NCBI RefSeq assembly: GCF_000756305.1
Contig: NZ_JRFE01000014.1
Span: 215,670-279,669 of the forward strand
Origin: Myxosarcina sp. GI1
Lineage (GTDB): Bacteria > Cyanobacteriota > Cyanobacteriia > Cyanobacteriales > Xenococcaceae
Direction: 5' to 3'
Length of the DNA: 64,000 bases
A program made the translations under genes and the position numbers. The number at the start of each line of letters is the position of its first letter. Positions within the stretch are counted from its first letter, which is position 1. The notes below the pieces were generated by a model. The model worked only from the letters and a program-made list of their open reading frames with translations. It ran no database searches and had not been told where the DNA came from. Below are positions 1-64,000 of the stretch, piece after piece.

Positions 1-242
1 CTGGTTTGATTTTTGCAATTCTTGACCCCTTCTTCTCCATAAAGGTTATATCGACTAAGAATCTTTTGACCATAAGAATAAGAACATCCCACAGCGAGCG
101 CGCTATTTTTTATTGTCCATCCCAAAGATATTTTCCACAGCAGATGCCATCTTCTAGCTTCTACGGAGTCTTTACTTTTAAGATATTTTTTTTTAAGCTC
201 ACTCGAACTAAAATGCTTGGCTAAATAAGCTGTTTTTGGCAT
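1..242 (-). CDS. IS630-type transposase, N-terminal part (runs off the left edge)
   Basis: The reverse strand reads open from an ATG at 240-242 to base 1, giving exactly 80 codons with no stop. The protein starts MPKTAYLAKHF and continues with EARRWHLLWKISLGWTIKN and AVGCSYSYGQKILSRYN. This is the helix-turn-helix layout at the front of IS630-family transposases, where a WHL-W-hydrophobic-GW stretch precedes a recognition helix and a spacer. The DDE catalytic part would lie to the left of the window. The gene may be intact or a fragment; this cannot be told from here. A plus-strand reading at 6-224 is a shadow of it. The family is recognised by pattern, not by alignment. Confidence 0.7.
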   Translation of the reverse strand, partial: MPKTAYLAKHFSSSELKKKYLKSKDSVEARRWHLLWKISLGWTIKNSALAVGCSYSYGQKILSRYNLYGEEGVKNCKNQT

Positions 243-329
243 TTAACATTTTTTTGTTATTTCTCTCTATTTTACACGTACTTTGGTAATCGGATTTAGT
301 ATAAGAAGCAAATAGAGTTGTAAATGTAT

Positions 330-1346
330 TTAGTGAATCATCCACAAAATAAAGCCAAGTGAACTAACACTCATAACAATCCATAATACAATTCCTTGGG
401 CGATCGCTTGCCAACCCACAACTTTCAGAGTCTGTATAGATAGCCCCGTTCCAATAAAAAATAGCGTTAGCTTCAATCCAGCTTCTGAAAACTGCGTTAA
501 GATAGGCGACCAGTTAGCGACACTGGGGACGAGCGATCGCATGAGAGATGCTAGTAAAAATAGACCGATAAACCAGGGAATTTGAATCGTAGGAGCTTGG
601 TGTGATTCTGTTGTCCGTCGGCTCTGAAATAAACAGGAAAAAAAGAGCGAAATCGGTACGATCCAGAGTGTACGAGATAGTTTGACTGCCGTTGCCGTGT
701 CTAATGCTGTCGTCCCGAAATGCGATGCCGCACCCACAACGCTAGAAATGTCGTGAATTGCGATACCTGCCCAAGTACCAAATTGGTCTGGCGTTAAGTG
801 TAAGAGGTGTCCCAGCAGCGGAAAAATATATAGAGCGGCAGCATTGAGCAAAAAAATTGTGCCTATTGCCAGCGAAATTTCTTGTTCTGCCGCACCGATA
901 ACTGAAGCAACTGCCGCGATCGCCGACCCCCCGCAAATCGCAGTTCCTACAGAAATTAACACCGATGTTTTCGCTGGAATCTTTAACCGCTTGCCCAACC
1001 ATTGCCCTAGCCACAATGATATGCCAATGCCGATTGCCGCAAACAAAGCACCTTTCTGTCCCGCTCGTACCACGACCGCTAAATCCATGCCGAAACCAAG
1101 CAGGATGACGCAGATTTGTAAAAGTTGTCGAGCCATCCAGCGGCTAGTGCGCTGAAACGGATTTTGAATCGTTAATGCCACTCCCATTCCCAATGTCAGA
1201 GCTAAGGGCGGCGAAATCCAGGTTGTAAGTGAAAAACTGGCAATACCCAGAAATAATGCTTGCTGCGGTGTAAACCGCAGGGTTATCGAACGCTGTAGTG
1301 TATTCTGTACTGCCAAAACCAGTTTAGATTCTTGTGAAGTCTCCAT
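330..1346 (-). CDS. UPF0324 (YeiH/PSE family) membrane transporter, putative sulfate exporter type
   Basis: A 338-residue, highly hydrophobic protein with about ten membrane segments. Family hallmarks are the N-terminal PPLALTLGMGVALTIQNPF region, the central GTAICGGSAIAAVA loop and the GIAIHDISSVVGAAS stretch, all typical of the YeiH group (conserved hypothetical 698). Members sit in the inner membrane; substrates are poorly established, and sulfite/sulfate or taurine-derived anions have been proposed. It is transcribed divergently from a LysR regulator 124 bases away, the usual arrangement for a LysR-controlled exporter. The ATG at 1344-1346 is the natural start. Family assignment is firm; substrate is inference. 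Confidence 0.85.
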   Translation of the reverse strand: METSQESKLVLAVQNTLQRSITLRFTPQQALFLGIASFSLTTWISPPLALTLGMGVALTIQNPFQRTSRWMARQLLQICVILLGFGMDLAVVVRAGQKGALFAAIGIGISLWLGQWLGKRLKIPAKTSVLISVGTAICGGSAIAAVASVIGAAEQEISLAIGTIFLLNAAALYIFPLLGHLLHLTPDQFGTWAGIAIHDISSVVGAASHFGTTALDTATAVKLSRTLWIVPISLFFSCLFQSRRTTESHQAPTIQIPWFIGLFLLASLMRSLVPSVANWSPILTQFSEAGLKLTLFFIGTGLSIQTLKVVGWQAIAQGIVLWIVMSVSSLGFILWMIH

Positions 1347-1424
1347 AATCTGTAGCGTTATGAGGGATCGACTTCACCGTAAGAAATTTTATTCATCGAA
1401 GCAAACGTTCTTTTCTGTCAATTC

Positions 1425-1441
1425 AATCGATAAAATCGATT
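1425..1441. promoter_or_regulatory. Inverted repeat AATCGAT-AAA-ATCGATT, candidate LysR operator
   Basis: A perfect 7-base inverted repeat with a 3-base spacer lies between the divergent transporter and LysR genes, about 30 bases before the lysR start. LysR proteins bind dyads in such shared promoters. The TCGAT core is also frequent in this genome, so chance cannot be excluded. Confidence 0.4.
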
Positions 1442-1470
1442 AATAATTTTTCTTTCGCATACACATAACA

Positions 1471-2385
1471 ATGACAGGTATAACGCTCGATCGACTCCGA
1501 ATCTTTCTTGCTGTAGCAGAGCAGATGCATTTTACCCGTGCTGCTGAAGTACTCTACATGACCCAATCCTCTGTCAGTTCGGCAATCCAAAATTTAGAGG
1601 AACACTACGGATTGAAGCTATTCGATCGCATTGGTCGCCATATTGAGATCACCGCAGCAGGTAGATTACTCAAAATTGAGGCGCAAAAGATTTTAGAGCA
1701 GGTCAATTTAACCGAACGCGGCTTGCGGGAACTGAATAATTTACAACGAGGCGAACTAAAATTAGGCGCGAGCCTCACTATCGGCAACTATTGGCTACCT
1801 AATAAAATTAGCGAATTTAAGCGTCAGTATCCTGGTATTGAAATTTACTGTACATTGGGCAATACCGCAGAAATCATTACGGGAACGGTCGAGGGACAAT
1901 TCGATCTGGGCTTTGTTGAAGGAAACGTCAGTTCCTCAGCGATCGATGCTCTAGAAATAGAAACCATTAGTAGCGATCGCCTTCTTATTGTTGTCGGTCA
2001 ATCTCATCCTTGGTTTTCAACTCCAAGAGTTTCTCTAACAGCACTTACTCAAACCACATGGGTGATGCGCGAACCTGGCTCGGGAACCAGAGCGGTATTC
2101 GAGCAGGCTCTAAGAGAATGGGGTATTGACCCTAAAGACTTAAATGTCGTTCTGGCAATGAGTAGCGGTGAGATGGTAAAAGCTGTTGTTGAAGACGGTG
2201 TTGGCGTAACGGCAATTTCAGAACTGATGATTAAAAAAGAATTGCAGCTAAACAGCCTTCGCTCAGTTCAAATTGAAGAATTAGGAGCATCCACTCAAAT
2301 TGCTCGTTCCTTTGTTCGACTAAAACATCGACAGCGATTTCAAACTCTTATTTCTCAAGCATTTACACAGTTATTAAATTATTAG
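1471..2385 (+). CDS. LysR-family transcriptional regulator
   Basis: A 304-residue protein with an N-terminal winged helix-turn-helix (residues about 4-63: LDRLRIFLAVAEQMHFTRAA, then QSSVSSAIQNLE) followed by a periplasmic-binding-like effector domain from about residue 90. The MREPGSGTRAVFEQAL stretch near residue 193 is typical of the CysB/CbbR-like subgroup that senses small anions or metabolites. It is divergent from the UPF0324 transporter, its likely target. No clear Shine-Dalgarno precedes the ATG at 1471. The family is certain; the inducer is unknown. Confidence 0.9.
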   Translation: MTGITLDRLRIFLAVAEQMHFTRAAEVLYMTQSSVSSAIQNLEEHYGLKLFDRIGRHIEITAAGRLLKIEAQKILEQVNLTERGLRELNNLQRGELKLGASLTIGNYWLPNKISEFKRQYPGIEIYCTLGNTAEIITGTVEGQFDLGFVEGNVSSSAIDALEIETISSDRLLIVVGQSHPWFSTPRVSLTALTQTTWVMREPGSGTRAVFEQALREWGIDPKDLNVVLAMSSGEMVKAVVEDGVGVTAISELMIKKELQLNSLRSVQIEELGASTQIARSFVRLKHRQRFQTLISQAFTQLLNY

Positions 2386-2525
2386 TAGCTCGTGGAAATA
2401 AACTAACGCAGCTACCATAAATCTATTTTAAGTTTGCTAATAGCAAAGGCGCGATCGATTATGTTTATCGCCATCGGGAAGTTGTTTAAAAATTTGGTAA
2501 ATTTCTCGATCGCAATCAAATAACG

Positions 2526-3467
2526 TTATAATTCCAAATCGCAAAATTCTGGCTTTAACTCTCTTGCCATTAAGGCTTGAATTGCTTCTTCAGGGGTAAT
2601 CTTTCCTTTCAATAGTCGATAGACCTGACGAACAATCGGTATGGCAATAGCTCGCTCGTTAGCAATTTTAACTAAGACTTCGGTGGTGTTAATGCCTTCA
2701 GCAGTTCCTTCTATATTTGCTAAAATCTCTTCTAAAGTCTTGCCTTGGGCTAATCCGTAACCTACTTGATAATTACGAGATAAGGAACTATCGCAAGTGG
2801 CAATTAAATCTCCCAAACCAGACAAACCAAAGAAAGTTTCTCCTCTAGCACCCAGGCGAGTACCGATACGAATCATTTCTGGTAGAGAACGAGTTATCAA
2901 CGCAGCTTTAGCATTAGTTCCCAACTGCATTCCGTCGCAGACTCCAGCAGCGATCGCAATTACATTTTTTAAAGTTCCACCTAGTTCTGCGCCAATCGGA
3001 TCGTCGTTGACATAAACTCTAAAAGTGTCTGAAGCAAAAATTTCTTGTACGGTTTCGGCAGCAGCTAAATCTCGGCTAGCAGTTACGGTTGCGGCAGGTA
3101 AGTTTTGTCGAATTTCTTTAGATAGATTGGGACCTGATAAGACTACTACAGGATTTTCAGGAAAAGCCTGCTGCCAAATTTTAGATGGGGTATGAGTGGT
3201 ATCGGAGTCTAAACCTTTAGTCGCCGTGACTATAATTAATTTGGAAGAAATATTTATTGCCTGAAGTTTTTCTACTGTCGGTCTTACTCCTTTCATAGCA
3301 ACCGCAGAAACTACAATATCTACCTCTTTTACCACAGATTCTAAAGTTTTCTCGCTGCTTCGCGACCAGGTTAATACTTTGTGTCCGTTGTTTTTAAGAA
3401 TATTGGCTAACGTCGAACCCCAAACCCCAGTTCCTAAAATAGTAACTTTGCTAAGTTGAAAACTCAC
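2526..3467 (-). CDS. gpsA: NAD(P)H-dependent glycerol-3-phosphate dehydrogenase
   Basis: A 313-residue cytoplasmic enzyme that reduces dihydroxyacetone phosphate to sn-glycerol-3-phosphate, the first backbone for membrane lipids. The N-terminal Rossmann motif is GTGVWGSTLA (about residues 11-20). The family signatures VVLSGPNLSKEI, GGTLKNVIAIAAG (containing the catalytic Lys) and the C-terminal FFGLSGLGDLIATC block are all present in order. Length is normal for the family (about 300-340). It stands alone, 59 bases from the CPBP gene on the same strand, so the two may be co-transcribed, although their functions are unrelated. Confidence 0.95.
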   Translation of the reverse strand: MSFQLSKVTILGTGVWGSTLANILKNNGHKVLTWSRSSEKTLESVVKEVDIVVSAVAMKGVRPTVEKLQAINISSKLIIVTATKGLDSDTTHTPSKIWQQAFPENPVVVLSGPNLSKEIRQNLPAATVTASRDLAAAETVQEIFASDTFRVYVNDDPIGAELGGTLKNVIAIAAGVCDGMQLGTNAKAALITRSLPEMIRIGTRLGARGETFFGLSGLGDLIATCDSSLSRNYQVGYGLAQGKTLEEILANIEGTAEGINTTEVLVKIANERAIAIPIVRQVYRLLKGKITPEEAIQALMARELKPEFCDLEL

Positions 3468-3526
3468 TGTTTTAAACCATAATTTGTAATTTATTTTACA
3501 TTTTAGGCAAACCCATCTCAGTTATT

Positions 3527-5101
3527 TCAAATTCCACTTCCCAAAATAAACAGACTTATCAAAGTGCCACTATTCCATAGACTGTGTAGCAACATTGGAG
3601 CTAACAGATTGCGCGATCGCGTGTAAACTACTCCTAAAACTATGCCGAGGGTAGCCAGGGGCAAAACTTCCGATAGGCTTAAATGTGCCACTGCAAAGAT
3701 TAGCGCACTAATGATGATTGCCCCCCATACCGATACATAACGAGTTAGGGAAGGCAACAAGAAACCGCGAAACATTATCTCTTCAAAAATCGGTGCGGCG
3801 ATCGAAGCGGTTACAAAAAATATGGTTAAAGCAACCTTGTCTTGAGCCTGCAAAGCTAAAAACAATAGGGGATTACTACCGCCCTGTCCGTTCCAAATCT
3901 GCTGATTGATTAAAGATACGATCAATACTGAAGGTACGGCAACCAAATAACCACCTAAGCCCCAAAGTACCCAATTGCTAAAAAGCTTGATTTTAAACCA
4001 ATCTTGGGGTAAAGGAAAAAAAGATTTGACTGACAAATACAGTACCAAAATTCCGCTGGCTGACATCACCATGTATGTACCAAACACATATAAAGCTTTG
4101 AGTCTCAGGGAATAGTTAGCAGGATTTAAGCCCGATATGCCAAGGACAAAAGGCAAGACAAACTGACCGATAAAGAAAAAACCGACAATCAAAACTTGCC
4201 AGGTAATTTCCCAATTCCAGGGTGTTTCCCAAGTTTTATCGTTGTTAGTAGCTAAAATTGCGCCTTCTTTTTTGAAGAACAGTTGCACGATTAAAAAGAT
4301 AGCTAAACTTATGCCGCCAATGCTGCCAAATACGGGAATACCGCTAATCAAACCTAGTTTGACGATAGAGTCTCTAGCTACTTGCTGTTCTTGTTGCTGA
4401 AGTATGGCTAAGTCGCGATCGCGATTTTCTAACTGATACAACTTTGCCAAACTTTGGTAGCGAAACCAGCTATCGAGGTTGGCTTCAATAATTGCTTCGC
4501 TATTATTGGCTATATCCGTTTCCTCTTGCCACAAACCAGTTAAAACTTTTGCCGTTCTAACATACCTATCTTGAGAATTGTTATCTGCAATCAACTGTTG
4601 CCAGGTAGATATAGCTTCGGTTTTATTATCTTGTGCCGTGTAGAGAATACCCTGTTTTAAATCTATTTCATTAATAAATTTGCCTATTTCTTGGATTTGT
4701 TTATCGATTTGTAATTTTTGTGGCGGTGTGAGGTTGGTAGGTTCATTTTCGGCTACAATTTGAGCTTCCTGGCGATCGCTACTAACTGTAGAGGATTCTA
4801 GCTGTCGTAGTTGTGCTACATAGTTGGCGCGGCTGGTTGTAGCTTCCTTACGGGCTTTTTGATACTGTTCTATTGCTTTGGCATAGGGTTCTTCGCCAAT
4901 CAAAGAATCGACCGCTTTAAGATAATCCGCGCTGTTCTCGCCTTCAGGTTTTAGTTCTGAAACGTTAAGTACCAGATTGGTTTGGTAAAGTTCCAAACGA
5001 CTTTGAATTTGTGGCTGGGAAAGGCTGTCGTTAAGCGAGAAAAATATTCTAGCGATCGCCAGTAAAGTTATTAAAGATAAGATTATTCGCTTGATAGTCA
5101 T
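3527..5101 (-). CDS. CPBP-family intramembrane glutamic protease with long N-terminal extension
   Basis: A 524-residue protein. Residues 1-25 form a membrane anchor. Residues about 40-245 are a soluble, helical, TPR-like region rich in Lys, Glu and Gln (for example AIEQYQKARKEATTS). The rest is polytopic with about eight membrane segments. The C-terminal third carries the CPBP (ABI/Rce1-like) motif FEEIMFRGFLLP, whose paired Glu and Arg are catalytic in the family, plus the downstream AVAHLS and MLLHSLWN histidine motifs. Cyanobacteria carry several such proteins; proposed roles are processing of membrane proteins or peptides. The substrate is unknown. The soluble extension makes it longer than the minimal domain of about 200-280 residues. 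Confidence 0.85.
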   Translation of the reverse strand: MTIKRIILSLITLLAIARIFFSLNDSLSQPQIQSRLELYQTNLVLNVSELKPEGENSADYLKAVDSLIGEEPYAKAIEQYQKARKEATTSRANYVAQLRQLESSTVSSDRQEAQIVAENEPTNLTPPQKLQIDKQIQEIGKFINEIDLKQGILYTAQDNKTEAISTWQQLIADNNSQDRYVRTAKVLTGLWQEETDIANNSEAIIEANLDSWFRYQSLAKLYQLENRDRDLAILQQQEQQVARDSIVKLGLISGIPVFGSIGGISLAIFLIVQLFFKKEGAILATNNDKTWETPWNWEITWQVLIVGFFFIGQFVLPFVLGISGLNPANYSLRLKALYVFGTYMVMSASGILVLYLSVKSFFPLPQDWFKIKLFSNWVLWGLGGYLVAVPSVLIVSLINQQIWNGQGGSNPLLFLALQAQDKVALTIFFVTASIAAPIFEEIMFRGFLLPSLTRYVSVWGAIIISALIFAVAHLSLSEVLPLATLGIVLGVVYTRSRNLLAPMLLHSLWNSGTLISLFILGSGI

Positions 5102-5334
5102 TAAATACTCGATAAAAAAATTTATGACGCATAGTTTAAATACGTCTAGTTGACGAAGTTTTAAGAAGCCTCGTCGTTATACGACAGGTTCTCTGTAAAA
5201 CATTATCCCTTGTCGCCGAACAACGAACAATTGTTTCTATTTCAGAAAAATTTAATTTTGAGCGACGATTGTGAAGCTTAAAATCAATTAACAGCAATTG
5301 AAATACTAATTAATTGATTCTGGTAACGTCGTTT

Positions 5335-5898
5335 TCAGTGTGGACTTTTTAGATTGCGTTTACTTTTTGAAGAACTCGGATGGTTTAAATTCAAAAGATA
5401 TTGGCTAATAGAAATAAGTAAAATTGCCAACGCCATGTAAATTACGTCGCTTGTTTGTCTGATTTCCAAACTAAGCATTTGCTTGAACAAACTTACAATC
5501 AAAGCAACTACGATTACATTGACTAACTTGCCTTTTAATTCTTCTAAAGTTTCACTCTGCAAAATATTTGAATCATCATTGTGTTTAATCTCTATTTCTG
5601 AAATAAACAATTCATAAATACCAAAAGCAAATATCAATAAAACAATGCCGATCAAGTAATAGTCAATTCCGCCAATAATATATGCTACTATCTGTACGGT
5701 TGCTTCTCCTTCTGGATCTTGAATATCGAAAGCTAGAGTCAAAGCCGCCCAAATGTCTAAAGTTCCAATAACAATTAAGCGCAAAGAGCTAAGTAAGCTA
5801 AAGACAACTGGAACTACAATAAAAAATCTAACATTCCAAATAAATGCTTCAAAAATAGCTTCTATTTTTTTGATTATTCTCGGTGTTTTTCTAACCAT
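5335..5898 (-). CDS. YqhA/UPF0114 family membrane protein
   Basis: A 187-residue protein with four predicted membrane segments. The diagnostic YqhA blocks are FEAFIWNVRFFIVVPVVFS near the start, then IIGGIDYYLIGIVLLIFAFGIYELFIS in the middle. No biochemical function is established for the family. The C-terminus ends in a basic tail (SSSKSKRNLKSPH). It is a single gene facing away from the phosphatase gene on its other side; the start is the ATG at 5896-5898. Confidence 0.85.
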   Translation of the reverse strand: MVRKTPRIIKKIEAIFEAFIWNVRFFIVVPVVFSLLSSLRLIVIGTLDIWAALTLAFDIQDPEGEATVQIVAYIIGGIDYYLIGIVLLIFAFGIYELFISEIEIKHNDDSNILQSETLEELKGKLVNVIVVALIVSLFKQMLSLEIRQTSDVIYMALAILLISISQYLLNLNHPSSSKSKRNLKSPH

Positions 5899-6216
5899 TA
5901 ATTATTTGCGTACATATTTTAAAACCCCTGTTTTAGAGCATATACGATATGCAGTTGTTTTGGCTTTACTCAAAATAAAATCGTAAGTTAACACTACGTA
6001 ACTTGCCATAGTTACAGCAATATTTATAAATTTGTTAATTTAGCTAATGTTTGTATTTGCTGGTGGCGCGGTGAGTTAGTACACTTTTGGGTAGAGGCTG
6101 CTGCCTAAATTTACTTTAGATGTAGTTTAAGTCAACGTTTGTACATAGGTTTATCGATCGCCAATAACTAATAACTGATAAATTGATAGATGTTTATTTA
6201 GAAGAGGATTAAAAGT
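5899..6216. other. Intergenic region, divergent promoters of yqhA and the histidine phosphatase
   Basis: An AT-rich 318-base stretch between divergent genes. It contains no convincing reading frame, RNA gene or long repeat. The GAAGAGGA sequence at 6201-6208 is a plausible ribosome-binding site for the TTG start at 6217. Confidence 0.5.
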
Positions 6217-7554
6217 TTGGCTACTCGCGTAATCATCGTCCGACACGGACAAAGCAGCTACAATGCACAGCAGTTAATTCAAGGTCGTTGTGATGAGTCG
6301 GTTTTAACCGAACGAGGTATTGCCGATGCCCAAACCGTAGGTAAAACCCTACAGGATATTTCTATCGATGCGCTTTATTGTAGTCCGTTGCAGAGAGCCA
6401 AAAAAACAGCAGAGATAATTCACGCTAGCCTGAATAATGCGCCAACTTTGCAGCCTACAGATAAACTAATGGAAATCGATCTACCGCTGTGGGAAAAAGT
6501 CAGCAAACAAGTAGCTAGAGAAAAATTTGCCGACGATTACAGCAAATGGAAACAACTGCCCCACGAATTTAAAATGATTTTAGAGGGAGGAACAGAACAC
6601 TATCCTGTCCTTTCTCTCTACGAACAGGCGCGGCAGTTCTGGCAAGAAGTTATTCCCCAACATTCAGGAAAGACTATTTTAATCGTGGCGCACAACGGCA
6701 TTAATCGCTGCTTGATTATGTCTGCTATTGGGATGAAATGCGATCGCTACCATTCAATTCAACAGTCCAACTGCTGTATTAACGTCCTCAACTTTACAGG
6801 AGACTACAACGATCCCGTACAGCTAGAGTCTCTCAATCAAACCTCTCATTTAGACGTGCCAATTCCTCCCGTTCGTCCTCCTCATGCTGGACCTCGTCTG
6901 CTGTTGGTGCGTCACGGTGAAACACAGTGGAATAAAGAATCTCGCTTTCAGGGAATTAGAGATATTCCTCTCAATGAAAATGGTAAAGAACAGGGACGTA
7001 AAGCCGCTGAATTTTTGAAGGATGTGAAGCTCGATTTTGCCGTAACTAGTTCGCTGTTGCGTCCTAAAGAGACTGCCGAGTTAATTTTAGAGCATCATCC
7101 AGAAGTAGAGTTAGAAACCACTACAGAACTAATAGAAATATGTCATGGCTTGTGGGAAGGCAAACTAGAAACCGAAATAGAAGCCGAGTTTCCTGGTTTG
7201 CTAGCCCAGTGGAAAGCAACCCCCAACTTAGTACAAATGCCAGCAGGAGAAAACTTGCAGCAAGTTTGGGATCGGGCAATTGCCGCCTGGGATAAAATAG
7301 TTGCCAAATTTAGTAACAGCGATCGCCCGCTTACAGGTATTGTTGTCGCCCACGATGCAATTAATAAAGCGATCGTCTGTTATTTATTAGGACTAGAACC
7401 CAAAAATTTCTGGAATATCAAGCAGGGTAATGGGGCAGTTAGCGTTATCGACTATCCCCAAGGTGCATCGGGACAGCCTGTGTTGCAGGCAATTAATATT
7501 ACTACCCACTTAAGCGGTAGCGTCCTCGATAAAACTGCCGCAGGTGCATTGTAA
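6217..7554 (+). CDS. Tandem two-domain histidine phosphatase (phosphoglycerate mutase-like)
   Basis: A 445-residue protein made of two histidine phosphatase domains. Domain 1 opens with IIVRHGQSSYN (catalytic His at residue 10) and has the late IVAHNG motif. Domain 2 opens with LLVRHGETQWN near residue 232 and has VVAHDA. Both keep the RHG phosphohistidine motif. Two-domain members of this family are common in cyanobacteria, where a related enzyme is credited with phosphoserine phosphatase activity; the exact substrate here is inference. The start is TTG, chosen because a good AGAGGA site lies 8 bases upstream and the RHG motif begins almost at once. Confidence 0.85.
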   Translation: MATRVIIVRHGQSSYNAQQLIQGRCDESVLTERGIADAQTVGKTLQDISIDALYCSPLQRAKKTAEIIHASLNNAPTLQPTDKLMEIDLPLWEKVSKQVAREKFADDYSKWKQLPHEFKMILEGGTEHYPVLSLYEQARQFWQEVIPQHSGKTILIVAHNGINRCLIMSAIGMKCDRYHSIQQSNCCINVLNFTGDYNDPVQLESLNQTSHLDVPIPPVRPPHAGPRLLLVRHGETQWNKESRFQGIRDIPLNENGKEQGRKAAEFLKDVKLDFAVTSSLLRPKETAELILEHHPEVELETTTELIEICHGLWEGKLETEIEAEFPGLLAQWKATPNLVQMPAGENLQQVWDRAIAAWDKIVAKFSNSDRPLTGIVVAHDAINKAIVCYLLGLEPKNFWNIKQGNGAVSVIDYPQGASGQPVLQAINITTHLSGSVLDKTAAGAL

Positions 7555-7621
7555 ATAGCTTATAACCTACAGCTTACAGCTAGATACAGAGCAATTTATT
7601 TTTATCCGTTAAATAATAATT

Positions 7622-8401
7622 ATGTCTTTCCAACCGCCTACTATTTTGGCTTTAGATTTTGATGGCGTTATTCTCGATGGCTTAGAGGAATATTTTGCTA
7701 CCACCAAAAAAACCTATCAGCAAATCTGGAACCAGCACGATATTAGTGACGAGTATAAACCTTTGTTTTGCCAATTGCGTCCCGTAATTGAAACTGGTTG
7801 GGAAATGCCTATATTACTAAGGGCATTAATTTTGGGTATCGATCGCGAATCTATTTTACAAGACTGGTCTTCAATAGTAACCCGAATCATGACTTCTGAA
7901 GGGTTGGATAAAAAAGATTTAGCTCAAAAATTAGACGGGGTTAGAGATAGCTGGATTAAAGAAGATCTAGCAGGCTGGTTGAGGATGCATCGCTTTTTTT
8001 CGGGGGTTATTCCTCGCTTACAACAAATAATTGATTCTCCTACTAAACTTTATATTGTCACTACCAAAGAAGGAAGATTCACCCAACAGCTATTACAACA
8101 GCAGCAAGTTTATTTACCAACAGAAAACATCATCGGCAAAGAAAGCAAACGTCCTAAATACGAAACCCTACGTCTGCTAAGAGATCGGGAAAGTGCAGAC
8201 AATGTTAGTATTTGGTTTGTCGAAGATCGCCTTAAAGCTTTACAACAGGTAACGCAACAGTCAGATTTGCTACCTATTACCAAATTATTCTTAGCAGACT
8301 GGGGCTATAATACCGAACGCGATCGCAATCTGGTTCGTCAAGATGCTGATATTGAGTTACTCTCTTTACAACAATTCGAGCGAAATTTTGGCGAATGGTA
8401 A
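7622..8401 (+). CDS. HAD-superfamily hydrolase
   Basis: A 259-residue cytoplasmic protein with HAD motif I LALDFDGVILDG (residues about 9-20, with nucleophile and acid/base Asp). Motif II is YIVTTKEG and motif IV is VEDRLKAL. The long helical insert after motif I is the cap domain. It follows the histidine phosphatase by 67 bases on the same strand, so the two phosphatases may be one transcription unit. The substrate is unknown. Confidence 0.8.
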   Translation: MSFQPPTILALDFDGVILDGLEEYFATTKKTYQQIWNQHDISDEYKPLFCQLRPVIETGWEMPILLRALILGIDRESILQDWSSIVTRIMTSEGLDKKDLAQKLDGVRDSWIKEDLAGWLRMHRFFSGVIPRLQQIIDSPTKLYIVTTKEGRFTQQLLQQQQVYLPTENIIGKESKRPKYETLRLLRDRESADNVSIWFVEDRLKALQQVTQQSDLLPITKLFLADWGYNTERDRNLVRQDADIELLSLQQFERNFGEW

Positions 8402-8444
8402 AAGAATTGCTAGAAGAGGCGATCGCCTACTAAATTTTTATTTA

Positions 8445-9026
8445 TCAATCTTCTGTAAGATTAACTTTGTGATAGAGCTTTTTAAGCTCGATTTCATAAT
8501 CTACAGAAGTCAAAGTCAATACTGAATTCTGTCCTTCATATTCTTGCAATAGCCACTTGTTTTCAGCTTGCTTAATGTATTGTTCGACAGCAAAACTATA
8601 CTGGTCTATTAAAACGTATTCTTGAAAGGTCGAAATAGAACGATAGTATTTAAATTTATCGCCTCTATCGTAATTACTAGTAGATTTAGACAGCACTTCG
8701 ATGATTAACAAAGGATTAATTACAGTAGTAGATTTATCTCCTTCATAAATAGGTTCGTCCTCGATAACCATGATATCGGGATAGGTATAAAATCGATAGC
8801 GAGGAATCCACAAACGTATATCTCCCATATACAGTTCGTAATTTCGATCATTTATAGATAAAGGAAATTGACGACAAAAATTCAGACTAATTTTGTTATG
8901 ATTTGTCGTGCTACCTGCCATCGGTATAATTTTTCCATCTCGATATTCATGTTTGTTTTTGGCATCTGCTTCAAATTCGAGATATTGTTGCGGAGTGTAA
9001 CAAACTTGTTTAGTTAAAGCAGACAT
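8445..9026 (-). CDS. Uma2-family (DUF820) PD-(D/E)XK nuclease-like protein
   Basis: A 193-residue protein with the Uma2 pattern: YLEFEADAKNKHEYRDGKIIPMAG (Glu in the first motif), PDIMVIEDEP (PD-Ile core), then INPLLIIEVLSKST with the ExK-like Glu-Val-Leu-Ser core, and FQEYVLIDQYS. These proteins are greatly expanded in cyanobacteria. They have a restriction-endonuclease fold, but no role is established. It is adjacent to another Uma2 gene 209 bases upstream on the same strand. Confidence 0.85.
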   Translation of the reverse strand: MSALTKQVCYTPQQYLEFEADAKNKHEYRDGKIIPMAGSTTNHNKISLNFCRQFPLSINDRNYELYMGDIRLWIPRYRFYTYPDIMVIEDEPIYEGDKSTTVINPLLIIEVLSKSTSNYDRGDKFKYYRSISTFQEYVLIDQYSFAVEQYIKQAENKWLLQEYEGQNSVLTLTSVDYEIELKKLYHKVNLTED

Positions 9027-9235
9027 AATAATTGTTCGCTATTTTATAACTATTGTTTTAATTGTAAGAAACAAAGTAGAAAAGAATAAAGCGATTTCAA
9101 CGTAAAGAAATGTATGCGTTAATTCCCAATCCCTAGAATCACCGTTCCGTTTACGGCGGTGAGCAGTCAAGAAAATATACTGAATATCTCGTCGAATTCA
9201 CGTTTAGTTAAATGCGATCCGTCCGAACAATTATT

Positions 9236-9841
9236 TTAATTTACCGCAAAAATTTGATTGGCAGTCATATTAAGATCTGGGAATGTTGGAGAATTTAAGC
9301 GATCGCTATCTCTAAATTGGCTAATCTGATATTCGCCGTCTACTAATTGGTAAATAGAAATTGTAGGCTGTTTGGGATTGCCAATATATCTTCTACCACC
9401 TAAAGCTAGATGATCCACAATCCAATACTCTTTTACACCAATTTCTTCATAATCTCTAACCTTAGTTAAGTAATCATCTCGCCAGTTGGTGCTGACAACT
9501 TCAATAATTAGAGGTATTGTTGCTGCTTGCTGTACGGTTGAATACTTCTCCCATAGTGATTCGTTTTTCAAGGCAGGGCGATTTAAAATTAATACGTCGG
9601 GAGAATAACCACACTCTCTAGCTGATGATTTTACCAGTGCAGTTTTTGGTATTAAATAAGGAAGTTGCAATCTTCTATACTCAACGGCTAATTCTGTGGC
9701 TAACAGACCAACAATCTCTTCGTGTTTTCCTGTTGGCTGCATCTCAACAATTACCCCATCATAAAGTTCGTAGCGTCCACCTTCGGGTTTCCAGTCTAAA
9801 AATTCGGCAAAAGTGACTGGTTTGATTATTGCTTGAGTCAT
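9236..9841 (-). CDS. Uma2-family (DUF820) PD-(D/E)XK nuclease-like protein
   Basis: The second Uma2 protein, about 201 residues from the preferred start. Motifs are FAEFLDWKPEGGRYELYDGV, the YSPDVLILNRP acid core, IPLIIEVVSTNWRDDY, and VKEYWIVDHLALGGRRY. The open frame extends to 9883, but the ATG at 9839-9841 (MTQAIIKPVTF) matches the usual family start just before the first motif, so I prefer it. It shares little sequence with its neighbour beyond the motifs, so it is not a recent duplicate. Confidence 0.85.
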   Translation of the reverse strand: MTQAIIKPVTFAEFLDWKPEGGRYELYDGVIVEMQPTGKHEEIVGLLATELAVEYRRLQLPYLIPKTALVKSSARECGYSPDVLILNRPALKNESLWEKYSTVQQAATIPLIIEVVSTNWRDDYLTKVRDYEEIGVKEYWIVDHLALGGRRYIGNPKQPTISIYQLVDGEYQISQFRDSDRLNSPTFPDLNMTANQIFAVN

Positions 9842-10085
9842 AGTTAGTTCCAACTCATGTGATGTACTCCACATAGCCTCCATGATATTGGTAAGCGTGA
9901 GCTTCTCTGAGACTAATTATAATAAATACAAAATTATTTCAAAAAGTAATATGTCGTGCGATCGCTGTTTTCAATAACCTCTAAGGCTGGAAAGACAGCT
10001 AAAATGTCTGACATAAGATCTGTTGGAAACCAAGCAGATAAAATAAAAGAACTATAGAGATTAGATTTAATTAGATTTAAAACAC

Positions 10086-11576
10086 ATGACCAGTGCTGCA
10101 CCAGCTAAAACAGAATACGAAGCCGTAATCGGTTTGGAAACTCACTGTCAACTCAACACCGAAACTAAAATCTTCAGTCGCGAATCGACTAAATTCGACC
10201 CCGAAAACCCCAACACTAATATTTCGCCGATTTGTTTGGGCTATCCTGGAGTGCTGCCAGTATTAAACGAAAAAGTTTTAGAATACGCCGTCAAAGCAGG
10301 ATTGGCACTCAACTGTCAGATCGCGCCATACAGTAAATTCGATCGCAAGCAATATTTCTATCCCGACTTGCCTAAAAACTATCAAATCTCGCAATACGAT
10401 TTGCCCATAGCCGAACATGGCTGGATTGAGATCGAACTTGTCGAAAAACCCAACACCGAACCCGTTAAGAAAAAAATCGGCATTACTCGCCTGCACATGG
10501 AAGAAGACGCAGGAAAATTAACTCATGGTGGCAGCGATCGCCTGGACGGTTCTTCTTATTCTCTAGTAGACTTTAATCGTGCTGGCGTACCCTTACTAGA
10601 AATTGTCTCCGAACCCGATTTGCGATCGGGGAAAGAAGCTGCTGAATATGCCCAGGAAATCCGCCGCATTATGCTTTATCTGGGTATTAGCGACGGCAAA
10701 ATGCAGGAAGGATCGCTGAGGTGCGATGTTAATGTTTCGGTGCGTCCTGTAGGTCAACAAGAGTTTGGTACTAAAGTAGAACTGAAAAACATGAACTCCT
10801 TTAGTGCCATTCAAAAAGCGATCGAATATGAGATAGAAAGACAAATTGCCGCAATTGAAAACGGCGAACCAATCTATCAAGAAACTCGCCTATGGGAAGA
10901 AGGATCGGGACGTACTAAAAGTATGCGCTTAAAAGAAGGCAGTAGCGATTATCGTTATTTTCCCGAACCAGATTTGCCACCCATCGAAGTCTCGAAAGAA
11001 CAATTAGAAGCATGGAAGGCAGAATTACCAGAACTGCCCGCACAAAAACGCAACCGTTATGAATCAGAATTAGGCTTATCGGCTTACGATACCAGAGTTT
11101 TAACCGACGATCGCGCCGTTGCCGAGTATTTTGAAGCGGCAGTAACCGCTGGTGGTGATGCCAAACAAGTAGCTAACTGGGTAATGGGAGATATTGCTGC
11201 TTATGTAAACAGCAATAACTTAACTATCTCCGAAACCGCACTCAAACCAGAAACCCTGGCAGAACTAATTGCTCTAGTTGCCGATGGTACAATTAGCGGT
11301 AAAATTGGCAAAGACATTTTACCCGAACTATTAACCAAAGGCGGTTCGGCAAAAAAACTGGTAGAGAAAAAAGGACTAATTCAAATCTCCGATACGGGAG
11401 AACTCGAAACAATTATCGATGAAGTCCTTAACGCACATCCCAAGGAACTAGAACAATTCCGTAATGGCAAAACTAAGCTCAAAGGTTTCTTTGTCGGACA
11501 GGTAATGAAGAAAACTAGCGGACGCGCCGATCCCAAACTGACTAACCAATTACTAGGTAAAAAGCTACAGGCGTAA
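10086..11576 (+). CDS. gatB: Asp/Glu-tRNA(Asn/Gln) amidotransferase subunit B
   Basis: A 496-residue protein. GatB is the kinase/transamidase subunit of GatCAB, which converts Glu-tRNA(Gln) to Gln-tRNA(Gln). Signatures include EAVIGLETHCQLNT at the N-terminus, the FYPDLPKNYQISQYD block, the LLEIVSEPDLRS loop, RCDVNVSVRP and the YRYFPEPDLPP motif, then the C-terminal helical tail domain from about residue 335. Length matches the family (about 480-500). gatA and gatC are not adjacent, which is common in cyanobacteria. Confidence 0.97.
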   Translation: MTSAAPAKTEYEAVIGLETHCQLNTETKIFSRESTKFDPENPNTNISPICLGYPGVLPVLNEKVLEYAVKAGLALNCQIAPYSKFDRKQYFYPDLPKNYQISQYDLPIAEHGWIEIELVEKPNTEPVKKKIGITRLHMEEDAGKLTHGGSDRLDGSSYSLVDFNRAGVPLLEIVSEPDLRSGKEAAEYAQEIRRIMLYLGISDGKMQEGSLRCDVNVSVRPVGQQEFGTKVELKNMNSFSAIQKAIEYEIERQIAAIENGEPIYQETRLWEEGSGRTKSMRLKEGSSDYRYFPEPDLPPIEVSKEQLEAWKAELPELPAQKRNRYESELGLSAYDTRVLTDDRAVAEYFEAAVTAGGDAKQVANWVMGDIAAYVNSNNLTISETALKPETLAELIALVADGTISGKIGKDILPELLTKGGSAKKLVEKKGLIQISDTGELETIIDEVLNAHPKELEQFRNGKTKLKGFFVGQVMKKTSGRADPKLTNQLLGKKLQA

Positions 11577-11818
11577 ATCTCTGACAAATAGATAATTAAT
11601 AATTACCTCTTTCTAATCGATCGTTATCAGTTAGGGAGAGGTAAACATATTTTGTTAGATGATTTTTTGTTTGATGAGCGATCGCAACAGTATTAATAGT
11701 GAAAAATTGAAGAAAAGAGTGATTATAACTATATGTAGAAATTTGGCAAAGCCATCTGACAGATAGCAAACAAAAATATTATAAAAACATAATAGTTTAT
11801 TTTATAAATAAGAATTTT

Positions 11819-12757
11819 TTGTACTTTGCAATCTTGAGAAAATTGAAAGCAACTATATTTAAAACAAAAATTGTTTGGATAACTGGTATATTTGCTATTT
11901 TTGCTATTAACTGTATGGGTTATTTGAGTGCATATTTTTTGACAAACTATCGTCAAACTGATAAACAATTTGGATATCCTCGTCCTGTTAATAAGCAAAC
12001 ACCCAAAGATTTTCAGCTACAATATATTTCCGATCGCCTGAAAACAAATCAACAATAATGGATCGATATCTGGTCGATTGAGTTACCTGAGTCCAACCCA
12101 AAAGGAACAATTATTCTATTTCATGGCAAAGGAAGTACAAAAAGCAGTTTATTAGCATCAGCTAAAGTATTTCATTATCTTGGTTACAAAACTGTTTTGG
12201 TAGATTTTAGAGGTTCTGGAGGCTCTAGCGGTAATGTTAATACCGTAGGCGTATATGAAAGTGAAGATGTAGCTTTAGTTTTTAATCGTATTCGAGAATT
12301 AAATCCTAATAAACCGATAATCTTATATGGTATTTCTATGGGAACTGCTGCTATTTTAAGAGCGATCGCTGAAGAAGATATAAACACCAATGCTATTATT
12401 CTAGAACTTCCTTTTACCAGACTTTTAAGTGCAGTACGAACTAGGTTAAAAAATTCTCAGTTTCCACCTTTTCCTATGGCAGAATTAATAGTTTTCTGGG
12501 GTGGGGTTCGCTACGGTTTTAATGGTTTTGCCCACAATCCAATCGACTATGCTAAAGAAGTTAATTGTCCGACTTTAATTTTACAAGGCAGTAAAGATCC
12601 TACAGTTAGTATCGAAGAAACTGAAGATTTATACTTCAAAATTAACTCTCTAAAAAAAATGGTTATTTTTCCCGAAGCAGGACATCAGTTATTAGTTACC
12701 GTCGATAAAGAAATATGGCAACAAAGTGTAAGAGATTTTTTAGGCAATTTGAATTAG
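11819..12757 (+). pseudogene. Alpha/beta hydrolase interrupted by one in-frame TAA
   Basis: Two pieces lie in the same frame, separated by one TAA at 12056-12058. The first (TTG start at 11819, 79 codons) has a membrane segment and ends DRLKTNQQ. Immediately after the TAA the frame continues WIDIWSIELP, then GTIILFHGKGS (oxyanion loop region), VLVDFRGSGGSSG, the nucleophile elbow LYGISMGTAA (Ser), the acid region LILQGSKDPTV, and the catalytic His in EAGHQLL near the end. Everything a membrane-anchored hydrolase needs is present apart from that one codon. I read it as a recent nonsense mutation. A sequencing error is possible, as is separate translation of the downstream part from TTG at 12197. 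The true start is uncertain, because no ATG or clear ribosome site is in frame. Confidence 0.75.
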
Positions 12758-12894
12758 CGATCGCTAGTAAATAAAAAATAACTTTGAACTAAAGAATGTA
12801 TTAAACACTAGTAGTAACGTCTATTGCTCCGATTTCGATCTCGGCAATTTTATTCGATCGGCAATACCATGAATTATTGCTAATTTTAAAAGCT

Positions 12895-13803
12895 ATGTTA
12901 AATGTTTCTCTTTATAGCAAAATTTTAATGGTTATAGTTGCGGCGATCGCATCTGTTATTGTTGGTTTAAAAATTCAAGACGATCGGCTCGATCGAAACT
13001 ATAGCGTTCGAGTCCCAAAAACAACTCGACCTAGTCCGCAAGTAGAGCAAAAAGCCGAGTCATCTTCTACATCAGAAACCAAAAAGTCTGTAGAATCTTC
13101 TTCTGTATCTGAAGCCAATGCGTCTTCTGCAAATGTAATTACTACCTACAAGACTACAGATGCTTTTAAGCAATACAAACCTAGATATTTTATGACAACT
13201 ATCCACCCTAGCAACTATGGCGATCGCTATAGTACTGACGTTTATGGTAACTCTGTAAACAACTTACCCCTTGTGGTCTTGCATGAAACCACCAACTCTA
13301 TTGCCAGTGCTATTAATACTTTTAAAACACCTCATTCTAGCGACAACAATCAAGTTAGTTATCACACTTTAATTGCTCTAGACGGAACTATTATTTATTT
13401 GCTTACTTCGGATAAACGAGCTTTTGGGGCGGGTAACTCAGTATTTGAAAGTTCTTTAGGCAAGGAAACTGTTAAAACCAATGCTAATTTACCACCGTCG
13501 GTAAACAACTTTGCCTACCATATATCTTTAGAAACGCCGCCAGACAGTTGGGGTAAATCTCGCCAAAACTACCATAGCGGTTACACTGACAATCAATACA
13601 AGTCTTTAGCCTGGTTGCTAGCTCAAAGTAACATACCAGACGAACGCATTACTACACATAAAAATGTAGATCGTTCTGGTCATCGATTCGATCCTAGAAG
13701 CTTTGATTTTAATAAGTTTTTACAAATACTACATACTTATCGTCAACCAATAGATAAAATGTCCGAGCGAGAAACTTCGATTACAGAAATATTAAGAGGT
13801 TAA
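12895..13803 (+). CDS. N-acetylmuramoyl-L-alanine amidase (Amidase_2/PGRP type), exported
   Basis: About 302 residues from the ATG at 12895; an upstream in-frame TTG at 12877 is less likely. Residues 1-25 form a signal anchor (ILMVIVAAIASVIVGL). A Ser/Glu/Lys-rich linker follows to about residue 85. The catalytic domain has LVVLHETTNSIASAI (zinc His), a YHTLIALDG strand, the FAYHISLETP block and THKNVDRSGHRFDP (later metal and catalytic residues). The enzyme would cleave the lactyl-amide bond of peptidoglycan stem peptides in the periplasm. It stands alone between the broken hydrolase and the deaminase. Confidence 0.85.
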   Translation: MLNVSLYSKILMVIVAAIASVIVGLKIQDDRLDRNYSVRVPKTTRPSPQVEQKAESSSTSETKKSVESSSVSEANASSANVITTYKTTDAFKQYKPRYFMTTIHPSNYGDRYSTDVYGNSVNNLPLVVLHETTNSIASAINTFKTPHSSDNNQVSYHTLIALDGTIIYLLTSDKRAFGAGNSVFESSLGKETVKTNANLPPSVNNFAYHISLETPPDSWGKSRQNYHSGYTDNQYKSLAWLLAQSNIPDERITTHKNVDRSGHRFDPRSFDFNKFLQILHTYRQPIDKMSERETSITEILRG

Positions 13804-13856
13804 TGTATTAAGTCAATTGCAAGTAAATCTTATTGTATAAAGTGTAAAAAAAATTG

Positions 13857-14294
13857 ATGGATAAATTCATGGCGGAAGCCTTACAAGAGGCTTACCAGGG
13901 GCTGAAAGAAGAAGGAATACCTATTGGCTCGGTTATAGTTAAAAATGGCAGAATAGTCGGGCGCGGTCATAACCGAAGAATACAAAGAAATAGTGCTATT
14001 CTTCATGCAGAAATGGATGCTTTGGAAAATACTGGTCGTCAATCGGCAGCTTTTTATACAGACGTAATTCTATACACTACTCTTTCTCCATGCAGTATGT
14101 GTAGTGGTGCAATTTTGTTGTATAAAATCCCTCATGTTGTTATCGGTGAGAATAAAAATTTTTTAGGGGAAGAAGATTTACTAAGAAGTAAAAATGTAAT
14201 AGTTGAAGTTCTCAACGAACCAAAATGTGTTGAGATAATGAGCGACTTTATACTATCTAAGCCTTTACTCTGGAATGAGGATATTGGAACCTAA
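13857..14294 (+). CDS. Cytosine/nucleoside deaminase of the yeast FCY1 type
   Basis: A 145-residue zinc deaminase. It has HAEMDALEN (zinc His and proton-shuttle Glu, around residues 57-65) and LSPCSMCSGAI (two zinc Cys). The GIPIGSVIVKNG start, the GRGHNRRIQ loop and the C-terminal LLWNEDIG resemble yeast cytosine deaminase, which ends in W-x-EDIG, more than the bacterial TadA or guanine deaminases. The likely reaction is cytosine to uracil plus ammonia. The ATG at 13857 is preferred over the TTG one codon earlier. It ends against a HIP1-based hairpin facing gltS. The family is firm; the substrate is inferred from the resemblance. Confidence 0.85.
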   Translation: MDKFMAEALQEAYQGLKEEGIPIGSVIVKNGRIVGRGHNRRIQRNSAILHAEMDALENTGRQSAAFYTDVILYTTLSPCSMCSGAILLYKIPHVVIGENKNFLGEEDLLRSKNVIVEVLNEPKCVEIMSDFILSKPLLWNEDIGT

Positions 14295-14298
14295 AAAA

Positions 14299-14319
14299 AG
14301 CGATCTTAATGCGATCGCT
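14299..14319. terminator. HIP1-based hairpin between convergent genes
   Basis: AGCGATC and GATCGCT form a 7-base stem around a 7-base loop, with A-rich sequence on one side and a T-run on the other. It sits between the convergent deaminase and gltS genes and could end transcription from both sides. Confidence 0.5.
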
Positions 14320-14368
14320 ATATTCTAGATTTATTTTTTTGCTGTAAACTACACAAACTAGCTTCGAT

Positions 14369-15844
14369 TTATCTAGCAATTGGATGTGTTTCAGACGCGC
14401 TTGTCCCTTGGGCATCGATCGCTTTTTGAGTGCGTTTACAGTTAATAATGCCAAAAATTAACCAAAAAGCTAGTAGTGCTGTAGTTAGTATGAGTACCGT
14501 TACCGAACCAAATTGCACGATTAAGGCGGGTGCTGCGGCAGTAAACAAGCCACCACCAACAATTGGCTCGAAGAACAGTTGCTTGTAGGCAAAACTTTCA
14601 AAAGCACCAGTTCGGTTGTCAGGATCGACCATGCGAATTAACAAAATTCCCGTCGCGGTTACACCCATTGACTGACCCATATCGCCAATTCCTCGTTCAA
14701 ACCAATATACAGGCAAAATACGAGGAGCTAGATACATAAATGCTAAAACGTTCCAAATAATCCCGACAATGGAAAGGGTAAGGAAAATACCAATATTAGC
14801 TCCCAATACGGCAAGATTGATCGATGCTAGAGCAGTGACAACTAAAACATCGAGAGCTATCCCTGCAATTCGTTCTTGCAGTCTTCTGATAATTAAAGTG
14901 TCGAGGTCGAGCTTAGTCATGACGACCTGAATAATGATACCGCCAATCAATGCTAAAGGAAATAAAGGAATAGCTCCAATCAACTCCAAACCGTTTCTGC
15001 CCCAGGTAATCGCTTCGATCCAGGTCAAAACCTGTAAGATCAGCCAACCAATTACTACTGCCAATCCTGTAAATCCGAAGTTTAGAGACAGAGGATCGAT
15101 CAGTAGATTACGCATCAAAGAAGCACGTTTTCGCAAGACGTGGCTACTTTCGGTTGCGGCTGTCTCCTGAAACTGCGCGTCACCTTCTGCTACTTCTACG
15201 GGTTCGGTAGCAATATAGCCTTTTTTACGACCCCAGTGAGCCAAAGCCGTACCAAAAATAATTCCTGAAACGATACCCACTGTAGCCAAACCTAATGCTA
15301 AGTCTCCTCCTTCGGGGAAATCAAGACCGCTCAGAGTGTCAGCCATACCTGCCGCCGTACCGTGACCGCCTTCAAAACCAATTTCAATTAAAGCTCCAGT
15401 AATGGGGTTAGCACCAAACAGCGGAGAAAGTATCAGCAGCGTCAATAAAATACCAATAGTATATTGACCCCAGGCTAAACTTTGTCCAAAAGCTACTTGA
15501 GGAGCAGTTTTACGCCAAATTTCCTGGGGATTGGGTATAGTTTCACCTAAAAATAAAGCGGCAAAAACAATATTAATAAAAACACCAGGTGACTCAGACC
15601 AAACGTTTCGCATTTCTTCTGGGAAGATACCTCCCGCCCAGTAAGATTCTGCTCCCGCCCCCGATGCTACGGCGATCGCTCCTAAGACTCCAGGTCCTAA
15701 AAGTAAGGCGATTGCACCAGCAATAATTGATTCTGGTAAATAAATAGTTTCAAAGAACTTAATTTTGTGTTTGAGAAATCTTGCTACTAATAGCAAGATA
15801 CCTACCATCACAAAAGCAAAGAATACACTGAGAAGAGTAAACAT
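14369..15844 (-). CDS. gltS: Sodium/glutamate symporter (GltS family)
   Basis: A 491-residue inner-membrane carrier with about twelve hydrophobic segments. The two GltS re-entrant loop regions are recognisable: FEGGHGTAAGMADTL (about residues 155-170), and IGDMGQSMGVTATGILLIRM in the second half. ETIYLPESIIAGAIALLLGPG near the N-terminus is also typical. It would import glutamate with sodium. It is longer than the E. coli protein (about 400) because of a hydrophilic loop at about residues 205-235, a common cyanobacterial feature. It is a single gene, convergent with the deaminase. Confidence 0.9.
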   Translation of the reverse strand: MFTLLSVFFAFVMVGILLLVARFLKHKIKFFETIYLPESIIAGAIALLLGPGVLGAIAVASGAGAESYWAGGIFPEEMRNVWSESPGVFINIVFAALFLGETIPNPQEIWRKTAPQVAFGQSLAWGQYTIGILLTLLILSPLFGANPITGALIEIGFEGGHGTAAGMADTLSGLDFPEGGDLALGLATVGIVSGIIFGTALAHWGRKKGYIATEPVEVAEGDAQFQETAATESSHVLRKRASLMRNLLIDPLSLNFGFTGLAVVIGWLILQVLTWIEAITWGRNGLELIGAIPLFPLALIGGIIIQVVMTKLDLDTLIIRRLQERIAGIALDVLVVTALASINLAVLGANIGIFLTLSIVGIIWNVLAFMYLAPRILPVYWFERGIGDMGQSMGVTATGILLIRMVDPDNRTGAFESFAYKQLFFEPIVGGGLFTAAAPALIVQFGSVTVLILTTALLAFWLIFGIINCKRTQKAIDAQGTSASETHPIAR

Positions 15845-16454
15845 AACAAATTTTTCTGTACTTATTTCGAGTTGTATCGAATATTGGGATTATATTTTGT
15901 AATTTAAACTACTAATGATAATTTTTTTGAAGACATAAATTCAATCCCTACAATAGTTAAAAATTGGTGAAGTGCAGACAAATGAAGTTTTTGGAGATAA
16001 TAACACAGCAGATTTACAGCGTTTTTGTATCTGGCTGGTACCAATATTAAATCGAATGTGATTAATTTATATTAAGTTTAATTTTGTCCAAACTGTAAAG
16101 TAAAATTCAATTAAATTAGCTTTTAAGCTGAGATACATTAAGTCGCTCAAGCAATGATTATCTCGTCATGTCGATTTTTTATTGTATTCTCTACAAGCAA
16201 ATATCTAAAGGTGAGTAAAAAATATCTATGCTATTAATTAAAGCTATTTAGTAACTATATTCGAGCTACATAACTAACTACTTGATTAGAAAAGTTATTG
16301 TCGGTAATAACTGTATAGCAATCCTAAAACATTTGTGAACAGTCAAATCTCTGTATAGGGAACAGGGAACAAAAATTTCACGATTCACCAGGGATTGCTA
16401 TATACATTTACTATAGTTGCGATCGCTTTAAGATTTATCTCAATTTAAAAAACA
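15845..16454. other. 610-base intergenic region, promoters of gltS and tilS plus a mini-element
   Basis: AT-rich DNA between divergent gltS and tilS. I see no gene in it. It contains a small inverted-repeat element at 16314-16402, listed separately, and a HIP1 site just before tilS. Confidence 0.5.
16314..16402. repeat. MITE-like element with 11-base terminal inverted repeats
   Basis: TATAGCAATCC at 16314-16324 is matched by its exact complement GGATTGCTATA at 16392-16402. The enclosed 67 bases are non-coding and include a tandem pair of the heptamer GGGAACA (16358-16371). Short elements of this build with TA-type ends are common between cyanobacterial genes and are usually driven by an IS630-like transposase in trans. 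Confidence 0.55.
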
Positions 16455-17423
16455 ATGACTCGTTCTGTTTGGACTCCCTATCACGCTAAATTACACAAAA
16501 CTCTGCGTCAGCAAAAGCTTTTGCCACAAGGAACGAGTATTTTAATTGCCGTTTCGGGGGGACAAGATTCTCTGTGTTTGGCAAAATTACTATTAGATTT
16601 GCGTTCTAAATGGCAGTGGAATTTGGCGATCGCCCATTGCGATCATCGTTGGTCTACCGATGCTGGTATTGCCGAGCGAGTAACAGAAGTAGCTAAAGTT
16701 TGGCAGATGCCTTTTTATCTGCAAATAGCAAGTGTACTTGAAGAAACTGAAGCTGCGGCTAGAAGCTGGCGTTATCAGGCTTTAACTGCTATTGCCGAAC
16801 AGCATAATTTTAACTATATCGTTACGGGACACACCAAGAGCGATCGCGCCGAAACTTTGCTTTATAATTTAATTCGCGGTGCGGGTAGTGATGGCTTGAG
16901 TGCTTTGACCTGGAAACGCCCCTTAACAAACAAAATCGCTCTAATTCGCCCCATTCTCAACTTTTATCGCCATGAGACTTTAGAATTTTGCCAACAGTTC
17001 GAGTTACCAGTGTGGTTCGATCGAGTTAATCAAAATCGCCAGTATGCTCGCAACCGCATTCGCCTCGATTTGATTCCTTATTTGCAAAATAACTTTAATC
17101 CTATGGTAGAAAACTCTCTAGCTCAAACCGCAGAGTTATTACGCGCCGATGTTGAATATTTAGAATCAGCCGCACAACAGCTACTACAGCAAGCTAAAAG
17201 AGAAAACAACCAAATAAATCGCATCTATATGCGTAATGCACCTTTAGCGTTACAGCGTCGCGCTGTAAGACAATTTTTGCCATCAGTTATGACACGACAG
17301 CCTAATTTCGAGCAAATAGAAGCCGTATGTAGCTTGATTAGCGCGCCCAATAAAACTAAAATCTCTAGTTTACCTGGTGGTATAGTTGCTGAGGTTTCGG
17401 GAGACTGGATTATTTTTACTTAA
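16455..17423 (+). CDS. tilS: tRNA(Ile)-lysidine synthetase
   Basis: A 322-residue enzyme that adds lysine to C34 of tRNA-Ile(CAU), changing it to read AUA. The PP-loop ATP motif is AVSGGQDSLCLA (residues about 33-44). The IAHCDHRWS, TGHTKSDRAETLLYNLIRG and RNRIRLDLIPYL blocks follow in the usual order. It has the short form typical of cyanobacteria, lacking the long C-terminal domain of the E. coli enzyme. It starts with ATG at 16455 and is convergent with pstS. Confidence 0.93.
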   Translation: MTRSVWTPYHAKLHKTLRQQKLLPQGTSILIAVSGGQDSLCLAKLLLDLRSKWQWNLAIAHCDHRWSTDAGIAERVTEVAKVWQMPFYLQIASVLEETEAAARSWRYQALTAIAEQHNFNYIVTGHTKSDRAETLLYNLIRGAGSDGLSALTWKRPLTNKIALIRPILNFYRHETLEFCQQFELPVWFDRVNQNRQYARNRIRLDLIPYLQNNFNPMVENSLAQTAELLRADVEYLESAAQQLLQQAKRENNQINRIYMRNAPLALQRRAVRQFLPSVMTRQPNFEQIEAVCSLISAPNKTKISSLPGGIVAEVSGDWIIFT

Positions 17424-17425
17424 AA

Positions 17426-17455
17426 AAGCGATCGCTCTATATGATGCGATCGCTT
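17426..17455. terminator. Bidirectional HIP1 hairpin between tilS and pstS
   Basis: AAGCGATCGC and GCGATCGCTT form a perfect 10-base stem around a 10-base loop, with A and T runs flanking. It lies between the convergent ends of tilS and pstS, so it fits a shared terminator. Confidence 0.6.
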
Positions 17456-17480
17456 GTGTTTTCAGATATATTTACAGATG

Positions 17481-18551
17481 TTACTGATTGGCAGCTATCT
17501 GCTCGGTTACAGTTTGCATTACGCGCTGTTCTACATCTTGAGGTAGGGGAATATAGCCCAACTCTTGAGCGTATTGGTCGCCGCTATTTAACGCCCAGTC
17601 AATCATACTTTGCAAAGCTTGTGCTTTGTTGGGATCGTCATATTCTGGATAGAGCAGCATCCAAGTTAGACCAGCGATGGGATAGGCTTCGGGGTTGGCA
17701 GGATCGGGTACGGTTAGAGCAAAGTCTTCTGGTACGGTTTCACCTTGGAACACTAAAGAAGCACTTTCGGGAGAAGGAGTAATGATGTTACCAGAGCTAT
17801 TTTCAATTGCAGCAGCAGAAATACCGTTTTCTGTAGCGTAAGCATACTCGACATAACCAACGCCACCTTCTGTTTGCAAAACTTGAGCGGCGATACCTTC
17901 ATTACCTTTAGCACCGATCCCAGTAGGCCAGGAAACAGTTTTTGCAGCACCACCCTCCCAACTAGAGCAAGCTGTGGCAATGTGGTTAGTAAATAAGAAA
18001 GTAGTCCCGCTACCGTCAGAACGATGAATCCAGTTAATTGGAGTATCTGGTAGTTCTAGATCGGGATTAGCTTCAGTAATTGTAGGATCGTTCCAGCTAG
18101 TGATGTCACCAGTAACAATTCCACAATAGGCATCGCGAGATAATTGCAAGCTATCAATTCCAGGCAAATTGTAGGCAAATACCACACTACCCGCAGTCAT
18201 AGGCACCTGAATGGGTTCTGTACCGTAGCTATCTACAAAAGATTGGCGTTCTTCGTCGGTTAAAGGAGCATCGCTAGCACCAAAGTCAACGGTTCCTTGT
18301 AAATACTGTTCGACACCAGCACCACTACCAACAGACTGATAGCTGATTTGTACGTTGGGATTTTGGTTGTTGTATTCAGAAAACCAACGTTGATACAACG
18401 GTGCTGGAAAAGATGCACCCGCACCTGAAAGGCTTACAGAATCTTGAGCGATCGCAACATTAGAAATATCTATATTTTGTGCGACAACTCCTAAAGTTAC
18501 TACAGAGGCTGCCGTAAAAAGAAACTTTTGTTTTGATTTATTTGAGATCAT
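17481..18551 (-). CDS. pstS: Periplasmic phosphate-binding protein
   Basis: A 356-residue protein with a signal peptide (basic start, then FTAASVVTLGVVA, with cleavage near VAIAQ). The mature part opens SLSGAGASFPAPLYQRW, the classic PstS entry. SVGSGAGVEQYLQGTVDFGASDAPL and the HRSDGSGTTFLFTNHI phosphate-binding loop follow. It delivers phosphate to the PstCAB transporter encoded divergently from 19250. A two-copy Pho box lies 61 bases upstream of the start, so it is probably controlled by the PhoB-type (SphR) regulator. Confidence 0.95.
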   Translation of the reverse strand: MISNKSKQKFLFTAASVVTLGVVAQNIDISNVAIAQDSVSLSGAGASFPAPLYQRWFSEYNNQNPNVQISYQSVGSGAGVEQYLQGTVDFGASDAPLTDEERQSFVDSYGTEPIQVPMTAGSVVFAYNLPGIDSLQLSRDAYCGIVTGDITSWNDPTITEANPDLELPDTPINWIHRSDGSGTTFLFTNHIATACSSWEGGAAKTVSWPTGIGAKGNEGIAAQVLQTEGGVGYVEYAYATENGISAAAIENSSGNIITPSPESASLVFQGETVPEDFALTVPDPANPEAYPIAGLTWMLLYPEYDDPNKAQALQSMIDWALNSGDQYAQELGYIPLPQDVEQRVMQTVTEQIAANQ

Positions 18552-18611
18552 TTAGACTTGCCTAAAACAAATTTACATAATTTATTTTCAAAATTAGATA
18601 ATATTCTATTA

Positions 18612-18630
18612 AGGTAAAGAGAAATTTAAG
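18612..18630 (-). promoter_or_regulatory. Pho box of pstS (two direct repeats)
   Basis: On the reverse strand CTTAAATT, a 3-base spacer and CTTTACCT form two 8-base repeats in 11-base register. This fits the cyanobacterial Pho-box pattern (C/T)TTAA(C/T)(C/T)(T/A). The repeats sit 61-79 bases upstream of the pstS ATG, a normal activator position. Confidence 0.6.
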
Positions 18631-19051
18631 AACGTGTAGCTTTTTGCGTTACATTTTAGTTATTTAAAATTACGAATACTAATAATTCGTACAAATATTC
18701 TCAATTGTTAAAGTATTCGTTTAAATTGAGTTGTATTTATACATTAACGGAGTCCCCTGCAACTAGATAAACATTTGAAAGCAAATTGCACTATCTATAA
18801 ATATACTGCTTGAAGCGATTGTATCAATTAGTAAAAAGCAAGTGATTTTCTGTATTGACTGTGTTTATTTGCTTTGTTTGCTTGAATCACTGTTAACCAG
18901 ACGTATTGCGAAAATACGAAGCGAGCGATTAAATCAAAAATGGCATAAGTATAACAATACTTTTTATCTTTAATTTTTGAGTAAAAATAGTACATCCATC
19001 TTTATAAATAAAGATCGGACAAAAAAATCATGCTAAAAAAGCTAATTAAAA

Positions 19052-19081
19052 ATTAACCTTCATTTAACTAACTCTTAAACA
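19052..19081 (+). promoter_or_regulatory. Pho box of pstCAB (three direct repeats)
   Basis: ATTAACCT, TTTAACTA and CTTAAACA follow one another with 3-base spacers, giving a perfect 11-base periodicity. This matches the SphR (PhoB-type) binding pattern known from cyanobacterial phosphate genes and lies about 170 bases before the pstC start. The remainder of the 698-base gap (18552-19249) holds a small inverted repeat CGTATT/AATACG near 18901-18917 and no gene. Confidence 0.75.
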
Positions 19082-19249
19082 TTTGTTTTTTCTTCGCAGT
19101 TTTATTTATTTGCCCAAAAGTGTAATAATAAAACTCGATAACAGGCAAAAGTTTTTCTAAAAAAGTTTTATTTAAAGATTAATTAGAAAAATCAACCTCG
19201 CAAATTAGAGGAAAAAATCAATTGTCGATTTATTAATGCTAATTAAATC

Positions 19250-20209
19250 ATGACTTCTTCCTCAGCAAATCTTCCTTCAGAAAGTTCGGAAAATAAAAAT
19301 CGAACATCGCTTGAAAAAACTTTAGACACCACTTTTATTTGGACGACCCGCATTTTAGCTTTCGCCGTAGCTGCGGTGCTACTCTGGATTGCGATTAGAG
19401 TAGGAATACAGGCAATTCCAGCTATTAAAGAATTTGGCTTATCTTTTGTTACTAGTAGTGCCTGGAATCCTGTTGAAGAGGCATACGCCATTTTACCCAT
19501 GATGTACGGTACGGTGATTAGTTCGCTAATTGCCCTACTCATCGCCTTTCCCATAGGAGTTGCTAACGCGATCGTTCTCAGTGAAGACTTTTTAGCTCCT
19601 GGTATAAGACGCATTTTGGTATTTATGGTAGAGCTACTGGCAGCAATACCCAGCGTCGTCTATGGTTTGTGGGGAATTTACGTCTTAATTCCATTTCTCA
19701 AACCAATCGGTTCGTGGCTGCATAATAATTTGGGATGGTTTCCTTTATTTTCGACACCCTATCCAGGTCCTGGAATGTTACCTGCGGGCATAATTTTGTC
19801 GATTATGATTTTACCCATTATTACCGCGATCGCCCGTGACTCTCTGGCTTCTTTACCACCAGACTTACGTTCTGGTTCTTATGCTGTTGGTTCGACCAGA
19901 TGGCAAACTATCTTTAGCATCCTGATTCCCGCTGCTTTTTCTGGTATCGTCGGTGGCACGATGCTGGCTTTGGGTAGAGCTTTGGGAGAGACAATGGCGG
20001 TAACTTTAGTAATTGGCAATAGTAATGCCCTTCAGTTTTCAGTTTTAGCTCCTGCTAACACAATCGCCTCTTTAATGGCAAATCAATTTTCCGAAGCCAG
20101 CGGTTTGCAGAGAGATTCTTTGATGTATGCAGGACTAGTTTTGTTTCTAATTACTTTAATTGTCAACATTTTGGCGCAGTTAATCATTCAAAAAGTCAAG
20201 AAATATTGA
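19250..20209 (+). CDS. pstC: Phosphate ABC transporter permease subunit
   Basis: A 319-residue inner-membrane protein with six membrane segments. The EAA-type loop DSLASLPPDLRSGSYAVGST lies near residue 200. LAAIPSVVYGLWGIYVLIP and GRALGETMAVTLVIGNS are PstC signatures. It forms the channel with PstA. It is first in the pstCAB operon, about 170 bases downstream of a three-repeat Pho box. The start ATG at 19250 is supported by the length of the hydrophilic N-terminus. Confidence 0.95.
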   Translation: MTSSSANLPSESSENKNRTSLEKTLDTTFIWTTRILAFAVAAVLLWIAIRVGIQAIPAIKEFGLSFVTSSAWNPVEEAYAILPMMYGTVISSLIALLIAFPIGVANAIVLSEDFLAPGIRRILVFMVELLAAIPSVVYGLWGIYVLIPFLKPIGSWLHNNLGWFPLFSTPYPGPGMLPAGIILSIMILPIITAIARDSLASLPPDLRSGSYAVGSTRWQTIFSILIPAAFSGIVGGTMLALGRALGETMAVTLVIGNSNALQFSVLAPANTIASLMANQFSEASGLQRDSLMYAGLVLFLITLIVNILAQLIIQKVKKY

Positions 20210-20211
20210 TT

Positions 20212-21090
20212 ATGACCTCGGCAACTAACCAACATAAAGATACGAGCGGCTTGGAAAAATCATCTAAACCCCGTACCATTATTGGCACCATACTCAATAT
20301 CGTTGCCTTTTCATTTTTGGGTTTATCGATACTTCCTTTGGGATTGGTAATTATTTACGTGCTGATTAAAGGGGGTGGTCGCCTCGGCTTAAATTTGTTT
20401 ACCCAACTGCCCCCCGCAGCCTTGCAAGAAGGTGGTGGTATTGCCAATGCAATTGTGGGAACCTTAATTTTAGTCGGCATCGCGGCAGTAATTAGCATTC
20501 CCATTGGAGTTTTAGCAGCAGTATATCTTTCTGAATTTAGCCCTGCTAGAGCCGCCCGTTGGATTCGCTTTGCCACTAACGTACTCAGTGGCGTTCCCTC
20601 AATTATCGTCGGAATTTTTGCCTATGGCGCGATTGTGTTGCGAACGGGAGGTTTTTCGGCATTTGCAGGCGGTTTTGCTCTAGCAGTATTGATGTTGCCC
20701 ATAATTGTCCGCACCACCGACGAGGCGCTGCAAATCGTACCGCAAGAGGTGCGTTGGGCATCTGTAGGTGTGGGAGCATCTAACTTTCATACCGTACTTA
20801 AAATTGTGCTGCCAGCAGCATTACCCGCAATTGTTACGGGAACTACCCTGGCGATCGCCAGAGCAGCAGGAGAAACGGCACCACTAATTTTTACTGCTTT
20901 GTTCACTCAATTTTGGCCCAATGGTTTATTCGAGCCAATTCCTTCTCTTTCGGTACTGGTGTATAACTACGCTACCGTTCCCTATGAAAATCAGCGAGAG
21001 CTAGCTTGGGCAGCTTCTTTAATTTTGGTATTGCTGATTTTAATTACCAGCATTCTCTCTCGCTTGGCAACTCGTAAAAGCGTCTATTAG
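20212..21090 (+). CDS. pstA: Phosphate ABC transporter permease subunit
   Basis: A 292-residue six-helix permease. Signatures are ATNVLSGVPSIIVGIFAYG, the EAA-like loop DEALQIVPQEVRWASVGVGAS and ARAAGETAPLIFTALF. The ATG at 20212 begins two bases after the pstC stop, so the genes are translationally coupled. An in-frame TTG two codons earlier overlaps the pstC stop and is less likely. Confidence 0.95.
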   Translation: MTSATNQHKDTSGLEKSSKPRTIIGTILNIVAFSFLGLSILPLGLVIIYVLIKGGGRLGLNLFTQLPPAALQEGGGIANAIVGTLILVGIAAVISIPIGVLAAVYLSEFSPARAARWIRFATNVLSGVPSIIVGIFAYGAIVLRTGGFSAFAGGFALAVLMLPIIVRTTDEALQIVPQEVRWASVGVGASNFHTVLKIVLPAALPAIVTGTTLAIARAAGETAPLIFTALFTQFWPNGLFEPIPSLSVLVYNYATVPYENQRELAWAASLILVLLILITSILSRLATRKSVY

Positions 21091-21131
21091 TTAACAATCG
21101 ATCGCAAGTAAATAAAAACAATTAGATAGTC

Positions 21132-21956
21132 ATGACTACTCAAGAACAACAGCAGTCTCAAAACCAACAACCTGGAGCGGCAGAAACTATCTTACAGGCA
21201 GAAGATGTTACCGTTTACTATGGCGATTTTGCCGCTTTGCGAGGGGTTTACATGGAAGTCCCTAAAAATCAGGTTACGGCACTAATCGGTCCTTCTGGAT
21301 GTGGCAAAAGTACCCTGATTCGCTGTTTCAATCGCCTTAACGATTTAATTGATGGTTGTCGAGTAGAGGGCAAGGTTATTTATCGCGACAAAAATCTTTA
21401 TGCCGACAACATCGATCCGATAGAGGTACGCCGACGTATTGGCATGGTGTTTCAAAATCCCAATCCCTTTCCTAAATCGATTTATGAAAATATTGCCTAT
21501 GGAGCGAGAATTAATGGCTATAAAGGGGATATGGATGAGTTGGTAGAAAAATCTCTCCGAGAAGCTGCCCTCTGGGAAGAAGTCAAAGACAAGCTCAAGC
21601 AAAATGGACTTTCCCTCTCTGGAGGACAGCAGCAGCGTTTGTGTATTGCTAGAGCCGTCGCACTTAAGCCAGATATAGTGTTAATGGACGAACCCTGTTC
21701 TTCCCTCGATCCCGTTTCTACTAATAAAGTAGAAGATCTGATTCACCAACTAAAAGCCCAATACACGATTATTATCGTTACTCATAATATGCAGCAAGCA
21801 GTTAGAGTAGCAGATATGACGGCATTTTTTAATGCTGAAGCAGGAGAATCGGGCAATCGTTTTGGTTATTTGGTTGAATACAGACCAACCGAGGAAATAT
21901 TTGAAAATCCCAGAGAAGAAGCGACCAAACAGTATGTCAGTGGCAATTTTGGCTAG
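21132..21956 (+). CDS. pstB: Phosphate ABC transporter ATP-binding subunit
   Basis: A 274-residue ATPase. It has Walker [10 protein letters not shown], the signature [14 protein letters not shown] and Walker [15 protein letters not shown], followed by the THNM switch histidine. [19 protein letters not shown] near the end is the PstB insert common in cyanobacteria. It has a Gln-rich N-terminal tail (about residues 3-17). It is last in pstCAB, 41 bases after pstA, and is followed by a hairpin terminator. It powers phosphate import from PstS. Confidence 0.96.
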
Positions 21957-21984
21957 ATTTATATGATTTAAGTTTAGCAATTCG

Positions 21985-22010
21985 CGATCGCCTTAAATAT
22001 TAGGCGATCG
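21985..22010. terminator. Hairpin between pstB and the convergent membrane-protein gene
   Basis: CGATCGCCT and AGGCGATCG form a 9-base perfect stem around 8 bases. The sequence lies just past pstB and between convergent genes. The T-run is weak, so termination strength is uncertain. Confidence 0.45.
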
Positions 22011-22103
22011 TGTAAAAACTAATAAATATGATTATTTTGATTGACGCTTACCTACCAACTATTAATAACTAACCACTAACCCTCATATCCAATTATTTTC
22101 TTT

Positions 22104-23669
22104 CTACTTAACGGCGTATAAAGCATAAGAATCATCTTGGAAAAGTTTATTAAAGTCAGGGCATTGGATATTAAAGTTATTCTCATTTAAAACTACATGA
22201 GTAACTTGGTACTCAGCCTGTAAATAATCGAGTATCTGACAGGCGCGCTCTCTTGAGGGAGCTTCGTAAAATTTTAAAGCTAAGTTTACTCGCTCGTACC
22301 ATTCCAAAACCTCAACATCTTTGTAAGGATGAGACTTAAAGTTAATAAAAATTGGCGCACCAGTATAGAGACGGAACTTTTGCAATTTTGGCAGTCCTAA
22401 CATACTTTCTGACTGTATTGGCATCAAATAAACGTCATCAGCTTGCTTGTGGGTTTTGACATAGTTCATCAATGGTATGGTTTCATCGTTTAACTCTAGT
22501 TCCTCTACCTGCAACGCCGCACGACTTACAAATAAAACAGTCAAAGCTGTCAGACTAAAAGCGATCGCCAGCCTGCGATAGCGAGATAGGATAGTAAATT
22601 TGGCAAATATAAATCTAACTAACCAGGCAATAATCAAAGCCGTAGATAGAGGCACCAGAACCACAGAAATTCGCCAGGGAGTGGTAAAAGCTAAAGTGCC
22701 ACTATTACCCAGCATTTTATAAACTGTCATTAAGGTTGCTAAAAGCAAAGGGAATGCCAAAATGGGAAAGATGCGCGTGTTTCTGGCAACTAACAGTCCC
22801 AAAATCATTGCCGAAATTTGTAAAATTGTGGCGGGATACTTCAACCAAATTTCTGGATGAGAGTGATGGGGAATCCTATAATTAATAATTATTTCCTGCG
22901 CTCGTTGCCAAATTGCTAAAGATGTCGGCTCGAAAAATACCAGGGTGTATATAACTACAGGAAGCACCAGTAGCAAACACAAACATCCCATTAAAAAAGC
23001 TTTGCGTATGTTTCGCTCTCGGTAAACAGTTATGACCATATAGGTCAAAGTTAAGAAAGCGGCACCAGGAAGATAAACGGGATGAAAAATACAGGCTAAA
23101 GCTAGTAGCGCGACCGCCGAATAAGCATAATTATTTAAAAACAAATAAATCGACAGCAGCAAGAACACCCCTAAAGTACTCGGCTGAAACTGATGGCTGA
23201 TAATAAACTGTTCGGCAAAACCCTGATAGAGATATTCTTGAATATCGTTTTCACCACCAATGCCAATAGCAATAACGTGACTGTAGATTAGTAGTGTGGC
23301 ATTGAGCAAATAAGCTGCTGGCTTGTTATTAAAGCCGAATAGTTGAGAAGTGATACCTAACAAGCTGTAGAGATAAACACCCAGACAGAGAATTTGATAG
23401 ATATAAAACGATACTTCGCCAAAGTGAAGGTAGCTAAATTCTACTAGTTTACTAAAAGCTGGCAGGGGATCTAAAGTATTTGCCAGCCAGTCGCGATCGA
23501 GATAGCCCAAACCTGCTTTGGCAAGTCCATGTAAGAATTTAGTGTTTTGATTGCCTTCATAAAGTGGATCTTGTAAATAAATAATGCCAAAAACAACTGC
23601 AAATACAGTTATTTTGAAAAAACTGCGAGGAACTTTTGTTGGTAAAAGTTTATGCGTTACTAACTTCAC
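22104..23669 (-). CDS. Polytopic membrane protein, GT-C glycosyltransferase-like, unknown function
   Basis: A 521-residue protein with ten or more membrane segments and a soluble C-terminal domain from about residue 395. The overall build is a short cytoplasmic start, a first periplasmic loop with acidic residues (LDRDWLANTLDPLPAFS), repeated helices and a C-terminal periplasmic part with VYLMPIQSESM. It recalls GT-C/ArnT-like mannosyl transferases and cyanobacterial DUF6798-type proteins. I do not recognise a specific member. It stands alone, convergent with pstB. Function is not assigned. Confidence 0.6.
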   Translation of the reverse strand: MKLVTHKLLPTKVPRSFFKITVFAVVFGIIYLQDPLYEGNQNTKFLHGLAKAGLGYLDRDWLANTLDPLPAFSKLVEFSYLHFGEVSFYIYQILCLGVYLYSLLGITSQLFGFNNKPAAYLLNATLLIYSHVIAIGIGGENDIQEYLYQGFAEQFIISHQFQPSTLGVFLLLSIYLFLNNYAYSAVALLALACIFHPVYLPGAAFLTLTYMVITVYRERNIRKAFLMGCLCLLLVLPVVIYTLVFFEPTSLAIWQRAQEIIINYRIPHHSHPEIWLKYPATILQISAMILGLLVARNTRIFPILAFPLLLATLMTVYKMLGNSGTLAFTTPWRISVVLVPLSTALIIAWLVRFIFAKFTILSRYRRLAIAFSLTALTVLFVSRAALQVEELELNDETIPLMNYVKTHKQADDVYLMPIQSESMLGLPKLQKFRLYTGAPIFINFKSHPYKDVEVLEWYERVNLALKFYEAPSRERACQILDYLQAEYQVTHVVLNENNFNIQCPDFNKLFQDDSYALYAVK

Positions 23670-23742
23670 TTAATTTTGTTTGAGTGCCAAGTTTCAACCT
23701 GAAGTTTAAATCCTATTAACATCTAACCCACATAAAAATTTT

Positions 23743-24486
23743 CTATAGATACTGCTGTTTTTTAATGGCGACAATACAAATTCTACGATAGTCGGCAATC
23801 CAGTTATCATCTCGATACAGAAGTGGTTTTAACCTTGTCTCAGTTTGAGCGATAATTTGGTCTTTAGTTTCGGAATAGGTTTCTAAATGACTACCTGCAA
23901 ACATTTCCAGCCAGTTAGCCAAACCTTTTTCTCCTTCTAACTTAGTCGGGCGATCTCGCAAAGTAGCATAGACAACTTCAAATCCCTGTCGTTCTAAAAG
24001 GTTACTGTATTCGGCAATACTAGGAAAATACCAGGGATTATATGGTGTTTCTAAAACAGAATTTAAAGCAGTAACAATCGCAGCAATATTACCTTTTCCA
24101 CCAAATTCGGCAACCAAACGTCCTTTTGGCTTTAAAGATCGCCAGATACATTCGATCGCTTTTGCTGGCGGCTGTATCCAGTGCAGCGCAGCATTAGAAA
24201 AAACCGCGTCAAAAGTTTTATCAAAGAAAAAATTAGCACCATCAGCGACCAAAAATTCTATGTGAGGAAAATTTTTCTTAGCTGTGGCGATCGCCTGTTC
24301 CGAACTGTCTATACCCACTACTTCAGCACCAGTTGCCGCAATTTCTGCCGTTAACTGTCCCGTACCGCAACCTAAATCGAGAATGCGTTCGTTTGGCTGT
24401 GGCGCAAGCAATTGCAAAACTTTTTGACCATATTGCCAAACAAAGCTGTGTTTTTCTTCGTATAATTCGGTATTCCAGCGATTCAT
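23743..24486 (-). CDS. Class I SAM-dependent methyltransferase (trans-aconitate methyltransferase-like)
   Basis: About 247 residues from the preferred ATG at 24486 (MNRWNTELYEEKHSFVW); the frame is open 17 codons further. SAM motif I is ERILDLGCGTGQLTAEIA, motif II VVGIDSSEQAI, then FLVADGANF and the post-motif FDAVFSNAALHWI. The WNTELYEEKHSFVW entry and the LHW-Ile motif are typical of the Tam-like methyltransferases that modify small acids. Downstream of it a heptamer repeat precedes the cupin gene on the same strand. The substrate is unknown. Confidence 0.85.
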   Translation of the reverse strand: MNRWNTELYEEKHSFVWQYGQKVLQLLAPQPNERILDLGCGTGQLTAEIAATGAEVVGIDSSEQAIATAKKNFPHIEFLVADGANFFFDKTFDAVFSNAALHWIQPPAKAIECIWRSLKPKGRLVAEFGGKGNIAAIVTALNSVLETPYNPWYFPSIAEYSNLLERQGFEVVYATLRDRPTKLEGEKGLANWLEMFAGSHLETYSETKDQIIAQTETRLKPLLYRDDNWIADYRRICIVAIKKQQYL

Positions 24487-24550
24487 ATTTAAACGCCTAG
24501 TGTTTTGTCTATTAATTAATGAAGAATAGAGAAGCACTTAATATCTCCCT

Positions 24551-24585
24551 TGCTCCCTGCTCCCTGCTCCCTGCTCCCTGCTCCC
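24551..24585. repeat. Five tandem copies of the heptamer TGCTCCC
   Basis: An exact 7-base unit repeated five times without spacers, between the methyltransferase and cupin genes. It is a short tandemly repeated repetitive (STRR) sequence of the kind known in cyanobacteria. A second array of the same unit lies at 27556. Confidence 0.9.
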
Positions 24586-24632
24586 CTGCCTGTCCACCAG
24601 TTAGATATTGACAGACCACTAGAGCCTAATTA

Positions 24633-25088
24633 TCAATACAAACTACCATCTTTACGAGTAAACACATCTCCCTCAGAAGTACGCTTGGCTGCTAAATCGT
24701 CATCGGGATAAGTAACCTCGTCACCTGCCGTGCGATCGCCTATTTCTAAATACGTTACGATATAGTTAGAGCGATTGATAAGATGATGTCCGTCTGCTTC
24801 TCCTGCGGGAAAGCCAGCCATATCCCCCGCAGTTAAGATGTGTTCGCCGCTATTAGTAACTAAAGTAATTTCTCCTTCAATTACGTAAATAAATTCATCT
24901 TGACGCAAATGCCAGTGTCCAAGAGCAGAACGGCTTCCAGGCTGTAATTTGACTATATTAACCCCGAAATTAGTCAATCCTGCTGCATTTCCTATCCGCT
25001 GTCTAATTCTGCCAGCAACCAAATGTTTAAAAGGCTCGGGATAGTTAGTACTGCTATGTTCTGGTACCAACTTAGGATCTATTAGCAT
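24633..25088 (-). CDS. Cupin-domain protein
   Basis: A 151-residue single-domain cupin. Motif 1 is GSRSALGHWHLRQDEFIYVIEGE (metal His, His and Glu) and motif 2 is PAGEADGHHLINRS. Such small cupins bind a metal and often act on sugars or as sensors. The C-terminal stretch YPDDDLAAKRTSEGDVFTRKDG is seen in a conserved bacterial cupin group with no assigned reaction. The start ATG is at 25086-25088. Confidence 0.8.
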   Translation of the reverse strand: MLIDPKLVPEHSSTNYPEPFKHLVAGRIRQRIGNAAGLTNFGVNIVKLQPGSRSALGHWHLRQDEFIYVIEGEITLVTNSGEHILTAGDMAGFPAGEADGHHLINRSNYIVTYLEIGDRTAGDEVTYPDDDLAAKRTSEGDVFTRKDGSLY

Positions 25089-25371
25089 TTGATAACTTAT
25101 TTATTTAGAATGCTCTGGTGCTTATAGTAGTATACATATTTGGGTTTAAATATTGTTTTAACTATTGACAGTTTATTGTTGATGGTTGGTGCGGGTTATG
25201 CCAAACTTTTATTTTGTCAAAGCTGTAAATAATAAACGGCATGATAGTTAGCTAAATTAACCATCTCTGACTGAAGCAGAACGATCGCTGATAACTGTTA
25301 AATTAAATAGGATTGAAACAAGACTAGGTAGCTCGAAGCAATTTTTTAGGTACTTACTCACACGGAAATTT

Positions 25372-27480
25372 ATGATGAACGAACAAATTCGCATTTTAAT
25401 GTGCGCTCCCGACCACTACGACGTAGACTATGTAATTAATCCTTGGATGGAAGGGAATATTCATAAATCTTCGCGCGATCGCGCCGTAGAACAGTGGTCG
25501 AAGCTACACTACACCCTTAAAGATTTGGCAATTGTCGATTTAATCCAGCCTCAAAAAGGCGTACCCGATATGGTATTTACCGCCAATGCTGGTTTGGTGT
25601 TAGGAGATAACGTCGTTCTCAGTCGCTTTTATCACCCAGAACGCCAGGGTGAAGAACCACACTTTAAAAAATGGTTTGAAGATAACGAGTTTAACGTTTT
25701 TGAACTGCCTAAAGATTTACCCTTTGAAGGCGCGGGGGATGCGCTGTTAGACCGCGAGGGAAGATGGCTATGGGCTGGTTATGGTTTTCGTTCCGAACTA
25801 GACTCCCACCCCTACATTGCTAAATGGCTGGATATCGAAGTGCTATCGCTGCGTTTGATTGACGATCGCTTCTATCATCTCGACACCTGTTTTTGTCCTC
25901 TAACTGGCGGCTATTTACTCTACTATCCAGGGGCGTTTGATTCTTATTCCAATCATCTGATCGAAACTCGCGTACCCGAAGCCAAACGAATTGCGATCGC
26001 CGAAACCGATGCTGTAAATTTTGCCTGCAATTCGGTAAACGTGGAACAAACGGTAGTAATGAACAAAGCCAGCGATAGTCTCAAACAGCGTCTGGCGGAG
26101 GCTGGTTTTGAAGTTATCGAAACCCCGCTTACCGAATTTCTTAAAGCAGGAGGCGCGGCAAAATGTTTGACTTTAAGAATTACCGAACCCGTACTAGAAG
26201 AAGTTCACGCTAGTACCCCAGTTGAAACTCGCGTCATTCAGCTAGAAGGACATTTGCTCGATGCTGGCATTATGAACCGTGCCTTAGATTTGGTAGTAGA
26301 AAACGGGGGTAGTTTTAAAGTTCTCAACTTTAACCTCGGTCTGGAAAGACAGAGTACCTCAGCCGCAGAGGTGCGAGTTTCTGCCCCCGATGGCGAGGTG
26401 ATGGAAGAAATTATGCGTCGCTTAATTGACCTGGGGGCTGTAGCTACACCTCAAGAAGTGCGCGATGCCATTACCGAAACCTGTACTCAAGCAGGAGTTG
26501 CCCCCGATGATTTTTATGTTTCTACGATTTATCCCACAGAAGTTAGGGTCAATGGCGAATGGATACGGGTAGAAAATCAACGGATGGATGGGGCAATTGT
26601 TGTCGGCGAAACCGCTAAAGAAACAGTTGCCCGCTGTAAGATTTTACGAGACTTAGTAGCTGGCGATCGCGTTGTGGTCGGAGTTGAAGGTATTCGCAGC
26701 GTTAGAAAAGCCGCCTCTCGCGAAAAAAGAGCCAGCGATGAATTTAGCTTTATGGGGGCGGGTGTCTCCAGCGAAAGACGGGTAGAACTGGTAGTAGAAC
26801 AAATTGCCTGGGAATTGAGGCAGATTCGCGATCGCGGTGGCAAGGTTATCGTTACCGCAGGTCCTGTAGTGGTTCACACTGGAGGCGTAAAGCATCTATC
26901 TCGCCTAATTCAAGATGGCTATGTTCAGGGATTATTAGGAGGTAATGCGATCGCCGTTCACGATATCGAACAGGCGTTAATGGGAACTTCTTTGGGCGTG
27001 GATATGCAAAAAGGAACTCCCGTAAGAGGCGGACATCGCCATCACCTTAAAGCTATCAATACCGTTCGCCGTCATGGCAGTATTGCCGCTACTGTAGAAG
27101 CAGGCTTACTCACCAAAGGAATTATGTATGAGTGCGTCAAAAATAACGTTCCTTTCTGCTTGGCTGGTTCGATCCGCGATGATGGACCGCTTCCCGATAC
27201 GGAAATGAATCTGATCGAGGCGCAGGCAGAATATGCCCGACTACTCAAAGGTACGGACATGATTTTAATGTTGTCTACCATGCTGCACTCTATTGGCGTA
27301 GGCAACATGACTCCTGCGGGTGTCAAAATGGTTTGTGTAGACATCAATCCTGCCGTAGTTACCAAGTTAAGCGATCGCGGTTCGGTTGAATCTGTCGGTG
27401 TTGTTACCGATGTCGGCTTGTTCCTCAGTCTACTAGTCAATCAGTTGGAAAAATTAACTAGCCCCTATCAGAGGGTTTAG
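25372..27480 (+). CDS. argZ/agrE: Bifunctional arginine dihydrolase / ornithine cyclodeaminase
   Basis: A 702-residue fusion protein. Residues 1 to about 280 are an amidinotransferase-fold arginine dihydrolase (arginine to ornithine, CO2 and two ammonia). The catalytic trio appears as FTANAG (Asn-72), FYHLDTCF (His-169) and GGAAKCLTLR (Cys-265). Starting at the second Met shifts these by one, matching the numbering used for the Synechocystis enzyme. Residues about 285-385 are a LOR/SDH-like linker. The remainder is the ornithine cyclodeaminase-like domain, with VTAGPVVVHTGG and VGNMTPAGVKMVCVDIN. In Anabaena the fused form (AgrE) makes proline. It lets arginine from cyanophycin be recycled as nitrogen. 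It is a single gene with ATG-ATG at the start. Confidence 0.93.
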   Translation: MMNEQIRILMCAPDHYDVDYVINPWMEGNIHKSSRDRAVEQWSKLHYTLKDLAIVDLIQPQKGVPDMVFTANAGLVLGDNVVLSRFYHPERQGEEPHFKKWFEDNEFNVFELPKDLPFEGAGDALLDREGRWLWAGYGFRSELDSHPYIAKWLDIEVLSLRLIDDRFYHLDTCFCPLTGGYLLYYPGAFDSYSNHLIETRVPEAKRIAIAETDAVNFACNSVNVEQTVVMNKASDSLKQRLAEAGFEVIETPLTEFLKAGGAAKCLTLRITEPVLEEVHASTPVETRVIQLEGHLLDAGIMNRALDLVVENGGSFKVLNFNLGLERQSTSAAEVRVSAPDGEVMEEIMRRLIDLGAVATPQEVRDAITETCTQAGVAPDDFYVSTIYPTEVRVNGEWIRVENQRMDGAIVVGETAKETVARCKILRDLVAGDRVVVGVEGIRSVRKAASREKRASDEFSFMGAGVSSERRVELVVEQIAWELRQIRDRGGKVIVTAGPVVVHTGGVKHLSRLIQDGYVQGLLGGNAIAVHDIEQALMGTSLGVDMQKGTPVRGGHRHHLKAINTVRRHGSIAATVEAGLLTKGIMYECVKNNVPFCLAGSIRDDGPLPDTEMNLIEAQAEYARLLKGTDMILMLSTMLHSIGVGNMTPAGVKMVCVDINPAVVTKLSDRGSVESVGVVTDVGLFLSLLVNQLEKLTSPYQRV

Positions 27481-27555
27481 AAAAAATAAAGCACCGCTTC
27501 GCTTGGGTGCGGAGTGTTGAGGGGCAGGGGGATCTTTGTCCGACTGATTTCCCCC

Positions 27556-27583
27556 TGCTCCCTGCTCCCTGCTCCCTGCTCCC
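27556..27583. repeat. Four tandem copies of the heptamer TGCTCCC
   Basis: The same 7-base unit and orientation as at 24551, repeated four times in the gap after argZ/agrE. Just upstream, GCACC/GGGTGC near 27491-27510 can pair as a small hairpin that may terminate the argZ/agrE transcript. Confidence 0.9.
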
Positions 27584-27754
27584 TTGCCCATAAAAACCAT
27601 GCACTTTGCTTTTTCTGCCGAGTTATCCCTTCGCTTCCCTCTGTCTCTTACAAAAGGTTACAAAATTTCTAAAATATTTGTCTTTTATAGTCTTTAAAAC
27701 AGCTTTTTGACATACTATAGAACTAAGGTACTAGTAAAAAGTAGGATAAATAGT

Positions 27755-28153
27755 TTATGAGCGATTGACTAAAGACATAATAGAATCGATAAAATGCTGA
27801 TGATCGACTATAGGTTTAGAAATATAGCCATCCGCACCGCTTTGTTTGAGAAAACTCTCGCGATTTCCCTGCATGGCATGAGCGGTAACTAAAATAACTG
27901 GCAATGAAGCAGTTTGTGGATTGGATTTTAGCATTTGAGTAATTTCAATCCCATCTACTGGTTTACCTTGATAGATGCTATTAGCCAAAGAAACATCCAT
28001 CAAAATTGCGTCTATATCGCCAGATTCAGCCAGTTGTAAAACCTTTTCTACGTTTTCGGTGCCTTCTACTTGCAAACCGCCTTTTTTTGTTAGTATTTTG
28101 GAGAAAACCCGAAGATTTATCGGATCGTCTTCCACAATTAGAACTGTGGTCAT
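27755..28153 (-). CDS. Single-domain response regulator (receiver only)
   Basis: About 132 residues forming one CheY-like receiver: VLIVEDDPINLRVF (acidic pocket), AILMDVSLANS (phospho-acceptor Asp), VILVTAHAM (Thr switch) and GYISKPIVDHQHF (Lys). It has no output domain, so it probably works in a phosphorelay with a hybrid kinase. The ATG at 28153 is preferred; the frame is open two codons further to a TTG. No kinase gene is adjacent. Confidence 0.88.
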   Translation of the reverse strand: MTTVLIVEDDPINLRVFSKILTKKGGLQVEGTENVEKVLQLAESGDIDAILMDVSLANSIYQGKPVDGIEITQMLKSNPQTASLPVILVTAHAMQGNRESFLKQSGADGYISKPIVDHQHFIDSIMSLVNRS

Positions 28154-28679
28154 AAACAATAACTAGAAAGATTTTGAATTTAGAAAAAACTTATTGTTAA
28201 AAATAAGTTAATGATAAATTTAGTCTAAGTTTACTTACTCAGGAGACTGGTAACAAAATTTTCGTCTGCCAAGAGTTCCTGTGACTAAAGTTAAAATTTT
28301 GAAACAGACTTGCACTTTCGCAAGGAGGTTTGTACCAAAAATAGCATGGTGTAAAGCCATCAGCAATTTTAACTCATAGCTCTGTATTGTTGTGCGATCG
28401 CAATTGTCTTTTAGTCTGCCGAGGTTAGTTTGGCAATGTATATCGACCGTCACTGCTTTTACAGTACATACCCTTTTAGATGTAGATAAATATCACTCGA
28501 ACCATTTTCTAGTGAAGAGCACATTATTTATTAATTGTGACTCAAAAAAACAGTAAGAGAAAAAACTTTTTCTATGTTATAGCTATATTGCACTATATTT
28601 TATAAACTCTCATTCCTAAAAGCTCGACTACATCTTCTGCGGGATATCTTACTAATCACCTTTGGAGACTTTTTAATTA
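28154..28679. other. 526-base intergenic region upstream of the topoisomerase gene
   Basis: It lies between the divergent response regulator and the type II topoisomerase subunit. A 72-codon reverse-strand frame at 28235-28453 has no recognisable motif or ribosome site and is probably spurious. The last 70 bases are the likely promoter and leader of the downstream gene. I see no RNA gene. Confidence 0.4.
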
Positions 28680-31199
28680 ATGGCAAAACAGCTTAACTTA
28701 TTAGGGACTGGTCAAATTATCCCTACTCCTCTTCATCGCGAAATGGAGAGATCCTATTTAGAATACGCCATGAGCGTTATTGTCGGCAGGGCTTTACCAG
28801 ATGTGAGAGATGGACTAAAACCCGTACATCGTCGAATTTTGTATGCGATGTATGAGTTGGGTCTTACACCCGATCGCCCCTATCGTAAGTGCGCTCGTGT
28901 TGTCGGTGATGTTTTAGGAAAATATCATCCTCATGGAGATCAGTCTGTATATGATGCTTTAGTAAGATTGGTACAGAGCTTTTCTACCCGCTATCCGCTT
29001 CTAGACGGTCACGGTAACTTTGGTTCGGTGGATAACGATCCGCCAGCCGCGATGCGCTACACCGAAACCAGACTAGCTCCTCTGGCATATCAAGGGATGC
29101 TCGATGAGATTAGCGAAGCGACGGTAAATTTTAGCGACAATTTTGATAGTTCTCAGCAAGAACCAGTAGTCTTACCCGCGCAATTGCCGATTTTATTGCT
29201 CAACGGCTGTGCGGGAATTGCTGTGGGGATGGCAACTAATATTCCACCGCATAACTTGACTGAAACCGTTGATGGTTTGATTGCGCTGATTGACAAGCCA
29301 GACCTGGCCGACGAAAAACTATGGCAGATAATTCCCGGTCCCGACTTTCCGACGGGAGGAGAAATTGTCGAAACCAAAGGCATCCATGATGCTTATCTTA
29401 CTGGTAAAGGTATTATCAAAGTTCGAGGTGTTGCTAAAGCCGAAAGACTTTCTAAAGGCAAAACCAGACGTAGAGAAAAAGAGGCAATTGTAGTTACAGA
29501 ACTTCCCTATCAGGTTAATAAAGCTGGCTGGATTGAAAAAGTAGCCGATTTAGTCAATCAGGGACGTATTGAAGGAATTTCCGATATTAGAGACGAAAGC
29601 GATCGCCAGGGCTTGCGAGTTGTTATCGAACTAAAACGCGATGCTAAAGCCAAAAAAGTCTTACAACAGCTTTATCGTCAGACGGCACTGCAATCCAATT
29701 TTGGCGCGATTTTGTTGGCATTGGTGGATAATAAGCCAGTTCAATTGTCATTGCGTCAATTGTTAACTGAGTTTCTCAAGTTTCGCGAACAAACCCTAAC
29801 TCGACAGTACAGCCACGAACTAGCAGAAGCAGAGCGCAGACTACACTTGGTAGAAGGCTTATTAATCGCTTTAAATAATCTCGATCGCGTTATTGAAGTA
29901 TTGCGTAATGCTCCAGATGGTACTACTGCCAAGTATCGCCTGGAAGAGGAATTAGGCATTAGTCCCGACCAGGGAGACTCGATTTTAGCCATGCCCATGC
30001 GTCGCCTGACGGGTTTGGAAAGACAAAAGTTAGAAACCGAAGCTGAAGATTTACGGGAAAAAATTGCTCAGCTAAATAAAGTTTTGAGCGATCGCCACGA
30101 ATTACTTAAGGCATTAAAAAAAGAGTTACGCGCCCTTAAACGTAAGTTTGGTGACGAAAGACGGACGCGAATCATTAGCGTATTGCCTACTGCGGAAAAG
30201 AAAGTAGTTGCAGCTAAATCTACTCCTACAAAAACCGATGATGCGGTTCGGGCTACACCTAACAAGTTGATGATGCTCGATCGCTCTCCAAACGCTAACT
30301 TGCAAATTACTCACGAAGGCTGTATTTATTGGCAAAATCCTTCAGAAGTTGACTCCGCTTCTAATCTAAATATCAAAGCTGGTGCCGATTTTATTGTTGA
30401 CAGAGAACCAATTGGAGATCGCCAATCGACAATTATAGTTACCGATAGTGGTAAAGCCTACCCGATAGCGATTGCCGATATTCCTTCGGCAATCGAAACT
30501 ACTACTCAAACCGCTGTAGGTTTATTATCTTCAGCAGCACAAAGAGATGCTAACAAGACAGTGGCTCAGTTCTTTATGCCTCAAGATACTAGCAATCTCG
30601 ACTTAATCATGTTGACTGAAAAAGGAATTATCAAACGCCTTAAAGCTTCTGAGTTAGAAGCGTTAGGCAATCGCGGTTTGGTTTTAATCAAGCTCAAGGA
30701 ACGCGACAGCCTACAGTATTTTTGCTTTAGCCGTGAAGGTGAAGAAGTGGCGATCGCTACTACTGGAGGACGAATTTTGCGTCTGGCAGTAGACGAAAAT
30801 CAAATTCCAACTATGGGACGTAATGCTCAAGGTAATAAGGTAATGCGTCTGCGGGTTCGAGAACAATTAGCTGGCTGCTGTGCGGTTACGAGCCAAGATA
30901 CCATAGTTTTGATATCCCAATTGGGTTACGTCAAACGCATACCAGTTAAAACTTTAAGACTAGCCAATCGCGGCGATATAGGCACTCAGGGAATTCAGTT
31001 TGCCGACGAACGAGATAACTTGGCAGCAGCAACTGCGATTAAGTCTCTAAATAATTTAGTATTAATTACTAACAAAGATCGCCGTTTGGTGTTGCCTGTC
31101 AGCGAGATTCCTTTACTAGATAAAAATAGTACTGGAGAAAAATTAGTTAAGTTGCAAGCACAAGAAGCCATTATTGCTATCGCTTCTGGTGTTAAATAA
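28680..31199 (+). CDS. gyrA: Type II DNA topoisomerase subunit A (gyrase A, ParC-like form)
   Basis: An 839-residue protein that breaks and rejoins DNA in the A2B2 enzyme. The N-terminal block [30 protein letters not shown] and the quinolone-pocket region [19 protein letters not shown] are clear, and the catalytic tyrosine is Tyr-127 in [11 protein letters not shown] coiled coil spans about residues 370-490, followed by beta-pinwheel blades from about residue 535. I do not see the canonical gyrase box QRRGGRG in the C-terminal domain, so this could be the second, ParC-like paralogue that many cyanobacteria carry; the name gyrA is provisional. Partner gyrB is not in the window. Confidence 0.85.
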
Positions 31200-31299
31200 C
31201 TATTAGCGCGATCGCGTCCTTCCTTTAGACCTTATCGCGCTATTATCTCTGCTTTTAGCTCAAATTAGAAAAAAATGTTATTGTTAGTAATAAATACAG

Positions 31300-31372
31300 G
31301 GGCGCGTGGCTCAGGGGATAGAGCAACAGATTCCGGTTCTGTAGGTCGCAGGTTCGAATCCTGCCGCGCTCG
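31300..31372 (+). tRNA. tRNA-Arg, anticodon CCG
   Basis: A full cloverleaf can be folded. The acceptor GGGCGCG pairs with CGCGCTC (one G-T), the D stem is GCTC/GAGC, and the anticodon stem ACAGA/TCTGT holds the loop TTCCGGT. The T stem is GCAGG/CCTGC with loop TTCGAAT. The anticodon at 31333-31335 is CCG, reading CGG. The discriminator base is G and no CCA is encoded. It sits 100 bases after the topoisomerase gene. A transposon-end-like array starts 10 bases downstream, so this gene may have been a target site. Confidence 0.95.
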
Positions 31373-31381
31373 TGAGGTTAA

Positions 31382-31510
31382 TGTCTTACAGAGTAACTGT
31401 TTGTCAATTGCCACATATTATTTGTCACCGTTGTCAAATTAGCGTCATCACGCCAATAGACTCAAATAAGACGAGCGTAAATCTTTTGTATAATTTGTCG
31501 ATATAATATT
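31382..31510 (+). mobile_element. Tn7-like/CAST (type V-K) left-end-like repeat array, probably a relic
   Basis: Starting with TGT at 31382, just past tRNA-Arg, the sequence carries ordered sites ending in GTC at 31405, 31426 and 31446. These are 21 and 20 bases apart, two helical turns. The sites read ACTGTTTGTC, ATATTATTTGTC and CAAATTAGCGTC, and a further TATAATTTGTC ends at 31499. From memory, the left end of the Scytonema type V-K element begins TGT, has its first GTC ending at base 23 and repeats at 20-base spacing with near-identical words (AAATTATCTGTC, AGATTAATGTC). Those elements insert downstream of tRNA genes with the left end nearest the target. No transposase, Cas12k or right end is visible in the window, so this is a candidate relic. 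Confidence 0.5.
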
Positions 31511-31617
31511 GCCGAACTAATCAGTTTGGTCTTATCATAATAAAAACTAAACTAAACCGTTTAGTCATGAACAAATTAAAATAGCTACCCAATGACTCTC
31601 AGAAGCAATCCTCTCTA

Positions 31618-32022
31618 TCATAGTTGACTGTAGCAAGTGTACTTTTCTGTATTTTCCTTTAACCAATTACATAACATCTCTTCTGATGTTGTTCCGCTAG
31701 CAATACCTATCATTATGTTTACTACCTCTACTTCTGAAGCTATCATCTTAATTTGGTTAATTTCCAAAAAAACCGCCATAACAATAAAAGCAGTACGTTT
31801 ATTGCCATCAACAAAAGGGTGGTTAATGGCAATACCATAACCTAATGCAGCAGCTAAATCGTATATACTGGCATCGGGATTGTAGTTAGCTATATTTACA
31901 GGACGATATAAAGCACTCTCAAGCTTTCCTTCATTAATAATTCCTGTTGTTCCACCAAATAAAGCAAGCTGTTGTTTGTGTATGGCTTTAGCTTGAGCAA
32001 GAGTAACAAATTTTAAGTTCAT
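31618..32022 (-). CDS. doc: Doc-type (Fic fold) toxin of a toxin-antitoxin pair
   Basis: A 134-residue protein with the Fic/Doc core NHPFVDGNKRTAFI (His-68 to Arg-76) and the entry VTLAQAKAIHKQQLALFGG typical of death-on-curing toxins. In the family, Doc phosphorylates elongation factor Tu and stops translation. Its start overlaps the end of the AbrB-type antitoxin gene by four bases, so the two are co-translated, antitoxin first. The core has Phe-Val-Asp where prophage P1 Doc has Phe-Asn-Asp. Functional assignment rests on family and context. Confidence 0.88.
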   Translation of the reverse strand: MNLKFVTLAQAKAIHKQQLALFGGTTGIINEGKLESALYRPVNIANYNPDASIYDLAAALGYGIAINHPFVDGNKRTAFIVMAVFLEINQIKMIASEVEVVNIMIGIASGTTSEEMLCNWLKENTEKYTCYSQL

Positions 32023-32240
32023 TTAGCCAATTCTTTCATGGCATTACGATAGCGATTAGTAATATTTTTTGCCGTCTCCATTACCGTCTTAAATTCTGGA
32101 TCGTAAGGAGTTAAATATATACCATCAGGTGTTTGAGTGACGTACAAACTATCCCCTTCTCCTACATTCATTTTCTCTAAGATTTCTTGGGGAATACTCG
32201 CACCCAAAGAGTTGCCGATTTTCTGAATTTTTAATTTCAC
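32019..32240 (-). CDS. AbrB/MazE-type antitoxin
   Basis: A 73-residue protein whose N-terminal half is a SpoVT-AbrB swapped-hairpin DNA-binding domain: LKIQKIGNSLGASIPQEILEKMNVGEGDSLYV. The C-terminal part (about residues 45-73, EFKTVMETAKNITNRYRNAMKELA) is the segment that would wrap and neutralise the toxin. It lies directly upstream of doc with a four-base overlap. It probably represses its own promoter. AbrB-Doc pairings are known, though Phd-Doc is the textbook one. Confidence 0.88.
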   Translation of the reverse strand: MKLKIQKIGNSLGASIPQEILEKMNVGEGDSLYVTQTPDGIYLTPYDPEFKTVMETAKNITNRYRNAMKELAK

Positions 32241-32330
32241 AACTTTAATACTGTAGATACGAATGTAGTTACCACTTTAGCAAAAACATATACCCAAACA
32301 TGACCAAAAAGCAAACAAAATGTTGCTAAT

Positions 32331-32966
32331 CTACTTTGCCTGTTCGGTAGCAAGCTTAATTCCCATGCCAATAAAAATCACTCCTGTTACTCGTTTGGCA
32401 AAGTCCATAAACCGAGTTTTAGAACGAACAATACTAGAAGCTTTAGCTGCTAACAAAGCAACAAACATACTCCATGTAGTGCTAGTAGTAATAAACATAC
32501 ACCCCAGAAAGAAAAATGAAAACGCTTTATGGCTATTAGCTGGATCGACAAACTGAGGTAACAATGCCAGAAAAAATAAAGCTACCTTGGGATTAAAAAC
32601 ATTAGTCAAAATTCCCTGGCGGTAAATAGTCGATAAATTTGCCTCTTTTGTCTTAGTAATGTCGGTGGTTTCCTGGGAACTATTATTAAAGAACATTTGG
32701 ATACCCAAATATACCAAATATGTAGCACCAATCAATTTCACGATATTAAATGCAATTACCGAGGTAGCCAAAATAGCGGATAGTCCAAATGTAGCGGCAC
32801 TGGTATGTAATAACAAACCAGTACTAATGCCCAAAACTGAAGCAACACCAGCTTTTCGTCCCTGACCTATGCTACGAGTAATGATATATATAGTATCCGA
32901 ACCAGGTAATAAGCTAAGAGAAATTGCTGCCAACAAAAAAACAGAGAGGTCTTGAGTACCAAACAT
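32331..32966 (-). CDS. LysE/RhtB-family amino-acid exporter
   Basis: A 211-residue inner-membrane protein with six hydrophobic segments. The family start DLSVFLLAAISLSLLPGSDTIYIITRSIGQGRKAGVASVLGIS is clear, including the PG-x-D motif, and NVFNPKVALFFLALLPQFV is the second signature. These proteins export amino acids such as threonine, homoserine or lysine; the substrate here is unknown. It lies upstream of the antitoxin gene on the same strand but 90 bases away, so operon membership is unlikely. Confidence 0.9.
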   Translation of the reverse strand: MFGTQDLSVFLLAAISLSLLPGSDTIYIITRSIGQGRKAGVASVLGISTGLLLHTSAATFGLSAILATSVIAFNIVKLIGATYLVYLGIQMFFNNSSQETTDITKTKEANLSTIYRQGILTNVFNPKVALFFLALLPQFVDPANSHKAFSFFFLGCMFITTSTTWSMFVALLAAKASSIVRSKTRFMDFAKRVTGVIFIGMGIKLATEQAK

Positions 32967-33064
32967 AAGTTAGATATTTGAGAAAAATTATTTAAATAAA
33001 TTGAGAGTATTTAGGATGTTAACACTTTATTCTCGTCATCAAAACCATTCAAATCATTAGTTCG

Positions 33065-33108
33065 ACAATGACTTTACTAACTTTAGTTAGTGGCTTGCGA
33101 TCGCTACC
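33065..33108 (+). pseudogene. Relic of a second DevA-type ATPase gene (Walker A-adjacent piece)
   Basis: The plus strand reads TMTLLTLVSGLRSL at 33065-33106, matching TTLLTLVSGLRSP just after the Walker A of the intact devA downstream. At the DNA level 33071-33105 matches 33965-33999 at 30 of 35 positions, and all five differences are transitions. No other ABC motif is readable on either side. It is a short leftover of a duplicated or displaced devA. Confidence 0.65.
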
Positions 33109-33144
33109 CAAAAAAAATCAGATATCTAAGATAATAATTGTTTC

Positions 33145-33774
33145 TTAGTTATTCAATATATCGGGAGTAAAACCAATGCCTTTTTTAACTAATTCTTTAG
33201 CTAGTTCATAATTCCATTGAGACTCAATTTTGAGATTATCATTTTCATGATAAAAATCATATATAACTCTGTTACCAAAAGCTCTAATTAGTTCTACCAA
33301 GCTATCCGAACCACCAAAAGGATGACCCATAGGCTCATAATATAAACAACCTCGATTGTTTTCTTCTCGATTGTTTTCTTGTCGAACAAGCTTGATTAAA
33401 CAATACTCCCCACAAAAAATAGAATGAAGCATTGATTCTAAATCCCAGTTACCAGGAGTTCTTAAAAATGGATGTAAACGATGTTCGTAATGAGTTAGAT
33501 TACAAAGTTTCTGATACACTATACCTTCCTCACTGTCGTAATCAAAAGTATCTTCAAACCATGCTTTCGCTTCATTATCAAGATAACTATACCAATTAAA
33601 ATCTTCGATTGGATCTTGATAATCTAAATTGCTTTCTTCTTTTTCAGAATCACAAATATTCATCCAATCATTTTTGATTATTTTGAGCTTCTCAAACATT
33701 TTTTGGAAATACTCAAATCTATCTAAACTAAGGATTTCAAATTCAATATAAAAGTATCTATCTTTCAAATTCAT
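33145..33774 (-). CDS. Hypothetical acidic protein, 209 residues
   Basis: I do not recognise this protein. From the preferred ATG at 33774 (MNLKDRYFYIEFEIL) it is soluble and strongly acidic, rich in Tyr, Trp, Glu and Asp, with DSEKEESNLDYQDPIEDFNWYS and AWFEDTFDYDSEEG. The C-terminal half has GHPFGGSDSLVELIRAFG. The upstream extension to 33843 would overlap the divergent devA start, so I reject it. Small acidic proteins of this look are often immunity or antitoxin-like, but nothing here proves that. It sits between a devA relic and the intact devA, so it may have arrived with a rearrangement. Confidence 0.6.
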   Translation of the reverse strand: MNLKDRYFYIEFEILSLDRFEYFQKMFEKLKIIKNDWMNICDSEKEESNLDYQDPIEDFNWYSYLDNEAKAWFEDTFDYDSEEGIVYQKLCNLTHYEHRLHPFLRTPGNWDLESMLHSIFCGEYCLIKLVRQENNREENNRGCLYYEPMGHPFGGSDSLVELIRAFGNRVIYDFYHENDNLKIESQWNYELAKELVKKGIGFTPDILNN

Positions 33775-33802
33775 GTCATCAATACTCCATTGGTAAATAT
33801 TT

Positions 33803-34519
33803 ATGAACGAACAACAATCAATACAACCAGTAATCGACATCAAAAACCTCGACCACTATTTTGGTACGGGACAACTTCGCAAACAGGTTTTATTCGATAT
33901 TAATTTAGAAATCGATCGCGGCGAAATTGTCTTAATGACAGGTCCTTCTGGTTCGGGTAAAACTACTTTATTAACCTTAGTTAGTGGTCTGCGATCGCCT
34001 CAGTCGGGAAGCTGTAAAATACTTGGGTCAGAGCTTTGTGGTGCGAGTAATAAAGAGTTAGTTCGAGCTAGACGCAATAACGGCTATATCTTTCAAGCAC
34101 ATAACTTACATAAAAGCCTTACTGCCTTACAAAACGTGCGGATGGGTTTGGAAGTACATGGCAAATACTCTCAGGCAGAAATGCGCGATCGCGCCGCAGC
34201 AATGCTAGAACAGGTAGGCTTAGGAGATAAATTGGATTATTATCCCGACAACTTATCTGGTGGACAAAAACAACGTGTGGCGATCGCTCGTGCTTTGGTG
34301 GCACATCCTGCGATTGTCTTAGCCGACGAACCAACAGCCGCTTTAGACAGTAAATCTGGTCGCGACGTAGTAAATTTGATGCAAAAGTTAGCTAAAGAAC
34401 AAGGCAGCACAATTTTACTCGTCACTCACGACAACCGTATTTTAGACGTTGCCGATCGCATCATACATATGGAAGACGGCAAGTTAGTTAATAACTCTAC
34501 TAAAAAAGCTGCTGCTTGA
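33803..34519 (+). CDS. devA: DevA-family ABC exporter ATP-binding protein
   Basis: A 238-residue ATPase with Walker A GPSGSGKTT, Q-loop FQAHNL, signature LSGGQKQRVAIARAL, Walker B IVLADEPTAALD and the VTHD switch. LDHYFGTGQLRKQVLFDINLEI at the start is characteristic of DevA, which in heterocyst-forming relatives works with DevB and DevC to export glycolipids or other compounds through TolC. No devB or devC gene is next to it here, so its partners must be elsewhere or lost. A short fragment of a second copy lies upstream at 33065. Confidence 0.88.
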   Translation: MNEQQSIQPVIDIKNLDHYFGTGQLRKQVLFDINLEIDRGEIVLMTGPSGSGKTTLLTLVSGLRSPQSGSCKILGSELCGASNKELVRARRNNGYIFQAHNLHKSLTALQNVRMGLEVHGKYSQAEMRDRAAAMLEQVGLGDKLDYYPDNLSGGQKQRVAIARALVAHPAIVLADEPTAALDSKSGRDVVNLMQKLAKEQGSTILLVTHDNRILDVADRIIHMEDGKLVNNSTKKAAA

Positions 34520-34583
34520 AAATACTTTGCCTCGATTGGCTCTACAGCGAAGTTATAATGTATTTTTAAACCATACGTTTACT

Positions 34584-35984
34584 ATGCCTTTAAATCCTCG
34601 CTTACTTAAAGGGCGTTATGAAATCCAGAGGCATTTAGGTCAAACCGACCGTCAAACTTTATTAGCCAAGGATCGACAAACTCAAGAGTTAGTGGTAGTT
34701 AAGCTGCTAACCTTTGGTGGTAAATTAAAGTGGGAGACATTTAAGCTTTTTGAGCGTGAAGCTAAAATTCTCAAAGAACTCAAACATCCAGCTATTCCTC
34801 GTTATCTCGATTATTTTGATGTAGAAACAGATTTTGGACGAGGTTTTGCATTGGTACAAAGCTATATCGATGCACCTTCTCTAGCAGCGCATATTCAAGC
34901 AGGAAGAACCTTTAGTGAAATAGAACTAAAACAAATTGTCACAGCAGTTTTAGAAATTCTGATTTATCTGCATCATCGCCATCCCCCAATTATCCATCGC
35001 GATCTCAAACCAGAAAATATATTACTGGGCGATCGCTCTGGAAATTATGTCGGACAAGTTTATTTAGTAGACTTTGGTTCGGTACAGGCTGCTACCAAGG
35101 AACTAGGAACGAGAACGGTAGTAGGAACTTACGGTTATATGCCATTAGAACAGTTTGGGGGAAGAGCGGTACCAGCTTCCGATCTCTATGGTTTGGGAAC
35201 GACAATTATTTATTTAGCTTCGGGACAGCATCCAGCCGATTTACCTCAACAAGACTTTCGGATTAGCTTTGAAAACTTTGTCAATCTCTCGTCTAGCTTT
35301 GTTGAGTGGTTGCAGTGGATGACACAACCAAGTTTAGAACGGCGTTTGGAATCTGCCGATCGCGCTTTAGAAGCCTTAGAAAATCCCAAGCTACAGACAA
35401 AGCCTGCTTTAGTTGTTTCCAAACCAATAGATTCTAAAGTGGTTTTGAATAAAAAAGCAGAATATCTAGAAATTTGTATTCCGCCAGTTGGTTTTAGTAT
35501 GCAATTGCTGTTTATGATTGGATTTGCAACCTTTTGGAACGGATTTTTGGTGGTTTGGTATTCTATTGCCATCGCCACCTGGAGTCAAGGAGGTTGGTTT
35601 GCAGCTTTGTTTGCACTCGGTCATTTGGGTGTTGGTGTCTGGTTAATTTTATCTATACTATTTACTCTTTTTGGAAATACTCTGTTGTATATCGACAACA
35701 AACAAATTTCCCTCAGATATCAGCTTTTTGGTCTTAAATATTATCGTCCTCGTCCTATGTCCAGGCATAAAATCGTTAAGCTAGAACGCACTAATACTTC
35801 TTACAAGAAAGATTCCGATGGCGATCGCGTAGAAGTAAAACCACGAATTAATATTTGGGCTGGAACTAAAAAGTTTAAAATTGGGGGAAACGGTATACTT
35901 TCTGAAATTGAACTTGACTGGATATCTCACGAACTCGGTGATTGGCTGAAGTTGCCAGTTGTATCAATGAACAATGAACAGTAA
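34584..35984 (+). CDS. Membrane-linked Ser/Thr protein kinase
   Basis: About 466 residues from the ATG at 34584 (MPLNPRLLKGRYEI); a TTG 19 codons earlier lies only 5 bases past devA and is less likely. The kinase domain covers about residues 11-260. It has Lys in VVVKLL, HRDLKPENILL (catalytic loop), VDFGSVQAA (DFG) and YMPLEQFGGRAVPASDLYGLG. The glycine loop is degenerate (HLGQTDRQTLLA), as in several cyanobacterial kinases. Two membrane segments at about residues 315-375 and a C-terminal domain follow. It lies directly after devA, possibly co-transcribed. Target unknown. Confidence 0.85.
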   Translation: MPLNPRLLKGRYEIQRHLGQTDRQTLLAKDRQTQELVVVKLLTFGGKLKWETFKLFEREAKILKELKHPAIPRYLDYFDVETDFGRGFALVQSYIDAPSLAAHIQAGRTFSEIELKQIVTAVLEILIYLHHRHPPIIHRDLKPENILLGDRSGNYVGQVYLVDFGSVQAATKELGTRTVVGTYGYMPLEQFGGRAVPASDLYGLGTTIIYLASGQHPADLPQQDFRISFENFVNLSSSFVEWLQWMTQPSLERRLESADRALEALENPKLQTKPALVVSKPIDSKVVLNKKAEYLEICIPPVGFSMQLLFMIGFATFWNGFLVVWYSIAIATWSQGGWFAALFALGHLGVGVWLILSILFTLFGNTLLYIDNKQISLRYQLFGLKYYRPRPMSRHKIVKLERTNTSYKKDSDGDRVEVKPRINIWAGTKKFKIGGNGILSEIELDWISHELGDWLKLPVVSMNNEQ

Positions 35985-36098
35985 ACAATGAACAATTTTC
36001 ACTGACCACTGATATCTGTCCATTGCTCATTGATAAATGCTAAATGTTAAATGATAATTGCTCATTATCGAAAGGTTGGGCATTTAACTGTTAACTTC

Positions 36099-36206
36099 TT
36101 GGCGAGCGTTCCAGGGCGCAACTGCGCCGACTCGTTTTATTTGTTTTATAAAAAACGTCTCGCTCCTAGCGGAGCCTCGCGGGATACCCGCGCCAGTTCT
36201 CGCCGC
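36099..36206. repeat. Palindromic mini-element, long form
   Basis: A compact GC-rich island in AT-rich DNA. Outer arms are GGCGAG (36101-36106) and CTCGCC (36199-36204). Inside are perfect hairpins GGCGCA/TGCGCC (36115-36128), GCTCC/GGAGC (36162-36175) and CGCGGG/CCCGCG (36178-36192). Its ends, CTTGGCGAGCGTTCC and CTCGCCGCTTTT, match those of the shorter copy at 55668-55715. It is preceded from about 35970 by degenerate short repeats (AATGAACA words) and followed by TTTTGACT repeats. Confidence 0.6.
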
Positions 36207-36231
36207 TTTTGACTTTTGACTTTCGTTATAC

Positions 36232-37191
36232 CTACTCATATTTCACTCGCGGATCGAGAACGGCGTATAAAAGATCGGCAATTAAATTAAATAACACAAT
36301 CAAAATACCGTAAATAAAAGTAATTGCCATTACTACTGGCGTATCGCTACGGTAGATCGACTCAATTAACAATGCACCAATTCCTGGGACTCGAAAAATT
36401 TGTTCGGTTACTAATGCACCAGTAAAAATTGCAGGTATATCTATAGCAATTAAAGTAACGACAGGAATCATTGCGTTACGTAAAATATGATTTTTAATAA
36501 TTGCCCATTGAGTTAAACCTTTAGCCATAGCCGTTCGCACGTATTCTTGATTTAATTCTTCTAAAACCGAAGAACGAATAAACCTCATTAAAATTGCCGA
36601 CTGATATAAAGCGAGTACCGCAATTGGCATAATAGATTGTTTTATTTGACCGATAAAGCTATTAAAATCCGTTACTTGCAAACTGCTATTGTAAATAAAC
36701 GGAAACCAGTTTAACCAAACGCTAAAAATAATTATAAATAGTAAACCTGTAAAAAACGGTGGAATAGAAAAGCCTAAAAAAGCAATAGTAGTAATAATTT
36801 GGTCGGTAACAGAATAACGTCTGAGAGCGGAAATAATTCCCAACGGAAAAGCAATTAATACGCCAAAAATATAAGCCAAACCAACTACCCAAAGCGTAGC
36901 TGGCAACCGCTGCCTTAATAGATTGAATACGGGACTGCGACTATTGAAAGAATAACCCATATCGCCGCGAACAAATGCTGTAAACCACTTTATATAGCGA
37001 ATATGAATCGGCTGGTCTAATCCCAAAGAACGGCGAATATTTTCTCTGACTTCGGTGGTAATTGCAGGATTAGACGCAAATTCACCTAAAGGATCTCCTG
37101 GTGCTAGTGCCAAAATAGCAAAAATAATTATACTAATTGCTATCAAAGTAGGAATTGAAATTAGCAAACGTTTAATAAAGTAGTGGCTCAT
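36232..37191 (-). CDS. OppB/DppB-type ABC transporter permease
   Basis: A 319-residue inner-membrane protein with six segments. The family start YFIKRLLISIPTLIAISIIIFAILALAPGDP, the N-terminal loop SLGLDQPIHIRYIKW and the EAA loop EYVRTAMAKGLTQWAIIKNHILRNA are diagnostic of oligopeptide/dipeptide/nickel permeases. It needs an OppC partner, two ATPases and a binding protein. None is adjacent; an OppC-type gene lies about 13 kb away at 50294. Scattered subunits are frequent in cyanobacteria. Confidence 0.9.
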   Translation of the reverse strand: MSHYFIKRLLISIPTLIAISIIIFAILALAPGDPLGEFASNPAITTEVRENIRRSLGLDQPIHIRYIKWFTAFVRGDMGYSFNSRSPVFNLLRQRLPATLWVVGLAYIFGVLIAFPLGIISALRRYSVTDQIITTIAFLGFSIPPFFTGLLFIIIFSVWLNWFPFIYNSSLQVTDFNSFIGQIKQSIMPIAVLALYQSAILMRFIRSSVLEELNQEYVRTAMAKGLTQWAIIKNHILRNAMIPVVTLIAIDIPAIFTGALVTEQIFRVPGIGALLIESIYRSDTPVVMAITFIYGILIVLFNLIADLLYAVLDPRVKYE

Positions 37192-37203
37192 TAAATTTAG
37201 TTT

Positions 37204-37305
37204 TTAGAAGCTCTTCTCAAAATAATGTACTTCAGGAAGATCTTCACGTTGCCCCAGATCGACCCATCCGTGTTTGAGAAAAAATCTCATTGCAGCTATA
37301 TTCAG
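37204..37305 (-). pseudogene. GNAT acetyltransferase C-terminal remnant
   Basis: The reverse strand ends with a frame reading FTLNIAAMRFFLKHGWVDL, then GQREDLPEVHYFEKSF and TAA at 37204-37206. The N-x-A-A-x-x-F-x-x-x-H-G-W pattern is the acetyl-CoA-binding end of GNAT enzymes. No N-terminal part is found upstream in any frame. It is the first of three gene remnants in the 37.2-37.9 kb gap. Confidence 0.6.
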
Positions 37306-37430
37306 TGTGAAGCTACTGCGATCGCCACATCTGTTAATCCTAGCCTGTTAAATTCTGGTTCGGATACTAAGACAGCAGAACTATAAAAAGATATTACAAA
37401 ATAAAATCAATCGAATTTATCATGCTCTTA

Positions 37431-37676
37431 TTATCTTGCGAGATTGGTATAGGCTCTGTCAACCAATGTAGGAAGACAATTGCTGACATTTAGCTTTGCT
37501 GCTAACTTAACATCCCGCTTAAAACCTCGCTCGATTAATTCTTTGCCAGAGCCACATTGCTTAATTAAATATTCTAGGCTGTGTTGAAGGTTTTGATATA
37601 CCGTGACTGCGGCTTGCGCCTCTGGTGACAAACTACCGCCAAGATAATTTATAACTGCACCTGCTCCAATCCAGTC
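37431..37676 (-). pseudogene. comB: ComB (2-phosphosulfolactate phosphatase) C-terminal remnant
   Basis: The reverse strand reads about 80 codons: KDWIGAGAVINYLGGSLSPE, then AQAAVTVYQNLQHSLEYL, CGSGKELIERGFKRDVKLA and AKLNVSNCLPTLVD before the stop at 37431. GAGAVI, SPEAQAA, SGKELIERGF-DV and the AAKLNVS end are the C-terminal third of ComB-family proteins. The rest (about 160 residues) is absent, replaced upstream by a GNAT fragment in a different frame. A short TTG-started frame could be predicted here, but it cannot make a working enzyme. Confidence 0.7.
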
Positions 37677-37822
37677 TTTAAAATAAACAGTTCTAAATCA
37701 TGATACTTTCCCTTCCAAAAACCAGGTTTTATAAGTATTCCCGGACTCTGGAAACCTAATTTTTCCGATAGCTTTTTAGATGCCACATTTTCTAACATGA
37801 CTTCTGCAATAACATATTTTAC
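37676..37822 (-). pseudogene. Second GNAT acetyltransferase C-terminal remnant
   Basis: The reverse strand reads VKYVIAEVMLENVASKKLSEKLGF, then QSPGILIKPGFWKGKYHDLELF. The EN-x-ASKKLSEKLGF block is the GNAT coenzyme A site, and W-KGKYHDLELF is the usual last strand. A stop lies just upstream of the fragment, so no N-terminus remains. It abuts the ComB remnant at about 37676 in another frame, marking a deletion junction. Confidence 0.6.
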
Positions 37823-37915
37823 TCCTCACAAATAAAATATAGATTTATGCGATCGACTTAGTTATTAATTTAAAATCTAACCATTACGCAGACAAATATT
37901 AGACAAGAAATATAC

Positions 37916-39676
37916 ATGACTGAAGCTACAGCTATTCGTCAGCCCAAACCAACAGCTACAACTATCGCTTATCAGGTGGCAATGCCACAACCAGCTTCTC
38001 ATTTATTTGAAGTGAGTTTGCAGGTTAACAACTGGCAAGAAAACCAGCTAGATTTAAAAATGCCCGTTTGGACTCCTGGCTCTTATTTAGTCAGAGAATA
38101 CGCGAGGCACGTTCAAGATTTTGTGGCTGAAGATAGCAATGGCAATTTAGCTAGCAAAAAAGTCAGCAAAAATCGCTGGCGCATAGAGACAGAAAATAGT
38201 TCTGAGATTACGGTACGCTATCGAGTTTACGCTAACGAACTAACGGTACGTACCAATCATTTAGATAGCACTCATGGCTATTTCAACGGCGCGGCTTTGT
38301 TCTTTTTCATTTCAGGTTGGGAACGACAGCCGATCCGTGTCCAGATTATTCCTCCGTATTCTAATTGGCAAGTCAGCACCACCTTATCTGTAGTCGATCG
38401 CAAAGCTAATATTTACGAAGCACAAGATTTCGATACTTTGGTAGACAGTCCCGTAGAAATCGGTACGCAAGAAGTATACGATTTTGAAGCTGTCAACAAA
38501 CCCCATCAACTAGCAGTTTGGGGCAAAGGAAACGCCAAACCACAAAAGATTATTGAAGATACACAAAAGATAATCGAAACCGAAGCTAAAATCTTTGACG
38601 GGGTACCTTACGATCGCTATTTATTTTTACTACATCTTTCTGGTAGTGGTTACGGTGGTTTGGAACACAAAGAGTCTTGTACTTTAAATTATCCCCGCTT
38701 TGGCTTTCGCGATTGCAACAAGTACAATCGTTTTATGCAGCTTGTAGCACATGAATTTTTTCATCTGTGGAACGTGAAAAGGATTCGCCCCCACGTTTTA
38801 GAAAAGTTTAATTACGAAGCGGAAAGCTACACTACTTCTTTGTGGTTTTGCGAGGGAACAACCAGCTACTACGATATTTTAATTCCCCTGCAAGCAGGAG
38901 TTTACGAGCGTAAAACCTGTTTGGAAAATCTTAGTAAAGACATTACCCGCTATCTCACCATACCAGGGCGCAACGTTCAACCATTAGGAGAATCTAGCTA
39001 TGATGCCTGGATCAAACTCTATCGCCGCGATGCCAATAGCGATAACAATCAGATTTCTTATTATCTCAAAGGAGAAATGGTATCGTTACTGCTAGATCTT
39101 TTAATTAGAGCCAAACATAATAACCAGCGATCGCTAGATGATGTGATGCGTTTGATGTGGCAGCGGTTTGGCAAACAAGAGATTGGCTTTAGCGAATCAC
39201 AATTACGTAATGCGATCGCTGAAGTAGCCGATGATAATTTAGATGACTTTTTCGTTCGCTATATCGAAACTACAGAAGAATTGCCGTTTGACGAATATTT
39301 AGAACCCTTTGGCTTGTACGTTAAAGCCGTTGAAGACGATGACCCCGTTTTCCATACGGGTATGAAAGTAGTTACCGAAAATGGCAGAGAAATAATTAAG
39401 TTTGTTGAAGCTGATTCTCCTGCCGCCAAAGCAGGAATAGATGCTGAAGATGAGCTCCTGGCAATTGACGATATTCGCATTACCTCAGAATTTTTGAGCG
39501 ATCGCCTCAAAGACTATCAGGCAGAAGATACAATTCAGGTTACGGTATTTCATCAAGACCAATTAAAAACTTTACCCGTAACTCTTGCCAAACCGCTACC
39601 AACTCGCTATGAACTCGCTCGTTTGGATAACCTTTCCGACTTGCAGCAGCAAAATTTATCTGGATGGCTGGGTTAA
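37916..39676 (+). CDS. M61-family metallopeptidase with PDZ domain (glycyl aminopeptidase-like)
   Basis: A 586-residue protein. Residues about 15-190 are the beta-rich N-terminal domain (LKMPVWTPGSYLVREYARHV). The zinc site is VAHEFFHLWNVKRIRP (His-279, Glu-280, His-283), with the third ligand Glu in the downstream WFCEGTTSYYD block. A PDZ domain covers about residues 480-570 (VEADSPAAKAGIDAEDELLAID). No signal peptide is evident, so it may be cytoplasmic. The family releases N-terminal Gly or Ala in vitro; the physiological substrate is unclear. It lies 30 bases upstream of the aminotransferase gene, likely on the same transcript. Confidence 0.9.
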   Translation: MTEATAIRQPKPTATTIAYQVAMPQPASHLFEVSLQVNNWQENQLDLKMPVWTPGSYLVREYARHVQDFVAEDSNGNLASKKVSKNRWRIETENSSEITVRYRVYANELTVRTNHLDSTHGYFNGAALFFFISGWERQPIRVQIIPPYSNWQVSTTLSVVDRKANIYEAQDFDTLVDSPVEIGTQEVYDFEAVNKPHQLAVWGKGNAKPQKIIEDTQKIIETEAKIFDGVPYDRYLFLLHLSGSGYGGLEHKESCTLNYPRFGFRDCNKYNRFMQLVAHEFFHLWNVKRIRPHVLEKFNYEAESYTTSLWFCEGTTSYYDILIPLQAGVYERKTCLENLSKDITRYLTIPGRNVQPLGESSYDAWIKLYRRDANSDNNQISYYLKGEMVSLLLDLLIRAKHNNQRSLDDVMRLMWQRFGKQEIGFSESQLRNAIAEVADDNLDDFFVRYIETTEELPFDEYLEPFGLYVKAVEDDDPVFHTGMKVVTENGREIIKFVEADSPAAKAGIDAEDELLAIDDIRITSEFLSDRLKDYQAEDTIQVTVFHQDQLKTLPVTLAKPLPTRYELARLDNLSDLQQQNLSGWLG

Positions 39677-39706
39677 AGACAATTAGCAAAATAGATCGAA
39701 TAAAAA

Positions 39707-40618
39707 ATGCACACTTTTTTAACTTTTGCCTACTTTAAAAATCAATTTGTTCCCTTTGAAGAAGCCAATATTTCCATTGCTACTCATGCCCTGCACTACG
39801 GGACGGGAGCGTTTGGCGGCATGAGGGGACTGCCCGATCCCCAAAATCCCCAACAAATCTTATTATTTAGATTAGACCGCCACTGTCAGAGACTGAGCAA
39901 CAGTGCCAAGTTTTTAAATTACGATTTGCCTGCCGATAAGATACAGCAGGTAATAATTGATTTCGTTCAAAAAAATCAGCCTACTAAGCCCTTTTATATT
40001 CGTCCTTTTGTCTATACTTCCGATCTCGGTATCGCGCCGCGCCTGCACAAAATTGAAAAAGACTTTTTTATCTATGGTATCGAGTTGGGTGATTATTTAC
40101 CCCCCGACGGTATTAGCTGTCGCATTAGTTCCTGGCATCGCCAGGAAGATCGCAGTTTGCCTTTAAGAGGTAAAATTAGCGGGGCATATATTACTTCTTC
40201 TCTAGCAAAAACCGAAGCTGTCGAATCTGGTTTTGACGAAGCTATCTTGATGAACTCTCAGGGTAAGGTTTGCGAGGCTTCGGGTATGAATATTTTTATC
40301 GTCAGAAACGGTAAATTAATTACCCCTGGATTCAATCAAGATATTTTAGAGGGAATTACCAGAGATAGTGTCTTGACCATAGCTAGAGATCTTGGTATTG
40401 AAACTATAGAAAGACCAGTAGATAAAACAGAACTGCTAATTGCCGATGAAGTTTTCTTAAGCGGTACGGCTGCCAAGATCACGCCAGTCAAAAAAATCGA
40501 GAGTTATCATTTGTCAACAAATAGACCAATCACCGATAAACTAAGGCAAAAGCTAACCGCAATTACCGAAAATCGCGATTCTAAATATCAAGATTGGGTA
40601 CATATTGTTAATTGTTAG
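39707..40618 (+). CDS. ilvE: Branched-chain amino acid aminotransferase
   Basis: A 303-residue PLP enzyme (fold type IV) that interconverts valine, leucine and isoleucine with their 2-oxo acids. THALHYGTGAFGGMRG near the start, KISGAYITSSLAKTEA (with the PLP Lys), EAILMNSQGKVCEASGMNIFIVRNGKLITPG, and EVFLSGTAAKITPV (phosphate-binding end) are the family blocks. Length is normal. It follows the M61 peptidase by 30 bases on the same strand. Confidence 0.92.
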   Translation: MHTFLTFAYFKNQFVPFEEANISIATHALHYGTGAFGGMRGLPDPQNPQQILLFRLDRHCQRLSNSAKFLNYDLPADKIQQVIIDFVQKNQPTKPFYIRPFVYTSDLGIAPRLHKIEKDFFIYGIELGDYLPPDGISCRISSWHRQEDRSLPLRGKISGAYITSSLAKTEAVESGFDEAILMNSQGKVCEASGMNIFIVRNGKLITPGFNQDILEGITRDSVLTIARDLGIETIERPVDKTELLIADEVFLSGTAAKITPVKKIESYHLSTNRPITDKLRQKLTAITENRDSKYQDWVHIVNC

Positions 40619-40701
40619 CTGTCGATCGTAGATAATAAGAGAACGAACTATAGACCGATCGCCATAATCAAGCTAACTAATAATTAGAGGAGGTATAAGC
40701 T

Positions 40702-41091
40702 GTGGACTGGAGAGTGCGAGGAATTCGCGGGGCAATTACAGTAAAGGAAAATACACCCGAAGCGATCGCCGAAGCTGTAGATGAGTTGTTAGACGAAATA
40801 GAAGCATACAACAGTCTCGACCTCAATGAAATAGTCTGCGTTTTCTTCACCGCCACATCCGACCTCAACGCCATGTTTCCCGCAGCAGCTACTAGATCTC
40901 GTCCTGGATGGGATAGTGTTCCCTTATTAGATTTACAGCAAATGCCAGTCGAAGGCAGCCTGCCACGCTGCATTAGAGTGTTAATTCAGTTTAATACTAA
41001 TCTGCCGCAGTCGGCGATCGTTCACTGCTACTTACGTCAGGCTCAAACTTTACGCCCCGACTGGAATATTTCCTTGACTGTAAATCATTAA
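40702..41091 (+). CDS. aroH: Chorismate mutase, AroH class
   Basis: A 129-residue enzyme that turns chorismate into prephenate for Phe and Tyr synthesis. The AroH entry WRVRGIRGAITV (with Arg-7), the middle EIVCVFFTATSDLNAMFPAAATR and the PRCIRVLIQFNT end are characteristic. The start is GTG, fixed by a perfect AGAGGAGGT ribosome site about 9 bases upstream. It lies 83 bases after ilvE on the same strand, so amino-acid biosynthesis genes may be grouped here. Confidence 0.93.
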   Translation: MDWRVRGIRGAITVKENTPEAIAEAVDELLDEIEAYNSLDLNEIVCVFFTATSDLNAMFPAAATRSRPGWDSVPLLDLQQMPVEGSLPRCIRVLIQFNTNLPQSAIVHCYLRQAQTLRPDWNISLTVNH

Positions 41092-41175
41092 AGTAGGGGT
41101 AAGGCACTGCAAATTATTGAAGTATGGGAAAGCCACTGCCATGCCTCTATTAACTCCGAATTCACCTCATAGCCA

Positions 41176-42564
41176 ATGCAGAATATGACCGACAATATAG
41201 CAACCGAAATACAGAGTGCGATCGCCTCCCGCCGTCACGATGTCGATTATTTAGAAATTAGAGTCGAACAAAGTGAAGCTACCGCTCTATCTTTTAGAGG
41301 CAAACAGTTAGATGGGGTCGATCGTAGCTTTGCTCTAGCAGGAGGCATTCGCGCCTGTCATAAAGGAGGCTGGAGTTTTGTAACTTTCAACGGTTTAGAA
41401 GAATTGTCGGCACGAGTCGATGAAGCGATTTCTCAAGCTAAAATAGTCGGCTCGGAAACGACTCAACTAGCACCGATAGAACCAATAGAAGATTATGTCC
41501 CCGCTCAAATTAAAAGAGATCCTCGCGGTATTGATTTGCAAGAAAAACGTCGTTTATTAGAAATTTACAATCAGCTTATTTTAGACTACGATCCGCGCAT
41601 TCAAACTACCATGACTAGCTTGAGCGATCGCTTTACTACCAAATATTTTGTCAATTCAATTGGTAGCTGTATCGTTCAAGAAAGACTAAATATTTCTGGA
41701 CGTTTTGGGGCAATTGCCAGAGGAGAAGCAGGCTTAGTCCGTCAGGGGTTTGAATCGGTTTTTTCTCTCAACGACTTTAACGATTTGGTGGGAATTGAGG
41801 AGCGGGTTTTAAGCGCGGCGCAACGGGCAATTAGACAATTAGAAGCAAAATCTGTCAAAGGAGGACAGTATACCGTACTGCTCGATCCCTATCTAGCTGG
41901 TGTGTTTATCCACGAAGCTTTTGGGCATCTTTCGGAAGCCGATTTCGTCTATGAAAATCCGCAGATGCAAGAACTATTAACTTTAGGCAAGCCGATGGGA
42001 ATCAAACAACTAAACGTTATTGACGATGCGACCTTAGAAAACCTGCCTGGAACTTTAAAATATGACGATGAAGGAGTGCCAGGACAGCGTAAGTATTTAA
42101 TTAAAGATGGCGTATTAACTCAAAGACTGCATTCTAGAGAAACTGCAGGCAAAATGCAGGAATCACCGACGGGAAACGCCAGAGCAATTCGCGCCAGCTA
42201 TCCTCCCATAGTGCGAATGACTAATACGGCGATCGAGCCTGGAGAAACTCCCCTGGCAGAAATGATTAAAACTATTGACGATGGCGTATATGCGGTCAGA
42301 ATGCTAGGAGGACAAACCAATGGCGAAATGTTTACCTTTGCTGCCGCAGAAGGATATAGAATCCGCAATGGGAAAATAGCCGAGCCAGTTAGCGATGTAA
42401 CTCTGACGGGAAATGTATTTCAAACTCTCAAGGATATAGAAGCAATTAGCAATGATACTCTCTACACCAATGGTGGATGTGGCAAAGGAGGGCAAATGCC
42501 TTTACCAGTTAGCGTTGGCGGTCCTCATGTAAAAATAAATAATGTAGTCGTGGGTGGCAGGTAA
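41176..42564 (+). CDS. tldD: TldD-family metalloprotease (first copy)
   Basis: A 462-residue protein. The zinc motif is HEAFGHLSEAD (His-246, HExxxH). SLSDRFTTKYFVNSIGSCI and MLGGQTNGEMFTFAAAEGYRI are typical TldD blocks, and the C-terminal GGCGKGGQMPLPVSVGGP is a shared signature. In enterobacteria TldD pairs with inactive TldE (PmbA) to cleave peptides. Here the second copy at 44467 also keeps HExxxH, so this is not an obvious TldD-TldE pair. An alternative start lies three codons in. Confidence 0.9.
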   Translation: MQNMTDNIATEIQSAIASRRHDVDYLEIRVEQSEATALSFRGKQLDGVDRSFALAGGIRACHKGGWSFVTFNGLEELSARVDEAISQAKIVGSETTQLAPIEPIEDYVPAQIKRDPRGIDLQEKRRLLEIYNQLILDYDPRIQTTMTSLSDRFTTKYFVNSIGSCIVQERLNISGRFGAIARGEAGLVRQGFESVFSLNDFNDLVGIEERVLSAAQRAIRQLEAKSVKGGQYTVLLDPYLAGVFIHEAFGHLSEADFVYENPQMQELLTLGKPMGIKQLNVIDDATLENLPGTLKYDDEGVPGQRKYLIKDGVLTQRLHSRETAGKMQESPTGNARAIRASYPPIVRMTNTAIEPGETPLAEMIKTIDDGVYAVRMLGGQTNGEMFTFAAAEGYRIRNGKIAEPVSDVTLTGNVFQTLKDIEAISNDTLYTNGGCGKGGQMPLPVSVGGPHVKINNVVVGGR

Positions 42565-42811
42565 ACGGTTATGGCGATCGCAGCAAGTTATTGTTAATTT
42601 GCTCTCTATCCCAACACTTCTCGATTAACGAGTTCATTATTGGGTTGAGCTATAGAGAAATAGAGTTTTGGAGATTTAGGAACAAACTGTTGAAAATACT
42701 CCATTTTCCTGCTTCCCAAACTCGATACAGCTATTCTACTAAATAGAAAGTTTCAAACGAGAAGTATTGCTCTCCGTCCTATCAGTAGAACGGAGAACGT
42801 ACCAGATTCTA

Positions 42812-42973
42812 CTAATTAATATTTAAATATTTAGCTTCTGCCTGTAGCTGTTGGATTAATTGTTCGTCTCCTCTAGCTTTTGCAGCTTCTAAACGATTGG
42901 TCAAGCTACGGCGAAGACTTTCACGATGGCTTAAAGTAGCTTGGTTTACGGTTTCCTGACTGATTTTGTTCAT
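42812..42973 (-). CDS. Small conserved-looking protein, 53 residues
   Basis: A short frame with ATG at 42971-42973 and stop at 42812. It starts MNKISQETVNQATLSH, then RESLRRSLTNRLEAAKAR and DEQLIQQLQAEAKYLNIN. It is hydrophilic and almost wholly helical, with heptad-like Leu spacing and alternating Arg and Glu. The SHRESLRR-L-RLE-A-G-xx-L-xx-LE-A-Y-L pattern looks like a small hypothetical protein I have seen in other cyanobacteria, but I cannot name its role. The 247 bases before it (42565-42811) hold no other gene. Confidence 0.65.
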   Translation of the reverse strand: MNKISQETVNQATLSHRESLRRSLTNRLEAAKARGDEQLIQQLQAEAKYLNIN

Positions 42974-43245
42974 GGTGTAGTTTTTTTAAAGCTGATAAAT
43001 AACATATGGTTAGTTTTCTCATTAAAAGATAACATTTTTTATAGTAAATAGTATAATTGGTTACAGAAACTTCAAATAAACTTAATTGTTTGGTTATATA
43101 CTTCATCAGGCAGATATTAAAGTCTCGATCGTCAAAAAAAAAATTCACTTAAGTAATGAGTATTAATACTGATAGTTTGAGTATTAATCAAACTAAAGAT
43201 TGGGAATGTTTTTATAATTTAAAGAATTAGTATTTTTGTTTGTCA

Positions 43246-44031
43246 ATGAGTTTATTAGCTAAAAGCGAATTATTAACAGGTGTAGAAAATCGTGAAGAAA
43301 TTACTCGTATTATCGATAAAGCCGAACAAGCTATCAAAACTTGGGAAGTATTATGCACTGATTTTTTTTCGCCGTTAGTTTTGGCAGAAGCAGAAACAGT
43401 ATTTGGCAGACTGACAGAAATAGAAACTGTAGCTTGGGGAGGATATCCTCAAGCAGAAAGAAAGCGAATCGGGCTTTCTCGTCCAGATATTCCTTTAGAT
43501 AAGTCGCAAATAGAACTAGCGGCTTTAGATATTGCAGGTAATTTTCTTTTCGATCCTGCTACCCACAGAGATTTTTTAGGAGCAATTTTAGGTACGGGAA
43601 TAGTTAGAGAGAAAGTCGGAGATATTATCGTTTTAGGTGAAAGAGGAGCGCAGGCTATAGTCGTACCAGAAATGGTCGAGTTTCTAACTACATCTTTGAC
43701 TCAGGTAAGATCGGTTAGCGTTAAAACTCAACAGATAGAATTTAGCGAATTAAAAATTCTTCCACCTAAAAAGAAAGAAATGACTACGGTAGAAGCTTCA
43801 ATGAGACTAGATGCGATCGCTTCTGCTGGTTTTGGTATGTCTCGTAGTAAAATGGCTGAAGCGATCTCCAGTAAAGATGTACGGGTAAATTGGAAAGAAA
43901 TTACTCAAGCTAGCTACAATCTTAAATCGGGAGATTTAATCAGCGTTCGCGGCAAAGGAAGACTAGAAATAGGCGAAGTTTCTCTAACTAAAAAACAACG
44001 CTATCGTATCGATTTGGTTAGATACAGGTAA
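43246..44031 (+). CDS. Photosystem II S4-domain protein (YlmH-like)
   Basis: About 261 residues from the ATG at 43246; a TTG two codons earlier is less likely. The N-terminal part has VAWGGYPQAERKRIGLSRPD and DPATHRDFLGAILGTGIVREKVGDI, the YlmH-like fold. The S4 RNA-binding domain covers about residues 180-255: MRLDAIASAGFGMSRSKMAEAISSKDVRVNWKE, with LKSGDLISVRGKGR. Annotated in cyanobacteria as a PSII-associated S4 protein; the known relatives bind ribosomal subunits or act in ribosome rescue. It lies between the two TldD genes. Confidence 0.88.
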   Translation: MSLLAKSELLTGVENREEITRIIDKAEQAIKTWEVLCTDFFSPLVLAEAETVFGRLTEIETVAWGGYPQAERKRIGLSRPDIPLDKSQIELAALDIAGNFLFDPATHRDFLGAILGTGIVREKVGDIIVLGERGAQAIVVPEMVEFLTTSLTQVRSVSVKTQQIEFSELKILPPKKKEMTTVEASMRLDAIASAGFGMSRSKMAEAISSKDVRVNWKEITQASYNLKSGDLISVRGKGRLEIGEVSLTKKQRYRIDLVRYR

Positions 44032-44285
44032 ATTATTTTTGGTATAAAACAATAAGCTTGCATTTAAAGAGTTGTTTTGCCAACTAATACAAACTGTTTA
44101 TCCGTAAATATAACTAAAAGAAAAAATTATTTTACAAAATATCTTCGTATATCTACTGTTGTTATATACCCAGATAACACCGATGATAGATTCAACAAAA
44201 CAAAGTTTGTATCAAAGAATTTACCACGCTTTGGTTAACAGCGTACTGCTCTACAATTACAAAGTTTTTTAACTCTTGCTCCCTA

Positions 44286-44310
44286 AGTCAGCGTAAAACG
44301 CTGGCTTTTT
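44286..44310 (+). terminator. Strong rho-independent terminator
   Basis: AGTCAGCGT and ACGCTGGCT form a 9-base stem (one G-T pair) around AAA, directly followed by a T-run. It is 255 bases beyond the S4-protein stop, so either that transcript has a long 3' end or a short RNA gene ends here. The rest of the gap 44032-44466 holds only a 29-codon frame at 44182-44271 (MIDSTKQSLYQRIYHAL) without a ribosome site. Confidence 0.75.
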
Positions 44311-44466
44311 CATTTAAACATATTGTAGCTCTTAATACTTATTAAATGGCAAGAAAATAATATAGGCGGTTTTTAATCTTGTTACTTTAACAATTAGTAT
44401 AAGCTGTGACTAAATGAATTTTCAAACAAATTGCGATCGCCTCGAAGCCAACAAGTTTTGTAGTTT

Positions 44467-45894
44467 TTATTCGGTATTACCACCAATAGTTACTTCTTTA
44501 ATCCTTAGACTCGGTCCTCCACAGCCAACTGGCAGACCTCCCTGTCCACCTTTTCCGCAACCGCCAGATTCATCCCAATAAAAATCATCACCAATTGCTT
44601 CGATGTTAGCCAGAGTTTTAAAAACGTTACCCGACAAAGTTACATCTTTTACTGGTTCTGCTAACTCTCCATTACGAATCATCCAAGCTTCACCTGCACT
44701 AAAAGTAAACATCTCGCCATTGGTCATTCCCCCCAGCCAGTTGCCAGCATAGACTCCAGTAGATATATCCCGCACTAAATCTTTGACGGGAGTTTTACCC
44801 CTACCAATCCAGGTATTGCTCATGCGAACGATGGGTGAATAATGATAGTTGAGACAGCGAGCATTACCCGTCGGTTTTTCTTTTAGCTTGGCTGCGGTTT
44901 CGCGAGAATGTAATCTTCCTACCAATACACCGTCTTTAATTAACTGAGTGACAGTAGCAGGTGTACCTTCGTCATCGTAAAAGTAACTACCTCGATGTAA
45001 TTTTGGTGTTTCTGTAGGGCAATCTTCTAGATTGGGTGCTGCACCATCAAAGATTTGTAGTTCTGGCGAACCAAATTGTTTACCCATGCTCATTACTGAC
45101 AACAAATCGGGATTTTCATAAGCCATATCCGCTTCAGAAAGGTGTCCAAAAGCTTCGTGAACGAACAAACCTGTCAAAATTGGATCGATAACTACAGTAT
45201 AAATACCGCCTTTAATAGTTCGCTGTGAGAGGGCATCCACTGCTCTTTGTGCCGCACTTTTTACCTTAGTATCTAGACTTTCCAAATCTTCAAAACCCTG
45301 ACGCGAACCAGTAGTCTCTCTACCAGTCTGTACGATATTGCCATTCCTGGCCGTAGCTGCAAAACGCATTTCCATGTCCGACCAGGACTGTTCGATTAAG
45401 CTGCCTTCTGAAGTTGCAAGCAAAACTCTTTGAGAGCAATCGCTATAGCTGACGGAACTGGCAATGATGCGATCGCTATAGCTTCTGATGATATCATTGT
45501 AGCGATCGCAGAGAGACTTTTTCGCTTTTAGCGGAATTTGCCGCGGATCGCTACCAGTTAAAGGCAATCTACAAGCTATCTGTACTGGTTCTACAGGTGC
45601 GAGTATGGTTTTTTCTTGCCCCACCATTTTAGCAGCAGCGATCGCTTCTTCGATCTTCTCTGCCATAGCGGTCAAGTCATTAAAAGTTACTAAACCCCAT
45701 CCTCCTTTATGACAGGCACGCACTTGTCCGCCAACCGCCATACTGTCGCTAAGAGTTTCAATTTTTTTTCCTCTTAAAGATATGTTGGTTTCGGCAGCTA
45801 ACTCCAGCCGAATTGATAAAAAATCGACGTGTTTTTTATATTTAAAAATTAATTCTGTTAATAGGTTTTTTTGCTCGGCAAATATATCTGACAT
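44467..45894 (-). CDS. tldD: TldD-family metalloprotease (second copy)
   Basis: A 475-residue paralogue of the protein at 41176, with HEAFGHLSEAD at the same position (His-246), VRACHKGGWGLVTFND, WLGGMTNGEMFTFSAGEAW and the GGCGKGGQGGLPVGCGGP end. Both zinc histidines are intact. Identity to the first copy is clear but modest, so it is an old duplication, possibly with different substrates. It is convergent with the S4 gene. An alternative role is maturation of ribosomally made peptides, but no precursor peptide is seen nearby. Confidence 0.9.
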   Translation of the reverse strand: MSDIFAEQKNLLTELIFKYKKHVDFLSIRLELAAETNISLRGKKIETLSDSMAVGGQVRACHKGGWGLVTFNDLTAMAEKIEEAIAAAKMVGQEKTILAPVEPVQIACRLPLTGSDPRQIPLKAKKSLCDRYNDIIRSYSDRIIASSVSYSDCSQRVLLATSEGSLIEQSWSDMEMRFAATARNGNIVQTGRETTGSRQGFEDLESLDTKVKSAAQRAVDALSQRTIKGGIYTVVIDPILTGLFVHEAFGHLSEADMAYENPDLLSVMSMGKQFGSPELQIFDGAAPNLEDCPTETPKLHRGSYFYDDEGTPATVTQLIKDGVLVGRLHSRETAAKLKEKPTGNARCLNYHYSPIVRMSNTWIGRGKTPVKDLVRDISTGVYAGNWLGGMTNGEMFTFSAGEAWMIRNGELAEPVKDVTLSGNVFKTLANIEAIGDDFYWDESGGCGKGGQGGLPVGCGGPSLRIKEVTIGGNTE

Positions 45895-46045
45895 AAACAG
45901 GTAAAAACACAGTATCTATTTAATTATCACCTGTTTCTATTATATATATTCAACATTTTTGGTTAATAATAATTGGTGCGAGAAGTTTATTACCATTTGT
46001 TTCTCGCGAACCAAGAGTATTTCATACAACCGCGAAATAATATAT

Positions 46046-46516
46046 TTAACTTCTGACTGATTTCAAGCACTCGTACAATCTATCATCTGCATAGAATGAC
46101 CGAGGATAGTTACCAGCTAAATCTAAAGCCTCGATTAATTTTTTTGGCTCGCATTCTTTATGACAGAAAAAGTTAATTCCTAAAGAATATAACAACTCGA
46201 TTACTTCAGGATGCTGACAGCTACTCCAGTTAATCAGACTAATCTTTGGCGCGATTGCTTTAATCAAGGTAATATTGTCGGTGTTAAGTTCTGCTTTGAT
46301 GTCAAAAAAGATTACGTCAATTTCCACTTCGCTATACATCAAAGAAAAAATCTGCTCGCTATTTTCTACAAGCAAAACTTTGTGCATAGGTCGAGCTTTT
46401 TTAATTAGCCTGGTGAGAGATTGTCCGTAAAATTTATTTGATTCGACTGCCAAAACGCTCAACTGCCGATACTCGGTTTTGCTATCTGAAAAAAATTTAT
46501 TAACTATATTAAACAT
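46046..46516 (-). CDS. Divergent receiver-like (REC) regulatory protein
   Basis: A 156-residue protein. Residues about 19-140 have a response-regulator layout: LSVLAVESNKFYGQSLTRLI, then EIDVIFFDIKAEL with an Asp at the phospho-acceptor position, and FCHKECEPKKLIEAL with Lys near the end. The usual DD pair after the first strand is replaced by Glu-Ser, so phosphorylation is doubtful. The layout recalls NarL-type receivers without the DNA-binding half. No kinase is adjacent. Confidence 0.6.
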   Translation of the reverse strand: MFNIVNKFFSDSKTEYRQLSVLAVESNKFYGQSLTRLIKKARPMHKVLLVENSEQIFSLMYSEVEIDVIFFDIKAELNTDNITLIKAIAPKISLINWSSCQHPEVIELLYSLGINFFCHKECEPKKLIEALDLAGNYPRSFYADDRLYECLKSVRS

Positions 46517-47131
46517 TAATTTGAAATTACTGTAGTCAGTTTATCCATATATTTACTTAGATCCTGGTAACTATACTACAGTCCCGCCCGCTAAATAATT
46601 TCGATAGCCGTGAAATTAACTAAAAATTCATTTGTTTGTATACAGTTTTTTAAAACACACTGCTGCTAAAAGATAAAGAAAAGTGCAAACGTTTTGTCGA
46701 ACCTGGCTTTCCACAAAAGTCAAGAAAGTAATTTCAATCCAACATCTACTGAATTTTTGTATCGAGCGTCAAAACTAGGCAATTCTTTTACAATCTGTTA
46801 CAGTATTAAACGAAATGTAAAGAGAATCTCACCCAAAAAACAAATAAGTAATCTTACTTGGTATCCGAACGCGCCAACGCAAGAGATGCCAGTATCCTAA
46901 CAAACAAAATACTGCTAAATAATTTCACAGTAAGCTGTTTATTAAGTTTTAAAATACGAGGGAACATAGAGATCTAAAAAAATTGCCTTCAGTAGGCTGT
47001 CTGTTTCTATTGCTCGACCGAACGGTTTAGGGTACTTGAGACATAAAAGCATACCTCGTTCAAAATAGTCAGTCATTTAAAAACTACCAACCAAATTTCG
47101 ACACGGAAAATAATCGTAATTTATTTGATTT
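46517..47131. other. 615-base intergenic region without a convincing gene
   Basis: AT-rich DNA between a REC-like gene and a small membrane-protein gene. A 68-codon frame at 46694-46900 begins with TTG, lacks a ribosome site and shows no family motif; I do not call it. No RNA gene or long repeat is visible. Confidence 0.4.
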
Positions 47132-47368
47132 ATGTCTAATCAAAAGCTAAACTTGTTGTCTTCTGGTCGCTTGGCACAGCCAGATATTCTAAAAATACTT
47201 TCTTTTCCAGAAAACACAGTTTCATCTGCTGGAAAATCAAATAGCTCATTCAACTATTTACTTGACAAACTTAGTCATGTAACTTGTAGCCAGTGGTTAA
47301 TTTTGACAATATTAAATATTATTTCCTTTACTTTTATCGTTATGGCTTATTCTTGTACCAAACATTGA
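47132..47368 (+). CDS. Hypothetical small single-pass membrane protein, 78 residues
   Basis: It starts with ATG. Residues 1-50 are polar (MSNQKLNLLSSGRLAQPDIL) and residues about 54-74 form one membrane segment (WLILTILNIISFTFIVMAY) with a short SCTKH tail. I do not recognise a family. It ends 14 bases before the convergent DUF554 gene. Codon use resembles the neighbours. Support comes from the ATG start and the orderly soluble-then-membrane layout only. Confidence 0.45.
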   Translation: MSNQKLNLLSSGRLAQPDILKILSFPENTVSSAGKSNSSFNYLLDKLSHVTCSQWLILTILNIISFTFIVMAYSCTKH

Positions 47369-47381
47369 AGTATGGTTAGAT

Positions 47382-48122
47382 TTAAAATCGAATAATACTC
47401 AGTAAATAATAAATAACAGGTGCTACAGCTAGCGCGGGCAAAAAAGAAGCAACTCTAATTTTGGTTATTTCTAATAGATTAAAACCAATAGCAATGATAG
47501 TTAAACCCCCAACCCCCGTAATAATTAATAAATAGGGATTGTTATTAGGATCGGTAATAGTATCGGCAATCCAGCCGGCAATTAAAGATAGACCGCCCTG
47601 ATAAATTAAAATTACTAAAGTAGAAAAACCCACGCCAATACCGTAAATATTCGCTAAAGCTATTGAAACTATTCCATCCATAGCTGATTTAAGAGTCAAT
47701 AAAGTATTATCGCCATTTAGACCGTTATTAAAACTTCCAATTAAAGTCATTGGACCGACACAAAATAGTATACTGCTAGCAACAAATCCTTCGGTAAATG
47801 ACCCCTTGCCGCGAATTTTGTACTTCAACCAGTCTCCCACAGCAGTTAACCTATACTCTATTTCCCACCACTCGCCTAAAATTCCACCCAATATCATAGA
47901 AAGCAAGCTCAAAATAGCACCGTCAATACCAGCAATTGTTACCTTTGCCATGCTATTTGCCATACTCAAACCAATCCAAATGGTTATTAAGCCAATCCCT
48001 TGAGTTATAATTTTTTTCATTTGTGTGTTGAGGCGGTTTTGAAGAATTAAACCCAAAGTTGTGCCAATGGCAACGGTAAAAATATTAATCCAAGTACCGC
48101 TGGTTTTTACCCAAAAATCCAT
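47382..48122 (-). CDS. DUF554 (YdfK/YqgA-like) membrane protein
   Basis: A 246-residue protein with seven or so hydrophobic segments. The entry GTWINIFTVAIGTTLGLILQNRL, the SMILGGILGEWWEIEYRL block, GFVASSILFCVGPMTLIGSFNNGLNGDNTLLTLKSAMDG and SLIAGWIADTI are typical DUF554 signatures. The fold may be a transporter, but no substrate is established. It stands alone on the reverse strand. Confidence 0.88.
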   Translation of the reverse strand: MDFWVKTSGTWINIFTVAIGTTLGLILQNRLNTQMKKIITQGIGLITIWIGLSMANSMAKVTIAGIDGAILSLLSMILGGILGEWWEIEYRLTAVGDWLKYKIRGKGSFTEGFVASSILFCVGPMTLIGSFNNGLNGDNTLLTLKSAMDGIVSIALANIYGIGVGFSTLVILIYQGGLSLIAGWIADTITDPNNNPYLLIITGVGGLTIIAIGFNLLEITKIRVASFLPALAVAPVIYYLLSIIRF

Positions 48123-48334
48123 AAATAATTTTACAAGTTTGCTTATTTTACTTTGAATCTGTTCGAGGTAGAAAAGCGACGAGTTAAAAACCTATACCGT
48201 TTCTCAAAAGTAACTGGAGAGACAAAAAAGCTTTTTTGTTGCAAGCGAAATAACTAAAAACTAAAGGCTCCATTTTATCTATTTCTTTTTGCATAATCTA
48301 TATCTAAAAATTTCATTATTTACGAGAATTGGTA

Positions 48335-50263
48335 TTAAGTTTCTCTTTCTGCTAATTCCATCCACCGTTCGGTAACCCGATCTATTTCATTGTTTAACGC
48401 TGCCAATTGTTCGGATAAATCCTGCAGCTGAGTAAAATCTGTAGGAGGATTATGGTATAGTGTCTTTTCTAGTTTTTCTTTGGCAATTTCTAGATCGGTA
48501 ATTTTACCTTCTAAAGACTCAAATTCTCGTCTTTCGTAGTTAGATAAACGACGAAATTTATTATTAGCAGATTTAGATTCAGTTTGTTTTTTGTTGCTGG
48601 AAGATTTAGGCTCTGCTGCTTTTTCTTCTTCCTTAGCTACTTTTTTTTCTGCTTGTTTGTAATCTAAATAAACTGAATAATTACCAGGATATTTACGAAC
48701 AATACTATCTGGTTCGATCGCGAAAATAAATTCTACAGTACGGTCTAAAAAATAGCGATCGTGAGAGACAGAAATAACGCAACCATTAAAATTTTCTAAA
48801 TAGTCTTCTAAAATTGCTAGAGTTTGTACGTCTAAATCGTTAGTAGGCTCGTCTAAAATCAAAACGTTAGGTGCTGACATCAATACCTGTAGTAGAAACA
48901 GACGACGCTTTTCTCCACCCGATAGTTTGTGTAGGGGTGCATACTGTTGATTGGGAGGAAATAAAAATCTTTCCAGCATTTGCGACGCGCTAATCTGGCT
49001 TCCGTCGGCAGTGGTGACTATCTCGGCAACATCTTTGATATAGTCAATTACCCGCTGCTCTTGGTTAAGTGCATCGAGTAGGTTATCGGAATGCTGATCG
49101 AAATAGCCGATGTAAATAGTTTGACCGATTTCTACCCGTCCCGTATCGGGTTTGATGCGGTTAGTAATAATATTAATTAAGGTAGACTTACCCACACCGT
49201 TACCGCCAATGATACCGATGCGATCGCGCCTGTTAAATTTATAGCTAAAATCTTTAAATAGAGTCCGTCCGTTATAGCTTTTAGAAATATTATCGACTTC
49301 AATTACTTTTTTACCGATGCGTCTGCCTGGAGTATCGATTTCTACTTTTTCCTGAGCCTGCTTGAACTCTTTGTTTTGCATTTCTCCAATGCGATCGATC
49401 CTGGCTTTTTGCTTGGTGCTACGAGCTTTAGGACCGCGTTTGAGCCACTCTAATTCTCGCCGTAATACCCCCTGATGCTTGCGCTCGGAACTTGCTGCTG
49501 CGGCTTCCTGCTGGGCTTTTTTCTCTAAATAATAAGAATAATTACCAGCATAAGTATAGAGATCGCTGCGATCGATTTCAATAATTCGTTTGGTTACTCG
49601 ATCTAAAAAATAGCGATCGTGAGTAATTAATAAAATAGCACCAGAAAAGCGATCGAGATATTCTTGCAGCCACTCTACCGACTCGGCATCGAGATGGTTG
49701 GTAGGCTCGTCCATTAGCAATAAATCGGGTTCGTTTAGTAATGCCGTCGCCAGAGCAATACGCTTGCGGTATCCTCCAGAAAGACTGCCTACTTTGGCTG
49801 TCATGTCTTCAATTCCCAGCTTAGTAAGAACTATTTTGGCTTTGGTTTCTAGTTCCCACGCTCCCGCTAGTTCGATTTTTTCGGTAATACCAGCCAGTTT
49901 AGACATTAAAGCATCGAGTTTATCACCTTTAGCTCTGGCAACTTGATGTGATAATTCTTCATATTGCCGTACTAGCAACATTTGTTCGCTACTGTTAGCA
50001 AATACCTGATCCAATACGTTGAGGTTTTCATCTACATCTGGCTGTTGTGGTAAATAGATAATTTTTGCTCCCGACTTAACCATTCGTTCGCCGCGATCGA
50101 TAGGTTCGATACCCGCAATCATTTTTAGCAAGGTAGATTTACCAGAGCCATTAACCCCAATTAACCCTACTTTGTCATCGGGTTCGATACTAAAACTGGC
50201 ATCTCTTAAAATTTCTTTAATGCCAAAATCTTTACTGACGTTTTGTAAGGTGATGATGCTCAT
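48335..50263 (-). CDS. ABC-F family ATPase (Uup/EttA-like translation factor)
   Basis: A 642-residue soluble protein with two ABC cassettes and no membrane part. Cassette 1 has GVNGSGKST, LSGGYRKRIALATAL and LLLMDEPTNHLD. Cassette 2 has GGNGVGKST, LSGGEKRRLFLLQVL and VLILDEPTNDLD. The arm linker at about 245-310 and a charged C-terminal coiled coil (about 550-640) match the Uup subgroup. ABC-F proteins act on the ribosome or on DNA junctions, not in transport. It lies 30 bases after the OppC-type gene on the same strand. Confidence 0.92.
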   Translation of the reverse strand: MSIITLQNVSKDFGIKEILRDASFSIEPDDKVGLIGVNGSGKSTLLKMIAGIEPIDRGERMVKSGAKIIYLPQQPDVDENLNVLDQVFANSSEQMLLVRQYEELSHQVARAKGDKLDALMSKLAGITEKIELAGAWELETKAKIVLTKLGIEDMTAKVGSLSGGYRKRIALATALLNEPDLLLMDEPTNHLDAESVEWLQEYLDRFSGAILLITHDRYFLDRVTKRIIEIDRSDLYTYAGNYSYYLEKKAQQEAAAASSERKHQGVLRRELEWLKRGPKARSTKQKARIDRIGEMQNKEFKQAQEKVEIDTPGRRIGKKVIEVDNISKSYNGRTLFKDFSYKFNRRDRIGIIGGNGVGKSTLINIITNRIKPDTGRVEIGQTIYIGYFDQHSDNLLDALNQEQRVIDYIKDVAEIVTTADGSQISASQMLERFLFPPNQQYAPLHKLSGGEKRRLFLLQVLMSAPNVLILDEPTNDLDVQTLAILEDYLENFNGCVISVSHDRYFLDRTVEFIFAIEPDSIVRKYPGNYSVYLDYKQAEKKVAKEEEKAAEPKSSSNKKQTESKSANNKFRRLSNYERREFESLEGKITDLEIAKEKLEKTLYHNPPTDFTQLQDLSEQLAALNNEIDRVTERWMELAERET

Positions 50264-50293
50264 TTATTATTCGGGTTTGGCTCGCTATCTTCA

Positions 50294-51421
50294 TCATAAT
50301 GAATCTCTCTGTTGCAGACTACGCGGATCGAGAGCATCGCGCAAGCCATCTCCTAAAAGATTAAAGGATAATACCGTAACCACAATTAAAATCGCAGGCG
50401 ACCAAATTAACCAGGGCTGTAGCACTAAAATCGAAGCATTGGTAGCTACAGACAGTAAGTTTCCCCAACTAGGATCTTTTGACTGTATCCCCAAGCCAAT
50501 CAAACTAAGAACCGATTCGGCAACGATAAAACCAGGAACGGCAAGAGTAGCAGAGATAATGATGTAGGTAGCAGTTTGGGGTAAAACGTGACGAATAATA
50601 ATATATAAAGGCTTTGCTCCCATTGCTCTGGCGGCTTGCACGAATTCCTGTTCTTTAATAGATAATACCTGTCCTCTAATTACCCTGGCTAAACCCGACC
50701 AGCTAATAAAGGAAGTAATAAAGACAATTAGTAGAAATTTTTGAGGGCTAGTCAAACCAGGAGGCAAAATCGAAGCCAGGGCGATAAGTAAATAAATTCC
50801 TGGAATGGTCATCAATACTTCTACAATTCGCATTAAAGACGCATCGAGCCAACCGCCAAAATAGCCCGAAATTCCGCCAACTAACATTCCTATGGGAAAA
50901 GAAATGGCAATTCCCACTAAGCCAATAAATAAACTGACCCTGCCACCAAACAGCAAGCGGCTAAACTGATCTCTTCCCTGTTGGTCGGTTCCCAAAATAT
51001 TAATTCTGGCTTCGCCCAAAGTTCCAAATAAATGCCTCCGCAGGGGAATACCAGGGAAAATAGTCACCTGCTCGAAATTGGGGGGTAAAGGTAGCTGAAT
51101 TTGAAATAGATTGTAGGAAAAACCTTTAGCAAATAAAGCGACTGGTGCGGGGTTTTCATAGTCTACAATCAATTCGCGATCGCCCGTATCTAAATCCGTT
51201 TCACCCTGAATGCTAGGATAAACTATAGGCGTAGTCCAATTACCATTGCGGTCGCGCCAATGAATTTCCGTAGGCGGTAACAAAGAACCATCAGATTGCG
51301 CTGCATAAGGACTATAGGGAGCGAGAAAATCAGCGAAGATTGCCGATAGATACAAAATAATCAATATAATCGCCCCAAAACGAGCCAAAGTATTTTTTTT
51401 GAGTTTTTGCCACCAGACCAT
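50294..51421 (-). CDS. OppC/DppC-type ABC transporter permease
   Basis: A 375-residue inner-membrane protein. The N-terminal WWQKLKKNTLARFGAIILIILYLSAIFADFLAPYSP is the OppC entry. A periplasmic insert at about residues 40-125 makes it longer than usual (about 300). The core has GTDQQGRDQFSRLLFGGRVSL and the EAA loop EFVQAARAMGAKPLYIIIRHVLPQ. It needs an OppB partner, and the one at 36232 is a candidate. It is immediately downstream of the HTH/GrpE-like gene (5 bases), so the two are co-transcribed. Confidence 0.9.
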   Translation of the reverse strand: MVWWQKLKKNTLARFGAIILIILYLSAIFADFLAPYSPYAAQSDGSLLPPTEIHWRDRNGNWTTPIVYPSIQGETDLDTGDRELIVDYENPAPVALFAKGFSYNLFQIQLPLPPNFEQVTIFPGIPLRRHLFGTLGEARINILGTDQQGRDQFSRLLFGGRVSLFIGLVGIAISFPIGMLVGGISGYFGGWLDASLMRIVEVLMTIPGIYLLIALASILPPGLTSPQKFLLIVFITSFISWSGLARVIRGQVLSIKEQEFVQAARAMGAKPLYIIIRHVLPQTATYIIISATLAVPGFIVAESVLSLIGLGIQSKDPSWGNLLSVATNASILVLQPWLIWSPAILIVVTVLSFNLLGDGLRDALDPRSLQQRDSL

Positions 51422-51426
51422 GTTAA

Positions 51427-52092
51427 TTATTCTTCTATCGGACTAACCTTTGCTTTATACAGTAACTTATCTCCCTGTTTATATCCCACATAGCGCACTT
51501 CTACTAATTGTCCCGAATTAGCCGTTCCTTTTAGTAGCTGGTGCCATTGCGGATCGTAAGGTAATTTTTCACCGACAGCAGCAATAGTTTCAATTCCCCA
51601 TTCATCTAATAACTGTTCTATTGGTTTTACCAGCGGTAATAATCTCTCGGCTGGCAATTGAGAATTTTTACGTACGGCGGCAGCAGCAGTAGGCCATTGC
51701 AACAGCCAGGATTCAATGGCTTGCAAGCTATCTTGTTGAAATTCTCGTTTTAAAACTTCTCGCTGTTGCTGCATTTGCTCTTGTAAACTAGCGTATTCGC
51801 GTTTCAAGTTTGCTATGGTCGTCGCCTCTTCCCCAGACGACTTGGCAGAAATGCTTTCTCCATCATAAGAAATAAATGTGTCGATTAATTGTTCTATTGA
51901 TAAGTTTAACGTTCTTGCCAAAGCAGCAATATTTTCTACAGACATCTTGACGATCAAGCCATGTTGTAAACGATTTAACTGCCACTGAGAAACACCTGAC
52001 AATTTACTAAGTTCTAACAAATCCTCAATATTGGCTTGCTTTATCAACGTGTTTAAAAGTTGCTGGTTTTTTTCGTACAAAGTTTGACTCAT
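51427..52092 (-). CDS. XRE-type HTH protein with coiled coil and GrpE-like C-terminal domain
   Basis: A 221-residue protein of three parts. Residues about 20-75 form a Cro/XRE-like helix-turn-helix (LLELSKLSGVSQWQLNRLQHGLIVKMSVENIAALARTLN). Residues about 85-125 are a Gln/Glu-rich coiled coil (LKREYASLQEQMQQQREVLKREF). Residues about 150-221 resemble the GrpE end: LVKPIEQLLDEWGIETI, then KLPYDPQWHQLL and VEVRYVGYKQGDKLLYKAKVSP. This recalls the GrpE beta-domain, in which a YDP/FDP-His-hydrophobic motif precedes a RGY-GD strand. It could be a DNA-bound DnaK partner, but that is inference. It precedes the OppC-type gene by 5 bases. Confidence 0.7.
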   Translation of the reverse strand: MSQTLYEKNQQLLNTLIKQANIEDLLELSKLSGVSQWQLNRLQHGLIVKMSVENIAALARTLNLSIEQLIDTFISYDGESISAKSSGEEATTIANLKREYASLQEQMQQQREVLKREFQQDSLQAIESWLLQWPTAAAAVRKNSQLPAERLLPLVKPIEQLLDEWGIETIAAVGEKLPYDPQWHQLLKGTANSGQLVEVRYVGYKQGDKLLYKAKVSPIEE

Positions 52093-52409
52093 AATTAACT
52101 AATATTTATTTTGGTTTCCATAGTTTGTTATTGAGCTCTCGTCGTTTGATGACAGAGATTTATCTAACTTCGTAAATACACTTAAAAAAGCAATCAGACT
52201 GAACATTTTTAGAAATATTTTTGGAAAAAATTACTCTAACAGCTTTAGCTGTAATTTGATGCCGCTTTTTAGCTTTTTCAGTGTTATTTTTCCTGTGTTA
52301 GCATTGTCTCAGAAAAATTGAACGAGTGTAGTGCGGATAAACCTCCGCATGTTGACCGCTCTAGGTTTTTATTCAAGATAAAAAAGCGAACCTGCCAGTA
52401 TTATTTAGA
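52093..52409. other. 317-base intergenic region between divergent genes
   Basis: Holds the promoters of the HTH/GrpE-like gene and the PatA-like gene. A small hairpin TGCGG/CCGCA lies near 52332-52349. No gene or mobile element is seen. Confidence 0.4.
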
Positions 52410-53660
52410 ATGACACCACAGTCAACTTCTAACCCAAATTCCATCGATAATTTTACTACTTCTCAACAGCTTGAGTTTTTTAAAGAACTCAAAGAAAAAC
52501 GTTTTAGTGGTGAAGTTGTGTTTGCAGATCGCCTAAATACTGCATGGATTTTTTACTTTTACCTGGGCAGAATTATTTATTCTACTGGCGGCGAACACCC
52601 AGTAAGAAGGTGGCGGCGCAATCTCGCTTATTATTTTCCCCAAATTGTAGCTAACTTAAAGTCAGAATTAGAGTCACTTCAAAACTTTGCTGCGCAAAAA
52701 ACTGTCATTAGCTGGGATTATTATTTGCTATGTCTTTGGGTAGAGCAACAAAAGGTAGACCGAGAACAGGCTACTAAAATGATTCGAGCCGTTACTGTAG
52801 AAGTTTTGTTCGACATTACTTATGCTAGAGACATTACCTATGTTCTCAAACCCCAGGATAAAGCTTTAACCAAACAGCTAGCAATGATCGACTGCGAACC
52901 ACAAATTATTGAAGCCTGGAAACTTTGGGAACAATGGCAGGATACTAAATTTGCCCGCTACTCTCCTAACCTCGCTCCCAAGCTCAAGCAGTCAGAAGCA
53001 CTTACTAAAAAGCTTAATTCCTCAGAGACAATATACAAAGCACTCGCTAAAATGCTACAGGGAAAATATACCTTTCGCGATTTAGCAGTTCAAAAACAAA
53101 CTAGTTTGCTTTTAGTTGCTCGCTCTTTGACTCCTTATTTTAGATTTGGTGCGATTGAGTTAGTGCAGATTCGCGATTTGCCTGGCTCTTTGCCCGATTT
53201 TGTCTTAGATTCTTCTGCAACCACTGTTGATGAAACTTTTTCTAGGATTGTTGGTTCTAATTTTTCTCAATCTGCTTCGAGTAACAGCAGCAAGCTAACA
53301 GTTGCTTGCGTTGACTCCAACAGCGTCGTTTGTCAGATCTTAAAAAAAATGGTTACTAGCGCAGGTTATCAATATGTAAGTGATAGCGGCACTTTAAATA
53401 CAAGTAAGCTCCTTAAAACAGCCCAGCCAGATCTAGTTTTTATTAATGTAGAGTTAGCTGAGTTCAGTGGCTACGAACTATGTTCGTTATTAAGACAAAT
53501 AGATAACTTCGCTCGCATTCCAATAGTTTTGTATGGTAAAAAAATTGGTTTGGGCGATCGTGTTAAAGCCAAAATGGCGGGTTGTACCGAGTTAATAACT
53601 GAGTCTTTAGAAGTAAATCTTATTCGCAACACTATTGCTAAATACATCAAAGCCTCTTAG
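52410..53660 (+). CDS. PatA-like response regulator (PATAN/DUF4388 plus receiver)
   Basis: A 416-residue protein. Residues about 15-130 form the PATAN region (LKEKRFSGEVVFADRLNTAWIFYFYLGRIIYSTGGEHPVRRWRRNL). A helical middle follows, and residues about 295-416 form the receiver: LTVACVDSNSVVCQILKKMV, LVFINVELAEFSG and PIVLYGKKIGLGDRVKAKMAGC. The canonical acceptor Asp is replaced (FINVEL has Asn-Val-Glu), so phosphorylation may be lost or altered. In cyanobacteria this architecture occurs in PatA and PixG/PilG-type phototaxis and pilus regulators. No pil or pix genes are adjacent. Confidence 0.85.
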   Translation: MTPQSTSNPNSIDNFTTSQQLEFFKELKEKRFSGEVVFADRLNTAWIFYFYLGRIIYSTGGEHPVRRWRRNLAYYFPQIVANLKSELESLQNFAAQKTVISWDYYLLCLWVEQQKVDREQATKMIRAVTVEVLFDITYARDITYVLKPQDKALTKQLAMIDCEPQIIEAWKLWEQWQDTKFARYSPNLAPKLKQSEALTKKLNSSETIYKALAKMLQGKYTFRDLAVQKQTSLLLVARSLTPYFRFGAIELVQIRDLPGSLPDFVLDSSATTVDETFSRIVGSNFSQSASSNSSKLTVACVDSNSVVCQILKKMVTSAGYQYVSDSGTLNTSKLLKTAQPDLVFINVELAEFSGYELCSLLRQIDNFARIPIVLYGKKIGLGDRVKAKMAGCTELITESLEVNLIRNTIAKYIKAS

Positions 53661-53675
53661 CTCGACTTTATTCAA

Positions 53676-53834
53676 TTAAACAGCATAAATAACAATAGCT
53701 TTCAAACGCTCAAATAGATGACGGGAAACTTCGATCGTGTCAATAGATTTATATGATATGTAAAAAGTGCTAGCCCTGAAAAATCGGCGTATCAAATTTA
53801 AATGTTTTCTAGCTTCTTCAAAGCTCACTTTCAT
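53676..53834 (-). CDS. Possible small protein, 52 residues
   Basis: A reverse-strand frame from ATG (53832-53834) to TAA at 53676. It reads MKVSFEEARKHLNLIRR, then TFYISYKSIDTIEVSRHL and FERLKAIVIYAV. It is basic and helical. I recognise no family, and there is no clear ribosome site, so it may be chance or the end of a decayed gene. It is the only plausible content of the 391-base gap 53661-54051. Confidence 0.3.
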   Translation of the reverse strand: MKVSFEEARKHLNLIRRFFRASTFYISYKSIDTIEVSRHLFERLKAIVIYAV

Positions 53835-54051
53835 TTGCTAACGATATACAAACCGATCGAGAACTTGTTGTGTTAGAGCTTCCTGATCGGTACATAATTA
53901 AGATAAAATAGAGCCAATTATTTTGCCAATCGCGATTTTGTTATCATAAAAATATACTATTGAGTGTGAGAATAGTAATTAGGAGTAGTAAAAACGCGAG
54001 ACACGATACTACTACTACAAATTAATCCTTAAAATCATTAAATAACAAAAC

Positions 54052-54927
54052 ATGGCTAAATTACAGCAGCGACGTTCTCAAAATGTGAGCGGTAATTTTT
54101 ATGTCGATCGCTCTTGTATTAACTGCGATACCTGTCGCTGGATGGCTCCAAGCGTCTATCGTCAGGAAGGTTCTCAGTCGGCAGTATATCATCAACCGAG
54201 TAACGAAGAAGAACGTATTCTAGCACTAGAGGCACTGTTAGCTTGCCCTACAGCTTCGATTGGTACGGTAAAAAAGCCAACAGACATAAAAACCGTACAG
54301 GCAAAATTTCCTCTATTAGTAGCAGACAATGTCTACCATTGTGGTTATCACTCCGAATCTTCTTTTGGTGCTGCCAGCTACTTTATTCGGCGACCTGAAG
54401 GCAATATTTTAGTCGATTCTCCTCGTTTTGCGCCGCCGTTAGTCAAACAGATTGAAAAAATGGGGGGAATTAAATGTATGTATCTTACCCATCGCGATGA
54501 TATTGCCGATCATCAAAAATTTAATGCTCATTTTGGCTGCGATCGTATCTTACATAGCAAGGAAATTTCTGAAAAAACTAAAGATGTAGAAATCAAGTTA
54601 ACTGGTACTGATGATTATTATTTAGCTGATGACCTGCTGATTATTACCGTACCAGGTCATACCAAAGGACATACCGTTCTACTATATGACAATAAATTTT
54701 TATTTACTGGCGATCATCTAGCATGGTCGGATAATTATCAACGCCTGGTTGCTTTTCGTGGTTATTGCTGGTATTCATGGTCGGAGCTAGTTGAATCGAT
54801 GGCTAAATTGACCAAATATAGCTTTGAATGGGTCTTGCCTGGTCATGGCAGACGTTATCATGCTAATCCCGATAAAATGCAGCAAGAATTAGCTAAATGT
54901 CTTAACTGGATGCAACAGGCAGCTTAA
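54052..54927 (+). CDS. Ferredoxin-metallo-beta-lactamase fusion protein
   Basis: A 291-residue protein. Residues about 15-75 form a ferredoxin-like domain with CINCDTCRW and a later ACPTAS, giving the C-x2-C-x2-C plus CP set for a 4Fe-4S cluster. Residues about 90-285 are a metallo-beta-lactamase fold: YLTHRDDIADHQ (first metal motif, with D-x-x-D-H), PGHTKGHTVLL, LFTGDHLAW and the final LPGHGRRYH. The order of motifs fits glyoxalase II or flavodiiron-type hydrolases. The substrate is unknown; the fusion suggests redox-coupled thioester or peroxide chemistry, which is inference. It stands alone. Confidence 0.85.
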   Translation: MAKLQQRRSQNVSGNFYVDRSCINCDTCRWMAPSVYRQEGSQSAVYHQPSNEEERILALEALLACPTASIGTVKKPTDIKTVQAKFPLLVADNVYHCGYHSESSFGAASYFIRRPEGNILVDSPRFAPPLVKQIEKMGGIKCMYLTHRDDIADHQKFNAHFGCDRILHSKEISEKTKDVEIKLTGTDDYYLADDLLIITVPGHTKGHTVLLYDNKFLFTGDHLAWSDNYQRLVAFRGYCWYSWSELVESMAKLTKYSFEWVLPGHGRRYHANPDKMQQELAKCLNWMQQAA

Positions 54928-55088
54928 CTGCTGAAAAACGTTAATATATTTTCTCAGGCTCCAAATAAAGTCTTTTTTTCAATTAATTTTCTTGCTAAAA
55001 AACCATACTTCAGTATGACGCTCCCCGTCAGTTAATTTCATTTGTGCCGTTCTACTTCCGTAATATCAAGTACGGATGAATAGTTAAA

Positions 55089-55773
55089 TTAAATAGCTCT
55101 TGTCTTTGGCCACCAATGGTAGCAAGTTAACCCTTTAATCAAATCTCGCTGTTGTAGTAGTTTCTGACAACGAATGACTAACAATTCTTCCAGTTGCTTG
55201 AGGGAATGAACTCTATAATTAGCAACAACTTCATTGGTTAAAGGCCACAATTTTTCTGCGGGCTGCAATTCAGGAGAGTGAGCTGGTAAAAAACATAGAT
55301 CTAATCCTTCTGGTAATTGTAGTTAATGAGCAATGTGCCAACCTGCTTGGTCTAAGACCAGCAATCCTCTCTTGTTTCGATTGAGTTGAAATTCACGAGC
55401 AAAATCTGCCAACACTCGATTAAATAGTTCGGTATTAGTATATGGTAATATCCACCAATAACTTTCTCCCGACTCTGGATGAACAAATCCATACAACCAG
55501 ACCCATTCATACTGAATTTTAACTTTAGCGAGCGGTTGTTCACCTTTCGGTGTCCAGACACGACGTAGGATTGGCTGTAACCCTAAACGATGTTCATCTT
55601 CCACCATACTTCAATGTCTGCTTTGGAATATCGAGCTTGAAGCCACGATAATTGACAATTTAGTTTTCTTGGTGCGCGTTCCCTTGCTGATTAAAAATCA
55701 GCGGGGTCGCACCGCTTTTTTCCAGTCTCGTTGTTCGGCCAGAGAAATTTCATCATGTTTTGCCCATCGGTAA
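55089..55773 (-). pseudogene. IS630-family transposase, decayed C-terminal part
   Basis: The reverse strand codes for the DDE half of an IS630 transposase in broken pieces. In order they read RWAKHDEISLAEQRDWKK, an inserted palindromic element, KLNCQLSWLQARYSKADIEVW, a one-base frameshift, EDEHRLGLQPILRRVWTPKG (first Asp), LLVLDQAGWHIAH (second Asp), a TAA codon, LPEGLDLCFLPAHSPELQPA (catalytic Glu region) and a natural stop at 55089. At least three inactivating changes are visible. The N-terminal HTH part is missing; a fragment of that kind lies at 1-242 but need not be the same copy. It abuts tRNA-Gly. Confidence 0.85.
55668..55715. repeat. Palindromic mini-element, short form, inside the transposase relic
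   Basis: A 48-base element with outer arms GGTGCG (55671-55676) and CGCACC (55708-55713) and an inner hairpin GCTGATT/AATCAGC (55686-55702). Its ends CTTGGTGCGCGTTCC and CGCACCGCTTTT match the long copy at 36099. Flanking T4 runs may be a target duplication. Removing the element and one flank rejoins the transposase frame as WKKLNCQ. Confidence 0.65.
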
Positions 55774-55803
55774 CAAAGCTAAAAGCCTTACTGTAACTAA
55801 CTA

Positions 55804-55874
55804 AGCGGGTAGGGGGAATCGAACCCCCATCATTAGCTTGGAAGGCTAAGGTTTTACCACTAAACTACACCCGC
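55804..55874 (-). tRNA. tRNA-Gly, anticodon TCC
   Basis: The reverse strand folds into a cloverleaf. Acceptor GCGGGTG pairs with TACCCGC. Anticodon stem TTAGC/GCTAA carries the loop CTTCCAA, and the T arm is GGGGG with loop TTCGATT. The anticodon is TCC, reading GGA. The discriminator is T and no CCA is encoded. It lies next to the IS630 relic. Confidence 0.95.
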
Positions 55875-56007
55875 ATCATTTGCGATGCGCTATTTATCTT
55901 AGCATAAAATTCAAACGAAACCAGAAGTAGTCTTTATTAAATCTTAAATTTGCTATAAGTATAATAGCGATCGCTCTTTCTAAAATAAATAGTTCAAAAC
56001 AAAACAA

Positions 56008-56027
56008 GCACCCACATAAGTAGGTGC
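56008..56027 (-). terminator. Terminator after rpmA
   Basis: On the reverse strand GCACCTAC and GTGGGTGC pair (one mismatch) around a 4-base loop, followed by a T-rich run (TTGTTTTGTTTT). It is 27 bases beyond the rpmA stop. Confidence 0.7.
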
Positions 56028-56053
56028 ATTAAACTAAGACACATAAATTAAGC

Positions 56054-56323
56054 TTAAGCAGCTTTTTCGGTAGCAGGATAAACGCTTACTTTTCTTTGTC
56101 CTCTGGTTCTATATTCAAACTTGACAATGCCGTTGATTAAGGAATACAAAGTATCGTCACTGCCGCGACCGACATTATTACCAGGATGATATTTAGTTCC
56201 TCTCTGACGAACTATGATGCCACCAGCTTTTACTGCCTGATCGCCATAGCGTTTAACACCTAGTCGCTTAGAATTAGAGTCGCGACCGTTTCGGGTACTA
56301 CCAGTTCCTTTCTTGTGAGCCAT
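56054..56323 (-). CDS. rpmA: 50S ribosomal protein L27
   Basis: An 89-residue protein of the large subunit whose N-terminus reaches the peptidyl-transferase centre. [27 protein letters not shown] and [21 protein letters not shown] are diagnostic. It begins with MAHKKG and needs no N-terminal processing, unlike Firmicutes L27. It is 36 bases after rplU in the same operon and is followed by a terminator. Confidence 0.97.
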
Positions 56324-56359
56324 GTTGTTCTCCTATATTTTTTAACTAGATAATTTAGT

Positions 56360-56761
56360 TTATTCCGCCGCAGTCTCTACTGGTTCTGAAGCAGTTTCAG
56401 TTGCTGCCGATGCTGTCTCGCCTTCGGCAGATGCGATCGCAGTACCTTTAAGATTAATCGAATCAATCATCAAACGAGTTAATTCTTGACGATGTCCGCG
56501 TTTTTTGCGAGTTTTCTTTTTGGGCTGCATCTTGTAGACAATTACTTTTTTGCCTCGACGATGACGCATGACCGTTCCTTCTACCGTAGCACCTTCAATG
56601 TAAGGTTGACCTACGGTGATGTCGCCGTCATTGTTTACTAGTAAAACTTTGTCTATAGAGTAATTAGAATCTGGTTCTACGGATAGCAGCTCGATATCAT
56701 AAAAACGACCTGGTTCTACCCATAGTTGTTTGCCGCCTGTTTCGATAATTGCGTAAGTCAT
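56360..56761 (-). CDS. rplU: 50S ribosomal protein L21
   Basis: About 133 residues from the ATG at 56761 ([18 protein letters not shown]), chosen over the longer frame to 56800 because L21 starts at [45 protein letters not shown] is the L21 core. An acidic Ala/Glu-rich tail of about 25 residues ([20 protein letters not shown]) follows and is longer than in E. coli. It is first in rplU-rpmA. Confidence 0.95.
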
Positions 56762-56896
56762 GAGTTTGCCTATAGTGAGTGTTGCCGTACGGGTAGCCAA
56801 ATATGGCTTTTAACTGTCTCAACCCGATCCGAGCAGATAGTTGACGCACAATCTCTAATTATACATCTAATTTTATATATTTTAACTATTTTTTTA

Positions 56897-57370
56897 TTAG
56901 CCTAAGCTCGATTCAGAGGTATTTTCTTTTTCTAACCACAGAGTAACGGGACCATCATTAGCAATTTGCACCTCCATCATCGCGCCAAATTTACCTGTTT
57001 CTACTCGCAAACCACTTTGTCTGAGTTTGGTAACAAAGCGATCGTATAATTGTTCGGCGATCGCGGGAGGTGCCGAACTGCTAAAAGAAGGACGGCGACC
57101 TTTACGACAGTCGCCATAGAGAGTAAACTGACTGACTACTAAGATTTCTCCGTTAATGTCCTTAACTGACTTAGACCACTTATTACTATCATCTGCATCT
57201 TCGGGAAATAGTCTTAATTCCAAACATTTACGGCACATCCAATCTAGTTCGGCATCTGTATCATTAAGAGAAATTCCTACTAGTAAATTCAAACCCCGAC
57301 CGATTTTGCCAATAATTTCTCCGTCAACGCTAACGGAAGAAGATGTGACCCTTTGAATAATTACACGCAT
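56897..57370 (-). CDS. dtd: D-aminoacyl-tRNA deacylase
   Basis: About 157 residues from the ATG at 57370 ([18 protein letters not shown]); an upstream ATG seven codons earlier is less likely. It removes D-amino acids mischarged to tRNA. The motifs SQFTLYGD (active-site SQxxL) and the GPVTLWLE end (Gly-cisPro) are intact. The C-terminal extension ([10 protein letters not shown]) is short. It is downstream of the CobW gene on the same strand, with a palindromic repeat between them. Confidence 0.95.
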
Positions 57371-57402
57371 TTGATTAGGATTAATTCTCAAATGATTTTT
57401 TT

Positions 57403-57454
57403 GTAGGGGTAAGGCATTGCCTTGCCCCTACCATATGGCGATTCGCGAATCGCC
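57403..57454. repeat. Two adjacent palindromes between the CobW gene and dtd
   Basis: GTAGGGGYAAGGCA arms pair across 57403-57431, and GGCGATTCG/CGAATCGCC pairs at 57437-57454. The second palindrome ends 2 bases before the CobW stop codon. Such GTAGGGG/CCCCTAC palindromes recur between cyanobacterial genes, and a degenerate one begins at 41092. It may also serve as a terminator for the CobW gene. Confidence 0.7.
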
Positions 57455-57455
57455 C

Positions 57456-58553
57456 CTACTTGCCGAATCCCTTGCCGCGATCGCTCTTTGGCATACACAG
57501 ACAATTTTCAATCTGCTGGCGCAACGTATCGTGGTCTAGATTTTGTCCGATTAATACCAACTGATTTTTTTGATCGCCCCGCCATTCTTCATCCTCGATG
57601 GTAAATCTTTTACCGCTTAGATGGAAAACATGACGTTTGGGACTTTCATCAAACCATAAAATACCCTTCGCACGAAACACGCTTTGAGGTAATTGGTTGT
57701 CGAGGAAGTATTGGAATTTTCTAATTGATAGAGGTTTATCAAACTGTAGCGATAGAGAAGTAAAACCATCGTTCTCTAAATGATCGGAATGATGGTGATG
57801 ATGTTCGTGGTCGTGATGGTGGTCACGATCGTGGTCATGATGATGGTGATGGTCGTGGTCGTGGTCGTGAGATTGTGACTCTGCTTCGGCAAAATATTTA
57901 TCCGACTCAAATAAACCCACGCTAAGAATTAAAGGTAAAGCAACCTGTGATTTTTGGGTGCGTAAAATTCTGGCATCGTTTTTTAAATCTCTCAGTCTGA
58001 CTTCTAAAGCATCTACGTCTGCTTCTTCTACCAAATCGGTTTTATTGAGGACGATGACATCACCATATTGAATTTGGCTTTGTGCGGCTTGGGAGTTAAA
58101 TAGATCGAGACTAAAGTTGGCGCAGTCTACCATCGTAACGATTGAATCTAAGCGAGTCATGTCGCGCAATTCCGTACCCAAAAAGGTCAGTGCCACGGGG
58201 AGGGGATCGGCAAGTCCCGTAGTTTCTACTACCAAGTAATCGATCTTTTCATCTCGTTCGAGAATTTTATAAACGGCGTTGACTAAATCTTCGTTGATGG
58301 TGCAGCAAATACAGCCGTTGTTTAACTCGACCATATTATCTTCGGTAGTAACGATTAACTCGTTATCGATGCCGATTTCACCAAACTCATTGACTAATAC
58401 GGCAGTTTTTAATCCTTCTTGATTGGTTAGAATGTGGTTGAGAAGAGTGGTTTTACCGCTACCGAGAAAGCCAGTAATGATAGTAACGGGTAAACCGCGT
58501 TTGGCTGCATCCATGCTGGAGGATTCGGGAGTTTGAGTGTTAACAGTAGTCAT
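57456..58553 (-). CDS. CobW/COG0523 family G3E GTPase with His-rich metal loop
   Basis: A 365-residue GTP-binding metal chaperone or insertase. It has Walker A GFLGSGKTTLLNHIL, the metal site CICCTINEDL (C-x-C-C), the switch VETTGLADP and LNKTDLVEEAD. Between about residues 225 and 260 lies a run of His/Asp repeats (HDHDHDHHHHHDHDRDHH and similar) that can hold several zinc ions. The C-terminal CobW_C domain follows (IRKFQYFLDNQLPQSVFRAKGILWF). It is likely a zinc-handling member, not the cobalamin enzyme. No Zur site is obvious upstream. Confidence 0.9.
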   Translation of the reverse strand: MTTVNTQTPESSSMDAAKRGLPVTIITGFLGSGKTTLLNHILTNQEGLKTAVLVNEFGEIGIDNELIVTTEDNMVELNNGCICCTINEDLVNAVYKILERDEKIDYLVVETTGLADPLPVALTFLGTELRDMTRLDSIVTMVDCANFSLDLFNSQAAQSQIQYGDVIVLNKTDLVEEADVDALEVRLRDLKNDARILRTQKSQVALPLILSVGLFESDKYFAEAESQSHDHDHDHHHHHDHDRDHHHDHEHHHHHSDHLENDGFTSLSLQFDKPLSIRKFQYFLDNQLPQSVFRAKGILWFDESPKRHVFHLSGKRFTIEDEEWRGDQKNQLVLIGQNLDHDTLRQQIENCLCMPKSDRGKGFGK

Positions 58554-58852
58554 AGCGATCGCTTGTAACTGGACAGTCTTAAACTAAATAACAATAATGT
58601 TTTGTATCCACATTATTATTACGTATTTACGATCTTAGGTCAGTCTGAGGGGCAATTGCTATAGCTGAGGCATCGCTAAGAAAGCAATTAGATTTTCTTG
58701 AAGCTACTGAATCTTGCACCCGTACTAATACGTTATAATTCAATCTGTTCCCGTACCTGCGTCAGTAGTAGCGAACGAGCAAATTAAAAAGTGCAATTGC
58801 TTTTACTCAGCCAGAAGCTTTATCGTTAGTAATTTATTGTAATTTAAAGTTA

Positions 58853-60574
58853 ATGACAGCCAATCAATTCCCAGACGATCGCCAAAATAAATCTAATTTA
58901 GACGAAATTCGCGCTACTAGAATTGAAAAGCTACAGCAACTCAAAGATTTGGGTTTAAATCCTTATGCCTATAAGTGGGATATAAGCCATCATGCAGCGG
59001 AGTTACAGGAAAAATACGCCGATTTAGCCGAAGGAGAAGAAGTTGCCGACGAAGTGGCGATCGCAGGTAGAATTGTCGCCCGTCGCGTATTTGGCAAACT
59101 GGCTTTTTTTGAACTGCAAGACGAAACGGGAAAAATTCAGCTTTACTTAGAAAAAAAACGCATCAACAACACCATGTCCGATTTGGTGGGTGCGTTCAAT
59201 TACCTCAAAAAACTTTCGGATACGGGGGATATTTTGGGTGTCAAAGGCACGATTAAAAGAACTGAAAAAGGCGAACTTTCGGTATACGTCAGCGAGTTTG
59301 CCATTTTGACCAAATCTCTATTACCCCTACCAGATAAATGGGCTGGCTTAACCGATACCGAAAAACGCTATCGTCAGCGATATGTAGATCTAATCGCCAA
59401 CCCACAGGTAAGACAGACTTTTCGCCTTCGCGCCAAAATTACCGCTGCCATTCGCCGCTATTTAGAAACCAGAGACTTTTTAGAAATCGAAACTCCCGTA
59501 TTGCAAAGTGAAGCTGGTGGTGCCGATGCCCGTCCGTTTGTCACCTATCATAATACATTGGAGATGGATTTATATCTCCGCATCGCTACCGAGTTGCATT
59601 TAAAAAGATTAATCGTCGGTGGTTTTGAGAAAGTATTTGAGTTGGGCAGAATTTTTCGTAATGAAGGGGTTTCTACGCGCCACAATCCTGAATTCACCTC
59701 GATAGAAGTTTATCAGGCGTATGCCGACTACAACGACATGATGGCGTTGACCGAAAATCTAATTAGTAACGTCGCCCAGGAAGTTTTAGGAACGACTAAA
59801 TTAAACTATCAAGGAGAGGCGATCGATCTTAGTACTCCCTGGCGTAGAGTTACCATGCACGACCTGGTTAAAGAGTCAACAGGGGTCGATTTTAGCAGCT
59901 TCAATGACTTTGAAGAGGCTAAAGCCGCAGCACAAAATGCAGGAATTGAAGTTCCAGCAGAATGTAGCAGCATTGGTAAATTACTTAACGAAGCTTTCGA
60001 GCAAAAAGTAGAAGCAACTTTAATTCAACCAACATTTGTAGTTGACTATCCTGTAGAAATTTCCCCTTTGGCAAAACCCCATCGCAGTAAGCCAGGTATG
60101 GTCGAAAGATTTGAACTATTTATCGTTGGTAGAGAAACCGCCAATAGTTTTTCTGAGTTGACAGATCCTTTAGATCAAAGACAGAGACTGGAAGCACAGG
60201 CAGCCAAAAAAGCGGCAGGAGATTTAGAGGCACAAGACGTAGACGAAGACTTTTTAGCGGCTTTAGAATACGGAATGCCTCCTACTGGCGGCTTGGGCAT
60301 TGGAATAGATCGTCTGGTAATGTTGTTGGCAGACTCTCCTAGCATTCGCGACGTTATTGCTTTTCCCCTACTTAAATCTCAAAGTGAAGCGATTAAATCT
60401 TTTGATTACGACGAGAACAAACAAATTCTTAAAGTTGTTTTTAATAACGGTAGCGTTTACAAATATCTCGACGTACCTCAATCAGTTTATCGAGAATTGA
60501 AAGAAAGTTCCTCTGTAGGTCAGTATTTTAACTCTCAAATCAAAAATAAATATGGTTTCGATCGCGAGGTTTGA
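58853..60574 (+). CDS. lysS: Lysyl-tRNA synthetase with C-terminal KTSC domain
   Basis: A 573-residue class II synthetase. The OB anticodon-binding domain covers about residues 60-165, with motif 1 near residue 200 ([29 protein letters not shown]). Motif 2 is [23 protein letters not shown], and motif 3 is [18 protein letters not shown]. After the usual end at about residue 500 there is a KTSC domain ([30 protein letters not shown] to [15 protein letters not shown]). KTSC domains are known at the end of some LysS; their role is unknown. It stands alone, with its promoter in 58554-58852. Confidence 0.95.
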
Positions 60575-60662
60575 ACGGATAAACAATATTAGTAGGTAGA
60601 AGGTTTGAGCTAACTACCTACTAACTAGTGCCTTTTATTACCTAAATCATAGTGCCTAGAGT

Positions 60663-61082
60663 CTAATTGCTAAAAGCATCTTTAATATTTTCAACGGTGC
60701 TTTCAACGAAATTTTTACTTTCGTCTACTGCTTCTTGAGTGCGAGCGGCATCTTTATTGGCTTTTTCTTGAATTCGAGCCGCATCTCTTTTAGCTTTATT
60801 TTCAAGAAAACTATTTTCGTCTGTAGCGCGATCGACTTTCGCAGCATTTTCTCTAGCAGTTTCTTTAACTTCTTGTGCTGTATCTCGAATAAAGTCTTTG
60901 GTCGAACCTGCGTCTTCACTAGCCTTGCCTCGAACTTCGTTACCAAAGTCAGCTGCCATAGCTGTATGGTTGGGGATAAAAGCACCTTGCCACATCAAAG
61001 CGATCGCTAAAAGAGATAATAGAGTTGTAGTAACCCAGCGTCTTACAATCGAAAGCCGTTTATTAAAATTATTTAATTTCAT
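60663..61082 (-). CDS. Exported helical LEA-like protein
   Basis: About 139 residues from the ATG at 61082 (MKLNNFNKRLSIVRRWVTT); longer in-frame starts exist to 61139. It has a signal peptide (LLSLLAIALMWQGAFIPN, cleavage near HTAMAA) and then a mature part rich in Ala, Lys, Glu and Asp. That part has 11-residue LEA/apolipoprotein-like periodicity, for example DAARIQEKANKDAARTQEAVDESKNF. Such proteins are abundant in cyanobacteria and often stress-linked; no enzyme activity is expected. A 17-base direct repeat lies upstream. Confidence 0.7.
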   Translation of the reverse strand: MKLNNFNKRLSIVRRWVTTTLLSLLAIALMWQGAFIPNHTAMAADFGNEVRGKASEDAGSTKDFIRDTAQEVKETARENAAKVDRATDENSFLENKAKRDAARIQEKANKDAARTQEAVDESKNFVESTVENIKDAFSN

Positions 61083-61167
61083 TAAATACTCCATGAGATT
61101 TATTATTCTCATTTGTACTGCATTTGGTTTATCAGCCAAATCGTTCCCTAGATAGAGCTTTTTGGAG

Positions 61168-61236
61168 GCTTAGTTATCAAACAAAAATTTTTTAAATAAA
61201 TAAAACGAATGATTTTTCCGCTTAGTTATCAAACAA
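61168..61236. repeat. Pair of 17-base direct repeats upstream of the LEA-like gene
   Basis: GCTTAGTTATCAAACAA occurs exactly at 61168-61184 and again at 61220-61236, 52 bases start to start (about five helical turns). The repeats sit 85-155 bases upstream of the LEA-like gene and could be regulator sites; repeat duplication is the alternative. Confidence 0.7.
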
Positions 61237-61299
61237 TGAATTGTTCAACCTTTTTTTATATTTTCTTTTTTTAACTTGAAAACAGTGTATTTCAGTGTG

Positions 61300-62229
61300 T
61301 TATTTATCGCTCGGTTTCTTTAGCTTTCGTTTGAAATAGCAACCACCTGCAATAATTCCCGATAGTAAAATCCCCAAACCAGGAGAAAACTCAAAAGGAA
61401 CGGCTGCACTATTAGTAGTTACCTGAAATGATTCGCCATCGCTTAAATTATAGTTCCATTCGTATGCCGAAGTTACAGGATCGCTAGTAGATGAAGCTGC
61501 TTCTAAATCATTATCTAAATAATTATTTACGACTAGATTTTCGTTAGAGGAAACGGCACTTAAATTATTGTTCGGAGAACTATTATTTAAAACTAAATTT
61601 TCGCCTGATGGTTCTAGTAATTTGTCATATAGAGTATCTTCGTTAAAGTCAATTACATCTACTTCAGCATTGCGATCGCTCAATCCTGTAGAAGTTTGCT
61701 CTACTGTAGTAGTAATTTCGTAAAGATCTCCAGTTTGAGTAGCGGTATAGCTGTTGCTGTCAATACTCACGCGATCGCCACTATTACCAATACTAGCAAT
61801 TAAATCTTGATAAAAATAAAGATTGAAGTTGAGATTAGAACCACTAGTGTTAGTTACTGTCGCCGTTTGACCGAGGGTAGAACCATCATCGGCTAGGGAT
61901 AAATCTAAATCCATAGTAAAACCCGTACCGCTATAGTTAAGCGTTGCCGAACTACCATTATTAGTAAAAGTACCTTCAGTAAGGGTATCTAAAGGCTGTG
62001 CCTGACCGCTTCCCAAACGATAAAACCAACCTGTCTCGGTTAGCAACCTATCATCATCTACTTGCCAATCGCTAAAACCAAGACTGCCAGTAGTATCAAA
62101 ATCATCATCATAGGTAGCAATGTTACTACCAGATTCGAGAGTAAGATTAAAAGCATTAGCAGGCTGAAGCTGAATGCCAAATATAGTAAGTAAACTAAAA
62201 GATATTGGAGCTACGATCGCTTTAAACAT
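61300..62229 (-). CDS. Surface protein with PFEFSP C-terminal sorting signal
   Basis: A 309-residue protein with an N-terminal signal peptide (APISFSLLTIFGIQLQPANA) and beta-rich, Asn/Ser/Thr-rich mature domains. The C-terminus is PFEFSPGLGILLSGIIAGG, one membrane segment, then CYFKRKLKK. That tripartite end (PFEFSP motif, hydrophobic stretch, basic tail) is the PEP-CTERM-like (PFE-CTERM) signal used by cyanobacterial exosortases. The function of the exposed part is unknown. It follows the S8 protease by 17 bases on the same strand, so the two are probably co-expressed. Confidence 0.75.
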   Translation of the reverse strand: MFKAIVAPISFSLLTIFGIQLQPANAFNLTLESGSNIATYDDDFDTTGSLGFSDWQVDDDRLLTETGWFYRLGSGQAQPLDTLTEGTFTNNGSSATLNYSGTGFTMDLDLSLADDGSTLGQTATVTNTSGSNLNFNLYFYQDLIASIGNSGDRVSIDSNSYTATQTGDLYEITTTVEQTSTGLSDRNAEVDVIDFNEDTLYDKLLEPSGENLVLNNSSPNNNLSAVSSNENLVVNNYLDNDLEAASSTSDPVTSAYEWNYNLSDGESFQVTTNSAAVPFEFSPGLGILLSGIIAGGCYFKRKLKKPSDK

Positions 62230-62246
62230 AATATTTGAGTTAATTT

Positions 62247-64000
62247 TTATACCAAATTAAAATCACCAGAGTCAATTACACTGGCATCGACGCTGTAAAG
62301 CCTTGCTAACAACTCATCTGTACTTTGAACTTTGATTTCGGTATTAGAGCCATTTTGAGCGATAGCTAACTGCTCGAAGCTGAGGCTATCGGCTAGTCCA
62401 AAGGTGTCGTGATTATCTGCATAATCGTAAATAAGGTCGCTACCGTCTCCCGATCTAAGTACAAAAGTATCTGCTCCTCCATTACCAAACAGGCGATCGC
62501 CTAACGCGCCACCATCGATAAAATCGTCTCCCGCGCCGCCGTACAAGATATCTCGTCCGTTACCGCCAGCAAGAGTATCGCTATCGTTTTCTCCGTAAAG
62601 GCGATCGTTACCCTCACCTCCAGCTAGAGAGTCATTGCCATCGCCGCCTTTAAGTAAATCATTAACATCGTCACCAGAAACAACATCATCTCCAGCATCA
62701 CCATAAACGCGATCGCTGCCGTTGTCTCCGTTTAGCACATCGTTATCGGCTTCACCCGCAACTAGATCGTTATCGTCGCCCCCGCTAAGGGTATCGTTAC
62801 CTTCTCTACCGTTGAGACGATCTTTACCACCTTGACCTGCAATACTATTGTCTTCAATTCCACCTGTAAGTCGATCTTTGCTATTGCTACCGTTTAAAGT
62901 TCCAGTAATAACGATGTTGTCAAAAGCCATACCATCGGAAGTACTAGAATTGTTTGAATTAATCGGATTTAAACCATACTGCTGAAACTTAAGCTTGACG
63001 TTAGAACCTAAAGTTAGATTATTAAAGTCGGCAAAGTCATCTAGATTAAAGGCATGAGTTTGGTAGGTATTGGTAGAGTTACTACCCGTCAGAGAAATTA
63101 ACCTATACCAGGTATTACCATCTACGCTCAAAGCTACCCCGTCAGCATTTACCGAACCAGTAAAACTGTTAGCCATCGCGTGGTCGTTATCGTTAAATTC
63201 TTTTTGGTCGAAGCTGAGTTGAATATCAGAATAGTCTGTAGTGTCTAAATCTAAAACAAATTCATTGAGGGAGTTAACGTTAGCAAAAGAGTTGTCTAGA
63301 GTTAAATGATAATTTCCGACAGGATTATTGTTAGTAGTTACTCTAATTCTTCCTCCACCGTTACTATTAGTTTTGTAAACGAGGGGTAAATCTCCATCTT
63401 CAAAATCGTCGCTGAAAATTAGAGATTTAGCAATAGCTTCACCGTAAATAGCTTTATAGGCATTAATCAAACCATTACCAGTTAGATTATCAAAACCAGA
63501 ATTACCAATATCGATCGCGCTAGATTGCAAACGCTGATAAATTTCAGTTGAAGTTAGATTTGGTTCGGCTTGTTTTAATAGTGCTGCGATCGCTGCTGCG
63601 TGGGGTGCGGCGGCGGAAGTACCAAAAAAGTTAGGAAAACCATTCCCATCGACATCAGAACCAAAAAAAGTGGTATCCGTACCGTCAATTGCGGTAATAT
63701 CTGGTTTATTTCTAACTTCTGGATTGTTTTTACGAACTACGGCTATAGGATTACCGTTAGTATCAGTTACATACTCGTAAAAGAAAGTTGTCGGTCCTAA
63801 AGCTGTAAAAGATTCGGGTCGATCTTGTCTGTAATAGGGAACTGCACCCACAGCCTCGGCGTTAGCAGCAGCAGCGTGACCGTAAATTGTCGAACTGTTG
63901 GTAAAGTATTCGGGAGTTACGCTAGAGCCAAAATTGATATATTTGAGCCGTCCTGGATCGGAACCGCTATATTTACCAATAACCAGATCGTAGTTCTGGC
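62247..64000 (-). CDS. S8 (subtilisin-like) serine protease with RTX calcium repeats, incomplete at the right edge
   Basis: Open on the reverse strand to base 64000 and beyond, so the N-terminus with the catalytic Asp and His is off the window; the GTG at 63851 is not the real start. The visible part begins YDLVIGKYSGSDPGRLKYIN (insert-like domain). The catalytic Ser block is PNFFGTSAAAPHAAAIAALLK. A beta-sandwich follows (about 63120-63420), then about ten RTX nonapeptides (for example GGDGNDSLAGGEGNDRLYG). The final RLYSVDASVIDSGDF is a typical end of RTX export signals. It would be secreted by a type I system. It is upstream of the PFEFSP gene. Confidence 0.85.
   Translation of the reverse strand, partial: QNYDLVIGKYSGSDPGRLKYINFGSSVTPEYFTNSSTIYGHAAAANAEAVGAVPYYRQDRPESFTALGPTTFFYEYVTDTNGNPIAVVRKNNPEVRNKPDITAIDGTDTTFFGSDVDGNGFPNFFGTSAAAPHAAAIAALLKQAEPNLTSTEIYQRLQSSAIDIGNSGFDNLTGNGLINAYKAIYGEAIAKSLIFSDDFEDGDLPLVYKTNSNGGGRIRVTTNNNPVGNYHLTLDNSFANVNSLNEFVLDLDTTDYSDIQLSFDQKEFNDNDHAMANSFTGSVNADGVALSVDGNTWYRLISLTGSNSTNTYQTHAFNLDDFADFNNLTLGSNVKLKFQQYGLNPINSNNSSTSDGMAFDNIVITGTLNGSNSKDRLTGGIEDNSIAGQGGKDRLNGREGNDTLSGGDDNDLVAGEADNDVLNGDNGSDRVYGDAGDDVVSGDDVNDLLKGGDGNDSLAGGEGNDRLYGENDSDTLAGGNGRDILYGGAGDDFIDGGALGDRLFGNGGADTFVLRSGDGSDLIYDYADNHDTFGLADSLSFEQLAIAQNGSNTEIKVQSTDELLARLYSVDASVIDSGDFNLV

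What the first reader, a model, noticed from the sequence alone, without database searches (positions are those of the whole stretch)
31382..31510. CAST/Tn7-like left-end array directly after tRNA-Arg(CCG), with no transposase nearby
Seen: a TGT start 10 bases past the tRNA and T/A-rich sites ending in GTC at 31405, 31426 and 31446 (spacing 21 and 20), plus a fourth TTTGTC word ending at 31499. Known: type V-K elements such as the Scytonema one have TGT ends, a first GTC near base 23 and the same 20-base repeat spacing, and they insert left end first just past tRNA genes guided by a spacer matching the tRNA. Inference: this is a relic or solo end of such an element; the 31.6-38 kb disorder (AbrB-Doc pair, unknown protein, devA relic, three gene remnants) could be its cargo or scar.
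Basis: partly seen in the sequence, partly recalled or inferred. Interest (0 to 1): 0.7.

Follow-up and report, generated by a model that had tools for sequence, protein, structure and literature searches.

The report
Fossil left end of CRISPR transposon
About 30 bases past an arginine tRNA gene lie some 45 bases that match the left end of a Cas12k-encoding (CRISPR-guided) transposon, most likely all that is left of one such element after deletion; the same genome carries such elements or their likely remnants at four other tRNA genes and one likely tRNA fragment.

Summary
The array is a real transposon end. A profile of nine other ends, made without the window, finds 31402-31446 with E = 1.1e-11; next best in the window is E = 0.14. 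Its best match in the genome is the left end of a 27.5-kb element with cas12k, tnsC and tniQ at tRNA-Asn. The true tip is TGTCAATTGCC at 31402, not the TGT at 31382. A PAM-like GGTT in the tRNA lies 63 nt away. The window shows no cas12k or tns genes, no credible right end and, in 31403-38000, no homing spacer. From about 31505 the DNA matches the operator of a dev transporter locus of relatives, so it is likely chromosome, not cargo. Relatives do not carry the array as an ordinary tRNA flank; two have an end of another type after the same tRNA. In a survey, 8 of 23 judgeable tRNA-adjacent ends are likewise solo. Most likely it is a deletion relic of a type V-K CAST: a new member of a known kind. 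Solo ends as kept 'occupied' marks are not excluded, but the one test made gave no support.

The parts
31300..31372 (+). tRNA-Arg(CCG), intact: likely the attachment gene of the lost element
   Evidence: ARAGORN, Rfam RF00005 64.4 bits
31335..31338 (+). GGTT, PAM-like word 63 nt before the tip (inferred PAM; a weak test, since GT words are common)
   Evidence: published range 46-82 nt with one exception of 147 (PMC9938897, passages)
31339..31355 (+). predicted 17-nt protospacer of the lost homing guide (inferred)
   Evidence: by analogy with the homing spacers found at other tRNA genes
31397..31401 (+). CTGTT, the five bases outside the tip; would be the target-site duplication, second copy not found
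   Evidence: sequence; no right end found
31402..31426 (+). transposon tip and first TnsB-type repeat, with a 2-nt insertion
31427..31446 (+). second TnsB-type repeat
31447..31466 (+). place of the third repeat, decayed or replaced (50% identity to the consensus)
31505..31568 (+). operator/promoter segment of a dev transporter locus; limit of the element's remains
   Evidence: matches in L234, L235, L236, L237, L238 (75-82%), and 28 nt only in L239

Best explanation
The array at 31402-31446 matches the left end of a Cas12k transposon and is most likely the last remnant of a type V-K CAST that inserted past tRNA-Arg(CCG) and was later deleted. Likely course: a short homing guide would have paired with the tRNA next to the GGTT at 31335-31338; TnsB would have joined the left end about 63 nt downstream; later a deletion that spared the tRNA removed guide, tracrRNA, cas12k, cargo, tns genes and right end and left the stump beside a chromosomal dev locus. 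Shown: the end, its place and orientation, the parts not found in the window, and the dev segment from 31505. Inferred: the guide, the PAM, the deletion and its course. The stump cannot move by itself; at most it could be bound by TnsB made elsewhere in the genome (untested).
For: 88% over 49 bp to the left end of the cas12k element at tRNA-Asn in the same genome, E = 2.2e-9; leave-one-out profile E = 1.1e-11. Tip, repeat spacing and orientation as in other ends. 25 of 33 ends examined have a same-strand tRNA ending 0-60 bp upstream, the window included. GGTT 63 nt from the tip; in the 13 surveyed elements with a homing spacer that distance is 47-64 nt. The resident Cas12k and TnsC are relatives of ShCas12k and ShTnsC. 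Not an ordinary flank: best matches of relatives end at query 52-92 (tRNA end = 83) except G008 (118) and G026, whose only match is to the array.
Against: No homing spacer (best 4 mismatches in 31403-38000, none after TGAAAG), no right end or duplication in the window, no cas or tns gene in the window. No empty site could be read, because none of the 60 genomes searched is of the same genus and downstream genes differ. No donor element with a guide for this tRNA was found.
Confidence: 0.9

Rival explanations
1. The end belonged to a Tn7-like element of another kind that a TnsD/TniQ protein sends to tRNA genes (such as type I-B2 or I-D CASTs), not to a Cas12k element.
For: Such elements also use tRNA sites (PMC11406308, passages). 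The window's homing spacer is missing, so the guide itself is not shown. Some solo ends of the survey lie in genomes without a cas12k match (G012, G087, G088, G098).
Against: The closest end in the genome belongs to a cas12k element with a homing spacer. I compared no end of a I-B2 or I-D element.
Confidence: 0.06
2. The 31.6-38 kb stretch is cargo of the element, so the relic is several kilobases long.
For: An AbrB-Doc pair lies 0.2 kb inside the end, and Fic/Doc is listed as cargo in 7 Tn7-like transposons (PMC8649781, passages).
Against: The operator segment at 31505, the unknown protein and DevA recur together or in pairs in relatives on contigs without an end-model match. No right end in the window.
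Confidence: 0.04
3. Chance A/T-rich words, or an ordinary flank of tRNA-Arg.
For: The repeats are short and A/T-rich.
Against: Profile E = 1.1e-11, E = 2.2e-9 to the resident element's end, no conservation past the tRNA in relatives.
Confidence: 0.01

Closest known systems
Type V-K CAST (Cas12k Tn7-like transposons such as ShCAST)
   Same: TGT tip, TnsB-type repeats at the known spacing, left end towards a tRNA, GTN word at a fitting distance
   Different: Only the outer two repeats remain; no cas12k, tns genes, tracrRNA or right end found in the window, and no homing spacer found in 31403-38000
The 27.5-kb element at tRNA-Asn of the same genome (C14:510427-537888)
   Same: Closest end found: 88% over 49 bp
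   Different: It still has both ends, homing spacer, tnsC, tniQ and a cas12k split over two frames
Degenerated V-K CASTs of cyanobacteria (twelve degenerated Cas12k set aside in PMC9938897, passages)
   Same: Decayed element
   Different: Those were found through cas12k; here nothing but an end is left

Membership tests
Type V-K CAST, as an element | Left end with TGT tip and spaced TnsB-type repeats | tested here: met
   third repeat decayed
Type V-K CAST, as an element | Left end downstream of a tRNA gene directed towards it | tested here: met
   tRNA ends 30 bp upstream
Type V-K CAST, as an element | GTN PAM 46-82 nt from the left end | tested here: inconclusive
   GGTT at 63 nt and three other GTN words at 47-58 nt; common by chance and without a guide to confirm it
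Type V-K CAST, as an element | Truncated repeat plus about 17-nt spacer matching the tRNA | tested here: not met
   none in 31403-38000; positive controls at Asn, Ser, Ala and Phe found theirs
Type V-K CAST, as an element | cas12k, tnsB, tnsC, tniQ | tested here: not met
   no tblastn match in the window
Type V-K CAST, as an element | Right end and target-site duplication | tested here: not met
   the window holds 32.6 kb inside the tip, and a more distant or decayed right end would be missed
Solo end (relic) of a V-K CAST | End homologous to that of a cas12k element, rest absent, not conserved as a tRNA flank | tested here: met
Solo end (relic) of a V-K CAST | Binding by a V-K TnsB | not testable with these tools
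   needs a binding assay

The most novel reading that the evidence does not exclude
Solo V-K left ends past tRNA genes are not debris but kept 'occupied' marks: TnsB from other CASTs in the cell binds the stump and repels new RNA-guided insertions, so a genome collects immunised tRNA sites.
Probability: 0.05. Interest if true: 0.75.

Novelty: new member of a known kind. Interest (0 to 1): 0.36.

Why it matters
About 45 bp of an end are enough to recognise a past CAST visit where no CAST gene is left. In this genome the count of tRNA sites with a V-K element or remnant rises to six (Arg, Asn, Ser, Ala, Phe and a likely Pro fragment). In the survey 8 of 23 judgeable tRNA-adjacent ends were solo. 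A census by cas12k alone would miss them. Ends of two types after tRNA-Arg(CCG) in three same-family genomes suggest repeated use of one site. If the stumps repel new insertions, that would be directly testable.

Tried and rejected
TGT at 31382 as the tip: rejected, the other ends align from 31402. Right end: blastn with two right ends and a tip pattern gave nothing credible in the window. The best blastn hit has E = 0.04 and lies at 6 kb, upstream of the tRNA. The pattern with up to 3 mismatches has 23 matches against 7.8 expected from shuffles; the only one inside the end with 2 mismatches on the expected strand, 41706-41719, sits in a GGCAATTGCC palindrome. Homing spacer in 31403-38000: three stretches with 4 mismatches, none after TGAAAG. 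Spacer against tRNA-Arg in the own-genome pieces L006, L007, L008, L009, L014 and L016: within 2 mismatches only the tRNA-Asn gene itself and the tRNA fragment. Donor by pattern in genome contigs: 109 stretches, of which 80 were listed, nearly all of these from other phyla; no cas12k or tns match in any of the 109, and the one listed cyanobacterial stretch (L134) is an ordinary repeat array. Empty site: five relatives keep gyrA beside tRNA-Arg, but none shares the window's downstream genes by position. Extra conservation of the outer repeats in solo ends: not found; 9 solo against 15 other ends, p = 0.47 for the outer-inner difference, 0.63 outer, 0.16 inner.

Limits of the survey: the model was built from ten ends that include the window's, and over 40 genomes it ran with stricter filters. 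I examined 29 loci of relatives (one for each of 29 of the genomes with a match) and 4 of the own genome, not all listed matches. 8 of the 33 have no tRNA at 0-60 bp. 'Solo' means no homing spacer within 700 bp and no cas12k match within 15 kb. Coordinates were typed into; not every row was typed, and rereading shows that the rows left out change no class. Weak cas12k copies and assembly gaps can be missed, and ends without cas12k may be of other Tn7-like kinds. One search counts L064 among the solo ends and the three with a homing spacer but no cas12k (L065, L096, L102) among the others. The tnsB label rests on position, on my reading of the translations and on an 82% match beside tnsC in L048; Pfam gave no family for that piece. 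DevB, DevC, TetR, tracrRNA and cargo labels are by eye, not from a call.

Full report
OBSERVATION. All listed words are present past an intact tRNA-Arg(CCG) at 31300-31372. A search of the own genome (7.07 Mb, 76 contigs) with 31290-31620 gives, beside itself, three matches to the array, the best 88% over 49 bp with E = 2.2e-9, and one match to a tRNA region. The three lie beside tRNA-Asn, tRNA-Ser(TGA) and a tRNA-like 3' piece that ARAGORN does not call. A profile made from nine ends without the window hits 31402-31446 with E = 1.1e-11.

THE TIP. Aligned with other ends, the window's end starts at 31402 with TGTCAATTGCC and has a 2-nt insertion in its first repeat. In the outer 43 columns 95% agree with the consensus, in the next 20 columns 50%, so the third repeat is decayed or replaced. 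Three TnsB sites are expected on the ShCAST left end (PMC9527255, passages).

RELATED ELEMENTS IN THE SAME GENOME. C14:510427-537888 is a 27.5-kb element at tRNA-Asn, 263-291 kb from the window's end. It has a left end, a homing spacer (16 of 17, after GTT), cas12k in two frames, a restriction-modification cluster (by eye), tniQ and tnsC (Pfam TniQ and TniB), tnsB-like pieces in two frames, and a right end with the same 14-base tip; outside the tips stand AGAAC and AGGAC. Its TnsC is a relative of ShTnsC (E = 1.5e-116). C24 has a 615-aa Cas12k (ShCas12k relative, E = 8.6e-236) with an end at tRNA-Ala(GGC), a 16-of-17 homing spacer and a second tnsC 29 kb from that end. C4 has a C-terminal piece of cas12k at tRNA-Phe with a 17-of-17 homing spacer. 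C12 has an end and a 14-of-17 homing spacer at tRNA-Ser(TGA), and no cas12k match on that contig. C10 has an end past the tRNA-like piece; its last 17 bases equal the protospacer of a tRNA-Pro(GGG) element in relative G004 (L121), so it is likely a tRNA-Pro fragment. With the window that makes six sites. The end model, which was built with four of these ends in it, finds those four at 53.6-71.5 bits; next come the tRNA-Ala end (18 bits), a weak site on C50 and the right end of the tRNA-Asn element.

WHAT IS MISSING. The window has no match to cas12k, tnsB-like, tnsC or tniQ and no credible right end. No homing spacer was found in 31403-38000, and 30900-38500 has no Rfam match but the tRNA at E up to 1.

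WHAT LIES INSIDE. The next recognisable sequence is 31505-31568, with a CTAAACTAAACCGTTTAGT-like word. It stands before devB-like genes in L235, L236 and L238, before devA in L234, and beside a relative (55.7%) of the window's unknown protein 33145-33843 in L237; L239 shares only 28 nt. DevA at 33803-34519 is 85.5% identical to that of L234. None of these five contigs has an end-model match at E <= 1e-4. So the stretch to 34.5 kb is most likely a chromosomal dev locus that also holds AbrB-Doc and LysE genes (Pfam), and the remains of the element are at most about 31402-31504.

RELATIVES. 55 of 60 genomes (own included, none other of the same genus) have a match to 31290-31620. The best matches of relatives end at query 52-92, the tRNA ending at 83, except G008 (to 118) and G026, whose only match is to the array. 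Among 29 tRNA-Arg loci printed, two same-family genomes, G018 and G024, have an end of another type 10 and 15 bp after tRNA-Arg(CCG), 90% identical to the end at tRNA-Phe of the own genome. Neither genome has a cas12k match at E <= 1e-10. No homing spacer was found there, but only 0.6 kb of contig lies inside the end in G018, and 3 kb were scanned in G024. G008 (L033) has a TGTACATTAA word at that place that I did not resolve. Five relatives keep gyrA beside tRNA-Arg; none has an end-model match on that contig.

SURVEY. The end model matches in 38 of 100 genomes and cas12k in 34 of 100, own included. Of 33 end loci examined, 25 have a same-strand tRNA ending 0-60 bp upstream; 13 of the 25 have a homing spacer after TGAAA(G) with 0-4 mismatches. 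Ten of the 25 have neither a homing spacer nor cas12k within 15 kb; two of these have less than 1.2 kb of contig inside the end, which leaves 8 of 23 as solo. The window is one of the 8. Three more (L065, L096, L102) keep a homing spacer but show no cas12k within 15 kb. Solo ends do not differ measurably from the others in how conservation is spread, which gives no support to selection for the outer repeats.

MECHANISM. V-K CASTs are placed by a truncated repeat with a 17-nt spacer matching the tRNA, with a GTN PAM 46-82 nt from the left end and one exception of 147 (PMC9938897, passages). Here GGTT at 31335-31338 ends 63 nt before the tip; in the 13 surveyed elements with a homing spacer the distance is 47-64 nt. 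V-K elements lack TnsA and form cointegrates, and how their hosts resolve these is unknown (PMC11406308, passages). Loss by recombination or deletion would fit but was not observed. [quoted passage not shown]

NOVELTY. V-K att sites at diverse tRNA genes that differ between close relatives (PMC11406308, section 3.4.2) and degenerated Cas12k genes (PMC9938897, passages) are in print. In the listings and the passages I saw no account of solo V-K ends. Most subscription papers and preprints are not held, and Saito 2021 could not be read, so this is no claim of priority.

Noticed in passing
L014:10415-14300 (G000:C24): In the element at tRNA-Ala a group II intron (Rfam RF00029 at 10846-10923, reverse transcriptase ORF at 10920-12626) lies between the homing spacer and the CRISPR array.
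   Followed up: no
L007:53-1110 and 10956-12911 (G000:C14): The element at tRNA-Asn has tnsB-like and cas12k reading frames each split over two frames, and two tracrRNA-like copies (by eye) between cas12k and the left end.
   Followed up: partly
L006:8478-18001 (G000:C14): Between the two ends of the tRNA-Asn element lie genes that read by eye as a lone Cas1, a WYL-type regulator, SbcC/SbcD and a HerA-NurA pair: likely defence cargo.
   Followed up: no
L003:1430-1501 (G000:C10): A left end stands past a 3' piece of a tRNA, likely tRNA-Pro, with no whole tRNA called there.
   Followed up: partly
L048:5830-5930 (G003:C15): What reads as the right end of one element (tnsC, tniQ nearby) is followed after 5 bases by the left end of another, as if one site had been used twice.
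   Followed up: no
L053:8751 and L054:3295 (G018, G024): Ends of another type directly after tRNA-Arg(CCG) in two same-family genomes without a cas12k match.
   Followed up: partly
L051:9873-10182 (G051:C12): After tRNA-Pro(CGG) a left end is followed about 50 bp inside by a stretch similar to the MerR-type gene next to cas12k of C24 (39.8%), with no cas12k match on that contig: likely another relic.
   Followed up: no
window 31505-34519: A dev locus with its operator and DevA but without devB-like or devC-like genes; AbrB-Doc, LysE and an unknown protein stand in between.
   Followed up: partly
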